In this document: positions 1 to 64,000 of the stretch, piece by piece | How the letters are laid out: every line of letters starts with the position of its first letter | Position numbering within the stretch: the first letter of the stretch is position 1 | From: Sipunculus nudus | Lineage: Eukaryota > Annelida > Sipuncula > Golfingiida > Sipunculidae | Reading direction: 5' to 3' | Length of the DNA stretch: 64,000 nucleotides | NCBI GenBank assembly: GCA_026874595.1 | Contig: CM049321.1 | Location: forward strand, 16,191,979 to 16,255,978 | The notes under the pieces: generated by a model | What the model was told of the DNA's origin: nothing | What the model saw: only the letters and a program-made list of their open reading frames with translations | Database searches by the model: none | Position numbers and translations under genes: made by a program

Positions 1-687
1 TCTTCCTTTCATGTGAAATCCATACGATCGTTCAATACTAAGGGAGTTACAGAATCGATTCCATCCAATTTCAATTGTTTTCATCCATCAATACAAGCTA
101 CCTGGATAACCTTTTGTGGTGATATCTGAATTTCGACGTCCCAGTCTTTGTTGACAGGTAACTGATGCGCAGTGGCATGACCTTACATGACCCATCTGGA
201 ATGGCCACTGTCGAAAGATTTTGATCGAGTTGCCTACCTTGTCATATTACAAGTGATAACATGGATGGCATAACCGTTTTATTATTGGGTCGTTTGACCT
301 GATTTTGTCGTAGTATCTCTAAGGGCATTGGAGATTTGAAGACTACATTATAAATAGGAATTCAAGCGCCTGTGATGGGAGTGGGACGGTTCATACTCCA
401 TATACAGAATCAGTGGATATAATATACTGATCAAAGATTAAGTGATTATAATTATATTTGACTAATGACGGGTTGGCAAATGCGAGCTAAAGTGTTAGTG
501 TTACCGTGTGCTCTGAGATCGTTACATGCACTTGGATTTTTATAAAATCTCCTTGACTGATTGTTTACTCGTGGTACATTACCGGTCACGTTATGTCGTC
601 TGGCCGTAGATGGAATTTGTAAACAATGTGAGTACTCGAACCCCCACCTGCCGTGATGTTAGGAATGTTGTCGTGTTGTTATAGCAA

Positions 688-699
688 TGCGCATGCGCA
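688..699. promoter_or_regulatory. NRF1-type palindrome
   Basis: A perfect 12-bp palindrome TGCGCATGCGCA, which matches the NRF1 consensus YGCGCAYGCGCR at every position. CG-rich sites like this are rare in such AT-rich DNA. No intact gene was recognised immediately downstream, so a promoter role is inference. Confidence 0.3.
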
Positions 700-1121
700 C
701 CGTGAATCTATAAACGACGAAATATTTATCGTTCGATATTCTGCATTCACCAGTACACCGGATCGTCCATACGGGATAATCCACTTTTCCTGTGTATTAT
801 TGTTCTTTACCTTAAACGTAGTTTAGGAAGGTAGTTTAGGATACCTATCGACCACAGGATGGCATTAAAATGCACATTTAGATTTCAAAATTGAATAATA
901 TATACATGTACTCAACAAAAGTATTTATATGCGTAGGCCTAATTGGTATAGAAAATGTCAATTTTTCGTTTTCTTGATTAGATTTATTTACAAAGATCGG
1001 TGATTTCCCTAAACGTGACCTATGCATTATCTTTAAATATATTTAATTTCGTCTTTCAATTTTTCGATGTTAAAATTTGTACAATATTTTATATGAAATT
1101 CTCCGACATTTTCTCTTTTAG

Positions 1122-1329
1122 ATGAATCTAAATGTGGACTGCCTTTTGGCTAAGTGTTTACGAGAGATGCATATTATGAGAACTCCTGCCATGCTTTTTG
1201 GCCATTCCCATGACTTCGTTAATTAGCGGAGATGAGATGCAAAGAAGCGCAGGCGACTCTCATCAGCACTGAAACAGAACAAGAGATGCTGCACCTCAAA
1301 CGCGTCATACACTCACCCCAAAGCGCCAG
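1122..1329 (+). pseudogene. Decayed CTLD exon (first half of a C-type lectin-like domain)
   Basis: After a pyrimidine-rich acceptor (AG at 1120-1121), a phase-1 frame reads a CTLD beginning (CGLPFG, then VFTRDAYYENSCHAF) and continues in the same frame to AEMRCKEAQATLIS, followed by TETEQEMLHLKRVI. This matches the W-x-x-A-x-x-x-C ... L-x-S-x-E-x-E-Q block of the CTLD exons at 31594 and 61923. Three in-frame stops (TAA 1151, TGA 1211, TAA 1220) break it, so it is a pseudo-exon. A GTAAAT donor follows at 1330. The family assignment rests on motif order read by eye, which is persuasive because both halves fall in one frame. Confidence 0.5.
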
Positions 1330-2661
1330 GTAAATTCAGGTGGTACTACGTACCTAGACATCTAAATATCAATGATGTCACATAACTTTAAAGAAAAAAA
1401 TATAGGAAAAAAGTACGTAATACTTGCAATAATATGTGTTTTATTTTAACTGATCTGGATGCAACACAAACTTAGTATCACCAATTCGCCTTGTTTACTT
1501 GCTGTTTACTTGCTGCAGCCTTCAGGGTGTGAGTAAACATATTCCATGAATATCTGTTAACCATAAGAAGACTTACAAGGCTAACCCTGAGTTTCGGTTG
1601 ATTAACCACGCGCATCAAGTTCCAAACAGAGAAAAGTTTAGAAAAACCAACTGGAAGCTTGACAAATCTTGTTTTTTTTTTAAGTTAGGGGTACCGCCAC
1701 CAGGCGGCATGCTCGCTAGTCGTATTCACTGATCACATACAGTGCACATTCAGTTCCACCTGTGTGCAGGGATAAGCAAACGGGTTAAGAATGAAAAAGT
1801 GGTAAACACTTTGAAATTTCAAGAAAAAATCACTACCTTGCAGGTTTATATGATATACCTTATTTATGTTTTCTTTTGCGTTTATATTGGATTCCTTCTT
1901 GAAGATAACCTTGCATTCTTTACTGATACCATTGAATTGTTTGACTGTGTTGGGGAATTTGAAAGCATGAGAACACATTGCGAGAGTAAAGCACAAAGGA
2001 TTTAAATATCAAGAAGCTGCCGCGTGAAGAGTTTATAGAGTTACTATTTTTTTCGTATAATGACACCTCTGAAAAAGCAATCTTTACATTGTTAGATTGA
2101 ACAAATAGTGGTATCACGATAGGTAAAACACAGGAGAGATTTTCCAGTAATACGGATATAGTTCCCGCTATGTGTCATTAACGGCTTCACTGACCAATTA
2201 TTATTAACAGAGGAATCTACCACCCTGGAGTGAAACGAACGCTTTCACATGAGTTATCTTTGAAGACTATCTTTGAATTAAGACCATTTTTGGCCGGTCC
2301 CATGGGTGGTACTGTTACACAGGTTCCACTGCATATACCGTTTTATGAAATCAAAACACGTTTTAAAATGACTTAAAAAAGCTAGCTTTCTACAACTGCA
2401 TCTCATATATTTGGTATGACAAAGCTCGCTTGCACAAAAGACTTATTCAGGGGAGACTTGTGGTACATAAAATATCTTGTGTGTGACTCAAAATAATTGA
2501 AATTCATATAAAAAGTATGCTTATAAATATGTGTGAGTGATTAATATGTCAAATCAACGTGCAGATTTATTTCTTTGAGATACTGCGCATATTGCGTTGT
2601 TTTATTTCATTGTTTTATATTACGTTCTTAATGTCCTCGGCTTTTTTTTTCTGACTTTCAG

Positions 2662-2745
2662 ATGGTGGCAGTGGTGGAATCCGGGATTGTCTAGTAGCAT
2701 AATGCAGCACCCAGTACACGTGTGTGAACAGAAGCAGGGATGATC
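2662..2745 (+). pseudogene. Possible decayed CTLD C-terminal exon
   Basis: Follows an acceptor (ctttcag, AG 2660-2661). The phase-1 frame reads GGSGGIRDCLVA, a stop, then CSTQYTCVN. The spacing of Cys and the DCL...C...YTCV pattern resemble the last CTLD strand, and the position 1.3 kb downstream of the pseudo-exon at 1122 fits the same dead gene. The match is short, so the call is tentative. Confidence 0.3.
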
Positions 2746-4110
2746 ATGAAATCGAAAACGTGACATCGAACTTGCAAGTCAGATATTCTTCCCGCCAATA
2801 AACCAAGTATCAATTTTACGACCAGAAGAGTATATTCTACTCATAGCTTCAGGTTCACTAAAGGGTCCATACGATGCGAGAGGTGCACCCTTGCCTGGTT
2901 GTATGACGTCACTGTCAATGGAACTGAAAATTTATTTCCTTCTACTCAAGCGGACATATTTCATTTGAAAGTGTCCACTGCAGTGGCACGCCTGTTTAAT
3001 TGATTGGTGTCAGAGAAATGCACCATGACTTCACAATACCTGTATCCAATATAGAAGAAGTTAAATGTAATCTATGAATCGCTCAACATTGCAGTAAATA
3101 TCCGTATCTTGTCGGGACATGAGTTTTAAAGTCAGCTGAGTTACGTCCATCAGTACATGTAATCACATTTTATTATAGGCATTTTAGTAGCAGACATAAA
3201 TACTTAAGCCCAGACAGGGGTTCACATTAAGGATGGCCCGCATGACGGAGGCCTACATTCCATAGAATGCATATTTCTAGTATCAAATGTAGTGTGTACT
3301 ATGTACTAGCAATTGCATATTTGTATTTTGTTTATCATACAAACATAATTGACACATTTAAATATGATCAAAGAAATATGGAATTTATTTGTACAAAGTG
3401 AGTACATAAGGAAATAACTCAATCAGAAAACCGTCTCATTATTCTCTTAAGCACTTTGTTAAAGAGTGGTTGACAGTTTCCTCAAGACAACTGCGTATAT
3501 TTTGTAAAGAAAACAACCCAATATATGTTGGTCATCCATGCATATACATGTCTATATATGTGTTTTTTTACATTGCCCCATCATCATTTTAAAAGTAATG
3601 GGCAATCCTCTCATAAATTGCTCCATTTGCGTCATACCACTCGTAAGTTTCTGTTGATAAAGCGATAATGTGTTCTTGAAATTGGTAGTTGCTTGGTTTG
3701 CCGAACGTCCAGCAGTACTATACCAAAAACTTGTGCTGACAGAGCGACCTTGCATAAAACTGACAGAAATGATACAGTGTGTCTTATAAAGTGAGCGGCA
3801 TACCAAAATCTCATATTCTAAATTGTCTAATCATCATTAGAGTCTCAGCAGATATAAGCCTTAACAACATCCCCAATCACCAATATGATGACAATAGTGG
3901 TGTAAGATGCCGTATGTGTGTACAACTGGTCACTAAAACGACGTGTCTCGGGTAACCATCACACTGATGGACGATTAAGGTAAACATATAATCCACATCA
4001 TAAGTGAGAAATGGTTCAATGTTCAAAAGTGCATTTATTCATGCAAATCACTCTAGCAATTCATCTTGATACATTCGTATACATATATTTCATGGTGACC
4101 CTTGTAGGTT
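2746..4110. other. No recognisable gene
   Basis: AT-rich sequence with short overlapping frames only. Two overlapping minus-strand frames at 3552-3814 have no recognisable motif and no convincing splice context. I see no RNA gene or element here. Confidence 0.5.

Positions 4111-4115
<5 letters not shown>

Positions 4116-4166
<51 letters not shown>
4116..4166. repeat. (GA)n microsatellite
   Basis: About 25 uninterrupted GA dinucleotides. They produce a spurious Arg/Glu reading frame. Confidence 0.95.
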
Positions 4167-4168
<2 letters not shown>

Positions 4169-5024
4169 CATCAGCCACTATAGTGTCGACTGGAACCGTC
4201 TTAAGGAGTTATTATGATAGTAATTTTTGCCAAGAAATGTAGGACTTCAGGGTTTTCCAGCCGAAGGAAATATGGAGAGCCAGGGACGATTTGTTCAAAA
4301 TATCAGAGAGCCACATGGAGTTTTAGAGCATCCACACTGGTGTGATTCTAGGTGCAAATGTTGGAGGGCTATGTAACTCCAATGTTAAGAGAACAAATCT
4401 ACTCTTGTCGTCATTTTAGTGTCATTATATGGTTAAAATGAAATGAAAATGAATTCGGGTTTAGTTGTCAGTGCAGGTATTGACTATATTGTTCGAGGAA
4501 GTCGCCAATGGCCAGTGACTGTTTAGAGATTCGGCTGAATTCCTCTCGGTTCTACAGCTAGAAATTAACCTATCCGATCGGTCACTCGGACGTGTACACA
4601 TCAAACAGAGCGGGTAATAGAAATTTCGAGCATCACAGATGCTTATATATAATAAGATGCTCTAATATAATATGATAAAAGAAAAACTGGTTTGAGATAA
4701 AATGTCATATAGTACAGTGGCGGATTCAGAAAGCCCCCCCCCCCCCTATTCACCCCTTGAGCTCCCATTTTATCTCATTCTCTTCCCAGTTATTCGTAAT
4801 TAATTTTCATGTTCTAGGTACTTTTTTTATTCTTCTGCAATACAAGTCATCAAAGGTTTTTAATTCCTAAGTTGAGGGCAAAAAGAACAGCTCTGTGCTC
4901 AAGATAGCATCCAAATATTTCTATACGGAGGGAGGGCGTCTTTCGATTATTCCACTCTTTAGGTCATAACAGAGAAGAACATTTTTTTCATCGGTGTAAA
5001 ATATATTACTAAGTAATAAAAATG

Positions 5025-5026
<2 letters not shown>

Positions 5027-5075
<49 letters not shown>
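5027..5075. repeat. (TA)n microsatellite
   Basis: About 24 TA dinucleotides directly upstream of a tRNA-like SINE body. Such tracts often mark SINE ends. Confidence 0.95.
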
Positions 5076-5079
<4 letters not shown>

Positions 5080-5084
5080 ACGGG

Positions 5085-5225
5085 GTGACATTAAAGCGGA
5101 CCGAACTGCCTCGCTGGTGAAGCTTGCTTTGCTAGTGAAGCGGTTTGTGCGCTGGACTTGTGCGCCACCAACATGGGTTCGACACCCGAATCGGCCCAAT
5201 GTTTTCAATTGAGCAAGTTGTCTTT
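5085..5225 (+). mobile_element. tRNA-derived SINE-like body
   Basis: Contains an A-box-like stretch and GTGCGCTGGACTTGTGCGCC, then a B-box-like GGTTCGACACCC. The phrase GTGCGCTGGACTTGT is shared with the minus-strand SINE at about 22.5 kb, so this is a dispersed family. The clover-leaf is not intact, so it is not called as a tRNA gene. Confidence 0.45.
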
Positions 5226-5964
5226 GTAACAATATGTATATTTATACCATGCATCAACCGCTAACCTAGTATATAAGCAGCCCCTGTACTCGAATTTCTG
5301 GATCCGCCACTGATATGGCCCGATGCTTTCTGGTAAGTTTTATTAAAGAATAGGTATATGAATAAAGTGACATACACGAAACTCCACCGATGCCATGCTT
5401 TCATGTGATTCCTGACTCCAGAGATACAACTGATCAAACTAAGATTATGCTGAGCATTATTCCTCTGGTTGGCATCGTTGGCCAAGATTAACTTTTAATT
5501 CTCTATTTGACGGAAGAGAAATGACTTAACTGGGACATTTTCATATTTCAAAATATTACAACCCTATTAACTCACTTTTATTGATTATGGACAATATGCT
5601 TTGGTAAGACTGCTCTGTCTGGGTGCACGGTAGAAATGCCTGTTGATTATCCAAGTTGGGCTCTGTAAAAGTCTCTTTCTTTCTTATAGGCATTAGTTAT
5701 TTAAACACCAATTATTTCTACCTCTCAACACATTTCAACGCATTACATTCCAAACAGGGTCACCTAGGAAGAAGAAGAAAAAAAAAAACACACAGAAGCC
5801 ACGTGGCCGCAACATACAAAATCTTGTTCTAAGGTAAATACCCTCTGACTAATTATCCATAAATTATATACAAATGTGATTTCTGAGGCTACCAAAGTAG
5901 CCTGACTATTTCTTATTATCTTAAGATGCTCTCATTTAACAGGACCTAACCTGATAATACATGT

Positions 5965-6420
5965 ATGTCAGCTGCCATGGTAACGGGTTAAACCCATCTC
6001 CAGATCAATGACAAACAAGCAGATTCTGATAAAGAAAACGTGATTTCAATCACTTCCAAAAGAGGAGCAGTTCAATGACTGCCCAGAGGCTGTATGGTTT
6101 ACCCGTATCTTGTAAGTATTTATTTAAGTATATAACTAATAAATGACTATTTTAATTTTAACATTTTCATTGGAATTCCGCCATGGTAACATTCCCGACT
6201 CATCAGTAGATCAATGGCAAACAAACAGATTCTGATAGCTGAAGTTCCTGGCTAACTAGAAAATGTGGTATAATTACTACCTAAAGTGGGGGGGGGGGGG
6301 GCAGAGGCTATATGTTCTTCCCCTATTATGCAAGTCTTACCCGTGTATCTTTATTTTCTGCTATTACGTTATCTTAGCAACGGCAATAATTTTGCAATAT
6401 GATAATAAGATATAGTTAGG
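5965..6420. repeat. Left block of degenerate tandem repeat with X-box-like palindromes
   Basis: Two degenerate units each contain a gatcaatg-gcaaacaaacagattctgata core. X-box-like palindromes are at 5971 (GCTGCCATGGTAAC), 6177 (TCCGCCATGGTAAC) and 6368 (GTTATCTTAGCAAC). The same unit recurs at 11.7-13.0 kb. A poly-G tract (about 6287-6301) interrupts the second unit. Confidence 0.7.
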
Positions 6421-6534
6421 GAAACGTAGTTAATAACATTTAATAATGTTGTGTTTATCTTTATTACTAGTTGTTGATCAGTAAAGTGGTTTTTATGTAT
6501 CAAGTAATTAAACTTACTGTACTACGGTTTGTCA

Positions 6535-7005
6535 TTATTGGCTGACTGAACATTCTAGAAGTCTAGAAGCTTCTTAGAGGCTTAGCTGGTAATTTCCGTG
6601 TAGAAAAGTTTGAAGAACATTCGTAGACTAGACTTTTGCGAATTTTTTTTTTTTTTTTTTTTTGCGAAGCAGGTATTATAGAGGCCGGCTCTAAGGCCGA
6701 GGGGGAGAGTCAGTCGAGAAGTCTTTGAAGCCAGACGTGTTGTGAGTTGTAGATTGGCACCGAGTGAGATGTGTTGTCAAATTCCGCCAGAAGACGGTTA
6801 TTGGTCCTCGAGTCTGTTTAGCCGAGCAGGGCGTAGAAATATTTTGTGTGTCAAAGAAATGAATTTGGAGCCAGTTAACAGCGGGCGAAAGCCAACGAAC
6901 TGTTAAAGAACAGCATTGTGAGACTGGAGCCAGTATACGGCGGTTTAAAGCAAATTGTTAGATGTAAGCGGAATAATCCTGTTCTGTTCATCCCTAGACA
7001 AGTGT
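6535..7005. other. Unclassified GC-richer segment, possibly an LTR or leader remnant
   Basis: The base composition is unlike its flanks. It begins with inverted TTC/GAA blocks (ATTCTAGAAGTCTAGAAGCTTC near 6552, two heat-shock-element-like pairs), holds a long T-run at about 6643-6663, and has no open frame. It ends at the 5' end of the large TIR element. No second copy was seen in the window, so an LTR identity cannot be shown. Confidence 0.25.
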
Positions 7006-7894
7006 GATTATTTTTAGCTCAGCTGACTATAAGTCATCTGAGCTATAGTCGTGGTCCTTTGTCCGTCGTCCGTCCGTCCGTCCGGCCGTCCGGCCGTCCG
7101 TCCGTTAACAGGGCACGTTTTAAAACCGTTAAACCTACGAATCCTAAACTTTGCATACCATTAGATGTCCCCAAAATCTCCTACCATGCCGAAATTTGGG
7201 TCATTAGGACTTCGTTCCTTCGAGATATTAGGGAAAAACCTCTGTTTTCCATAAAAAAAGCCATTGTTACACTTCAAGGCTGCCTAATATCAAAACCACT
7301 GATCTCTTTTTGATCATATTAAGTATTCATATTTTTCCATACATTTTCTATGAACAAACCAAAAATAAGGTCAGTATTGGGTATTATTTTGAAGTTATGG
7401 GCCCAAATATAATGCAATTTTTAAAAAATCAGGAAATATATTTACTCACCTAACATGAGAATTGCTGAAGCTAGAGACTTTTTTTCAGGAATATAACTTT
7501 ATTTAATTAAGATTCAATTGTTTACCCAAAATTAGATCTGAATTTTGCAAATTTGTCAAGTTATAAGCATAAATAAAAATTCAATACCTTAAATTTTGTC
7601 CAACTATGGCAATGGCACGTTTTTTCCCTGTAAGCACCCTTTATTGTATCCGCCAAAACGAAGTTTTGCGGATACTATGTTTTTGACCGGGTTCCGCCGC
7701 CGCCGCCGCCGCCGCCGCCGCGTTCGTTTCCGGAGAACTCCTCTGAGACCACTGGACAGATTTTTCTGAAACTTACACAAATTATCGGGTCACATGTGAA
7801 CTGGTGCCTAACCAAGTGACCTTGACCTCTGACCTTTCGTCTCTGCCCAGCGTCCGTTTGTGCGTCTGTTTCCACACATAAACCCATATATCTC

Positions 7895-9410
7895 GGGAAC
7901 CGTTTGACCGATCCGGAAAAAATTTTTACACAAATGTAGCCCTGGGATAGCTTTATAACATACACAACAAAAGGTGGCGCCACCTGCAACCATGTTTGCA
8001 CAGTGTCCATCTGTTCATCTGCCTGGGGTTAAAATCACTCATATCTCTGCAGTGGTTTGACTTATTCACCTAAAATTCGGCATGCATATACATCCTAGAT
8101 ACTGTGGTTGCCTTTTTGTTAGCGAGGGTTTTAATTTCGCGATATTCGCGAATGGGAAATAATCGCGAAAATGAAACCCTCGGGAATAATCGGCCAATTG
8201 AGAATGTTCTTCTTATTTAGTGAAATCAATACTTGTATGGTAATAGGTTAGAACAGAGAGAATTTTTTAATAAATAACATCCTTGCAGGTATAGGGAAAT
8301 TTAAACCTTAAATTTGAACTAAACCACCTATGCTGTGTGTACTGGCCCATCATTATATAAGAAAATGTCACCAACCTATGACCTATTCTCAATTTATAAA
8401 ACACAAAGGTATATGGTTTTGCCAAATATTTGATATACTAGTAGGTTCTTGTGAGATCGCGAAAATGAAACCCTCGCAAAACATTAAAAATGGAAAAATC
8501 GCGAAATTTCAGCCTCGCGAATATGAAGCCAACCACAGTAGCTTTCTCGATTTTGTGACAGGTGGCGCCACCTACATTCACGTTAACGCTCCACACATAA
8601 TCCCATATATCTCGGGAACCGTTTGACCGATCCGGAAAATTTTTTTACACAAATGTAGCCCTGGGATAGCTTTATTACATACACAACAAAAGGTGGCGCC
8701 ACCTGCAACCATGTTTGCACAGTGTCCATTTGTTCATCTGCCTGGGGTTAAAATCACTCATATCTCTGCAGCGGTTTGACTAATTCACCTTAAAATCAGC
8801 ATGCATATACATCCTAGATAGCTTTCTTGATTTAATGACAGGTGGCGCCACCTACATTCACGTTAAAACTCCACACCTAAATCCATATATCTCAGGAACC
8901 GTTTGACCGATCCGGAAAATTTTTTTACCCAAATGTAGCCCTGGGATAGCTTTATAACATACACAACAAAAGGTGGCGCCACCTGCAACCATGTTTGCAC
9001 AGTGTCCATTTGTTAATCTGCCTTGGGTTAAAATCACTCATATCTCTGCAGTGGTTTGACTAATTCACCTAAAATTCGGCATGTGTATACATCCTAGATA
9101 GCTTTCTTGATTTTATGACAGGTGGCGCCACCTACATTCACGTTTATGCTGCAGGCATCCAAGCTCATATCTTGGGAACCGTTTGACCAATCAGGAAAAA
9201 ACTTTACACAAATGTAGCCCTTGGATAGCTTTATAACAAGAACAAAAATGGTGGCGCCACCTGCAGCCATTTTTGCACAGCGTCCATCTGTTTGTCTGCT
9301 GTGGGATAAAATTACTCATATCTCTGCAGTGGTTTGACTTTTCCACATGAAATTTTGCATGTGTATATATCTTGGATAGTTTCTCGTTCAAATAACAGGT
9401 GGCGCCACCT
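7895..9410 (+). repeat. 280-bp tandem repeats with AGGTGGCGCCACCT palindromes
   Basis: Anchors GTTTGACCGATCCGGAAAA at about 7902, 8621 and 8900, with a diverged one at 9181, give a 280-bp period once the inserted MITE is discounted. Each unit holds two 14-bp palindromes. They lie at 7972, 8560, 8691, 8840, 8971, 9120, 9249 (first base changed) and 9397. The spacing alternates 131/149 bp throughout. The palindromes are more conserved than much of the sequence between them. Confidence 0.9.
8102..8538. mobile_element. MITE with TA target duplication, inserted in the Helitron
   Basis: The termini are CTGTGGTTG and CAACCACAG with longer imperfect inverted similarity rich in TTCGCGA motifs. TA flanks both ends (8100-8101 and 8539-8540). 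The neighbouring Helitron repeat units show the uninterrupted site (catcctagatagctttct), which proves an insertion and a TA duplication. This is typical of Tc1/mariner-type MITEs. No coding capacity. Confidence 0.85.
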
Positions 9411-9559
9411 ACAATCATGTTTATGTGGCAGAGATCCATTCTAATATTTAACACATGTAACTCTATATCCCCTTGCCACTCAATCAATGCCTCACTTCAC
9501 CCGTCCTTCTCTGATTTTGGCGGATCCACGTAGTCGCTTGTCGACTACCCGTATTCTAG

Positions 9560-11200
9560 TTTAATTTTCTCAACATATATACATAAGGATTTAATCTTTT
9601 AAAATCTGAAATTTCAAAGGAATTGATTGAAAAGAGTAGCTTTAATTCAAGTTTCCATACACCATGTCAAGTGTTGTTTACATCTAGCCCACCTGGTAGT
9701 ACAGCCTTCACTTGCATTATGTAACTGACCCCAGGCAGCTTGGCTTGGCTCAGCTTGGCCACTACTAGCAGGCTTCCCCTCTTTCCTGCCCCCCCCCCCC
9801 CCCACGATGGTGCATTAACTAGATGAATGTTATAATTTTCTGTATTTCATTTTATTCTTGGCTATGCTACATTTTAGATTTTGTATTGTACCACCAGGGT
9901 TACAATGATTAAAGTGCACATAAAATTGTGTCCACAAAGTGGTGTCTTGGTATGAAAGTGTGGATGTTCATCAGATAAGTAATTCCTTACTTCAGAAGAG
10001 TAAAAACTTCACCAGGTGTGAAATTGACTATTAATTCCAGTAGTAAAATATAGCTGAGATAGTAATTAGCACAATGATATTGTTTGTCCCTCATTCAACC
10101 AACAGTGTGTAAACTTTATATGAAAAGATGTTTTTATTTTATCAAATTTACTGAATCTTTTCTTTCATTTCAGTGAATAAAATTAAGCATGTACTGAAAA
10201 CTCCAATGTGCATAACTTTTTAATAGTGATTCAAGGAATAATCTTGTAGATGCCATATTGTGGCATTATTTTCTTTTAAATACAGTTTAAACATTTGTGA
10301 TTTAAAAATAATTAAATATATGTGTATGCATAATATGACCCAATATGAGCTACACTCTGGATATATAATGATTGCAACTTAGAATTCTAATATTTTAACT
10401 TATATTTTCAGTTTTTTATTACAAATTTATAAAACATGTAAATAAAAAAAATTAATCTGATAAAAACTATTAATGGAAAAAGTGGATATGCTATAAAAAA
10501 GGCTTATATATAAACTTAAATGCAAATTATTCTATTGAAAGTGAAATAAAGGTATCAGTCCATTCTGTCCACTTGCCTGTCCATCTGTAAATTTTTCATA
10601 TGCATCACAGTATCTCAAAACTGTTACTGTTTTTCTTTATGACAGTCTTATCAGAGTATTAGTTTGTAATCATATATTTAGAACTTAACTATAACCAAGT
10701 AGGAGGGCCCCTTTCCTCTTAGCTTCTTATATTCTTATATAAATGAAAAACATTACAATAGAATATTTTGCATTTGCAAACATTTCAAACTTCAGCTGAG
10801 CGCCGAGACCCATGGGTCCCTTATTTACTTTTGCCTGAAAGTTCCCGGTACATATATGTCCGCTGCTTGTGTAGTGTGACAGCAGTATGCGAGTGACGAG
10901 AGTCAAAAGTAGAAAAAATGTGATTTATTTGTGATTTAACAAAATAAAACATTTCCGTAACGGTTACGATTTGTGCCCTATTAACGGTAGGGAAAAGGCT
11001 TGAAAAATAGAAAAAGCACAGGTGGCCCTTATTCTCCAGGAACTGAAAAAAAACTAGTCATTATATATATTCAAGGCAAGATGCATGGCATTCCACATCA
11101 TTTTTATTGGGAGACAGGAGATTTTGTATTATTTTTTTTTAGTTATTCTGGGGTGCCCTTTAACTCGGAAAATTAAGAAGGCGGTGACCTAAATTCAGGT
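9560..11200. other. Interior of the large TIR element, no gene seen
   Basis: AT-rich with poly-C (about 9788-9803) and A/T tracts. No frame with recognisable domains was found on either strand. Confidence 0.5.
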
Positions 11201-11488
11201 TTCCAAGGGGATGTTTCAGGGACCTCCCTGGATGTTTAGTAAGAGATTTCTAGGTCTGACGATTACGATGTGTGCCCTGTTTACGGACGGACAGGTGGAT
11301 GGACAGTCAGACGGACGGACGGACAAGGAGAGATCACCTAATAGCTTTGATGACTTTCGGTCAGCTGAGCTAAAAATTACCGCAAAGGGCATCAATTAAG
11401 GTTACAGGCTTCTTTTACGCCGCTAAATGCAGAATGGACAGAAGTTTTGTGGACCACTTCTGGTAACATGCCAAAGAGTAGAAAATGT

Positions 11489-11536
<48 letters not shown>
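11489..11536. repeat. (TA)n microsatellite
   Basis: About 23 TA dinucleotides shortly after the right end of the TIR element. Confidence 0.95.
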
Positions 11537-11542
<6 letters not shown>

Positions 11543-11739
11543 GCAATCATAATAAAGGAAATGGTTGTTTCCTTCTGACACATGCATTGCAGGGGAGCAA
11601 TTTCAATTTCCAATGTTGACGGGGACTTTAACACTTCTCCTTCTCATCCACATATAGGCCCATGTAATGTGTTAAACCACGTTTACCGCACTCTCCCATT
11701 ATCTCGTTTTTATTTTATGTAAAGTAACCAAAAAAAATA

Positions 11740-13040
11740 ATTATAACATTTTTCATAAGTATGTTGCTATGGTTATATGCCAGAACCAATAGCAGATTAA
11801 TGGCAATCAAACACATTCTGAGAGCTGAGGTTCACTAGAAAATGTGGTAACAATTCCTGACGAAAGGGGAAGGGGGGTGGAGAGGTCAATGCTGCCAAAG
11901 AAACTATAGGGTTTACACCTATTTTGAAAGGCTGTCATGCCTTTGATGATTTTCTGATATTACATTGCCATAGCAACGGCCATGAGTTTGCATGATTTGG
12001 CATTAAATAACCTAGATTTCGCTTGTCCTTCTACATGCAGCTTCAAATAGGTATACTTTTACACGTACATAATGTTAATATTTTATTTAGCAACAAATAT
12101 ATGACTTTATTTCAACTATTTCATTGTTATGTTGTCATGGTTACGGGTCACATGATAACAACCACCACCGGATCAATGGCAAACAAGAGGATTCTGATAA
12201 CGAGGTTCCTGGTAGCTGGAAAATGCTATTACAATTACTCTCTCATGTTGGTGTCCATGTTGGCCTATTTTCTTCCATTACGTTGTCATAGCGACGGTCA
12301 TTGTTCTTGACATGGCAGCTTCAAATATGTTTACCTGGACAAGTGAATTATAATATTATTATGATTTGTTTTAAATTTTTAAAATTTACTTGACTATGTA
12401 GTCGTGATAACGGGCCACATGGCCACACCCACCATTAGATTATTGACAAAAAAGCAGATTCCAAAGGCTGTCCTTCCTGGCTAACTAGGAAACGTGGTTT
12501 CAATTAGAGTCTAAAAGGTCAGGGATCCATGCTGGCCCAGAGTCTATATAGACTACCCCTATTTTGTAGGTCTATCATATCTATGGTGACCATTTCTATG
12601 TTGCCATAGCAACGGCTTTGACTTTTGCATGTAGTTGACCTTAAATGAACCAAATCATGTTGTTCATGATTCACCCAAATATAAGAATATATACATGGAC
12701 ACATGGATTTTACTTTGTTGTTGGTACAAATGTTTGATGAACCAAGTCTTAATTTAAATTTACTGGGCAGCTTTAAATACACATTTCTACTAACTTGGAT
12801 TGTGTTTTTAACTTTGGTGTTTAGTTAGAATATGTGTATTTTCTGAAATTCCTTATTTTTTCGAAAGCGTTGCCATGGCAATGCCTTTAGCGCTCACACC
12901 CGCCATCAGTTAATCGGCAAACATACAGAATTTGATAGCTGACCACCCATGCTTACAGGGAAAATGGTGAATACATGCTCGAATGGCGGGGGGGGGGGGG
13001 GGTCGACAACAATTACAAACAGACGGTTGTCCTGTTGCCA
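11740..13040. repeat. Right block of degenerate tandem repeat with X-box-like palindromes
   Basis: About four degenerate units with the same cores as the 6-kb block. Palindromes lie at 11763 (GTTGCTATGGTTAT), 11964 (ATTGCCATAGCAAC), 12131 (GTTGTCATGGTTAC), 12282 (GTTGTCATAGCGAC), 12600 (GTTGCCATAGCAAC) and 12869 (GTTGCCATGGCAAT). Between the two sites of a unit sits a gatcaatggcaaac...attctgata segment. A G-run (about 12987-13002) ends the block. Short frames crossing it have no recognisable product. Confidence 0.75.
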
Positions 13041-13784
13041 TATCATAAGAATAACATCTAATTATTTTTAACCTTCGAGGTTTCCTGACTTTACATAAAA
13101 GAGTTTAGGAATAATGCGGAAATCAATACCAATTATAAAGAAAAATGGTGAATTTCCGGGGAAATCGAAATTTCACCAGTGGGCCTAAGCAGCGGTTACG
13201 CTATGTTCAACTATTCGTTAAAATACCCGCAACATTAAAAACCAAGGTTGCCGGTCAGGTTTGGCCACCAGGCGGTGCTGTCTCTGTTGAATTCCCCCTG
13301 CGTAATATTTAACCAATCACATTGCAGGTATCACCAGCACAATCGGATGTTCTTCGAGGTACCGGTCACTTTGCATTGCGGTGGAAAGTGCTTGGTAGCA
13401 CAGACATTTTCCACCCCCGTTGGAATACACACGATGCAATCGTCAACTTTCAACACAGTCTCTATACTGACTTGCTTGTGTTGCCTTAGGTCAGTTATCC
13501 CCCGCTGTCTGCATATTTCTCTTGCAGTGCTACAAGAGCTTGCCACGGGCCCAGCCATGTTTGTTTACACACTAAGCCAATCAGATTTCTTCTACCAGTT
13601 CTGCAGTTTGTTTAAACGAAGAGCCAATTAAATTTTAGTTTATCCAGCGCAAACTTACTTGATGTTTGACACCTTGCCAAATCTGAAGAATCCTATTTTT
13701 TCTCACAGCGTGTGAGTGGAAGGTCACCAGGAGGTCACACGCTGTGTTCAGAGCGGACAGTGAGCCTATAAGAAATATAATGCT

Positions 13785-13870
13785 TGTCTTGGCATCTCTC
13801 GGGTTCGAACTAGGGATGTCTTCACCACAATGCTACGTCCACTCCTGTACGACGGAACCCGTTCTTTTTC
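13785..13870 (-). mobile_element. Possible tRNA-like SINE remnant
   Basis: On the minus strand a B-box-like TAGTTCGAACCCGAGAG follows an A-box-like stretch (GTGGACGTAGCATTGTGG). It starts just past the GPCR stop codon. No clover-leaf closes, so this is a weak call. Confidence 0.25.
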
Positions 13871-13875
13871 TTTTG

Positions 13876-14772
13876 TCAAGGACATCTGAACATAATCCTG
13901 TAGGCTTTACGTAGGTCACTCTTCTTCCACGCGTAGATGAAGAAATTCAAGGCAGAGTTGGTTTGTCCGAGACTGAATGCAACATTTTGTAAAAACACTT
14001 GAGTCCTTATAGACACCGGCATGGCGATGTGCTTTACAACAACATACGGAGTCCATGCGAGAAAATATGCAACGATGACAAAACCAAGTGTTTTCGTGGC
14101 TTTCATTTCAGACATAAACTTGATTGATCGTAAACATCGGTTCACATTGGTTTCTTTTCGCATCCGTTTAGCCTGTTTATATGCGATTTGATAAACGCGT
14201 AGATACAACAGAAGCATGATAAATCCGTGACCGTAATAGGTTAACACCATAGTCCTCTTTACATATTCCATCGGGATATATCCTTTAACGGCGTAAACGA
14301 TTCCATGGGAAGTAGCAAAGAATACTCCAGTGAAAATCCACGGGAGACTCACAAGGAAACACATCGTTTTCCGTGACATCAAATGTTTATATCTCAGTGG
14401 GTACACCACACATATATAACGTTCAATCGCAATTGTGAACAAATAGTTTAAAGATAAGTGACAGCTTGTTAATAGTAAATACACACCGACTATGTCGCCT
14501 CTGCCCAACGCCATGATCACACAGCGCGCCACCAAAGCGACGCCCACATACAGGTCCGCGCACGAAAGCGCCATAATGAGTATGTTGGTTTTATTCCTGA
14601 GCCAGGCATACTTTAGGACTGCGGCTATAGTAGCACAGTTTCCAATTAGAATGAGAGGAAACAGCAATGATGAAAATATGTAAACTTCGACCTGCGTTTT
14701 CTCTGGAATTAGCGATAACTGCTTGTCCAAGGAGATGTTGTTTACAAGTTGTCCAATCAGATAAACCTTCAT
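13876..14772 (-). CDS. Rhodopsin-family (class A) GPCR, orphan, MECA-like
   Basis: Intact single-exon frame of 298 aa with seven hydrophobic segments, a predicted plasma-membrane receptor. Family marks, in order: N45 in TM1 (IGNC), D73 in TM2 (LSCADL), E117-R118-Y119 ending TM3 (DRY variant), W240-P242-Y243 in TM6 (AWTPY), and N276-Y280 in TM7 (NFFIY for NPxxY, proline replaced by Phe). An N-glycosylation site, NIS at 12-14, lies in the short N-terminus. The start is fixed by an in-frame TAA two codons upstream. Loop 2 has no cysteine for the usual TM3 disulfide, and TM5 lacks the usual proline. Both are known of the melanocortin/EDG/cannabinoid/adenosine cluster, which the TM7 tail (NFFIYAWKKSDLRKAYRIMF) also resembles. 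The ligand is unknown. Confidence 0.9.
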   Translation of the reverse strand: MKVYLIGQLVNNISLDKQLSLIPEKTQVEVYIFSSLLFPLILIGNCATIAAVLKYAWLRNKTNILIMALSCADLYVGVALVARCVIMALGRGDIVGVYLLLTSCHLSLNYLFTIAIERYICVVYPLRYKHLMSRKTMCFLVSLPWIFTGVFFATSHGIVYAVKGYIPMEYVKRTMVLTYYGHGFIMLLLYLRVYQIAYKQAKRMRKETNVNRCLRSIKFMSEMKATKTLGFVIVAYFLAWTPYVVVKHIAMPVSIRTQVFLQNVAFSLGQTNSALNFFIYAWKKSDLRKAYRIMFRCP

Positions 14773-15562
14773 ATTTTATCCAAAATATCGAAACAGCCAC
14801 TTGGAATGCACAGGATACTGTATTGGAACGGTTGTCTAAATTCTGGAGTTTTGCTCACGAGTCCGTTTGGTTTCCCAATCTGCCAGCGTGTCACAAATCA
14901 GCTGATTATACCTGTACCTGAAAGTAATATTTTGAAACGAACCCGTGATTGCATCCTTTAAACGTTGTTTCGATCTAAATGTAACAATAAGCTACCAATA
15001 ATACAAAGTGGAAACTCTGCTAGGAAAGCGCCATCACATAAATAATCAAAGACCCGTTAAAGCTAACTGTGAGGACCAGCTAATGGACCGATAAAATAAA
15101 CCCAAAGGCAGGGAATTTGATTAATTATTCAACGCAGAATCGATAATAAACTTAAGTTCGCCCTTTGTACCGCTGACCATTAGATGATATCCAGGTAAAA
15201 TAATAAAACAGTTACGTTAATATGTGTAGAAGGGCTGTTATTTACATATATGTCAAGAGCGGGCCCTAATGGACGTTGGGGGCGTTATATTATTTGCGTT
15301 CTACTTGAGTGACATGGCGAGGCTTTTAGTGAGTCCTGACGTCATAGGTGTCGAACGCTACGGTTTAATGCACGAATCCCAACAAATAATCTCTGTCCCC
15401 TTTGTGAGAGGCCACAAGGTGTGAACACAAGCCCGCTTACGCCGGTTGGTAATTGTTCCAGATATGACCAGAGAAGGCTTACATAGACATTACCTTTGAT
15501 TAACACTATCCTACAATACACGTACGAAGGTTCTAAAATGTTGGTTTCAGATATGGCCGGAG

Positions 15563-16427
15563 AGTTTTTTTTTTATGAACAAACTTGTTACCATAAACAT
15601 CGCTATCAGTACTATTTGGTTACTGGTGTGTCTTTTGAAATATGCCGGTTTCGTTGTGATGAGTACTCGTACGTAGAATAAAACTTATCGATTATTACTC
15701 AAATTTAGTTTCGTTACAGGCTAAACCATATGTCGGGGAAAAATAATAAGAATGGCTGAGCTAACTTGGTTTTTCAGCGAACGCAAAAAAAAAATGCCTG
15801 GGCTGGACCAGGTAGTATACCCTTTACGCAACGATAACGTTTCTTTTATTATCACTCATTCCGGAATCATAAACGGAACTTCCCGAATGTGCATTTACTT
15901 GTGCACGATTGAACCTGGGAATATGGGCCGAATAAGTGAATGGAAACACGGCTGTAGGTGCATCCCACAAACAGGGAGCACCCTATGGCGGATGGTTGCA
16001 TTCATTAGAATGTAAATTTCTAGTTTTTAACTGTATTGGCTGTTAATGAAATGACATTCCTAGGGATATGGATTGTTTGTTTATCTTGCTTATTCTTAAT
16101 CAGACCATGCGAGTCTAATGATTCTAGGTAGGTAGATTAAGAAAATACAAAGAGATGTATTTTGACTCTGGTATTATCCAAACTAATGATTTGGTAAATT
16201 GTTTTCCATCAGGATATGGAAAACATGTGATAAGGAGCACCATCGCTGTCTGTCATCGCCCAAAAATTAACCACTGTATTCATTCTCTAAATGCACCACT
16301 CATGGCCATTTGCGGGGCGTACCCACTGAACACAGAGCAACAGCGGCAACGCGGACTGCTGGCTGTTGTATATGGCAAAGCCGGCTTTTGTAAGCATTGC
16401 GTAAAAGAATTGAGTTACAATAAATAA
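15563..16427 (+). other. Three small Cys-containing frames, possible WSC/PAN-like exons
   Basis: After acceptor tttcag (about 15562) a frame reads FFYEQTCYHKHRYQYY and then FEICRFRCDEYSYV to 15680. A second frame (15778-16015) contains SRMCIYLCTIEPGN and EWKHGCRCIPQTG. A third, after acceptor ccatcag (about 16212), runs to TAA at 16425 with five or more cysteines and an AATAAA overlapping the stop. The C-x3-C and GCRC patterns recall WSC or PAN modules of secreted proteins. I could not join the pieces in consistent phase, so a gene is not established. Strand is opposite to the GPCR and SET gene on either side. Confidence 0.25.
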
Positions 16428-16545
16428 AAATGGACCATTGAGTATGGAGTGTACACTAGGCAAGGTTTTCTCAGGAAATATTTTCTTACACTTATACGTC
16501 AGCACTGATAAGCACATGCGGTAGTTCACTATATAGCAACAGACG

Positions 16546-18946
16546 CTAGTGGTAAGTTGACTTTTTAAAATATCTATAAAACAAGACGTAGGGCAGTCCA
16601 AGTTTCCTCGCGTATTCATGGCCATAATATACAAACAGTTCTTGGCCTGGTATTATTCCTGTAATTGATCGATAGTAAATTGTCCCGTGGCAGAAGCGAG
16701 CCTCTAAATTGAGATTATGTGGCTTGACAGCACAGTTTACGTAACGTAGCCATGACGACCTGCTGACGTCATGCCCATCCATTACAGTCTCGAAGTCGTC
16801 GTCTTGCATTATCTGAAAAAAAATACTACGGTGGTATATATATATATATATATATATGATATACATGTGTGTATACACAATCTGTGTGGGGGTGAGTCTG
16901 TGTGTGCATTTGTAAGTACTGCTTTCACCTTATAAAATACCTCATGTAGCTCTCAGAAAATTTGTTCTGCGTGCATATGGGGTAATAATTCGGATGTAAA
17001 TTTGTTCCGCGTGCACAGCCTGATACTGCGTACCAAGCCGGATGTATATGTGAATAAAATTATTCCGCGGAACGTACTTTTCGTTTATATGTATGCAATA
17101 CTCAACCCGATTAACCACAACCAAAGAAATAAACTACTTTTCACACAGTGATCGGTTTACATTCATTGTTTTAAGTAATGATGAATCTACTGGTACTTCA
17201 CATCAGGAATTGTAAGTAGTCCCTCACAGTAGGAAGTCGGGGATTTGAGGAATTGTGTTAATGTAGGTACAAATACGTGATCATTCAAATCACTCGGGGC
17301 CCTAAGAAACCAGATTCACAGCGTTCGGCATTCGAAAGTCTTCTTAAACTACAGTGAAGTCATATGAAAGTCGGTGAACGTTTCTTTGGTTTTCACAGCC
17401 CCGAAACTCCAGAATTCGCTTCCTACTAACCTTAGAAAATATCCGATTCTTACATCATTTTAAACCAATTTAAAAACTTATCTCTTTCGGTAGGTCTTTT
17501 GTTATTAATATACATGTTCTTTGTGAGTTACTATGGATAAAGGAGAAAGAAAGTGGGTTTGGAGAGAGGAACATGGAGTTGGTTTCTTAGAAATTGTGAT
17601 CTGTGAGTACGTGTTTGTGCGTGTATATCATTGTGAATCCGACTATCGGAGAATTGTCGTTATAGAAGTACCATCTATAATTTTCATTATCAGTATTATT
17701 ATTATTATTATCATCATTATTATTATAACTAAAATTTATAAAAATAAAACTAATAATATTGTGGTATCACGCGATTTGCATAATTAATTGGGCGCGGACA
17801 GAAAAGCAATGCCCACAGGCACTGAAAGACTTTAAATATATAAATAGCTTTATAATCCATATAATAATTTCTCTTGGGACTCTGAGATAAAAAAACAATA
17901 TGGTGGCAAAAAGTGAATATGAAATATATGTTTTAGTCTGCGTTCGAGACACAGCGCGGAAATTTGCATGCTTATCAAAAATTAAATGGTGCAGGTAACA
18001 AACACAAAAATGAATAATTTTTCCAAACCTTTAAAGCTACCCATTCACCTACCTTTTGAAAAAAAAATATTTGATTTCTGGCTTCCTCTGTGTATATATT
18101 AATGATCTAAGTGGAGGCAGAAAGGTCACTTGTTGCAAAATGTTATTTGCAAAGGTCTGGCTTATCGGACTTGCCGCCATATGCCTTTTTAGAATTTGTT
18201 TTGATTTTTTGGCGGGCTCCCTTATATTATATACACGTTGATATAAACAAAACAAGCAGCCTGTGTGCAGTTATATCCACGTTTTCTGGCTTATTTTTAT
18301 TAAAGCTGCAAGGGTTAACCCTTTATTTATAAAGGTCAGACAGGTGATTGGGCCCCTTTAGGATTTATGTAAGGCAGTCTAAGCAAGAAAACAAATAAGT
18401 AACATTACGCAGGACCTAATTCTCATTTGCAAAAAAAAAAGTGGGAGCTTCGAATCAGTAGAACAACTATTTATTTTTTATGGCCAAAGCCTACTTTCTT
18501 TATTTAAAATAGACAATCTTACAGCCCACGTGTAGCTCATATCTCTGTCCGATGTCACGTTGGCTTTATTGACGATCTCTCCGGCGTAAGGCCCGAACCA
18601 CGTGTCTGAGGACACAAATATATGAGAGAACACTCCCAATCCAGCTTTACGTACGCTTGAGGGTCGAATCTCAAATCCTGCCGGCAGAGTGCGCAGTGCC
18701 CGATCAGCGATGACGTCAGGTACCTGTATGTCATATACAAAAATGAAACTGTGGTATCTGTCCGTATCGTGAGTCAGAAGGTTTGTATTAGTCACAATAT
18801 TGCAAAATATTTGTGATTTTGATTAACATCGCACTCACATCGTTATTTTGTATCCGCTGATCTTCCCTCGGACAGTCATATCCATACGTTCCCATCGCAG
18901 CCCCTCTGGCGACCATTAACAGAACTAATGAGCTTATCAATTCCAT
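16546..18946 (-). CDS. PRDM7/9-like PR/SET domain protein with N-terminal signal-peptide-like segment
   Basis: Three exons, all phase 0: 18839-18946 (donor GTGAGT), 18523-18723 (acceptor CAG, donor GTAAGA) and 16546-16812 (acceptor tttcag), giving 191 aa. The first ATG follows an in-frame TGA four codons upstream. Residues 1-17 (MELISSLVLLMVARGAA) are hydrophobic like a secretion signal. The PR/SET domain spans about 49-175: LPAGFEIRPS, AGLGVFS, FGPYAGEI, SYTWA, then after the junction FETVMDGHD, WLRYVNCA (the NCA motif), YYRSITGIIPGQELFVYYG with the catalytic-type Tyr, and HEYARKLG. This is the PRDM9-type histone methyltransferase fold in order and near full length. No KRAB, SSXRD or zinc fingers are encoded, and the protein ends about 16 residues after the domain. 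A start at M18 would remove the signal and has the better context. Confidence 0.85.
16835..16860. repeat. (TA)n microsatellite in the PR/SET intron
   Basis: Short TA tract just upstream, in gene sense, of the last PR/SET exon acceptor. Confidence 0.85.
17695..17732. repeat. (ATT)n microsatellite
   Basis: Imperfect ATT/ATC triplets within the large intron of the PR/SET gene. Confidence 0.9.
18035..18265. repeat. Dispersed repeat, copy 1
   Basis: Shares a block (aaagct..ctattc..cttacctttt, then gatttctggcttcctctg, then tatattaatgatct) with 22687-22850 and 49217-49410. A neighbouring phrase (aaacaaaacaagcagcctgtgtgca) recurs at 21320-21360. No ends or coding were defined, so it is an unclassified interspersed repeat. 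Confidence 0.5.
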
Positions 18947-19324
18947 GAGCCTGACTCATTAACGTCTGCCAGCTGCCGTCTCTTCAAGCTTTGAATACAG
19001 TTACAAGAGACATTAATAGAGTCTAAAATCCTAATCATTATGATTGAGGAAAAATTACTTAACATATTGAGATTCTATAGTCAGAAAAACGATTTATAAA
19101 TGACGGGGAAACATTACAATGATTTGAAAAAGCTATATATTTATAGAGTGAAACGTGTGATGACATCATTCTATGCCACTTTTATATAAACAATCACATC
19201 CAAAATTAAATAGCCCTGGTAATTAATCATTAACACGTTGGAAGTATCTAATTATATCTCTATTCACAGGGTGGTATGTGTTAACTGATACGTCTGTATA
19301 TATGTAACAGGCAAACTGTGTAAT

Positions 19325-19445
19325 CAGACGTGAAATGATTGAAAATTTCAGGCATTACACGAAATGACTATTCAATCAGGCATTTCATGAGATGACTAAA
19401 ATGTCAAGGCATTACGTGTAATGACTGAAATTTGGTGATTATTAT
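19325..19445. repeat. Short minisatellite with GGCATTACnnGnAATGACT units
   Basis: Three diverged copies of about 38 bp, each with a small palindrome such as CATTACGTGTAATG. It sits upstream of the PR/SET gene. Confidence 0.6.
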
Positions 19446-20265
19446 TACACAATTGGCCTGAAGTATTTTAGGCAAATAGTGTAATATCCTAATCTCAATT
19501 TTTTTGTGCTCTATTTTGCAAAATATTCAGCTGAACCTATAAATATATGGATTTTGCAGAAGACTTAATAATCTTCTCATAGTCTTAAGAGTCTAAAGAG
19601 ATATTAATGGCAATATATATGTATTTATGAATATATAAATATATATATTTATATATATACATAAATACATATATACATACAAAATTGGGTGACGGACATA
19701 TGGTTCACTAATAATAACACACGCTCCATGAACGCTTACACCTTATATCCACAGGCGCTTTGATGTGATCGGAGGTTACATAAAACTGTGTTCTTCTTGA
19801 ACCGGCAATCAGGTCTGGTCGTGGGTACCGGCGTCAGGAGCGTACACCCCTCAAAACAGATATTATAAAAGGGGAGGGGGTCTGCTCACTGCTGAATCGA
19901 CCCCTGATCAAAGACATGCCTGAAACTTTCTTTTACGTACCTCCTTACGTACCTCCTTACGTAGCTCCTTGTTCATATGGTCCTAGCGATGTCCTGAATC
20001 TTCTAATTATCAAATATTCAACGGTCCTTTATGAATGATACACACACTTGAAGCAACATGACCTTACTACTCCGAAGCATAGACACATGCACGAGTGTTC
20101 CGCCGTTCACGCCTGGCTGAACTTGTCCACGGTACAAGAGGTCACAAGTGAAACATTGTCAGGCTTGACCACGCACACGGGAACCTTCTCGTTTTACTGC
20201 CTTTTATGATATTTTTGTGGAAATATTGGGAACACATTCTCAGGATTACCAGGAGTTACAGCATA

Positions 20266-20323
<58 letters not shown>

Positions 20324-20368
20324 TTATATATATATATATATTATATATATATGTATATATATTATATA
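20266..20368. repeat. (TC)n followed by (TA)n microsatellite
   Basis: TC dinucleotides to about 20321, then TA to 20368. They generate a spurious Leu/Ser frame. Confidence 0.95.
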
Positions 20369-20498
20369 TGTATGTAAGAGCTAAACTAGGTTTTCTGCAG
20401 GCATTTCATGACTAATTAGTTTCGTCTACACGTGTGGCACTCTTCAGATGTTGTAGCCTGATAGTGCTGTGAGTATCAGTTGAGGTCTAATGTAAAGT

Positions 20499-20501
<3 letters not shown>

Positions 20502-20555
<54 letters not shown>
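20502..20555. repeat. (TA)n microsatellite
   Basis: About 26 TA dinucleotides. Confidence 0.95.
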
Positions 20556-20558
<3 letters not shown>

Positions 20559-20626
20559 GGTACATGAAATCAGATTACTCTTAGAGGAAACTGACCCTCT
20601 AACTTCCCATTTCCGGTTGGTTGATA

Positions 20627-20697
20627 ATAATAATAATAATAATAATAATAGTAAAAATAATCGTAAATAATAATGATAATAATAATAATAATAATAG
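20627..20697. repeat. (AAT)n microsatellite
   Basis: Imperfect AAT triplets in two runs. Confidence 0.9.
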
Positions 20698-21990
20698 TAT
20701 GTGTAATAGTATTAATAAATAGAAGAAAGAGAAAAAGACGAAAGACATTTTAATTTACTTCTTAAGACAATCAAGAGCGTTTGACATGAAATGCTAGCAA
20801 TGTTCAACACTGTTTGCATTTTATCAATGGAACGGGGCCATTAACGTCTCCATGCCTCAGTTCATTATAATTTACATGAAATCAGTATGTGTAGGAGCTT
20901 CAGGCAGCTATCGAGGTTTATGGTCAGATTCCATATTAAAAAAAATGGAATATATAATGTAATTGATTCCGAAGAAAAATTAATCAACCTTAACGTCACT
21001 GTCATTTTTCACATAAAATACGACTGAGTATTCATTTTATTCAGAAACATTTATACGGTTATATTGTTTGTGAATCATCGGATTTTTATTCTGTTAGTAT
21101 TGGATTAAATTTTTTTTGCTCTATGATTATCAAGTAAACATGGTATAAGGGCAATATTGACAAACAAACACACAAAAAAAATAAGTTGAGGTGAGTGATA
21201 ACATATGTGTGCCAGTTGAAACGTCAGGAGTTGCATAAACTGCTCTTTGAAAAACTATGGTTCTTCTGACTTTGTGCTGGTTGTCCTCAGTCAATGTGTT
21301 TGGATTTTTTTTGAGAGTATAAACAAGTAGATGTAAACAAAACAATCAGCCTGTGTGCAATGCGACTGTTTAATGAGAACATCTTCGTGTAAAATCTCAC
21401 AGCGTTATTTTGGTCTTGGATATTCTGCATTGAAATGCCCGGGGGCAAGCCATAAACAACCCGTGCCATGATATTACATGAGATAATATATACAATTCAA
21501 TATGTTGGAGTAGATTTTGCTTGCGGGATAGTCCCCCGCTGCTCCCAGATAGCACGCCCTTATTATTCCACCATGTGGTGCCATCTCCAGTCAGGGAACT
21601 CTGACAACTCCAGTCAGAAGAACCCAGGAAGGTGACCAGAACAGAAATGTGTGACCACAGAGATCCGCATTCATTCGACCGCTGCCTTTCTGCCATCTGC
21701 TTTTCAAGTACTCAGGTAGGAGAAACCTACAATAATTCATTATATATTGTGGACGTTTACAATATGTATATTTATGGTTGCTATCTTCTTCTCATGAGCG
21801 CTTCAAAGATATGGTAGATTAATATGATAATTCAGATAAGTTGATATAAAATCCTTGAAAATGGAAATGATCTTAAGTGGACAGCAGCACATCTGCATTA
21901 TCATATTATAGGTATTTTAACATCAGTGTACAGTATAATGGAAACGCAGGGAATATGTTATGTATGTTTTTTTTTATTTTTCTTCATCAG

Positions 21991-22181
21991 TTTGCCCTCC
22001 AGGTTTCGACAACTTTTTTTAAAACTAAGTGCAGCATCTGATGCTGCATCCGGCACCTGTCATCAGCTTGTTCTGGAAGAGAAAATGGACTTGTCCTCGG
22101 CCGTTGACTACACCCTGATCAACGTAGAACCCGAATGAGAACAAACGCATATGAGCAAAGTGATCACAAAGAAGGCTTCAG
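21991..22181 (+). pseudogene. Decayed CTLD first-half exon
   Basis: After acceptor cttcatcag the phase-1 frame starts VCPPGFDNFF, nearly the start of gene D's CTLD exon (VCPPGFAFYF). A shifted frame then carries SGTCHQLVLEEKMDLSSAVD and LINVEPE, a TGA stop, and EQTHMSKVITKKAS before a GTAAAA donor at 22182. These are the expected Cys-Trp/Leu-A-x-x-x and E-E-Q-T-H blocks of the family. At least one frameshift, one stop and a missing cysteine show that it is dead. Confidence 0.6.
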
Positions 22182-22289
22182 GTAAAAAATAAATAAAAAA
22201 AGGTAAAGGTTAGGGTTTATAGTCTGATATCACTGAACATGTCAGTCTCATCCGACTTTACACGTTGCCTTCTTGGTCTTTCGGGCCTG

Positions 22290-22550
22290 TTCATTCTTTT
22301 AGCTTTTTCCGGCTCCCCGGGGAGCATATAACCCAAGCAGCCATAACAGGCGCTAGAAGGTTATTCGTTCTACATTTGCCTTCCTCCCGTGACCAGTAGC
22401 TATTCACTCCTGGGTCGAGAGAGAGAGCACCCTTGTGGTAAAGACTTTGCCTAGGAGTCTTGGCGCAGACGGCGGTCAGATCGGGACGCGAACCCACACC
22501 CTTGCGGTAACAAGTCCAGCGCACTAACCATTACGCCACCACGCTCCACA
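22290..22550 (-). mobile_element. tRNA-derived SINE
   Basis: Minus-strand A box (TGGCGTAATGGTTAGTGCGC) and B box (GGGTTCGCGTCCCGAT), with a GTGCGCTGGACTTGT segment shared with the copy at 5.1 kb. A non-tRNA body extends to about 22290. The acceptor stem does not close, so this is a SINE and not a tRNA gene. Confidence 0.7.
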
Positions 22551-22686
22551 ATACGCAGAATTATCTACAATATGTATACCTTCCCATGGTGTCGTATCCC
22601 TGTATGCGTCGTAATGAATTCACGTCTATACATGCAAACGTTTGTAATGAAATAATCCTAATAATAAATCAACGATTCTGTCATTA

Positions 22687-22850
22687 AAGCTAGCTATTCG
22701 CTTGCCTTTACTGAAGAATATATTAGATTTCTGGCTTACTCTGCATACATTAGGGAAGAAAACTTCCAACAACGCCTCTGCGATCGATGTAGGATTTTGT
22801 ATTTTCCGAAGTGCTAGTAAACACAGTAATGATTGCAAACGAAAAATAAC
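22687..22850. repeat. Dispersed repeat, copy 2
   Basis: Same family as 18035-18265 and 49217-49410 (ctagctattcgcttgccttt ... agatttctggcttactctgc). Confidence 0.5.
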
Positions 22851-23039
22851 ATGTAACCTATTATAATGTGTCTCTTTAAAATAATTACACTGGAATGAAT
22901 ATGAAATACCCATTCTCGGTATATCCTATTAAATAAAGTAGCAGCTGTTAGCAGCCTCTGTTATGGCTGTATGAGTTTGTTTTTCCACAAGCTGTAAGTA
23001 AACATGATACATGGGCCTATGTTGAAAAACAGATAGACT

Positions 23040-25100
23040 GTCGGTCTATAAAGCTTAGAATTTCGTATGTCAACACCCATCTACACCAAATGGTCTACCA
23101 TGCATCTGCCCTTCTACTTTAATTGAATGGCGACGGTTCATGAAAGAGAGACAAAAATAGATAATCAACTTTTTCTCATAACGGTTTCATCACCAATAAA
23201 CATTAAAATGCATGCTCCAGATCATAACCTAACTATTCGCGCTAAATATGTTATTCTTTTACGTGTTATTCTTTTAGTACATCTTTCCGACAAACCATGT
23301 GCACATGAAATATAATGTTGCTTTGATTAAACTGATGTATATCTCTGAAGAAAAATTACAGTTTTCCATATAAAGACTTTTTTTATTTATTTTTTTTTTA
23401 CTTTCTGGACAGAAAGAATTCCGACTCTTAAGAGAACACTTTATTTATTGATGTAAATTCCGCAAAACTGGTGAGGCTTCAGCGTGATAATTAAAGAAGA
23501 TATAAAATTGTTCTTTGTTAACATTTTCAGAATACATATTCGAACATTTCTACTCAGCAGAGACAAATATTATTAAGCCTATCATTTAAGGTATTTTAAA
23601 TGAACCTGTCATATGCACTGAACACATATTTTGAAACTGAGTTTTGAGGTCATGCCTTTAAAGTTTGAACCATCACGAGCATTCGGTTTAGGACACTTGA
23701 AGATCGTTTAAAAAAGTTCAACCCTGGCTCTTTGGGACAGGTTAAATAATCGTTAAGGAAACTTTGCTTCAAAATGACATGCAAATATAAAGGCTTTCCC
23801 TGATAAATAACCTTGTGAATTCAAAGATAAACTTTTTACTACAGAGCTATATATTTATCCTTTATTGAAAAAGGAGCCTCCTAGCTATGCAGTTTGTAAA
23901 TCAGTTTGATGAACATGAAGACGCAAGGCAAGAATAGTGTCTATTTATTTCAAGCAGAAGCAACAATGACCACGTTTTTAAGTCTCATAATCCCCAATGC
24001 CATATTAGTATTCGATTTGCTTGAATGTTTCCGTGACACTAATGATTCATACGTTCTTCAATTCTTATACAATACGCGGGCTCTGTGGTCTATTCTTTAT
24101 TTTGAAAAATTGTATAAATTAAATTGTATAAAGCACTCATTGCAAACTATATCACAGAAACCTTGGGTCTTATGTCGAAATTATGGGTAAACTACCAGTT
24201 GTATAAGTAAGCAGGTCATTGTAATCATGGTTATCAATTCTGAACCCACTATAACATTCAAAGGCAAGATACGGTAATTAAGTTTGTTCTGTAAAAGAAG
24301 AGGGCAAGGTCCACCAAAATACAGTAACTAAATGTCACTTGTTTTATTTTACTTACATATATTCAAAACATACCAGATGATTACTCTCATGTCTTTCTGG
24401 TCAACACAATAACGGAATTGTTTAGTTTTGTAGGTTCTGTACACTTTAAGAATTCCTTTATTAGGTCAACTCTGGTGATATTAAAAAATACAGTTTAGTT
24501 TAAATTACTTAATTTGTAACAAAGGAAATCATTTCAAGCGTAATTATGACTATTTTGCCTGTTCCAAAGCTTTGTGCATCATAATTGTATATGTGTATAA
24601 ACAGCATCAATATCATTGAGGACGTGTTCAATGTAAATTATCATTGGTTTTGCTTTCCTATCTTTCCGTCTTTGTTACTAGCTTTCTGAGTACACCGGCA
24701 TGCTTCGTTTTATTTTACAAGACCTAAATACCCCCCTCCTACAATATATTCTGTAACCACATAAGGTATTTGACTTTTTACTTTCTTGTATGATGTAGCT
24801 ACTGATTTCAGGTAGAAGCGGTTTACAGGTGCATATTTGCAATTCTGTCTAACGGTATTTGGCCTTTTACTGACCCAATCCGTATGACAAGATCGAATTA
24901 AGTGTTACCTATAACGGTATAATGGTACTGTATGTGTCGTATGCATGAGGATAAATACAGACTCTTCTCAAATATTTATGAATATCGAAATGTGAAATGT
25001 GAATAACAAATATACTTGGTTTGCTTGTGTTCTCCTTACTATCCAACAGAAGGAGAAAAAAGCTCAATGCTACTTAAATGCCGCATATATATATTGGCGA
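23040..25100. other. No recognisable gene
   Basis: AT-rich. A 94-codon plus-strand frame at 23906-24190 has no motif, no splice sites and biased composition, and I do not support it as a gene. Confidence 0.5.
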
Positions 25101-25104
25101 TCAT

Positions 25105-25595
25105 TTATGTAATCATGTATGAGCATTATAAAATACCTGAATAGACATGGAGAAAGGATTTGAAATTAATAATTGGACAGACACATAGACGGATTATGTC
25201 AGCTACATGATAAATTGATTTCAACGTTAAAGGAATGAGAGGTAAAAGAAAACTGACATTCCCCCAGACACTATGTCTAGCCTGATAAAAGACAAATCTT
25301 AGCATTCAGAGCTGTATACCGACATCATTCTGATCTGATAGAACCAAATACACACAGAAGCTTGCGTTATTATCTGAGAAGAGGTTGTAGATGTTCACAG
25401 TTCATGCCCTGATTATGTTTCCACTTTGCTTGATCGGACTCATTGCAGAAAAGAGGATAAACAAATCAATTTCTGAATTTTGCCTATGGTATTTTTAATA
25501 CCCAAATATTTCTGTTCACAACAATTATTTTTTAAAATGTCACAATTGTAATTTTGCAACTGATATATGTGTTAGACTAACAATCCGTTTAGCCG

Positions 25596-25645
<50 letters not shown>

Positions 25646-25860
25646 TAAACAAAAAGTGCAATACATATATCAAATCAACTGTATCTGCAGGTAATGTGTC
25701 CAATATCTGTTAATACTTTTTTTCTAGAAGCTTATGTGTCGCTGACATTAGATAACTGGTTTAGGATACAGAACGAGAAGAGGATGCTTTCAATAAGAAA
25801 AACAAGCGATTCCGCATGACAGGGCTTCCCATTTCACAATGTGTATTGGCATACCAGACG
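25105..25860 (+). pseudogene. Broken upstream copy of gene A's promoter, signal exon and PAN exon
   Basis: The segment parallels 26.1-26.8 kb: the same leader (cctgaatagacatggagaa ... gtcagctacatg) and a signal-peptide frame at 25415-25448 (MFPLCLIGLIA). Its donor is changed from GTGAGA to AAAAGA. After a (TA)n tract (25602-25643), a PAN-like exon from 25731 reads AYVSLTLDNWFRIQNEKRML. A 2-base insertion then shifts the frame before the FRMTG motif, and the Cys region is lost. It is a tandem duplicate of gene A that has decayed. Confidence 0.75.
25602..25643. repeat. (TA)n microsatellite
   Basis: Separates the signal exon and PAN exon of the broken copy upstream of gene A. Confidence 0.95.
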
Positions 25861-26397
25861 TGCTGCGCAGTGACATTAGTACAGATACAAATCTATGGAA
25901 AGCGCACAGTGAAATAGCTTTGACAGCGAAACAATTGAACATTTAAACTGCATCGTTCATATACACTGTTGATTGGAAATACAGGACATTGTAAATTCAA
26001 AAAGCATATCGACAATATGTCAGAAATGTTTCAAATAAATATATGCTTCTCTTTCCATTTGCCCAAGCTTACTATGATGAAAATTTAATATTGCCGATTT
26101 GTTTATGTTATCAGCTATGAGCCATATTGAAACACCTGAATAGATGTGGAGAAGGGACACGTGTAATAATGAGGTAGACATGTCAGCTGCATGGGTAATT
26201 GATTTAGCCTTCAAACTGACAGGAATGAGGAATAAAGAAAGGTTACCGTCTCTACATTCAGGAAATCAGCCTTTTATCAGAAAAATCTCTAATCATTTAG
26301 AATGGTATTTCAACAACATTCGGATGTGTTAGAAGTATAGAAGCCTAAGATATTGCCTGTGAACCTGTGGTCAAGTTTCACAGTGCAAACTCTGAAT

Positions 26398-29300
26398 ATG
26401 ATATCATTTTTCTTGTTTGGATTACTTGCAGGTGAGAGAAGGATGAGCAAGCTGTTTTCTTAATTTTACCTGATAGCTAAGGTAGTATAATAGTAAGAAA
26501 AAATCTGTTTACAACGAATTATTTCTCGACTGTATCGATATGTCTGGTATAAATTCCTTTAAGGAGATGAATATATAGGTATTCACCAGGAATTTCAAAT
26601 ATGTTGAAGGAATAATGCCAAAGGAGCGTTTTTTGCATCATCATGTGTTTAATATTTGTACAATTATACTCTATTTGGAAGCTAATGCATCGGGTTCGTT
26701 TGATAACTGGTTCCGGATCCAGATCGGGAGGAAGATGCTATCGATAAGAACAAAGCGATTCCGCATGACTGGACCCTCCATGACAAAGACATTTGGCTGC
26801 CTGGTAGACTGCAATGTGAACCCGTCATGTCACGTGGCAACACTGGATGCAAGCAGTTACTGCCTTATTGGACTAGCAAGCAACTGGTCTACAGAAGATA
26901 GGGCTGAAGCAACGACTTTTCAAAAGATAAAAGGTATATAGGATATAAACAGTAAACTTTATTCAGGCTATCTCATGTTATCTAGGCAACGTGCATCGAA
27001 TCGAGTTCTTTAATGGTCAAACCAAAAATCAGAGGTGAATTGTTCATGAAAAGCTTTGAAACCTGTAATGACAGAGGGCAGAGAAAACGTCGTTCCCCTG
27101 ATATTTTATATAATTACACCTGTATCCAAATCTGAAGCCGAGTATTATCCACATAATGTTACTTTTTGTTTATAATTTCTATTCTGCAGCCATAAAAGAG
27201 CATGAAATTATTACTTCAAATAATTAAATTTAAATAGTAAATAAAAAATTAATTAATTACAAGATGTTTTAATTTTTAACACATATTGATTAGCATTTAT
27301 GAAGGCTCAATTGAATATCGGAAAGGCAGTTTTCTTTGTTTCATATGTTACTGTGTTTTTTTTATCTTTGAAATATTTATATTTAGATCTGCATACTGTA
27401 GATTGATATCGTGGGCGTAATATTTTGTGTTTTTTATGCATAACGCATATTGTGGGTTATTTAATTCATGGAGTGAGAAAGAAAATGTTTGCAAATCCTG
27501 GGTTATTAATAATCACATATACACAATAAAGACGAGAACATATACATGTAATACATCCATGGCTCGACATAGATACATATAGTACGGTGCGCTTGTAATC
27601 GGTCAGTGATGATCAAACAGGACTCGCCCGGGCCCAGCCAGCCATCAAAATTTATCAGCCGTGACGGGCATTTGATGGCGCTTAGTTATCACGCCTGATC
27701 ACACCATGTAAACCACATTTTATCAGATGAAAAATTAACAGGTACCGTCCAAAAAATAGGGTTCTAAGTTTTCAAATCTAGCTTTCATATGTAGCTCTGT
27801 GGGGTCATTGTCTCGAGCTTTGATCGGCATTCAACGTGCACCCTTTGGAGATTAAAATGTATAGAAATCTAATCAATGGGCGACTTAGCAGGAATCTTAC
27901 TCGTATGAAAATTAGCTGGGTATAATTTTCATAGACCTAATTGTGTTTTGTGAGGGGTACTTACTGCTGACAAGTGTATACAACTATTGGCAATATTAAA
28001 AAAGGCACCGCTTGCATTATCATTTTTCTCCACGCAACTGTAGTCGGCAATACCCGGAATCGGTTATCTTTACATTTGCTTCCCGGGTAATGCAAAGAGT
28101 ATACATAGCCGTGCCGCGGTAACCGCTCATATGAATATTGGACCATGTGTGCCATTATTATGGTGCACAAGTCAAAATTACCACTTTGCGCCATATAAAT
28201 GTATTATTGATCTCAAATACTTCACCAAAGATGTTGAAAAGAAAGAAATGTTGGGACAAGTTTGAGTTGACAAATATTTGTTATAATGTTTAATGTAAAC
28301 ACTAATCGTTGATGAAGTGGGCATTGTTTATGCAATATTAGGGCAATTAATGGAATTGACAGAATATTCATAAATTGCATGTAGTATGAGTAGTTTACAA
28401 TGAAAGTAATTCAGCATGTTTATCATATATAAAAATGATATAAATAAAATAATAAAACGTTTAATGTACCTTTTTTAAAACTCATTTGGCAAACATAATA
28501 ACTATAGATATATATAACCTATAACTATAACAGCGGTCAAGATAATCTCTGTCCATGTGATATTTTCATCGTTGGCATCAATAATAAGTTGATTACTTTG
28601 ATCCATGAAAACTACGAAAATAAAAAGGCCAACTTATATTTCTGAATCTAAATTTAGTCGGACAAAAACGAAAACCACATCAGAAGAAGGAGCCAGTTTC
28701 TCCGAATGCTTTGAGCACATGGATCCCGAAAAACAGGAAGATAGCAAGCACCATATCTGAGCAACATACAGCTGAAGCCATTAGTTTACAAAAGATGGAA
28801 GGTACACCGGATAAAACGGAATAATGTATTCCTTTTCGTCCATGTTACATTACATCAGCCTGTATAAGAATTTTAGGCAGAATGCTATCTAAATTGAGTC
28901 TAGATGCTATTATGACATATGAATTTCTTTATTTCCTATCCTTGTAGTCTAAAATGACCTTGAAACTGTTCCTGTAAATGTTAATGTTAAAAAAAGGAAA
29001 TATCATAAAGACCTTATTGTTTAATACAGATTATAAAATACCGATGACATGCTAGAATCCGCCATTCTCCTGTTGGTGTTATACTGAGAAGATTTTTTTT
29101 TTATATTTTGGTACAGCCATCTTTATAACAGTGGCAGAAAAACAAAAACAACGACGGAATGAGGAACCGCTCACTCCCATCCCGAATGTCCTAATGAGCA
29201 CGCCTATCCCTGAAAACAAGAAGATATCAAGCAGCAGATCAACAAAACCCACAGAAAAATCTGCCAATTTACAAAATGTGAAAGGTAAATAGCATATAAA

Positions 29301-32300
29301 AAGATAATTTAGCATTTTTTTCATATATTAAAATGTTAATTATATATTACAATCATAAAAAAAGGCCAGAGAGAAACAAAAATGTCAGAAGAAAGGCCCA
29401 ATCACCCCAAGTGCTATATAGTGGACATGTATCCTTTAAAGCATTAAGGTAGCAAACCACATATCTACAAAACAATCACCGGAGGCCACCAATTTTCAAA
29501 GGACGAAACGTATACAGGATAAAAACAGAAACTTTTATTGTAAATAACCTATGTCATGTTACCCAATACAGAATACAGAATGCTATCCGCATTTAGACGC
29601 TCTTTGCCTATTTTGTAATCCAAAAAGACTGTCGAATTTTTAGTGTACATATCAGGATTTGTATGGAAAATTGCATAGATCACACATAATTAATTACGAG
29701 TATTTAGCTACGATTTCTGTTTCAACAATGTTTGTCTCAAAATCGTTATACATGACTATCTTTAAACAGTGGGAACTAACAATATACGTCAGAATGAAGG
29801 ACCGACCACTTTGGATAGCCCTATGGGCAAATTTATTCCTGAGAACAGAAATATGTTTCGTAAGTGTGAATATACACCACCAGATGGCACCACTTACATT
29901 AAACATAACATCGGGGAAGATATATTGAACTTTTTGTTACACATAGTTTTAAGTGATGTTTGTCTCAAATTTAATTTTGGAACAAAAATTGAGCCGACAT
30001 CATAGCTATATATCACGAACTATCAGAGTTGTCACACAGTTTAGTACATATTTTATCTTATTCGGCTTTTCTCACTTTATTGTCGGATGATTCTACAACA
30101 TAAACTGCTAGCAAATATCGTCCTGTCCATACACCTTTACATTTGAAATCATCTTTTCAGGATGTCATAACGGCTTTCAAGATATGTTTAAACTACCAGA
30201 AAATGAAAACAAACCACAGATCCCATCATGCTATCTTCATATTGAGGTATTTATAACATTGTACTGTTTACAGTCCAATAGACATTGCTGTTATAATGGA
30301 ATAATGATAAAAAGAAAACCAGTATTCTCCGGGGTCAGAAAAGAACTACCCTGCCAGAAACCATTTTTTAAGTGTTAAGTGTTAGACCATGCTATCTTCA
30401 TATTAAAGTATCTATAATATTTGATTGTTTACAGTCCAATAGACATTGCTCTTATAATGGAATAATGATAAAAAGAAAATCAGTTTTCTCCAGAGTTAGA
30501 ACTAACCTTTTAGAAACAACATTTAAGTGTTAAGTGTTGCACCTTCCTACAACAATTAGTTGAAATGCCACTAATAAGGTTGTCTAGGATAACCTGGCAC
30601 GCCTCAATAATGCTTGTTTTATAATTGTCAGTGGAAATAAAAAGATCCAAAATCTTCTCGAGAAGAATGGAAATCATTTCATACCATTACTTCATGCTCA
30701 TTTTCCCCGGGGAATTGTTTGTTGAACAAAATCGTTTAAAGTCATTTGAAAAATGTGAAATTTATAAGTCGAGGGAAGAATGAGAATCTGGGAAGATCCA
30801 AAATCTTCTCGAGAAGAATGGAAATCATTTCATACCATTACTTGATGCTCATTTTTCCCGGGGAATTGAGAATCCTAGTTTTTCCCGGGAAGAATGGGAA
30901 TTCCTATTTTTCCCATGTCTAATTTTTTATGTGTCACCCTTTTCTTAGGTTAGGCAGGTTCATTTTGCATTATTTACTATTATAACCAGATGTTATTAAT
31001 GAAGGAATTTGTTTTATATATATAACACCTATCTCAGCTTGTAATTGTAAGCATCATATCTAATTCACATCATTCTATTTTATGTTTATTTATTATTGAT
31101 TTTACTGTTCTAACAATTCAGAGTTGCTGTGAATGAAAGATAATTAAAGTTTCTTTCTAAAAAAGAAATAATATAAACAAAAAAAAAATTTAAATAAAAG
31201 TTGCCCTTAATGATTGCTGTTCTTATCGGGATAAATGGCAATTCTCATTTTTTCCCAGGTTTGAATTTTAAATCTGAAATGAGAATTCTCAATCGTCCCG
31301 GGAGTTACTGGAATTCTTATTTTTCCTGTGAAGAACAGAATCTTTTCATAAAAACTTGATTCTCATTTTTCCTGGCAAGAATGAGACTTCACATTATTTC
31401 ACCGGAAAATTCTGCTTCCTCCCAGATTCTCATTCTTCCCTCGACATATATATTTGTTAAAATCTATGTATTACAATCCATAGTGGAAAGAAAAAAATCA
31501 CATTAATGGAACTGTTGGTGTCAGTCCTCATTTCAAGAATGAAGATTCATTCCTTTATTTACCATAATTGCATGTGTATACAAATTTTGTCAGGAATTAC
31601 TCAACTGGACATCAGCTGAAAAATTATGCAAAGAGAAAAATGGGTACATGATCACCATAGAAACACACGAAGAACAAGAACATGTCACCAATTTCCTCAA
31701 CAACCACGTTCATCAAGAACTAGGCATCCGTAAGTTAACTGTTCTAGATACGCCTGAGTTTGCAAAAGATAGAAATATCTAGTCCGCTTAGTGGATGTCA
31801 TAATGATAATCAAAACAGCGGGGTACTAATCATTCTGTAAAAAAATTACCCAAGAGAACTGCCAGTGTGTCTGATGATTTGTGGTTTCTAAGGTTTTAAT
31901 TGTACTTTTGAATACTTATACATTCCTATTACATATAAGTCAAGTTTTACTTCGATTTGTACTATTTAATAAACCCTGAATGTTATGGGTTTGGCCTCCC
32001 TAGAACAGATAGCAGTAGCACATATAAGGCAAAATAGTTTTAAATTATATATCACACACTTCTTTGATATAGACATGATTTAAACTTGTTTCAACAGCTG
32101 CGCCAAAGTACTACTGGCTTTCTATGTTATTCCGACCTGACACAGACACATGGCACTGGACATCAACCGGGAAGTCAGTCATGTTCGAAAACTGGTTTGT
32201 CGGACAGCCAATCTTTGATCAGCCAGAGGCGTTTTGTGCAGCTATGGGTTCTTTCTTTTCGTTTGAATGGATAAACTGGCCTTGCTACTATCCATACAAA

Positions 32301-32457
32301 ACAGTTTGTGAATCGCCTGCCAGAAACAAAACAGGTATGTGATATTCTTTAAAAGCAATTGCTTGTCAAAACCATCTGTTACCGCCTATCTTTTCGATAT
32401 TATTGTATATATATTATGTCAGACGAGGGTCCCGTCTTTTTCCTCGGGGATTCATGA
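26398..32457 (+). CDS. Gene A: secreted PAN/apple-like + linker + C-type lectin-like protein
   Basis: Nine exons in consistent phase, 393 aa: 26398-26431, 26682-26933, 28658-28801, 29117-29284, 29770-29859, 30161-30246, 31594-31729, 32098-32334 and 32423-32457. All use GT/AG. The start follows an in-frame TAG at 26338. Residues 1-11 (MISFFLFGLLA) form the signal peptide. Residues 12-95 are PAN/apple-like (FGCLVDCNVNPSCHVATLDA, then YCLIG). Residues 96-229 are three Lys/Ser/Thr/Pro-rich linkers. Residues 230-382 are a CTLD: CHNGF, PSCYLHIE, NWTSAEKLCKEKNG, IETHEEQEH, WHWTSTGKS and YKTVCESP. The EPN and WND sites are absent (GQP and WINWPC instead), so calcium-dependent sugar binding is not expected. 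Without the last splice the frame ends at 32342. AATAAA lies at 32715. A secreted recognition role is inferred. Confidence 0.8.
26682..26933 (+). CDS. Gene A exon 2: PAN/apple-like domain
   Basis: Phase 1-1 exon of 84 codons. It holds the C-x3-C-x6-C-x10-C pattern of small apple-type modules (CLVDC ... SCHVA ... YCLIG). The last residues (AEATTFQKIK) and the intron just after the donor (GTATATAGGATATAAACAG) are echoed at the ends of the downstream linker exons. Related copies lie at 25731, 37700 and 63740. Confidence 0.75.
28658..29859 (+). CDS. Gene A linker-exon array (three open, one dead)
   Basis: Four related phase 1-1 exons: 28658-28801 (48 codons, VGQKRKPHQKKEPVSPNA...), 29117-29284 (56 codons, AEKQKQRRNEEPLTPIPN...), about 29365-29509 (REKQKC..., two in-frame stops, dead) and 29770-29859 (30 codons, NNIRQNEGPTTLDSPMGK...). 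Alignable marks are a basic start, an EP-x-x-P step, KNRKI/ENKKI, and an ending such as AISLQKME or SANLQNVK. Each could be skipped or included without changing frame. They encode a low-complexity, probably O-glycosylated stalk between the PAN and CTLD modules (inference). Confidence 0.7.
30227..30535 (+). repeat. 161-bp tandem duplication covering the end of gene A's sixth exon
   Basis: Units begin at 30227 and 30388 (catgctatcttcatatt...) and run through ttaagtgttaagtgtt. The first copy carries the used exon end and GTATTT donor after GAG. In the second the same place reads AAAGTATCT, so only one copy is a usable donor. Confidence 0.85.
30644..30870. repeat. Direct repeat at the left side of an intronic TIR element
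   Basis: aagatccaaaatcttctcga gaagaatggaaatcatttca is found at 30644 and again at 30797, and the similarity continues to ccccggggaattg. The copies overlap the left end of the 678-bp TIR element. Confidence 0.8.
30768..31445. mobile_element. 678-bp TIR element in gene A intron
   Basis: A perfect 26-bp inverted repeat bounds it: GTCGAGGGAAGAATGAGAAT plus CTGGGA at 30768-30793, and the reverse complement at 31420-31445. The interior repeats variants of CCCGGGAAGAATG. It lies between the two CTLD exons at 30161 and 31594, has no coding capacity, and is read as a MITE-like element. The flanks are TA-rich, so the target duplication is ambiguous. Confidence 0.7.
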
Positions 32458-32714
32458 ACAAACACCCACATCCATGCTTCTGATACAGAAACACAAGAAA
32501 TTTGACAATGTAAAGCTTCTAGCCAACTGTAAGTTGAGATGAGAAGCCAGACAGCCAATATTCTCAGGGAATTTAAGTCAGATATGTGTATGAATTTCGG
32601 GATGGGTATTTTATGCGATCATTGCTTGTTTAGCTAAAGTGAATTACGTACACATTGTATAGAATGTCAGCGTCTTTATACCTGATATGTGTCATATTCT
32701 TCTTCGTTTAGTTC

Positions 32715-32720
32715 AATAAA
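32715..32720 (+). terminator. Candidate polyadenylation signal for gene A
   Basis: AATAAA about 260 bp after the proposed stop at 32457. Such hexamers are common in AT-rich DNA, so it is supportive only. Confidence 0.35.
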
Positions 32721-33144
32721 TGGATTCGTCTAACGGAAAAATCATGGCCAATTAAACCTGATCGGAGGCTTACAGAAATAGACCTTCCGAACACATTGGT
32801 GTCATCTGACCGACACAGTCTTTGAGTACGGAATGCCGCCAGCGAAGGAACGAATTTATTTATATCAACTGATTTAATGCATCTAAAAATCTTATCCTAA
32901 AAAGTAAAGATTTTGGCGGGGATTTTGTTCTCTGTTTCTCCCATTATGCAAAATCCGAGAAAATCCGATAACTGTAACGTGCAATTTACATGCTGGCGAT
33001 AAAAGGTCCACCCACCCATCAGGTTTCACTCTATTAGTGGTGACATATATTCTGATATATTAATTAAGGATACCTTGCTGTGAATGCAATACACAATCAC
33101 AGGAAACAATGTGATGAATTTTTATTTTAACTTCCTTTTTTTTG

Positions 33145-33161
33145 GGGGGGGGGGGGGGGGC
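33145..33161. repeat. Poly-G tract
   Basis: About 17 consecutive G residues on the plus strand. No gene was seen around it. Confidence 0.9.
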
Positions 33162-33744
33162 AAAACATACTAGTGGTTAAGGCGCTTGACTACGGAGCTG
33201 ATTTAGCGATATAATCTTGTTTTAGCTGTAGTGTTTTAACGGATGGTTATGATTTATGAAACATTCCTTTACGCATGAGTATAAAACATGAAATCAAGAA
33301 GACACCATAATAAAGAAATCTTATCATGTGGTCATTTTCCTCCGTGGTATAGAGACTGCCACCAACATGCCATCGACCTATCTCATATAATACTTTTTAT
33401 AAACCATAAAATTATGTAGCAAGCATAAGGTTCTATTCCGGCATGTTTGCTACACAGCTGTCACAGAATTAAAATATAACTTTTTATAGTTACTACATAT
33501 ATACCGAAGAAAAAAAAAGAATTTCTCAACTCTTTTTATTTAATATGTACATTAAGATGGTGTACATAATGTCGGAGCACCTAAGATAGTCGTGCTGCGT
33601 AAGGTGCATCATTACTGTTATATATGTGACTAAATATAGTACATACATATAAGCATTTTCTAAACCGCTATGCTAGGATAACTAGTACAGATGAATGTAC
33701 GACGTCGCTGCTTCCTGTAAAAATGTACGAGCACGTAAAAGGGT

Positions 33745-33835
33745 TGGGATCTCTTGTAGCTCAGTGGTTGAACGGCCGAACTGAAATAGGAAATCAGATA
33801 TCGGTTTTGTACGATCACTGCATATTATAACAAAA
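33745..33835 (+). mobile_element. Degraded tRNA-derived SINE (AGCTCAGTGGTTGAACGG type)
   Basis: A-box region GTAGCTCAGTGGTTGAACGG after GGGATCTC, then a weak B-box remnant (TCGGTTTTGTACGATC). It belongs to the same family as copies at 36.1, 52.6, 52.85 and 55.65 kb. Confidence 0.45.
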
Positions 33836-35193
33836 TATAAGTCCGGAACAGGTATGAACCTCCTGTGATGGACACAAGAGAGTTAATTAGCTTTTTCCTT
33901 GAATAACCTTTTTTAGTGATCGGTAGGTTATTAAAGGAAACAAGTGGGGTGTTGACTGTTTTGTGATGTTAAACATGTTTGTGACGTCATTAAAATAAAA
34001 TGTGTTTATTCCTCCTGTTCAACTATGTCAGATTTACTAATCATCGTAATTGTTGTAACATACGCATAAGTACCGTGAATTATTAAATGTAGTGAATCCC
34101 ATATATGTAATTTACATAGATTTGTCTTTTTGCTGTTAGGTCTATTTCACCGCTGTTAATGTGCATGTTTATTTTTTTTATCTTCATGTATTTCAGATAC
34201 TTTCTGTATTTAGTAGTTTATATATAAAAAAAGGATTACAGTGTCATGTAACGTACAAAAAGGACTAGTATTTACATAATTATCATTAGAAAAAGGTTAC
34301 AAAAGAGAAGATATAAGATAGGAATTGAAAGAACGTATATAACATACAGACGTTTTGGCTACAATGAAGCTTAACAAAGCATAAACATACTCAGAAAGAG
34401 ATTTGTTTCACTGAAGGACAAGAGAACGACTTTGTTAAGGGAAAGAGGTATTGCATCAACACTTTCTTTTTATGTATCCCTTTTGTTATTCTAATAAATC
34501 GTGCTCATAGCTTAAGCAACATGTTGAGTTTTAACCGGAGTGTTTTTCGCACATGCAAGGTGTTATCATTAAAAACATATATTTAACTGCTGTTTTCTTT
34601 TATTTGAAGCATTTTTTTGTGTTACAAAACAAAAATAGTTGTTTCTTCATCTAAATTTAACAAGTAAATAAATTAACAAGTTGTTCCTTTGTACATCCAG
34701 ACAGACCCTCTTATGTCAGACGAGGAAACTATATGAGTGTTCTTGCAAATGTCATTGACACTTTCCTCGATGACCAATCAAGCACAGCCTGTTGTTTTTT
34801 ATTTCATGAAACATGCCTGTGAAAGGCCTCAAAGCTAATCGCTCCGCCATAGTGTCCTTTTCAATCTCGGTACATAACCAACATTGCCATAGAGGTTCAG
34901 GGGCACCCTCAGTAACGTCAAAGTGTTTGAGGGTCGGGCAAGCAATCGACTGAAATATTAAAGGGAAGAAGAAAAAAAGGAAAGCGGAAGTTATAAAGAA
35001 AAGCAGAACGCATCAGTCTGCAAAACATTTTCTGCACCTACTTCTGCCAACAGTTCTTAGAGTCTCGGACCGGTGGATTCACTTGTCCACGCCTTGGTCA
35101 ACCATTGGTATTGACTGCCTCAGACTTGCTTAAGTGAAACATTCACACAATAAACTTGAAAATGTTGAAAATGGTTTTACTGAAGCGAATGAC

Positions 35194-35223
35194 ATATAAT
35201 TGATCTAAACAGATCAATTATAT
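35194..35223. other. Perfect 13-bp inverted repeat (hairpin)
   Basis: ATATAATTGATCT at 35194-35206, loop AAAC, and its exact reverse complement at 35211-35223. No T-run or gene makes a clear terminator case, so the role is unknown. Confidence 0.6.
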
Positions 35224-36104
35224 ATACATACATAAGACGTCTTTATGTCTAACCAATGACTTCATTAATATTTCCCCAATATCAAGACAACTTCGACGTG
35301 GATATGTCCTGGATTTGTTATTGCCCAGTTGATAATCAATCAAATGCCGCTAATACAGTTATAGGCATCTGAGCCGAGATGTTTCTTTCCATCAACGTAA
35401 TATGGAAGATTCTTCCTCGTAACATTTTATTCAATATATTGCAGGTTTTTTTTTTTTGGTCAAATATGTATAAATGATGCATTTTCAATGTAAAATATAC
35501 TGAAATAAAATAACAATCAGGAAGATTGGTGATGCATTTTAAATATAATGCTGCGATATTTCTATTATTAAATAGTAGTCATACGAAACAAGCAAAACAA
35601 TTTACCTTTCTGTGGCCTCATTCAACGTGAGAGTCAGTGATACCATGTGTATGCGAGGTGTTAAGGTGTTTAGTGATACCGATTCAGTTGTGGTGACGGG
35701 GCATTTGGCGTGCTTCATGAATTGTGACTTTCTTGCCTGTGTCATTTTTTAATAGAAAATATATTTTATTAAGCATTGTTTCGTCCTTGCGTAGCTTTGA
35801 TGAAATCAACTTTCCACCACCATCCATATCTGCCCCACACTTTAAACTATATTAGTATTATTTATTAAGATAAACATGTATTAGTGTAAAAAGATAATAA
35901 AAATTTACTCCAGCCGGCCTTGAAGTGATGCTCTTAAAAGACGATTATTATTATATACATTATTAGATAAACATATGTCAGTTACTACGTATAGCAAATT
36001 TCTTAACGGATTTTCCTGCACATATTGTTTAACGCCAATTATGCCATTCGAATTTTTTAATTAATTATCTATGTTAAATAGAGAGTTGCATGAATAGCTA
36101 TGCT

Positions 36105-36215
36105 AGTCTGGTCCATGGAAAAAGAATAGTCGAACCACCCCGTAAGGGAATCGAACCTATGACCTTCCGATTGCCGGTCGTTTGCTCTACCACTCAGCTA
36201 AAAGGGATGCCCAAC
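36105..36215 (-). mobile_element. tRNA-derived SINE
   Basis: On the minus strand A box TTTTAGCTGAGTGGTAGAGC and B box GGTTCGATTCCC frame an anticodon-like loop. A tail with TAGCATAGCTATTCATGCA follows, which recurs in the 52.6-kb copy. The terminal stem does not pair, so it is not a functional tRNA gene. Confidence 0.7.
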
Positions 36216-36529
36216 CCCTCTGTGTTTTAGCACACTTTCATTGGAACCGGCGAAGTGACTTCACAGAAGTGGAATACTTTTAGATCAGTAATCGATAATA
36301 ATACTTTTAACTACGTTTTTAAAGAAACAGTTAAATAGTATTTAATTTCTCAAATTTATTAATTTGATATTATATTACACAAGGCTCTCAACTATTTATG
36401 CATTTTTTCGGTTTATTGCACAATGTTTTATGTTTGCTCTGAATAATATGTGATAGAAATAATGATGGAACATATACCCCTTTGAAAATGTATGTTGATC
36501 CTAAAGCGTTGTAATGATCTGAACCATGA

Positions 36530-37180
36530 GTGTATAAAGTCTTGGCCAATAAAGTTCAAGCTCAAGTTCAAGTGTGTGCTCTGAGGGAGCAGGAAGGAAA
36601 CCTGAAACCATTAATTTTTAGGACATCATTCAAATCTATTGGAGTTGTGGCTGGAGTTTCTATCAAAAATGTTCTCTTAGTAGAAATTGAAATAACACAG
36701 ATATCGAATAAAATATCAATGCCCGTTTTGCGAGAAAATTGGTCCTTTCAAAATATTATAGTAGAACACATAAATAAAAATAGATAGATAAAACGTGAAT
36801 ATACATTGAATGTTTCTCCTGACATGTTATATATGAAAAAGCCTACAGGTGGCAAAGTCATACATGTGGGTATTGTGGTACAACTTTCTCCTAAAAGACC
36901 CATTACCTGTAAATTACAAGAGCCAACATTTCAGAACCCAAATAATTTGGTAACTTTGTGGCATAATATCTTTCCAATCAACGTCAGTGAAGGCATATGC
37001 AAGGACGCAGAAAGCACTGACATATCTTTTGAAGGTGAGGCTCATGTGTATCCTCGTGACTGCAAGTACAAGATACCTGAAAGGTGCAGGTCCATACTGA
37101 TGGAGAATCAATTAAATGTGAACATTAAGTTCGTCTGTAAATTAAAACTGACAGAAATCGTTAGATCGCAATTTATATAA
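36530..37180 (+). pseudogene. Unrecognised coding-like frame with one internal stop
   Basis: One frame runs about 216 codons, broken only by TAG at 36785-36787. Upstream pieces include IGVVAGVSIKNVLLVEIEIT and MPVLRENWSFQNIIVEHINK. Downstream are GGKVIHVGIVVQLSPKRPIT, SEGICKDAE and CKYKIPERCRSILMENQLNV, with several cysteines. Composition and length look coding-like in AT-rich DNA, but no family was recognised and neither part has an ATG near its start. It may be an exon pair with a missed junction, or a retro-pseudogene or mobile-element remnant. No function is proposed. Confidence 0.4.
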
Positions 37181-37513
37181 AGCTCAAAGTGTTAAAACAA
37201 ATTAAACGCACATTCAATATGCAAGGAGCATATTATATGTGTTCGAATTAACCGACATTCTCTAACCAAAGGACCGTCCAACCCGTTTGGAAAAGACTGA
37301 CAGAACACGTCGTATTTAAGGATATATTGCCAACAAAATTATGTGAATAATGACAATCTAAAATGTTAGCAGGCTTTTCCTTAATAATATTTTGTTCTTT
37401 TCCCTCTCTTACCCAATTGGAGGGACGGATTTGCTCTGGAATCTTCGGGTCCATTAATATATGTGTTGAGAATTTTTTGTTACATTTTATGTTATACATA
37501 GATTTGCAGTATT

Positions 37514-37805
37514 ATTAATGATGAGGTTCCAGTATGAGCAACAAGCTTGTTTTAACTTTTATTTGATTCAGCCCATGATAGCTAGACCAGACCCTGTATA
37601 CTCGAGCAAATTGCCTGTTCATTTAAAAGATATTAAGTTAAACATATCTTATAACATAAAACATATATTCTGAAATATTATGCATTTTTGACGTATGGCA
37701 CAATGGAATGTTGCATTTGTGCAGGCATAATCGCTATGTGCGGTTTGGTATACACGATAAGAAATACAGAATATTCTCAATAACGTTCGAACATCGACAG
37801 TATTT
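37514..37805 (+). pseudogene. Decayed PAN-like fragment (duplicate of 63537-63820)
   Basis: About 290 bp align with 63537-63820 from tattattaatgatgaggttc onward. The right part reads LHLCRHNRYVRFGIHDKKYR, then IFSITFEHRQ, matching the PAN-like frame at 63740 (WHLCKQPLFAVRLHDEEYRI). Reading stops before the conserved YCLIGLAS segment, so only the first half of the module remains. Confidence 0.55.
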
Positions 37806-37904
37806 AAACCACTTTTATCTTATGAGTCACATATAATAACTAAGTTTGCATCACTTTGCCTTTCCAGACAGGAGGCCGTAAAGCATAGGCTTTATACCAC
37901 TAAC

Positions 37905-38285
37905 AATTATGCAACTACGTATTAACAGTAATGGGCCAATTAGAAACACCTAGATAGACCCGGAGAACAGTCATGTATATAATGACACAAATACAGACCA
38001 AATCAGCTACAGGGGAAATTAAATTCAGCCCCACGGCAGCTCTCAACTTGAAAGCAATTAGAGGAAAAAAGTGACCGTCTTTATTTTCTGCTAATCAGCC
38101 TTTTATTCATTAAGCTAAGCATACAGAATAATATAGAGACAACATTCGAGTATTTTCTAACAACCCAGACACGCACAGATAGTCTTTTTATTTCCTGCAA
38201 ACATGTGGCAAAGTTCCACAGTTCACGCTCATGCTTTACTTCCATTTTACTTGTTTTAACTCCTTGCAATTGAGAGGATGAACAG
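37905..38285 (+). pseudogene. Third copy of gene A leader and signal exon, dead
   Basis: Parallels 26100-26450 and 25105-25460 (aaacacctagatagacccgg ... accgtctttattttctgct aatcagcctttta). The signal-exon position (MLYFHFTCFN from about 38232) has lost the donor: TTGAGAGG where gene A has GTGAGAGA. Only the leader and first-exon unit is present. Confidence 0.6.
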
Positions 38286-38417
38286 AATTTTATCCGATAA
38301 CTTGGATTGCTAGGATTTCAGTTCAAAATAAGCTATTTCTCACCCTGTACCAATTGTAATTTTTTTATATTAAATTCTCCTACGCAATCCTTTTAAGCCA
38401 TGGATTAATACGCAACC

Positions 38418-38444
38418 CCCCCCCCCCACCCCCCCCCCCCCCCC
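38418..38444. repeat. Poly-C tract
   Basis: Two C runs separated by a single A. Confidence 0.9.
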
Positions 38445-38836
38445 AAATAAAAAAAATCGAATAAGTTAAAGAATATATTAGTTTAAAAGAAAACCTGCAT
38501 CGCCAATTTTATATCTAAACTTACTGCCGTAATAGCTTCATGGGTTTAACGGAGGCACGACGACCGTCCTTCCTTGGAAGTACGTACCTAAATCGAAGGA
38601 CGTCTTACTGCGGTCAGCCCTGACCTGGTTAAATGTATCGCATATTATGCAAATGTAAATTATCAAGCATTATATTTATATGATAAGTATACCCGTCTGT
38701 TAGTCATACGCATCATTTTAGAGGACTTGCACACCTTTCTTTCACGCGGGACGATACTAACGTGGAGATTTTATCATTCACAGCTGACATGTCTTGTATT
38801 AAAAATTGATGTGCATTTATCACATAATATATGCAA

Positions 38837-39148
38837 TTAATTTACATAACGTTCACCTATTTTACATGTATATTTGGAATAAAAACGACATAAAATAACC
38901 ATTCTTTGTTCCCGATTTGTTACGGTGATGTATATTATTGACTCGTCACTCGAATTGTCATCATCACCGCTCAGGGTCGGCTCAATCATGTACAGCTGTA
39001 CATTTTCGCTTCCCGGTATCCTTGTATCTTTACCCGAATGATCACTAAAGTTGTCGTAGCTTGAAGAGTCAAAATCGATTGTTGGATCCGTAATAGACTC
39101 GAAACTTTCAGAAAGGACATCGTTACAAAAACCAGTGGCCATTGTATA
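38837..39148 (-). CDS. Hypothetical acidic protein or first exon
   Basis: The minus-strand frame starts best at ATG 39148 (MATGFCNDVLSESFESITD, good start context) and runs about 103 codons. It is rich in Ser/Asp (SSSYDNFSDHSG, SGDDDNSSDES) with a VQLYMIEPTLSGD segment. The frame is open further upstream without an ATG. A GTAACA after YIT could be a splice donor, in which case this is a first exon. The YMIEP-acidic pattern recalls N-termini of some bivalve P2X7-like hypothetical proteins, from memory only. No domain is certain. Confidence 0.35.
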   Translation of the reverse strand, partial: YTMATGFCNDVLSESFESITDPTIDFDSSSYDNFSDHSGKDTRIPGSENVQLYMIEPTLSGDDDNSSDESIIYITVTNREQRMVILCRFYSKYTCKIGERYVN

Positions 39149-39419
39149 AACACAGGGTAACTGCCGTAGTAAATCTGCAGTTCCTGAGCTGACGTCACAG
39201 CCTGTGCCTGCACTTGAGAACCCGAGCGGCTTTGTAGCACTGACCCTGTGGCGAGTAGCCACATATTTGCCTAATTGCTCATTAATCAAGCTCAGTCAGC
39301 ACAAGTCACCAGCGCAATGTCACTTTAATAGGGGTAAGATGCACTCTACACAAATGGGGTATATTTCGCTCTTCATGTCCTTTAACAGGTATTTGTTATA
39401 GAGCGGCTGAGCCAACCCT

Positions 39420-41580
39420 ATTAGTCGATTATTGAGAATTGTGCATTAACTAATTTGTTGACCCTTATAAGTTTTTGACACTTTCTAATAAGTCAATATC
39501 ATGTATCTTTATACCTTATCTATTTAATGAGTGTTTTTGTTTAATTTTTTATACTTCCAGAATTGTTTTCTTGAATTTATTTAAGGAAGCAACATGGTGG
39601 TGATTGCAAAGTACAAGGATATGTAGTTAGTGGTATAGCAAATGTTCTCAAAAGAATTATTATTCTAAACAAAAAAAAGGATCTACGATTCTACCTCTCT
39701 TAACACGTAGTGATGAAAGTTAAAACTTAAATATTGTATCCATGGCTCATTGAACTGCTGTAAATAAAATAAATTCCAAGAATTTTATTCCATTTCTGGT
39801 TTAATATATCCAGTTCAAGTGGCCTTTTCTCATTTCACTATTGTTCAATAGGCCTATTCACCAATCGTCTGTCTCCTAAAAACTTATTTTGAGAGAATAT
39901 TTTGAAAATTCACAAAGATGAAATAGTGAGTCTTCTTTCTTCAAAAAAAAGTAGAATCGTCTGCAAAATTACCCATTCGTATCACTGACTTGGCAACACT
40001 ATCCCCACCCGAACTATATTTTTTTAATATATTTTACTGTCAATCTAAGTATATTTCCATAACCATTATAAATAGATATGAAGCCAAAGGATCCTCATCC
40101 CGTTTCACCCTTTATAGGTTAAGTATTTTGTAAAGTACCAATTATTCACTACACTGACCTATTAATAAACCAATCAGAAAAGCCATTTTTTCCAGAGCAG
40201 AGAAAAGAAAAGCACCTTAATAATCCGCTTCAATCAAAATTTTTATTTTCAGCATCTTAATAATGCAAAACATCCGCGATATATCTTATTGGTTGCCCAA
40301 TATATTTACCTGGAACGAATGCATTTTGAACTTGCCCAATTTAAGAAAATACTTCGGAGTTCCTGAAAAGTGTTGTATTTCTCAAAGCAATATAACCCGG
40401 AATTTGTTATATTTGTGTTATTTTATTGTGTGTTGATCATCTTCTTTGGTAGCTGTTATTGAAAAATTCTAAACTGAAAAAATATCAAAAATAAGGAATT
40501 TTAATAGACAAGCTTAATTACTCGCAATCAGATGAATATAAATTCAGATTGCTCTTATTTTATAACACTCGACCAAGTCGAACAAGTGAACTGCTTAAAA
40601 TATATCATTATAAATACCCATTTATATACCATTGTTTTTAAACATCTTAAGTTACATTCGTATGATTACATGCACAATAGGAGTCTACAATCATCACATG
40701 TAACGTTACCGTTCAAGTCATTTACATTGTTTAAATTGCGATATCATGCACCATGTTGCCATTTTTGTCTTTATATGTAAACAGGAAGGCTAAATATATA
40801 TTATAAAGTTACAGTATTGAACAATAAGACCATGCAATACTTTTTAAAGTCAGTTACTGGGTAAAGTCGCCCCACCGATGTACGTTTTTACCATTTTAGA
40901 CATGTCACGATTTTACCGCATATATAAATATTTGCCTCGCATATTAACTCAATATTCTCAAAATAATTGGGTATTCTGCTTGTATAACAGTAACTATAGT
41001 TTGTATACCTTTTCCACAAAATCACACTTGGCACTTACCCATCGACACAGAAAATGTTAAATGGATATTTGCATCAATCCCTCTCTCTCTGCCTGTCTAT
41101 CTGTAAGTTGTCCCTTTTATGTTACTTTGTTTCTCATCATCGATTTCAGATTCGGCACTATGCCATTACAGAACTCACCCCATAAAGCGCCCGATAGTCT
41201 TACAAATATCACAATGCTTTAATTTCAAATGCTAGTCGTTGGTTTTGGGTCTTGAATGCCCATTTAATGCCACCACAAAACACTATTGTTATAGTTTATC
41301 ATATTTTTTTCATTCGCTCTGAACATGTCAAATAAATGCAAAATGAATATTTGTTTTTTAATGCCACCACAAAACACTATTGTTATAGTTTTTCATATTT
41401 TTTTCATTTGCTCTGAACATGTCAAATTAATGCAAAATGAATATTTGTCTTTTTTAAACAGAAACAGATAAAATTATTTACAAGATGGGCAACATTATTC
41501 TAATTTAACAAGCTAGGCTATTGGTCCATATGCTATACAAAGACGGTCGCTGAGGACTGGCTATCTGCACATGGCAGCCA
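39420..41580. other. Intergenic, no recognisable gene
   Basis: Very AT-rich. Plus-strand frames at 40532 and 40878 lack motifs and splice context. A tandem duplication near 41.3 kb is listed separately. Confidence 0.5.
41264..41451. repeat. 94-bp tandem duplication
   Basis: ttaatgccaccacaaaacac starts at 41264 and again at 41358. The copies differ at only a few bases, so the duplication is recent. It lies about 140 bp upstream of gene C's start codon, in its likely promoter. Confidence 0.9.
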
Positions 41581-41592
41581 TTTTAGGTCCAA

Positions 41593-43338
41593 ATGGCAAG
41601 GTTACTAATGATATTTGTGTTTTCTGCAGGTAAGTTCGGGCACTAACAGTAGCTTTGACAACAGTTTGTACAGTGAAATATTATTAATACATCCTTTTGA
41701 TAATATTTCCCATCATAGTGACATAGATTAATATAAAATGCATAAAGAATAATATTTGCTTTGAGGTCTTATCTTTTTCAAGGTCAAATAATAAAATTGT
41801 TTATATATCTATATATAAAATATTATAAATAAGTAGGACCTTAGAATGTGTAAGCTTTTATCCATATTAAAAAATTACCTCCAGAATGTATTTTTATTCA
41901 TGTAATTTAAAGTAACAGGATACAGTTCCAAGACATTTCTGGAAAATGCACAGTTTAAACAAATTGGTGAAAGGTGGATGGTCGAAAATCGATGTCACTG
42001 TGTCCTCTACTCAGGTAAGGAATCACCGGTTAAAGTATGCAAACCAAGATAACATTTTAGCAAGAAAACAATATTTCTGTTTAATATAAGGAGACATTTT
42101 AGAGGCCTTTCTCAACACAAGAGTGCGTGGCATATAAGTAAGACTATTGGTAAAATATTAACACTTATGTTCAAAGCAAATTTAAATCCAGGAATTACTT
42201 TAGACAGTTCTGCGGATAAAACAGAACCTTAAAGTTTACTTTATTGTGAAATTGTCTGATAGGTAAAGAAACCTCTTCTTCGAAATTTCAATTCTCATTA
42301 TTAATGGTTAATCACTATCATGCGAGACAGCTTCGTTTTCAATGGTATTAAAATATGTAACTAGAGTGATATAATTTTTATAAATTCTATACAGGCGCTG
42401 CACTGTAAATATATTACATAAATGACAAATAAGAGAAATCAAACGTCCCGTCGTGATAGTAACAATAATATCATCTTTTTTTTGCAAATATTGGCATTTG
42501 TATAACATATGTAAGCACTACAGAACTATCAATTACTGTCATTAAATAGCTGACACATATACTTTTTTAACTGATAAAGTATGCCCATTTGGTTTTGATC
42601 ACTACTTCGCGAGAGGTACGCCTACGGCCAGAGGATGGAGTACACAGTCAAGCTACAAGTTTTTATCGGATGAAAGAGTTACCTGGCAGGCAGCTAGGGA
42701 GAACTGTGCACGATATGGGGCCACCTTGGTAAATATAGAAACTAAGGAGGAGCATATGTATCTCACAGGAACTATTATCAAGAGCATGACCAAATCTCCA
42801 GGTATGGTAAAAAGAGACTACAAAATTCAATGTTGATATCTGAAGAATAAAAATGAACAAATTATAGACATAATGGACTCAGAAAGCATCTCAATTTAAA
42901 TTACATTGCCAATTATGGATTTGTAAAAACTACGGGTTAATTATACCCTTGATTTTTTAAGCAAACTAAACTGTCAAATAAAATATACTGTTTGTAGACA
43001 GCTTCTGGACTTCCGGTTCAGATGCAGAGAGAGAGGGCGTTTGGAAGTGGACAGGAAGTGGCGCCACTGTAAATAAAACGGGATGGGGTCCGAATGAACC
43101 AAACAACAAATATGGAAACCAGGACTGCCTAGTTTTATTAAAGATGTATGATTGGGCCTGGAATGATAACGATTGCAGAGCTCGTTTCCTCAGTGTCTGC
43201 GAAAGGATTGCTCCTTTTAAGGAAGAGGTTTCCCCATCAGATTTGTATAACCTATATGACGGGGAAATAAATTTTAACTTGAAGAAATGCTGGAGACCAA
43301 TTATTTCAGAAATTTTGTTGGGTAGGTCCTTTTTTTAG
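41593..43338 (+). CDS. Gene C: secreted C-type lectin with EPN/WND sites
   Basis: Four exons with consistent phase and GT/AG junctions: 41593-41629, 41919-42014, 42580-42801 and 42998-43338, giving 231 aa. Signal peptide 1-12 (MARLLMIFVFSA). A short N-terminal module (13-44) ends MVENRCHCVLYS and may be a reduced apple-type unit. The CTLD spans about 46-188: VCPFGFDHYF, VTWQAARENCARYGATLVNI, VWKWTGSG, GWGPNEPNN with EPN at 152-154, DCLV, W-N-D at 173-175, and FLSVCER. EPN plus WND is the known calcium/mannose-type site, so binding of mannose- or GlcNAc-type sugars is predicted. A C-terminal tail of about 40 residues contains one Cys and is unique here. This is the clearest intact lectin of the cluster. 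Confidence 0.88.
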
Positions 43339-43795
43339 TTTTGGGTTAAGGATGGTCAGCGTTTCCTTCAAGCCAAGTTTCACTGGTGTGATGATACAGT
43401 GGACATGCCGAATTGTAAACAAGGTGATTAAGAAAAACCCTTGCTTATATTTCAGGTTTATCCTTCTTTCCATATATGTTTCACGAGTGTGTTTACGTTT
43501 ATCTAGGCTGTGTTTGAAACATTTGCTTTGTTTTTTAACATCTTCCTTTCATGGAAATGTACACATCCATTCTTTTCTTTTTCTAGCGAACGTCTGCCTG
43601 TTAGAATATGGATGTAGCCGAGCAGTTCTTTCTTTTTCTTTCTTTTCTCTTTTTGATGCCTCAGAATATTTTTCTCTTTTTTCCAATGATTATCTTTTCA
43701 TTATCGACATCACAAGAACTAATGAATATATAATGTTGCAAAAGGTCATACATGAAGGGTTCGGTACGTATTATGATATCAGTAACATGTAATAG

Positions 43796-43801
43796 AATAA
43801 A
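43796..43801 (+). terminator. Candidate polyadenylation signal for gene C
   Basis: AATAAA about 460 bp past the gene C stop. The intervening frame (43352-43792) is hydrophobic, has no motif, and reads like 3' UTR. Confidence 0.35.
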
Positions 43802-43989
43802 CTCACAATTTACATTCAATATATATTTACAAAATTAACATTAAACCTTAATGTCTAGGATGATAAAAGAATATGCAACTGAACTTCAACTCAACTTCAA
43901 CTGGACGCTAACATATTTCCAGCGAATATGAAACACAATAAAATACAACTGGGTAATTAAACCGCGAACATTGAGCCGTTGGAAGGTAT

Positions 43990-45350
43990 TCAAGTGATTT
44001 GATTTAAAAGGATTTTTTTCCATTTATACAGATGATTTTGCATAACATTATTGTTCTCTGCCACCTTACGCTCAAACAGTTCCATTTTTTGCACATGCTT
44101 CTTAAACAATTGTAACGTTGGAGTGTTCACGTCATTTCGATAGTTGAATATTACAAACTTATAGATTAATAGCAACGTGTCAATAGGGCTTTTATTCTCA
44201 TAATGTTCTGCACAACTTGTATAAATTAACGACTTGCACATATCTGGCATCACAACTCCAGTATCTATAGCCCATTCAATTATCTGTTTATAGAACGAAA
44301 GACTCCTAGTGCATTCACAAAATATATGTGTGATAGTCTCTTCTTCATTTGAACAATACGAGCATTTATTTGTGTCTATTATATATATTATATATAATTG
44401 TATATTATATTTCCATATATACAATTTTTCGTTTACCGATAAAATGTTATGAAGAATCCTGTACCGGAATTGCCTTAAATACATATCAAGCGTGACAGAA
44501 TAAACATGATTTACTGCTTGTTTCCAAGTGGTGTTTTGGTTCAACACAGTTTCTACTTTTTCTTTATTTGGTGGATCGCACACCTTTTTCTGGCACAGTT
44601 TTCCATACAGCCATTTAAAGCCAAATTTCTGGCATCTAAAACCACTTCTTCTAAGAAAGAAACTTCCCATAACATCAATTTTATCCGCTTTGTCTGGTAT
44701 TTTGTTATTCTTTATCACACATTTCCATTCCGTCGGTATCGCATGCATAATAGAAAGGTAGTGAATATAACATTTATTGTAATATTTTGATAAAATATCT
44801 GCCAATCGTCGTTAAGTTCCATTATTTTAAACAATTGGAATAAATATTTTATATTTTAGGTCATTCATAAACTTGTTATAAACCGTCTTACCTCCAACCT
44901 GAATATATTTATTGTTCCATAGCTGCTGTAAACATATATCTACAACTCCTTTTGGGCTTTTTGAAGTAAAATAAGCCCATTACTTCAAACAATGACAATA
45001 CAATTTTGTCATTTTTCCTTCAATTAATCCCAGATCGAAATTTGCACCAATATTATCTATGCCCCGGATATTCCAGAAATACAAGTTTGGGATCGAAGCA
45101 AAATTTGTGTTTGTTAAATTCTTTAATCTGCAAATCCACATAATTCTCTAACCATCTAATATTGTTTCTATATCAGGTAATTTTAAACCTCAACTTTCCA
45201 TATCACGGATTAATACTTCATATTTAATTTTTGGTTTTCTTCCAAACCATATAAAAGCCGAGCAGTTCTCATCGAAAGATAAATATCTTACCCAAACAAT
45301 AGGAATCTCAACCGAATGTCGTATATTTTGAAGCTGGGGTAATGACCTCA
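43990..45350 (-). mobile_element. 5'-truncated non-LTR retrotransposon (L1/Tx1-like LINE), 3' end of ORF2
   Basis: The 3' part is an open 271-codon frame (43990-44805) with the RT-type zinc-binding module CSYCSNEEETITHIFCEC and the preceding FRYRILHNILSVNEKLYIWK. Upstream the same strand shows VEIPIVWVRYLSFDENCSAF, FIWFGRKPKIKYEVLIRDME and LPDIE. That region, after the RT core, is typical of L1/Tx1 ORF2, but here it is interrupted by stops. The polymerase core is absent. It is a dead 5'-truncated copy between genes C and D. Confidence 0.8.
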
Positions 45351-46384
45351 TCCTCGTCGGAAATTAGAAAAATACCTGGGATTGGAACATGCTATGACTA
45401 AAATGTGTAGCATATTTAAATTCAAACAGGAATTTCAATGTAATTTCCTTTTAAGGAAGATTAATTGTATAGGAAATACTTACTGGATTTTAAATATTTC
45501 CTGTTATATCTTTATCAGGATGAAATTGTAGATGAAATAACACATAGAGTTGCAATGGAGTAGAAATATGCGGACAGTCAGATCTAATATGAAATGTGTA
45601 AGTGGCAAAGTGGATAGTTGTGATATTGCATTCATCAGACACACTCTGGGAAAGGAATCGAATAGCTTAAGGCCAATAAATGTCTGTAAGGTAGGGGCGC
45701 TATATTGAAAACCTTTGCGTAACGAAATACTTCAACGTTATTTTTTAATGGTGGATTTCACAATTGACACGCAAACTATATCGGTAGACTGGCAATAAAT
45801 AATAATTTTTCATAAATTTATCACCAATTTGGTACAGGTACTGAACATAGATTTTTTTTTTAATTTATAACCAGAGCATATTTATTATACAAAATTATTT
45901 GCTTTTATGACCGAGATAAAAACGGTCATTCTGTAAATTCAGAAGTATCCGATTGGAATTTATGTACAAAGTTCTAGTTGGGCAAGCTAACCCAGGAATA
46001 TAACATGGTGACGATGAAGATATTACCCCATCACCAGTAAACATAGAATTATCCTGACGGTAACACAAGTACAACCTTATCCGCAGTTATTAGTTGGTTG
46101 AATAGCTGCAAGGGCACAGAAAACGGTATTAATATAATTTTACTCATAACATTTTATAAATAAATGACTGGATTATTAAACATACATAGTGCTAAGGTTT
46201 GAATATACTGGCATAAACCTATTATTAATCCACCTCTGAAAAAGAAATTATTGTCCGCGACCAACAAGAATCAGTTAACGTACTTGTAAAAATAATATCA
46301 TACGGAAAAATCGTTCCTCAGGCTCTCAGTCGTTTCTGTAGTGTTGAAACAAACGTTTCTTATTCATTAGAAGTTAACAATACT

Positions 46385-46570
46385 GACTGTGTTTGAGTTG
46401 AGAATGCTGGGTGTTAAAAAAAATGACAATGCGGAGTGCTTTAAAGCTTACAATGCTGAGTGTTTTAAAGCTGACAATGCTGAGTGTGTTAAAGTTGACA
46501 AAATATAGTGTTTTTAAAGCTGACATTGCTGAGTGTGTTTAAGTTGACGATGCTGAGTGTTTTAAACCAG
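46385..46570. repeat. About 30-bp minisatellite (GAnAATGCTGAGTGTTTTAAAGCT)
   Basis: Six or so diverged units of roughly 29-32 bp. No open frame persists through them. Confidence 0.8.
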
Positions 46571-47879
46571 CACATTGTGCCCTTCAAAATCCCGGTGCAT
46601 TTGTTTGTCCATGGCAAAGACGTTTTCAGATGTCAACTCAAATGTTAGGGTGCAATAATATGACCTCCCTTTGAATAAACTCCGGATAACGTATTGGATG
46701 AAGAAAATTTCAGGCATCCATTCTACAGCAGCATTTTACAGGAATGCAGGTTCATCTATCTCGTGGGTTAATAATTTGTTGCATTTTTTAAGTAAAACGG
46801 AAAAAAAACTTTCTTAATATATATAATTATTATTTTAGAAAGCGTTATATCTTATATGGTCTATCCGTTTAAATTAAATAATACTAGACAAAGACGATAG
46901 ATGCAAATTTAAACCATGGATATTTTTTAGATATCATAACAAGAATTTGACAAAGACTTTACATTCAATTGTCTTAAGTTATGACTCACATACACCAGGA
47001 TGGGTTACTAAAGGCAAATGTAGCTAATCACTCATTTGGAGAAAATCAATTGTCGGTTGCATATTTGTCTTTAAAGGGTAAAAGTAGCTGAGAGCAATAT
47101 TTTTTACAATGATGTAACTTTGATGTAAATAAATGTGTCATAGTTTATAATTTTTCGAGAAAGTAAAATGTATTGAACTGTTGGAACGAAAGGAAACGGA
47201 AAAGGGGAACATACTCGACAAACACAAAAAAAATTGACAATGGTCGACCAGGTCTAATGTGATTATGCTGAACTGTTATATTTAATACTAGATTTCACTT
47301 AACTGCATGCAAATATGTTCATATACGTTTGATAAAAACAATCTCGGGGAATGTCTATGATGAAATGAGCAATGGAAAAAAAGGGAATGCTCTGAGACAA
47401 ATCCGAGAGAAAGAAGATAACAAAATAATTAATAGTAGTGTCAGCAGGTCTTGTAACTCCCAAAGCCGTTATCTATAGTCCATTCTGCTGACACGCTCTG
47501 TGTATAGATTACGGTTCTTGAATTAAAAATAGGTTTGGGAATGTGGACACTTCCGCCAATGGTTTATGTTTTAAAATTCTACAAAGTGATCTGCATGTGT
47601 CATGACCTATGAGTTAATGAGCAGGAACTTTCTATCTTATCAAAAACATTATAAAATCAAAGGGTGTTATCCATACAAATGAAATATAAGAGGCATAGAT
47701 TAACATGTTTTCCTCTGAAACAAAGTTTAACAGAAGTTCTACTGAAATGTCGTACTTATTTTTAAATCCCAAAAAGATATTATTATTATTGTAAAACCAA
47801 ATATTTTGTGAGGGATTTGGTTGTTCGTCTCATTGATTGCTCGAATTCATATTGTACTCGATATCCCCGGACACTCAAA

Positions 47880-47940
47880 CAATTATTATTATTATTTATT
47901 TATTTATTTGTTTATTATTATTATTATTATTATTATTATA
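47880..47940. repeat. (ATT)n microsatellite
   Basis: Imperfect ATT/ATTT repeats. Confidence 0.9.
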
Positions 47941-48516
47941 ACGCTGCAATAAAAATATTGTGAATACTTGCATCAAGTGCCTTTCCCACAAAACGATTTT
48001 AGAACAATGAAAGCATTATACAGTTATTAAGAGATATTTCGATGGAATGGTAACTTGACAGTTTCGATTGTAATCAATGAGACATAAACAAGCGACACAA
48101 TCAGGTGCTTGTAACGGATATTTCTATTTATGCTGACATGTGCTAAAAAGAAAGACTCTTGCTGTTTTGAGGATCAATATATTTATTTTGCAACATTATT
48201 GCTGACTTAGGCAAGTAAATGCCAACATGTCAATACGGATGTTACAATCAAAGGACATATCTTCCATTTCCTGCTATGAAGTGTTGTGAAATTTACCTGG
48301 CAACCTGAGAAGAAAGAACGTCATGAAGGCAGGTAAGGTGACAGATCTGACACAACATCAGATATGCTTTTCAATGTCTTGTGTATGACACTTCTCCTTT
48401 TCTATATTTCAATTGACAGGGATATAGCCCGACCACAGAGAGACGATCGCAAGCTTCGATAAGGAGAGAGCTCGCCTGTAATCCGGACCGAACTATTTGG
48501 TGCAAATTCCAAGATT

Positions 48517-50683
48517 ATGTCAGCGAGTACATCCAAAATCACTGGAGCCTTTATTCTCCTTTGGTCGTGTAATGCCATTTACGCCCGTTTGTATTTTTTT
48601 TTAAATGAATTTATGATTTTGGTAAACAAATATTGTTAAATAATGTTATCCTTACCCCGAGAATTTTTCATATTTAAATCATGTATCACAAATTGAATGG
48701 AGAGAACCTGATTCATACTAAATTATTTATTTTTGGCATTATGTTGATGTAGATACTCTGATATCTCACATCGGAACTGTGTTCATCATATTTATTGCAT
48801 TAGTGTCAATTTTCTTTATAATTTTATTCCTTCAACAATATGCACAGGCAGAAATAAATTCATTATGTTACACAAGGTCTTATTTGACGTACAATGTTTA
48901 CGACCTAATATCTGCCGATTACAAAGTAACATTATTAAAGATATTTATAAATTTTATTTTAGTGGTGTGCGAGCGTGCTGTCTACTCAGGGTACCAATAT
49001 ACTTCAAATGTAGTAATCAAGCACATCTTCAAAATACCAATGTCCAGACCAGAATGTATGGACCTATGTAGAAGACAAGAGATTCCCAGTTGTACTGGTG
49101 TTTACGTTAGGAACAACCTTTGTATTCTTAACAACACCCAACGACCACTACGTCTTCCTGCTAACGACACAACAGAGTTGTCAGGTACTTGAAATATCAA
49201 AAAAGCGTCATTCCATTTAAAACCAGCTATTCGTTTATCTTTCATGTAGAATCAAAATGATTGCTAGCTTACTTTGCGTATATATTAATACGCTCTGGAC
49301 ACTTGTTAAGAAATGTTCTTATAACGCATCTCTGGTGTAGGTAAAACCTTCTTCGTCAACTAGCTATTAGTAAACACCTTATATGCAACAATGTTTGCGA
49401 ACATAAAAAAATATAGCCTTGGGTGGGTGCGGAAGCTGAAAGTTTACCTGTTGCAACGCGCACTGTGCAAAACTATTTATCATCTGCCTTACCGCTAGAT
49501 GTCTTTGGTGAATGTATATGAATTATTTTGTGAGCCCACTTGTTATTAATCCATAAATATAACAAAATCGAACCATCTACTGTATATGCCCTTTTTATAT
49601 GTAAAATAACCAATAATAGGTCCTTTTGACTCTACAGCAATGAATTCTAATCTATATAGGTAGCAGGGCTTGTTATATATTAGAATATCCCTGGGTAAAG
49701 AATCCACTCGTATCCTTTTGTTATGCATAATTCCATTGAAATGGAACAAAGGAAAATGTATGTGATGGTAAAGAAAATGTTGTAAGTTATGTTTTTGTTT
49801 GTTTGTTTATATCGTAGTTTGTCCCCCTGGATTCGCTTTCTATTTCGTAAAAGGCACAAAAGGTACTGTGAGTTTAAAACCACAGCCATCCTGCTATAAT
49901 TTCAATCAAGATACAAGGTATACCTTTCCAATGGCTGACAAATATTGTGAACATCATGGGGCCGCCCTGGTCAGTATAGAAACGGCAGAGGAACAAACAC
50001 ATATAAAAAGAATAATCAACTCGGACAAAGAGTTGAAATCAAGAGGTAACAAATAACGCCCTTTAATTAAATATCCTTTACATGAGGTTGCTTATTAGTT
50101 GAATCTCAGTTGATCTAAATAAGTTCAGGTTTATCCTGGTATCACACCATGATACTAGCTTTTATAATTTGATACGATGCATGTACAATAGTGGAGGTTA
50201 CAAGCTCAGTAACCGATTGACAAGAATTTAATTTTCTGGGGGATTTTGCAATGTTATTTGTTTGAGTAGTAATAAATATTACATTAATCATAGTGTGTAA
50301 AGCAAACTAATCATATTCTTATAAACCTGGACAAATACAATATAAACATATACTGTCCTATAATAACATATGACCGGTTTTTATATTATTGGCTCCCAGC
50401 TCCCCTTTTCATGAATAGTATACTTCTGTTAATTCGCTGCTCAAGGTTTCATTTCTTTCAGATAAATTTTGGAATTTCGCCTCCGAGGCAGTCTCAGAAG
50501 GACTTTGGAGGTGGACAGGAACTGGTGAACTCTTATGGTTTACTGCATGTTCACTTGGTGAAGCCTAATAACAGGGGCGGCTCACAACACTGTTCAGTGT
50601 TGTAACGTGACCGAAGATGGACCTGGGACGACGAACAGTGTAGTGACAGTTACTTTGCTGTCTGTGAAATAAATGCCCAGTGA
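48517..50683 (+). pseudogene. Gene D: signal peptide + apple domain + CTLD, broken in the last exon
   Basis: A signal-peptide exon begins at 48517 (MSASTSKITGAFILLWSCNA); its exact donor is uncertain (GTAATG at 48573 or GTTTGT). Exon 48963-49184 is an apple/PAN module (VCERAVYSG, RPECMDLCRRQEIPSCTGVY, NNLCIL). Exon 49818-50045 is the first CTLD half (VCPPGFAFYF, PSCYNF, ADKYCEHHGAALVSIETAEE). Both are phase 1-1 and intact. The last exon (from 50462) starts DKFWNFASEAVSEGLWRWTG. One extra G then interrupts the codons of the GEPNN motif near 50563, and a TAA follows CSVL. Out-of-frame WTWDDEQCSDSYFAVCEI shows the ancestral end. The upstream exons look normal, so the loss seems recent, or a truncated product could still be made. 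Confidence 0.8.
49217..49410. repeat. Dispersed repeat, copy 3, in gene D intron
   Basis: Related to 18035-18265 and 22687-22850 (ccagctattcgtttatcttt ... attgctagcttactttgcgt, then tatattaatacgctct). Confidence 0.5.
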
Positions 50684-50699
50684 ATAGACGAAATGCTAT

Positions 50700-52550
50700 T
50701 CTGTAAAATATAAATGTTATAACAAAATAGCTCATAAAAAACTCCATTTCAGCAAAATGGGAATAATCTTAAATTCAAAGTATAAAAAATTTCTATTACA
50801 GTATCTTCTGTACATTGTTCGTGGGCTGGTTCAATGTAAATATCATGATCAATCTGTTGTATCCCTTTCTCATAATATTTAAGTGTTTTTTTGTTTGTTT
50901 GTTTGTTTTTACCAGACGCATTCACCATACAGATTATCTTGTATGCCACATGCATGTCTAAATGAAAGCGAACACACCAACCCATTTACACAACATCTTA
51001 ACAAGTATCCAGCTTATATGTAATAAAAATGTTAATAAATGTCATTATGACAATGGATTTAAGCTCATTCAAAGCTCATACGATATATATTGCCATTGAG
51101 GAGCTGGTCACAACAAACCAACAACGAATGTTAATTTCGAGGTGATAATCAAATTTATCGCAGAGCCAGATATCTATTTCGAAATCATAATGTTCCTTTA
51201 ATATGACACCATGGACTTGAAAGCAAACAAACTAAATAAAATGTAGTCAATTTAAGTAAAACTCCAACAAAGATGTAATTATTTTTGTTAGATATGAACA
51301 AGACCGGATCTTTTGGAAGCATCTTAGTTTTGAACAGCCAAAAATTTGTTCTTAAGATGTCAATTTAAAACCTGCACCAAGAAAACAGCTGACCCGATAT
51401 ATGCGGTAAACAAATAAACTACATGACCGACGAAAATTGATTTTAACGATTAGTCATACAATATAGTAAACGTATTTGTTGTGTGTTAATTTTGTTACCC
51501 CTCAAAGTTTGTGACGCGAGAGTTTATTGATAACTCTGTGCCTCGTTAAAAAGTAAGCCCTTACTCATATGGTCTTCAACGTGTATAATTCTCCGCAAAA
51601 GGATATCTTACAAGAAAATTTTAGAATTGCACATAACGTTGGACTTTTTAATATGAGTATGTTTGTCCGATACCAAACATTTTTAGTAATATGTAAACCT
51701 ATCTGTGTACACTTTTCAATTAAATTAAAATCGTCTTATCTAAAGTCGATGTCCTGTCATTTTATTTTTCAAACATAAAAATCAAATACAAACATGTTTA
51801 ATTAATTATATATGTAAATAAGACACTTTATTCGCTATAAATATGAAAGCTAACAATTTTTGTTGCTAACCATTATTGTTAGTTTCTATAGTAAAACATA
51901 TTATAGGAATGTAATCCAATTTGTGAAAATATTTTGACTGCTAAAAATTGTATTTCTGTAAAATATATATAACATGTATAATATGTATAACATGAGAGAA
52001 ATCGTTATTTACTAGATGTTATTAAACCCTTTGTTTACATTTCGAAGATTGACCATCAAACTGTAAGGGAATAATGAAAATTAATTGGACTTTATAATTA
52101 GCTGCGTCTAATAATTCATGCAAATGACAGCACCTTGAGACCAAAGATACTTTTTGTCTATTGACATTCTATTATTCACATCGGTTCACATATTGACTTT
52201 TTTTCCTGTCCTTAAATTTTAAGGGCCACATCAGACAGGACTTTGTGGAACTAGGGAATTATTCTTGTAAAAAAACTATGACAAATCGATATTTGCAAAA
52301 CATACTGCTTAACGAAACAAGGTTTGTTCAAAAAGAATTTGTATTTCAGTCTTTTTTCTCCTTTTTTTACACACCCATTGTGGTTGCTATAGAAACCCCG
52401 GCTAATTTCAAAGATCAGCGTAAATTCGCCTTGTGATATATATTGTTGCTAAAGAACTGATCGACCCAGGCGATTTCATCAACCGAAATTTAGGTTTGGA
52501 AATATGTTTACCCGCAAAAGGTACTTTGGCTAAACTTTAATTATATAAAT
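50700..52550. other. Intergenic, no recognisable gene
   Basis: AT-rich. Short frames at 51569 and 52245 show no motifs and no convincing splice sites. Confidence 0.5.
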
Positions 52551-52559
52551 ATTAATGTG

Positions 52560-52705
52560 GATAAAACAGGTAAGGCCACCGACCGGAAATCGGAAGATCC
52601 TGGGTTAGATTCCCACCGTCAGTGAACCTACCTTTCTGTGTATACTAATTCCATCATTAAACAATGAACCAGCATAGCAATTCATACATCTATATATAAT
52701 ATACT
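52560..52705 (+). mobile_element. tRNA-derived SINE, partial copy
   Basis: Reads GGTAAGGCCACCGACCGGAA, then a B-box-like GGGTTAGATTCCCACCG, then a tail with CCAGCATAGCAATTCATACA and a TA-rich end. The tail matches the minus-strand copy at 36.1 kb. Confidence 0.65.
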
Positions 52706-52847
52706 AGTATGCAGCACACCATATAAGGCCATTAGTTCTCCATGCTGCATGCAAAGTCGCCGTGCCGACACATATAGTTTGTGAGACCACTACCGTGACG
52801 TCACTTCGATGGTTCCTATAAAAGTGTGCAAATACACAGAGGGGAAG

Positions 52848-52955
52848 GGGATCTGGCGTAGCCAAGTGGTAAGGCCACCGACCGGAAAATGGAAGATCGT
52901 GGGTTCGATTCCCCCGTCAGGGAACCGACTTTTCTGTGTATACCATTTCCATCTA
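52848..52955 (+). mobile_element. tRNA-derived SINE
   Basis: A box GGCGTAGCCAAGTGGTAAGG and B box GGGTTCGATTCCCCC, followed by ttctgtgtataccatttcc and a (TA)n tract. Second copy of the 52.56-kb family within 300 bp. No paired acceptor stem. Confidence 0.7.
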
Positions 52956-52998
52956 TATATATACATATATATATATATATATACATATATATTTATTT

Positions 52999-53029
<31 letters not shown>

Positions 53030-53030
53030 A
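52955..53030. repeat. (TA)n-rich microsatellite
   Basis: Imperfect TA and ATTT tract that ends the adjacent SINE. Confidence 0.9.
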
Positions 53031-53039
53031 TTGAGGAAT

Positions 53040-55630
53040 AGCGTTAAAAAAGAATTAAGAAGATAGCAAAATAACAGGTGATTTGGAACAAAATTTTCTG
53101 TTTATACCCTGTATCTTTATAAAGTGGTGACTTAAGTTTTGAATATTGTAGTTAAATTGGCTGAGAGTTCAAGCAAGCAATAACTGTTTGTATAAAGCGT
53201 GGCCACGTGACATGATTGATTAACACTGCAGTGTGCCAGGTAATCTTATGTACGTGCTGCAGGGGGCCAAGTCACGAGAAACCTTTGTGTTTTATTTGAA
53301 GCATTGAATTCCATTTCAGTATTCGATACTAGGATCAAATGGCACAGGTCAGGTCCATTAGCTCCTGAAACAGAGTTGAATCAAATTGCTGTATCTATTT
53401 ACATTAACGTTCGTACATGAAAATGTATATAATCCAAAAAAATAAAATATTCGGTTTTTGCTACTTCAACTTCAACGATCCTAAAATATGAAAATTAGAG
53501 TATATTCATAGTGTGGTTTATCAAACTTTTCCACCTTTTGCAAAATAATTATTCAGCTGTAGAATGCTTCACTAAATAAGTAAGTACAAAGACTGCGGGG
53601 ATGCCATAGATCTTATAATCCGGTTTCCTTTTATTTGGGATTCTATAGAGCTAAACGAGTTTCCCTTTCAGCTATCTGTTTAAAGTTGTCTCCAAAATGT
53701 CTGTCTGAAAGCATTTTATTGTTAATTATGGTGAGGATTTTATATGTCTCATGATTAAGGCGATTTAAAACCTCGTCTATGTTAAGCTCTCTCATTGTAG
53801 CAGTTCAATGTTAATTACATGTAGACATCGATCATATTTTAACGAATATAACAAACTCCAATATGCATTCAGTGACTGCTTTTGCGCATTGTCGTTGTTT
53901 ACTTTCACGCTTTTCATAAGAATACAATACGAAGAAACACATAAATTCCAATTAATAAATAAACCTAGATGAAAGTCCTGAATATAATCAAAATGAATAC
54001 TCTCTGCATAGGTAAACGATGAAAATAAAATACGCTATAAGATCTTATCAATCACATCTGTTTAAATTTATTGTCCAGTACGTACCTACCTAGCTTATGT
54101 AGCTTCGTCCGCCATAGCCATTGTAACATGTCGTATGCCAACACTAATTCTCGAAAAGTGCCTTCAGTTTTTTTTTGTAGATCATACACAAAACCTATCG
54201 TCCGTATGCCAAGACACTAAAATTGTCTAAAATATCGTATATGTTTCTATCATATATTATATATAATATAAGAAAGAGAAGGATAATCATGTTTCTTTCT
54301 TACTTAAAATTTATTTTTAAAATTTTGGTTTAATAAAAATTTTAATCTTATTTTAAAACATGAAAGACATGTAGAGGAAAAACAAGTTTTCAGGTATTTT
54401 CATGTGTTTTTTTTTTTTTTTCCTTTTCTTTTTACCCATTGAAAAGTTATTTCCTGTTATTGGTTGCTTAAATTTGTTCCATGATAGTTCCATAACCATC
54501 CACCTTTCCTTGTCAAAATCTGAATACAGTTAAAACTTACAAATATTGCTTCATATGAAGGATCTGCTCATTTTTATTTAGACCCAAAGGCCATACTCAC
54601 CTTGTCTTCAACAACGAATTCGGGATTTCAGTTTGGCAATGAGGGTTTAACTTTTTACATCATGCGCCTTGTAAACTAACAGGTCCACAAAATTCAATAA
54701 GAGCAGGTATTATGGGATTGGATTTATAAAATTCAATACAGGGTTGTTGTCCCTACTGGAAACTCAGCTTGAGTAATCCGGATAATCTATGTATTGGGTG
54801 AAATGTAACGTAACATGGACTTCCTTATAAATATAACAGATCCGAAGATCCCCTGCCTGTCTGTGCCAAAAGTTGGCTCTAGTGAGGTGGAAAAGCGGAA
54901 AATATTATCAGAGAAATTTAACACTGTCGATTCGCTACCATGATGCGTGGCCATTATTGTTCTCACGACGTGCACTGTCAGTCTTTTTTGACCAAGGTCG
55001 GTTGGACCTTCAGTTACAGAATACCTTTTTGCCAGTCACTGCAACACGTAAGTAATATGCTCTTAGAATAATCAATATGCATTTCATTTGTCTTAGGCAT
55101 TCGAGCTTTTTCCCATAGGTGATCTAAAGAGTTCTATCAGTTTTAAATTACAAACAAACTTAATGTTCACATATTATTGATTTTCCACAACTTTGGACCG
55201 ACACCTGTCAGGTGTCCTGTGACTGCTGTCATAAGGAAACACATGTACTGGAGTTCCAAAAGATATTTTAGTGCTCTTGGCATCCTTGCATATGCCTTAA
55301 ATTGACATTTACTGGAAAGCTATTGTGCGACAGAATTACCAGGGCAATTGTACCAGAGTATCCACATGGATAACTGTGCTACCTGAAGGCTGTTTCATTT
55401 ATGACAAGACAGGAGAAACATTTTCGTAAATATTCTCGTTTTATTTATTTTTTCTTTATGTGTTGCATAAATATTTGAGATCCTTGTGTTATTTCAAATT
55501 AATATTCTATAACATTAAATACTGTTTAACTGTTTCTTTAAACACTTTAATAGAATCATCATTATCGTTTACTGATCTGATACTATATCCACTTCTATGA
55601 CGTCAATTCGCTGAGTCCAGTGATAGTATG
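53040..55630. other. Intergenic, no recognisable gene
   Basis: AT-rich. Overlapping short frames at 54787-55055 on both strands were examined and show no family motif. Confidence 0.5.
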
Positions 55631-55644
55631 CTGATATACAGGTG

Positions 55645-56045
55645 GTTGGGAATCCCTGTTATCTCAGTGATTGGGCAAATGATCGGCAATCGAAAGGCCA
55701 TTGGTTCGATTCCCAAACGGGGTAAGCTTAGAAACTCACTTGTCCCATCACAGATGGTACACACATGTTCCAGTACTTATATTTTGTTATTATATGCAGT
55801 GATCCTTTTTCTTAAAACATACAACATATTTATACATGTTTCTAATTATAGTGAGATCGAACATGAATACACAGAATATTTGCTTAGTTCCTTATGTTTT
55901 TCCAATTTTCATTTCGACTGTTCTACCACTTAATTACTAGAGATCCCAAAACATGTTATTCGCACACTTTTTAAAGGAACCAGCGAGTCAGTAATTTAGG
56001 CGTAGAAGTAAACTTAGCATAGCAGTCTATATATATATATATTCT
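55645..56045 (+). mobile_element. tRNA-derived SINE with long body
   Basis: A-box region CCTGTTATCTCAGTGATTGG, anticodon-like ATGATCGGCAATCGAAAGG, and B box TTGGTTCGATTCCCAAACGG. The tail element TTAGCATAGCAGTCTATATA at about 56010-56029 resembles the tails at 36.1 and 52.6 kb, suggesting the body reaches there. Confidence 0.6.
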
Positions 56046-56485
56046 GTATGCACTGTATTTAGTTACATATACAGCAATAATGATGTACTTCACAGAGTAG
56101 GACTACCTCAGGTGTTTAAACATTATCAAATCCCTTATTATACGTATTAGAATAAAACAAAATTTAGAAAAATTCTTTGTTTCGATTTTGCGGTATTCAT
56201 ATAAAAACAATGTATATAATTGGCTTATAGGTGTGTAACAGATATACTGAAATAGAACCATGCATCCTACATGGTTGTTGCTGTATTATCTAATTCAATA
56301 AGAAGGTATTTATAACGCTAGATCGATGGCACGTTGGTGGCAGATCTCTATGCAATGGATGAAATAAGAGTGATATGTTTTAATTCCGTCTTCTGGATTT
56401 TATCTTTTATACTCACTTATATTGATACTACAGCACTAGGAAGCTCCCGCTTTAAACTCTAACCCCTTCCCCAAACAAGCCGACC

Positions 56486-56503
56486 CCCCCCCCCCCCCCC
56501 CAC
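56486..56503. repeat. Poly-C tract
   Basis: C-rich run following ccgacc. Confidence 0.9.
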
Positions 56504-56943
56504 CTCCCACTCCCCATCCCCAATAAAAGACAGTTTCAATAAATATTATCACATTTAGCTGTGACTATGTACTTGCAAGACTCTATGTGAGTAAGATTAG
56601 TGCAGTATGGTGGAAATATCTTTTCCTATGAATCTCCTATTATGTTAAATAAGCCGTCCGTTACTTCATCCGATTGACGAATCCATTAATGAGGCTAATT
56701 CAAGAAGAATATGGCAAATATAAGGTATAAAAACGCTGATTATGAAATGATATTCTATACATTGTGAGTTTTATTCCCTGTAGTTAAACAGGCAATGAAC
56801 GAGGAAAAAACACATCCCGCATTTCACTTAGCTGACTTATTCCTAATTAATAAATTAAATATTGGCTGTCTTGTTTTTCAAATGGATTCGACTCTCTTTC
56901 ACTTGTTCTTGTTTATGTAAAATTACCCTATTACTGCGCCTTA

Positions 56944-57250
56944 AAGTTTCACACTGTAAAATCAAATGTTTCTGTATCAGGCTGCATTCCAGGGGTTCGA
57001 GTTTGCCCTCCTTTGCCTTAAAAGTTACATACTGTAAAATCAAATGTTTCTGTATCAGGCTGCATTCCAGGGGTTCGAGTTTGCCCTCCCTTGCCCTAGA
57101 AGTTACATACTGTAAAATCAAATGTTTCTGTATCAGGCTGCATTCCAGGGGTTCGATTTTGCCCTCCCTTGCCCTAAAAGTTTCATACTGTAAAATCAAA
57201 TGTTTTTGTATCAGGCTGCATTCCAGGGGTTTGAGTTTGCCCTCCCTTCT
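56944..57250. repeat. 78-bp minisatellite, about four copies, open on both strands
   Basis: ACTGTAAAATCAAATGTTTC starts at 56953, 57031, 57109 and 57187, exactly 78 bp apart, with few substitutions. 78 bp is 26 codons, so frames persist through all copies on both strands: minus 56855-57304 (26-residue unit containing GKLEPLECSLIQKHLILQY) and plus 56862-57311 (unit with YCKIKCFCIRLHSRG). No evidence favours either as a protein. Confidence 0.9.
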
Positions 57251-57556
57251 CTTGTTTACTTTGTTCAATAATGCAGTTCCCAAGAGGATTTTTTTTATAA
57301 ACACTAATTGACTAAGGAGACTATTTAAAACACCATGTATCTGATATTTTATTCAACTCTGGTAGTGGATCCTCTCTCTATACATCATATTAATGTCTGT
57401 GTGCGTGTGTTTGTTGTATGAGGATGGATTAAAGTGTGTTGTGTTGCGAATCTCTGAGAAAAAAAACTTAGTCGTAGACATTATAATAGAGTTTTGAAAA
57501 CTGAAATGTACAGGCTGATCTTTTACATGCATTTGCTTATAAAGGAATCTGCATAC

Positions 57557-58463
57557 CTACGCTTGGTCTGGCAGGTGCTCACAAACTGTTCTATATAAAT
57601 AGTGGTAAGGCCAGTTTAACCATTTGAAAGAAAATGCGGAACCAATAGTGGTACAAACCACCTCAGGTTGATCAAAGATTGGCTGTCCAACAAACCAATT
57701 TTGGAATTTGACTGGCTTCCAGGTTAATGTCAAGTGCCGTATTTTTGTGTCAGGTTGGTATAACATTGAAAGTAAGAAGTACCCCGGGAAAGCTGTTAAA
57801 ACCAGTTTAAATCTTGTCTATATCAAATCATTATATGCTATATAACTAAATCATGCCTTATTGAAGCTACTACTAGCTATTTTAGGAAGATAGGATCCAT
57901 AACCTATAATTCGTTTAAATCTGTCAATCGAAGTACAATTTTTAAAGACAACCGAACTGTTCTATTTTCAATTACATAACTCTACATCATAATTAATTGG
58001 TTTTAAATTTGGAAAAGGAGATTCATGTCCTAATTTACAAGTAAATATCTTATATCGTATATAAACTTATATAGTCTTACAAAAATATACATTTAAAAGG
58101 ACTATTCAAAACCTCAGGCAACTTTTAAAAAAGTTTTCACAAATGAATATTTTCACTCTACAGATTCTTTACTATTCTTTAAGATAACGATAGGTATTCC
58201 CAATTTCCTTATTGTGATATATGACATCCACTAAACAAAAAAAACTGTATATATTTCAATTAAGGAATTCTAAAGGCTTCTGATCAAGATACTTTGCGTG
58301 ATGATTGTTCATTAGAGAATAGTAAATTTACGGATGATACCTGTCTGTGCCTCTGTGTTTTATATATGAAATTGGTCATATGGATTTGTTCTTCTTTTGA
58401 TTCTATAGTTATCATGTATCCGTTCGTCTGGTTGCGCATTTTGCAGCTGATGTAAATTTCTTT
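57557..58463 (-). pseudogene. Gene E: minus-strand CTLD remnant related to gene A
   Basis: Two exon-like pieces on the minus strand. 58341-58463 matches gene A's 31594 exon (NGYMITIESKEEQIHMTNF) but has lost the NW-x-x-A-x-x-x-C start through a small shift, and it ends in phase 0. 57557-57792 matches gene A's 32098 exon closely (FQNWFVGQPIFDQPE, SFKWLNWP, YRTVCEHLP) and follows an AACAG acceptor. It has lost the W-x-W pair and one Cys, and meets TAG directly before the ancestral donor GTATGC. The phases do not join. No PAN or signal exon was found upstream, so this is a partial, probably non-functional inverted duplicate. Confidence 0.7.
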
Positions 58464-58469
58464 CTTGCC

Positions 58470-61270
58470 CCTTGATAAATAAATTTAATGAAATGAATTA
58501 ATCATTTTCTTTTTTATTCTGGAAAGGCCAATAGTTCCAGGAACTGAATTTGTTTTCCGCATGCAAAGTAATACTTAACTTTTAACAAATATACACTTTA
58601 CACTTTTACATTTTAACAATCCTAGTAATAAAACAAGTAATTGAATTTGTATTTAATTAATGCTGAATATTATCCTGTTCTTCTTATTTGGTTCACTGTG
58701 TGGTTAAGTCTATGCATATATGCGATTTGTAGTAGGATTCTCAAAACTGTCCTTCGGATGAGTTAAGCAAGCATTAATATGATATCATTTTGGAAAAGAC
58801 TGATCTTATAATGAAAACTGTCGGCTTTAGCAAACAAAATTAACATTATAAAAAAGAAATGTCCTTAGATATGTTACAAAAACACATTGACATCTTTTAA
58901 AAGGATATTTGACATATAATTGCTGAGAAATAAACAATTCAAATAATTGGAAAATTATTTCGAAACGTTTTATTTAACAAACCATTTATGAAAAAAAAGT
59001 TTCTTTCGTGGTTAAGAAGTACAAACAGAAATCATAAATTTGTATTAAAGTTTTTCATTTCTTTTTTTTTTTTTTTTTTTTTTTGTTAGCACACGTGTAA
59101 GTTTAACTATCTGGTATATGTGTAATATATGAAAGTCTGGTAAAACACGTGTAGTTCCTGTATCTTTTGGTTTTGGTTCCTTATTTTGTTCTTTGTACAG
59201 CAGGTGAAGTATGCAAGTAGAAGTGGATTTTTGATATATAATATGTGTGCTAAAGTGTGAACTGAACTGCTTTGAGAGACTGGCAAAAAATGCCTTTCCT
59301 TGTTCGATAAGGACGCAAGGTTGATACACAAAAGTACTTCAGGACAACGCCAAGTCGAGAATTTATCCGAGAAAGCGTACTGGCAAAGTTTCTTGTAAAT
59401 AACGCTTTTGAGTTCGGGTGCAATGACAAAGTCACATGAAATTCAGTACAAGCTTGATGCTCCTACCAGAGCCTTTCGGTAAATGATATTTATTTTTTCA
59501 GGCTTGCTTTGCAAGTCGGATCATCCACCTCAGAGCACTCACTTGCATGAATTCAAACGTCCTTGAACTGGAACTTTATTGCCATAGACACAGTACAACA
59601 AGGTTCAGCTCATTACAATACCTTATAATTAAATATACATTTCAAAGTTATTAATAAAAGGGAGCCTTGAAGCTTGTAAAAGTATATCCAACATAATATT
59701 TAGATAACATATATCATTCAAAGCAAACATTAACCTTTGTACAGTACACAGACAATGTAAATGAATAGCTGAAAATAGTTGAAAAAATTGTACAGTATCA
59801 AATAAATAATTAATATTTTTAGACTGATACCCTCATATTTTACTTGAACACGGGTACAGAAGGTTCATAATTGATTAATGATCTGAAAGTATTCCATAAA
59901 TTGAAATTAGTTTAAAGTGGATGGTTTCATACATCGCTGACAAATAAATATATTTTACATTGTCTGGTATTATAAATATTGGTATTTCCAGAAAATAAAT
60001 TATTTATTAGAGACCATATTGAAATACGATACAAGGTTTAAGTAAATTCCCCTGAAGGTGTCAGGTGAAAATTTATCCTTTTCATGGATAACCTTTATGT
60101 TAATTTTAAATATCAATATCTCTTTCAGTTAAAATTATACTATAACATTCAAAACATTTATTTGTGATATTTACTTCATCCCATGTGGCGTAAAAAATAT
60201 CTTATACATGCCTGAATGTTAAATTATTATCTATCAACATTTTATACAGTTTGCTCAAGCCGTGATATGCTAAGTAGAAACTTTATATTTACATCAAAGC
60301 TATTTAAGAAGATAGCAACGCAGCTTCAAGAAAAGTCATAAATATACGACCAAATACCAATTATGACTGATAATCGATAAAGCGTCAATGATACACATGA
60401 AACACTATTATTACCCTGATATTGTAAAAACTGTATTTTAGGGCGAGACATAAGGTTTATTAGTAAACAGGTGGTGTTCAACTGTTGTACGATGCGACTA
60501 ACAGGAATCCTTGAAATATGCCTCATTGACACTCAAAAAAGCCAAAGATAGAATACAACTCAATGTGATCTTACACCATGTAATGGCTATTTATGAGAAA
60601 TATCGTGATTTTGCTTACTATAATATTTGTAAATTAAACCATAATAATAATATTGATTCATACGTTGCTGCAGAACGTTATACAGAGGATTTATCGCAAA
60701 ATATCGCCGTTCAGCTTAAATAACAAATACGTCATATCATATTGTTACATTTTTTCACAGTTCGTTTCATCATAAATTATGAGAGTATTACTTCAATTAT
60801 ACTATAACATAATTAGGTGAAGGTATTAAGAAATACTGTACTCTTTACAATGTAGGCAAAGATAAGTTCATCCAATGGTGTCGGGTCTGAAGCACGGATT
60901 AATTGTTTTCTCAACGGTTACTTAATAACATCCACTTGCATGTTCGTATCTTTGAGGCTTCTCTTGACAGCATAGGTGTCTTATAGGCTAAACCAGGATA
61001 AAAATAACAAAGATGTAATAACAGAATTAAATGGTATATTTGTTAACTTTACGAGAGTCATCAGTCACAATTATAAAAAAAAAAGGAGTTTCCAAGCCCT
61101 GCCAAAATAGTTCGCATACTAATATCTATTACGAATTGTGACACTGGAAACCCTGCTACAGTGCTATTATATGATCACATTTACATAATACTTGTATCTA
61201 CTAAGCCATAATAAATAAACATTCCGTGAGAACTAACAATTCTACTTCGCTCTCACCTAGGTATGTTCCT
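58470..61270. other. Intergenic between genes E and F
   Basis: AT-rich with a 27-base T-run at about 59058-59084. A 70-codon plus-strand frame at 60511-60723 (TTG start) has no motif, and minus frames at 59045-59435 lack family marks. No missing exons of genes E or F were found here. Confidence 0.5.
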
Positions 61271-61275
61271 TCTGC

Positions 61276-62037
61276 TTATTCACAAAGTATACTAAATTCA
61301 AAGTGGCATTCTACGTTGAACCAGTAGTTCCTTGTAAGGGGATTGAGAACTGAGCATTTCGCCATCAAAGCATAGGCTCTCCAGGACACCAATTGTTGTA
61401 TTCCAACCGTTTTCCGTTGAAGCCCAGTACCAATCCTTTGTTTTTGGACTCAACGAAAGGGAAAGCCAGTGGAAACTCACTGATCCTAGGGAATACCACG
61501 TTATATTATACCAATATCGAAAAACTGCTGCTCGTTATTCAGTATAATCACTCTTCATCTTAATAAACCCTTTTTAAACTAACATTTATGTGAGATTTAA
61601 TTTTGTGTATTTTTCATAGGTCGTCCGATCTTTTTATATTAACAAAGGACGATCAACTTACATATAACAAATAAAAGTTAATTTGAATATATCTATTAAT
61701 TTGATGATGGTTAATTACCGGTTCATTACACTTTGAAGGCAAAAGAATACGAGATATTCGATTTTCTCATCATTCTATTGTATGTTCAGTTTTACTTGAT
61801 TCTCCTTTTGTCTGGTTTATTATGAAACCTTAAACAATAAAACCCACAAACTGTCTTTGCAAGTAAGCTTTAGGAAGATTAAAGCTTTATACAGGTTTTC
61901 TAATAATTAAAAATGAAGTTACGGTGTCCATATATGATATTTGCCACATGCGTTTGTTCATTCTCAGATTCTATACTCATTAGGTATCCGTTCTTCTCCT
62001 TGCATACTTTGTCAGCTGATGCCCAGTTGTAAAAGTC
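61276..62037 (-). pseudogene. Gene F: minus-strand CTLD with frameshifted last exon
   Basis: Exon 61923-62037 (acceptor gagcag, phase 0 to 1, donor GTAACT) reads DFYNWASADKVCKEKNG, then YLMSIESENEQTHVANI. It is intact and equivalent to gene A's 31594 exon. Exon 61276-61485 (acceptor ccctag) starts VSFHWLSLSLSPKTKDWYWA. It then needs two frame changes to reach EYNNWCPGEPM and KCSVLNPLTRNYWFNVECHF, ending SILCE and TAA at 61276. The EPN position reads EPM. The second exon is broken, so the gene is a recent pseudogene. The first CTLD piece (C-x-x-G-F ... SCY) and the signal and PAN exons were not found upstream. Confidence 0.75.
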
Positions 62038-62049
62038 CTGCTCGCGTGA

Positions 62050-63020
62050 AGGAATAGAAAAAGTATGATTTGGTTTAAATAAGATCAGAGATACTTTTGA
62101 GGCAGTGTTCAGGACGAAAATGCACTTGGTAAAGAATATGGTATGAAACCTTATTATGGTATTAAAATTCCTGAATCTCTGATGCCCTGTTGAGATTTCA
62201 CTAAATCCCATGATGTTTGTAATCCAGAGAGAACCGCAACCCACCAGAGCTGAAATCCTTTGCCTTACTCACCTGGCTACGCTATTATACAAAAACAAGC
62301 CACATATTTAAGTAAGACTTATTATAAGATGATGATAACTTAGGTATAACAAACATAATATAAAAATTATATTTGTGCTTTATAAAAGAATTTATTGCAT
62401 ATAATTTAAACAGCAATACAGGCTGTATGTAATCCTATATTCAATATTTAAGTACCGTATTAATTTTATCTCTGTACATATATGCATATCATAAAAAACC
62501 GCGATTTTTAAAACTGCGAATTAAAAAAGGTGCTCTTTGAATAATAACCGCAGAAGGGAAATATTTAAGTGTTTAAGGTGCTTAGAGGGGAAAAACGATA
62601 TCCAACTTTCTGTCATAGGAACATAATGCGGAAACAACTGAAGTGGTTAAAAAGGGTTACACAAATTTCATTTGCGCTAAAGTAGATTCCCACAATATTC
62701 AGAGAGACCTTGAATTTGTGCAATCTAAAAGGTTGCACTAAATCCTTCGATATCAAATGAACAGGCGTGTTTAGTTATCAGGAATTCATCACTTGCTTGT
62801 AGTATACTACACACATGACTGGCTTATTCCATTACTGCATTCTGCCCTATTTGTTTCTCATATAACATTATATTGTAGACAAGAGTAAGGACTATTGTCC
62901 AATATTAAAGCATAATGCCGCGATAACTGCTAATTTAATGTTAATTCTGTTCTGATTGGATGTATTCACCCGAGTAACTTTTGTTAGGATAATATTCCAG
63001 TGATAACGATGGCATACTTT
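62050..63020. other. Intergenic, no recognisable gene
   Basis: AT-rich. The open frame upstream of gene F's first exon continues to 62244 but only through intron-like sequence before the acceptor. Confidence 0.5.
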
Positions 63021-63030
63021 TGCCAGAATA

Positions 63031-63138
63031 ATGGCTTCGAAATATCTAGAGAGGTGTCGTGTTGAGGTATCAATGGATCGATTTGGGATAGATACGCACT
63101 CTGCATCAACTTCCGCCGTGATACATGACGGACGACTG
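63031..63138 (+). CDS. Candidate first coding exon of an unknown gene
   Basis: ATG in good context (aataATGG) opens 36 codons (MASKYLERCRVEVSMDRF, then GIDTHSASTSAVIHDGRL) that end exactly at a strong donor, GTAAGTG, in phase 0. No homology was recognised, and the continuation was not found before the window ends. The short length makes chance possible. Confidence 0.25.
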
Positions 63139-63536
63139 GTAAGTGTAAACCTTAATTTCCTTGAATAACTTCGGAATTCAAAATATTTGCATCAATGGAC
63201 AGATATTAATAATTAGCCTTGTCTTATAGTATTCCGTCGATAACTAAATATTATGACGCCCATGTGCCTATGACTTTCAGTTTGATGGATAACAGTGAAC
63301 CATCGCCCGCTCTGTCACTGACGGCGTATTATCGCCCATGTTTTCCAGCTATAGCGTAGGCGTCATTAGGAACGACAGCTTAACGCACGTTCGCATGCCA
63401 CACGATCTTTTTCATGAGAATATGTTGTGCAAACGTACGATTGTTCCAATATTTACATTAAATGCTACCGGAGATAAATTTGAGTTGTTCGGTTCCAGCC
63501 AGACTCTCAGGTGATACTCCAGGTTGTTAACTCCTT

Positions 63537-63940
63537 GGTATTATTAATGAAGAAGTTACAGCAGGAGCAACACGCTTGTATTGACTTTCATTTGATTCAG
63601 TCCATGAAACCTGGACCAGAACACAGGATACTTGCCCAGCTAATTGTCTAATTATTTTAAAAGATGTCAAGTTAAACACGTCAAATAACATAAAACAAAT
63701 TCTGTATTATTATTCATACTGGATATACTGCACAATGGTTTGTGGCATTTATGCAAACAACCGTTATTCGCGGTTCGTTTACATGATGAAGAATACAGAA
63801 TATTCTCAACATTAGAAACGAACAATGATTGCGTGCTTGGACTCGCATCCAGCTGGTTTAAAGAAAATACAGCTGAAGGCGTCACTATTCAAACGATTAA
63901 GAGGATACAGGATAGAAACAGAATTTTAAAATATATTATA
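63537..63940 (+). pseudogene. PAN-like exon copy with lost donor
   Basis: The frame from about 63722 reads LHNGLWHLCKQPLFAVRLHD, EEYRIFSTLETNNDCVLGLA, then SSWFKENTAEGVTIQTIK. Its last third parallels gene A exon 2 (YCLIGLASNWSTEDRAEATT, FQKIK), and the following aggatacaggatagaaacag parallels gene A's donor region. GT is replaced by GA, so normal splicing is lost. The first 180 bp duplicate 37514-37690. Either a pseudogene or the edge of a further gene beyond the window. Confidence 0.55.
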
Positions 63941-64000
63941 GTCAGCCAATGTTATTTTAACGTATCTGGAGACTTTTAGTAAGACCCGAACAAATATAGA

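Follow-up and report, generated by a model that had tools for sequence, protein, structure and literature searches.

The question raised by this locus is whether a PRDM9-type SET protein can have lost its zinc fingers and acquired a secretion leader, since SET enzymes are usually regarded as nuclear or cytosolic. The gene lies on the minus strand of the window, by which we mean the whole 64-kb stretch of DNA that was analysed (C16:16191979-16255978, in a searched genome of 1.43 Gb and 153 contigs). A first-pass annotation had described it as a complete PR/SET domain in three exons, preceded by a signal-like segment and without zinc fingers nearby.

The gene model was confirmed. Exon 1 (minus strand, 18946-18839, residues 1-36) carries the leader-like hydrophobic run, followed by DCP and the phase-0 donor GTGAGT, and has a counterpart exon in 18 paralogs. 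Exon 2 (minus strand, 18723-18523, residues 37-103) encodes the N-terminal half of the PR/SET domain, and exon 3 (minus strand, 16812-16546, residues 104-191 and TAG) its C-terminal half. The three proposed phase-0 exons give 191 codons and a TAG, each exon having GT/AG borders and a length that is a multiple of 3, and the chance of 191 open codons is ca 8e-7 at the base composition of the window. The in-frame stop upstream was also recovered, as a TGA four codons before M1. When all GT and AG sites of the window are scored with generic splice matrices, the donors of the gene fall within the best 1.3% and 8.5% and its acceptors within the best 13.2% and 2.1%. The closest downstream AATAAA is at 15850, ca 700 bases beyond the stop.

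The completeness of the PR/SET domain is upheld by both profile and PDB sequence matches. In Pfam, PRDM2_PR (PF21549) covers residues 54-176 with 6.7e-31 and SET (PF00856) is found with 8.7e-8, while the PDB sequence search places PRDM9 first (4c1q, E 1.3e-23, residues 43-176), followed by PRDM14, 12, 1, 2 and 11. With a profile built from 17 members of the family described below, PRDM9 is again at the top (2.2e-34), and the matches reach EHMT2, EZH2 and KMT2-type enzymes. Two other sources of relatives were considered and discarded. The matches to an NCBIfam bacterial SET-effector model are weak, lie far under the cut-off and reflect the SET fold, and none of the candidates in viral contigs (1 pattern-matching stretch) or prokaryote genomes (19) was confirmed.

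The reported absence of zinc fingers near the SET exons was borne out by tblastn and a C2H2 regex search of the window. Over its whole length, the regex gave no match on the plus strand and a single one on the minus strand, at 13020, which is proline-rich, of low complexity and not credible. A tblastn search of the 64 kb gave no second PR/SET exon; a weak match at 15836-15738 (E 0.014), considered as a second copy, contains a stop and was taken as chance.

As to the neighbours, a single-exon frame of a rhodopsin-type GPCR (13879-14775, minus strand, 7tm_1 3.4e-23) has the same orientation as the SET gene and follows it downstream at a distance of 1.8 kb. C-type lectin exons are located more than 23 kb away from the SET gene, those at 42546-42833 and 42982-43335 (plus strand) above the Pfam cut-off and those at 49772-50053 (plus strand) and 61903-62268 (minus strand) just under it. 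An open frame of 273 residues (43993-44811, minus strand) with a weak zf-RVT match under the cut-off is probably a retrotransposon remnant.

We now turn to the leader of the window gene. Hydrophobicity scoring places the run LISSLVLLMVA at residues 3-13 (minus strand, 18908..18940). With M1 as the start, a 9-residue hydrophobicity of 2.73 is obtained and a permitted -3/-1 cleavage site is present; the net charge ahead of the run is -1, and Arg14 stands immediately behind it. In a set of 1129 random ATG frames, h>=2.5 occurs in 8.9%, and in 6.0% it is combined with a cleavage site. The hydrophobic segment noticed in the first-pass annotation is thus present, but taken alone it is little above chance. 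M1 has a poor start context, with C at -3 and G at +4, and M18 a better one, with G at both positions. For a use of two starts, M1 for a signal form and M18 for a cytoplasmic one, as suggested in the first-pass annotation, the paralogs gave no indication. An acceptor inside the leader is also possible. One before 18905 is among the best 11% of AG sites, and one before 18924, whose phase is that of the paralogs, scores poorly (top 69%); for the latter, there are five candidate Met-bearing upstream exons within 4 kb, which is the number expected by chance. Since the leader of the window gene is weak alone, the real evidence comes from the leader-like exon that is common to 19 of 23 loci of the same genome.

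The genome contains at least 48 matches to PF21549 and at least 55 to the window protein. Among 55 rows of the latter, 29 were sorted by hand as exon-3-type, and six of these loci were left out (three zinc-finger PRDM9-type loci on C17, two loci on C7 and one on C6). The SET-only family comprises at least 23 loci, with the window gene included. On C16, there are 16 at 48.18-48.52 Mb, two at 29.0 Mb, one at 3.5 Mb and the window gene itself; C5 carries one locus and C12 two. The loci compared below are the window gene and the DNA of 22 paralogs. No C2H2 finger was found within ca 2.2 kb downstream in any of the 12 paralog loci scanned at that depth; six further paralogs were scanned over 155-283 bases only, and four were outside the scan.

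The large cluster displays both gain and decay. L028 and L035 (C16:48.284-48.288 Mb) are adjacent copies with an identical exon 2 peptide, and the nearby L031 has an early stop in exon 3, ahead of the catalytic Tyr. Three stops are present in a copy at C16:48384669, which came from the PF21549 search only and is outside the 22 paralogs compared.

A shared exon upstream of the SET exons was recognised by peptide similarity, with no motif required, in L016, L020, L021, L024, L027 and L028. Its layout is a hydrophobic stretch, then DCP or NCP, then a phase-0 donor. Once the CP motif and a passable donor are required, the exon is found in 19 of the 23 loci, a count in which the CP is partly a product of the search, since the motif was a search condition. 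It was not found in L029, L031, L035 and L036, for two of which the upstream DNA covered only 0.6 kb (L031) and 1.2 kb (L035). Examples of the leaders are MYKLLGVIAVLSLVKAQS (L015), MAAAHFSRFLLTGALYLTITPFAQ (L020) and MRHVTRTVLAHVTLFSLLAVQS (L034).

A 7-residue hydrophobic mean of at least 1.9 is reached by 12 of the 19 leader segments, compared to 6% of stretches from the mature part, and a mean of 1.6 by 18 of them, compared to 12%; here the segments were cut by hand, the threshold of 1.6 was chosen after the values had been seen, and the members are related, so that the counts are not independent. A hydrophobic run is missing only from the L037 segment (0.24). For the leader DNA, the pooled pN/pS is 0.50 over eight pairs, some of which share members, and the differences at the three codon positions are 47/29/64, although pN is slightly higher than pS in the pairs L020/L021 and L034/L038. 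As judged by these substitutions, the leader segments evolve like coding DNA. Enrichment of N-glycosylation sequons was considered as another support for secretion and was dropped, as 11 sequons are observed in the 19 rows compared to 13.2 expected.

It is important to point out that the start codons are less clear. In 10 of 17 loci the top-ranked acceptor is a phase-1 site inside the hydrophobic run or at its edge, which means that the start codon would have to lie in an exon 0 further upstream. In L017, L025, L026, L027 and L034 a different acceptor scores as well or better, in some cases downstream of the run, and where such a site is used the run would be intronic at that locus. Exon 0 is best supported in L020/L021, with a donor score of 11.8, 96 bases upstream and alike in both, and is possible in L015 and L023; apart from the L020/L021 pair, single-locus models of this exon are weak, because many loci give several chance candidates. 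For 11 of the 19 leader-exon loci no convincing exon 0 with a start codon was identified, and similarity between paralogs gave nothing convincing in 12 pairs. In L019, L034 and L038, on the other hand, Met and leader are within one exon. The Met-led leaders amount to eight of 19, the window gene counted, and these eight models have h values of 1.93-3.02, a permitted cleavage site and an uncharged run of 9-15 residues.

The same genome has three closely similar zinc-finger PRDM9-type genes, L009, L010 and L011 (C17:43.37, 45.81 and 43.27 Mb), with dS values of 0.18-0.24, possibly a recent duplication of PRDM9. They have 7, 10 and 11 C2H2 regex matches downstream, respectively, and a zinc-knuckle exon, for example CEICMEEYLSECPDHPLIIIKDAE, directly before the phase-0 intron, that is, at the place of the leader exon. 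A scan of the 5 kb upstream of exon 2 found one zinc knuckle in each of the three genes and none in the 13 SET-only loci included (the window gene and 12 paralogs). In the alignment, CP in the leader exon falls opposite the ECPDH of the zinc-knuckle exon, and the leader exon may be a zinc-knuckle exon whose front half turned into a leader.

The alignments also single out two cysteines. Cys25 of the CP motif (minus strand, 18872..18874) is the residue that aligns with the ECPDH cysteine of L009-L011, and its proposed partner is Cys144 in exon 3 (minus strand, 16690..16692). A cysteine at the latter position is found in all 23 loci; human and mouse PRDM9 have Tyr there, and L009-L011 have a cysteine one position further on. 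Exactly two cysteines are present from CP to the end in 10 of 17 leader-exon models, the remaining ones having three to six. The putative Cys25-Cys144 disulfide would fit an oxidising compartment. In L023 (C16:3.48 Mb), the part from CP onwards contains six cysteines, of which two lie in a C-terminal tail that is longer than in the other members, and the extra ones could possibly form additional disulfides.

In the active site, Tyr166 (minus strand, 16624..16626) is aligned with Tyr357 of PRDM9, whose catalytic role is described in PMC4919437. This Tyr is found in 22 of the 23 loci, the exception being L031, which is truncated before it, and the GxG, Asn, EL and Tyr motif columns are invariant among 17 aligned members. 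The NCA motif is kept in four of the 23 loci, with NNA in two and NGA or NGG in 17. Compared to PRDM9, the window protein has Val for Arg in NCAR and His for Asp in YGDEY.

Next, we consider selection. The dN/dS ratios are 0.08-0.26 in nine of 11 family pairs (0.15-0.26 in eight, 0.08 in one), these ratios being rough as dS exceeds 1 in several pairs; the other two pairs have saturated dS and give no ratio. The paralog pairs show purifying selection at the level of these ratios, and the window gene is outside them. For the three PRDM9-type pairs the values are 0.58, 0.25 and 0.22, with exon 3 read past a likely donor. The window gene has a best paralog identity of 41% and a branch length of 1.41, and since it has no close paralog, a selection rate can be obtained from the paralog pairs only.

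An unrooted tree separates a group made of the window gene plus 20 SET-only rows (L031 and L035 omitted) from PRDM9, 12, 14 and L009-L011 with a support of 96/88. A second tree with 17 SET-only rows, in which PRDM1 replaces PRDM12, gives the same split (95/88). The AU test speaks against a tree in which the window gene groups with the PRDM9 rows (p 0.029, for a group that was named after the tree had been seen). The exact place of the window gene is unsure owing to its long branch, and it is best explained as a divergent, early-branching member of the family.

On the basis of these sequence comparisons, we propose, with moderate confidence, that the locus belongs to a family of PRDM9-type SET proteins that lack fingers, enter the secretory pathway, are perhaps braced by a disulfide and are most likely SAM-binding lysine methyltransferases. 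The hydrophobic leader, encoded at the place of the zinc-knuckle exon of PRDM9, would send the chain into the ER and be cut off after entry. The mature protein would be little more than one SET domain, perhaps with the Cys25-Cys144 brace, and would bind SAM and methylate lysines of secretory or extracellular proteins, either in the Golgi lumen or after secretion. SAM binding and lysine methylation appear most likely because the SET motif residues and the catalytic Tyr are kept, while the supply of SAM in the lumen is an assumption of the proposal. The idea of a secreted or luminal SET protein without fingers is supported, as the paralogs share its anatomy (no fingers in 12 of 12, a leader-like exon in 19 of 23), with secretion as the predicted part. 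A more far-reaching version, which we put forward tentatively as a possibility that is rather doubtful, is that the PRDM9 methyltransferase domain gave rise to a multigene family whose products are secreted lysine methyltransferases, braced by a disulfide and acting on secretory or extracellular proteins, in which the fingers would have been lost, the zinc-knuckle exon converted into a signal-peptide exon and a zinc-ligand cysteine reused for the disulfide.

The main doubts are whether the protein is an enzyme, where SAM would come from and which exons carry the start. The first two bear on the possibility of a secreted non-enzyme, in which the SET fold is a binding module, for example in immune or gamete recognition, with the SAM residues kept for stability. 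Tandem expansion, with 16 of the 23 loci in one cluster, would be in line with this, as would the replacement of NCA in most loci, and free SAM is expected to be scarce outside the cytosol. However, the invariance of the GxG, Asn and EL columns and the near-universal catalytic Tyr, absent only from a truncated copy, speak for an enzyme, and we consider the binding-module option unlikely. The doubt about the start exons concerns a nuclear or cytosolic finger-less methyltransferase, with the run incidental or untranslated and the start at M18 or in an upstream exon. Such a protein exists in C. elegans, where SET-17 is found in nuclear foci (PMC5942854), and the context of M18, the fraction of random frames that match the leader score and the fact that exon 0 is convincing in only part of the family are all compatible with it. 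The leader-like exon of the 19 loci, its hydrophobicity kept in 18 of them with coding-type substitutions, and the cysteine pattern of the family are not readily accommodated, which makes this option quite unlikely, somewhat more so than the binding module.

Two further options are much less probable. The long branch of the window gene, its low identity to the best paralog and the stops in L031 and at C16:48384669 could suggest that the window copy is itself decaying or unexpressed, but the 191 open codons and good splice sites make this very improbable. Least probable of all is that the hydrophobic segment is not a cleaved signal peptide but anchors the protein in a membrane or serves as a mitochondrial presequence. 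These cases cannot be told apart from a short hydrophobic N-terminus by itself, but the uncharged runs of the eight Met-led models are short for an anchor and are followed by a -3/-1 site.

If the preferred reading, a secretory family of finger-less SET methyltransferases, is true, it would raise the issue of lysine methylation in that pathway and of the delivery of SAM to it. It would also show how secreted proteins can arise from a meiotic recombination gene, through finger loss, exon conversion and a new disulfide. In the open-licence literature we found no report of such a family or of secreted or extracellular SET or lysine methyltransferases, nor of a secreted molluscan PRDM9, and an earlier notice of the SET-only expansion may exist. 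Of two other sources, PMC5549309 was set aside, as its available text concerns immunoglobulin set domains, and PMC5519329 contains none of the invertebrate or mollusc terms that were sought.

Finally, the family can be compared with known systems. Finger loss alone is already known. The C. elegans SET-17 protein has a PRDM9/7-type SET domain without KRAB or fingers, but it is nuclear, in foci of sperm precursor cells, and the available part of the report mentions no secretion leader (PMC5942854). Finger-less Prdm9 is described for opossum and C. elegans, while 23 fingers are given for the snail Lottia (PMC2779102). Opossum Prdm9 and the short mouse isoforms, which apparently are not nuclear, likewise have a SET domain without C-terminal fingers; they are, however, single genes or isoforms, with no leader or tandem family mentioned in the accessible text (PMC2779102). 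In the clam Mulinia lateralis, 11 PRDMs were surveyed, and the part of the survey at hand does not mention a secreted SET-only family; its Ml-PRDM9 shares the PRDM9-type PR domain but has 710 residues and ten fingers (PMC10451705). PRDM9/PRDM7 and L009-L011 have the PR/SET domain and the catalytic Tyr in common with the family, and L009-L011 also its phase-0 introns before exons 2 and 3. Yet the PRDM9-type genes, both of vertebrates and L009-L011, have an upstream zinc knuckle and downstream C2H2 fingers and no leader, whereas the family has neither knuckle nor fingers nearby and carries, within its SET domain, a cysteine at the position of a Tyr in human and mouse PRDM9.
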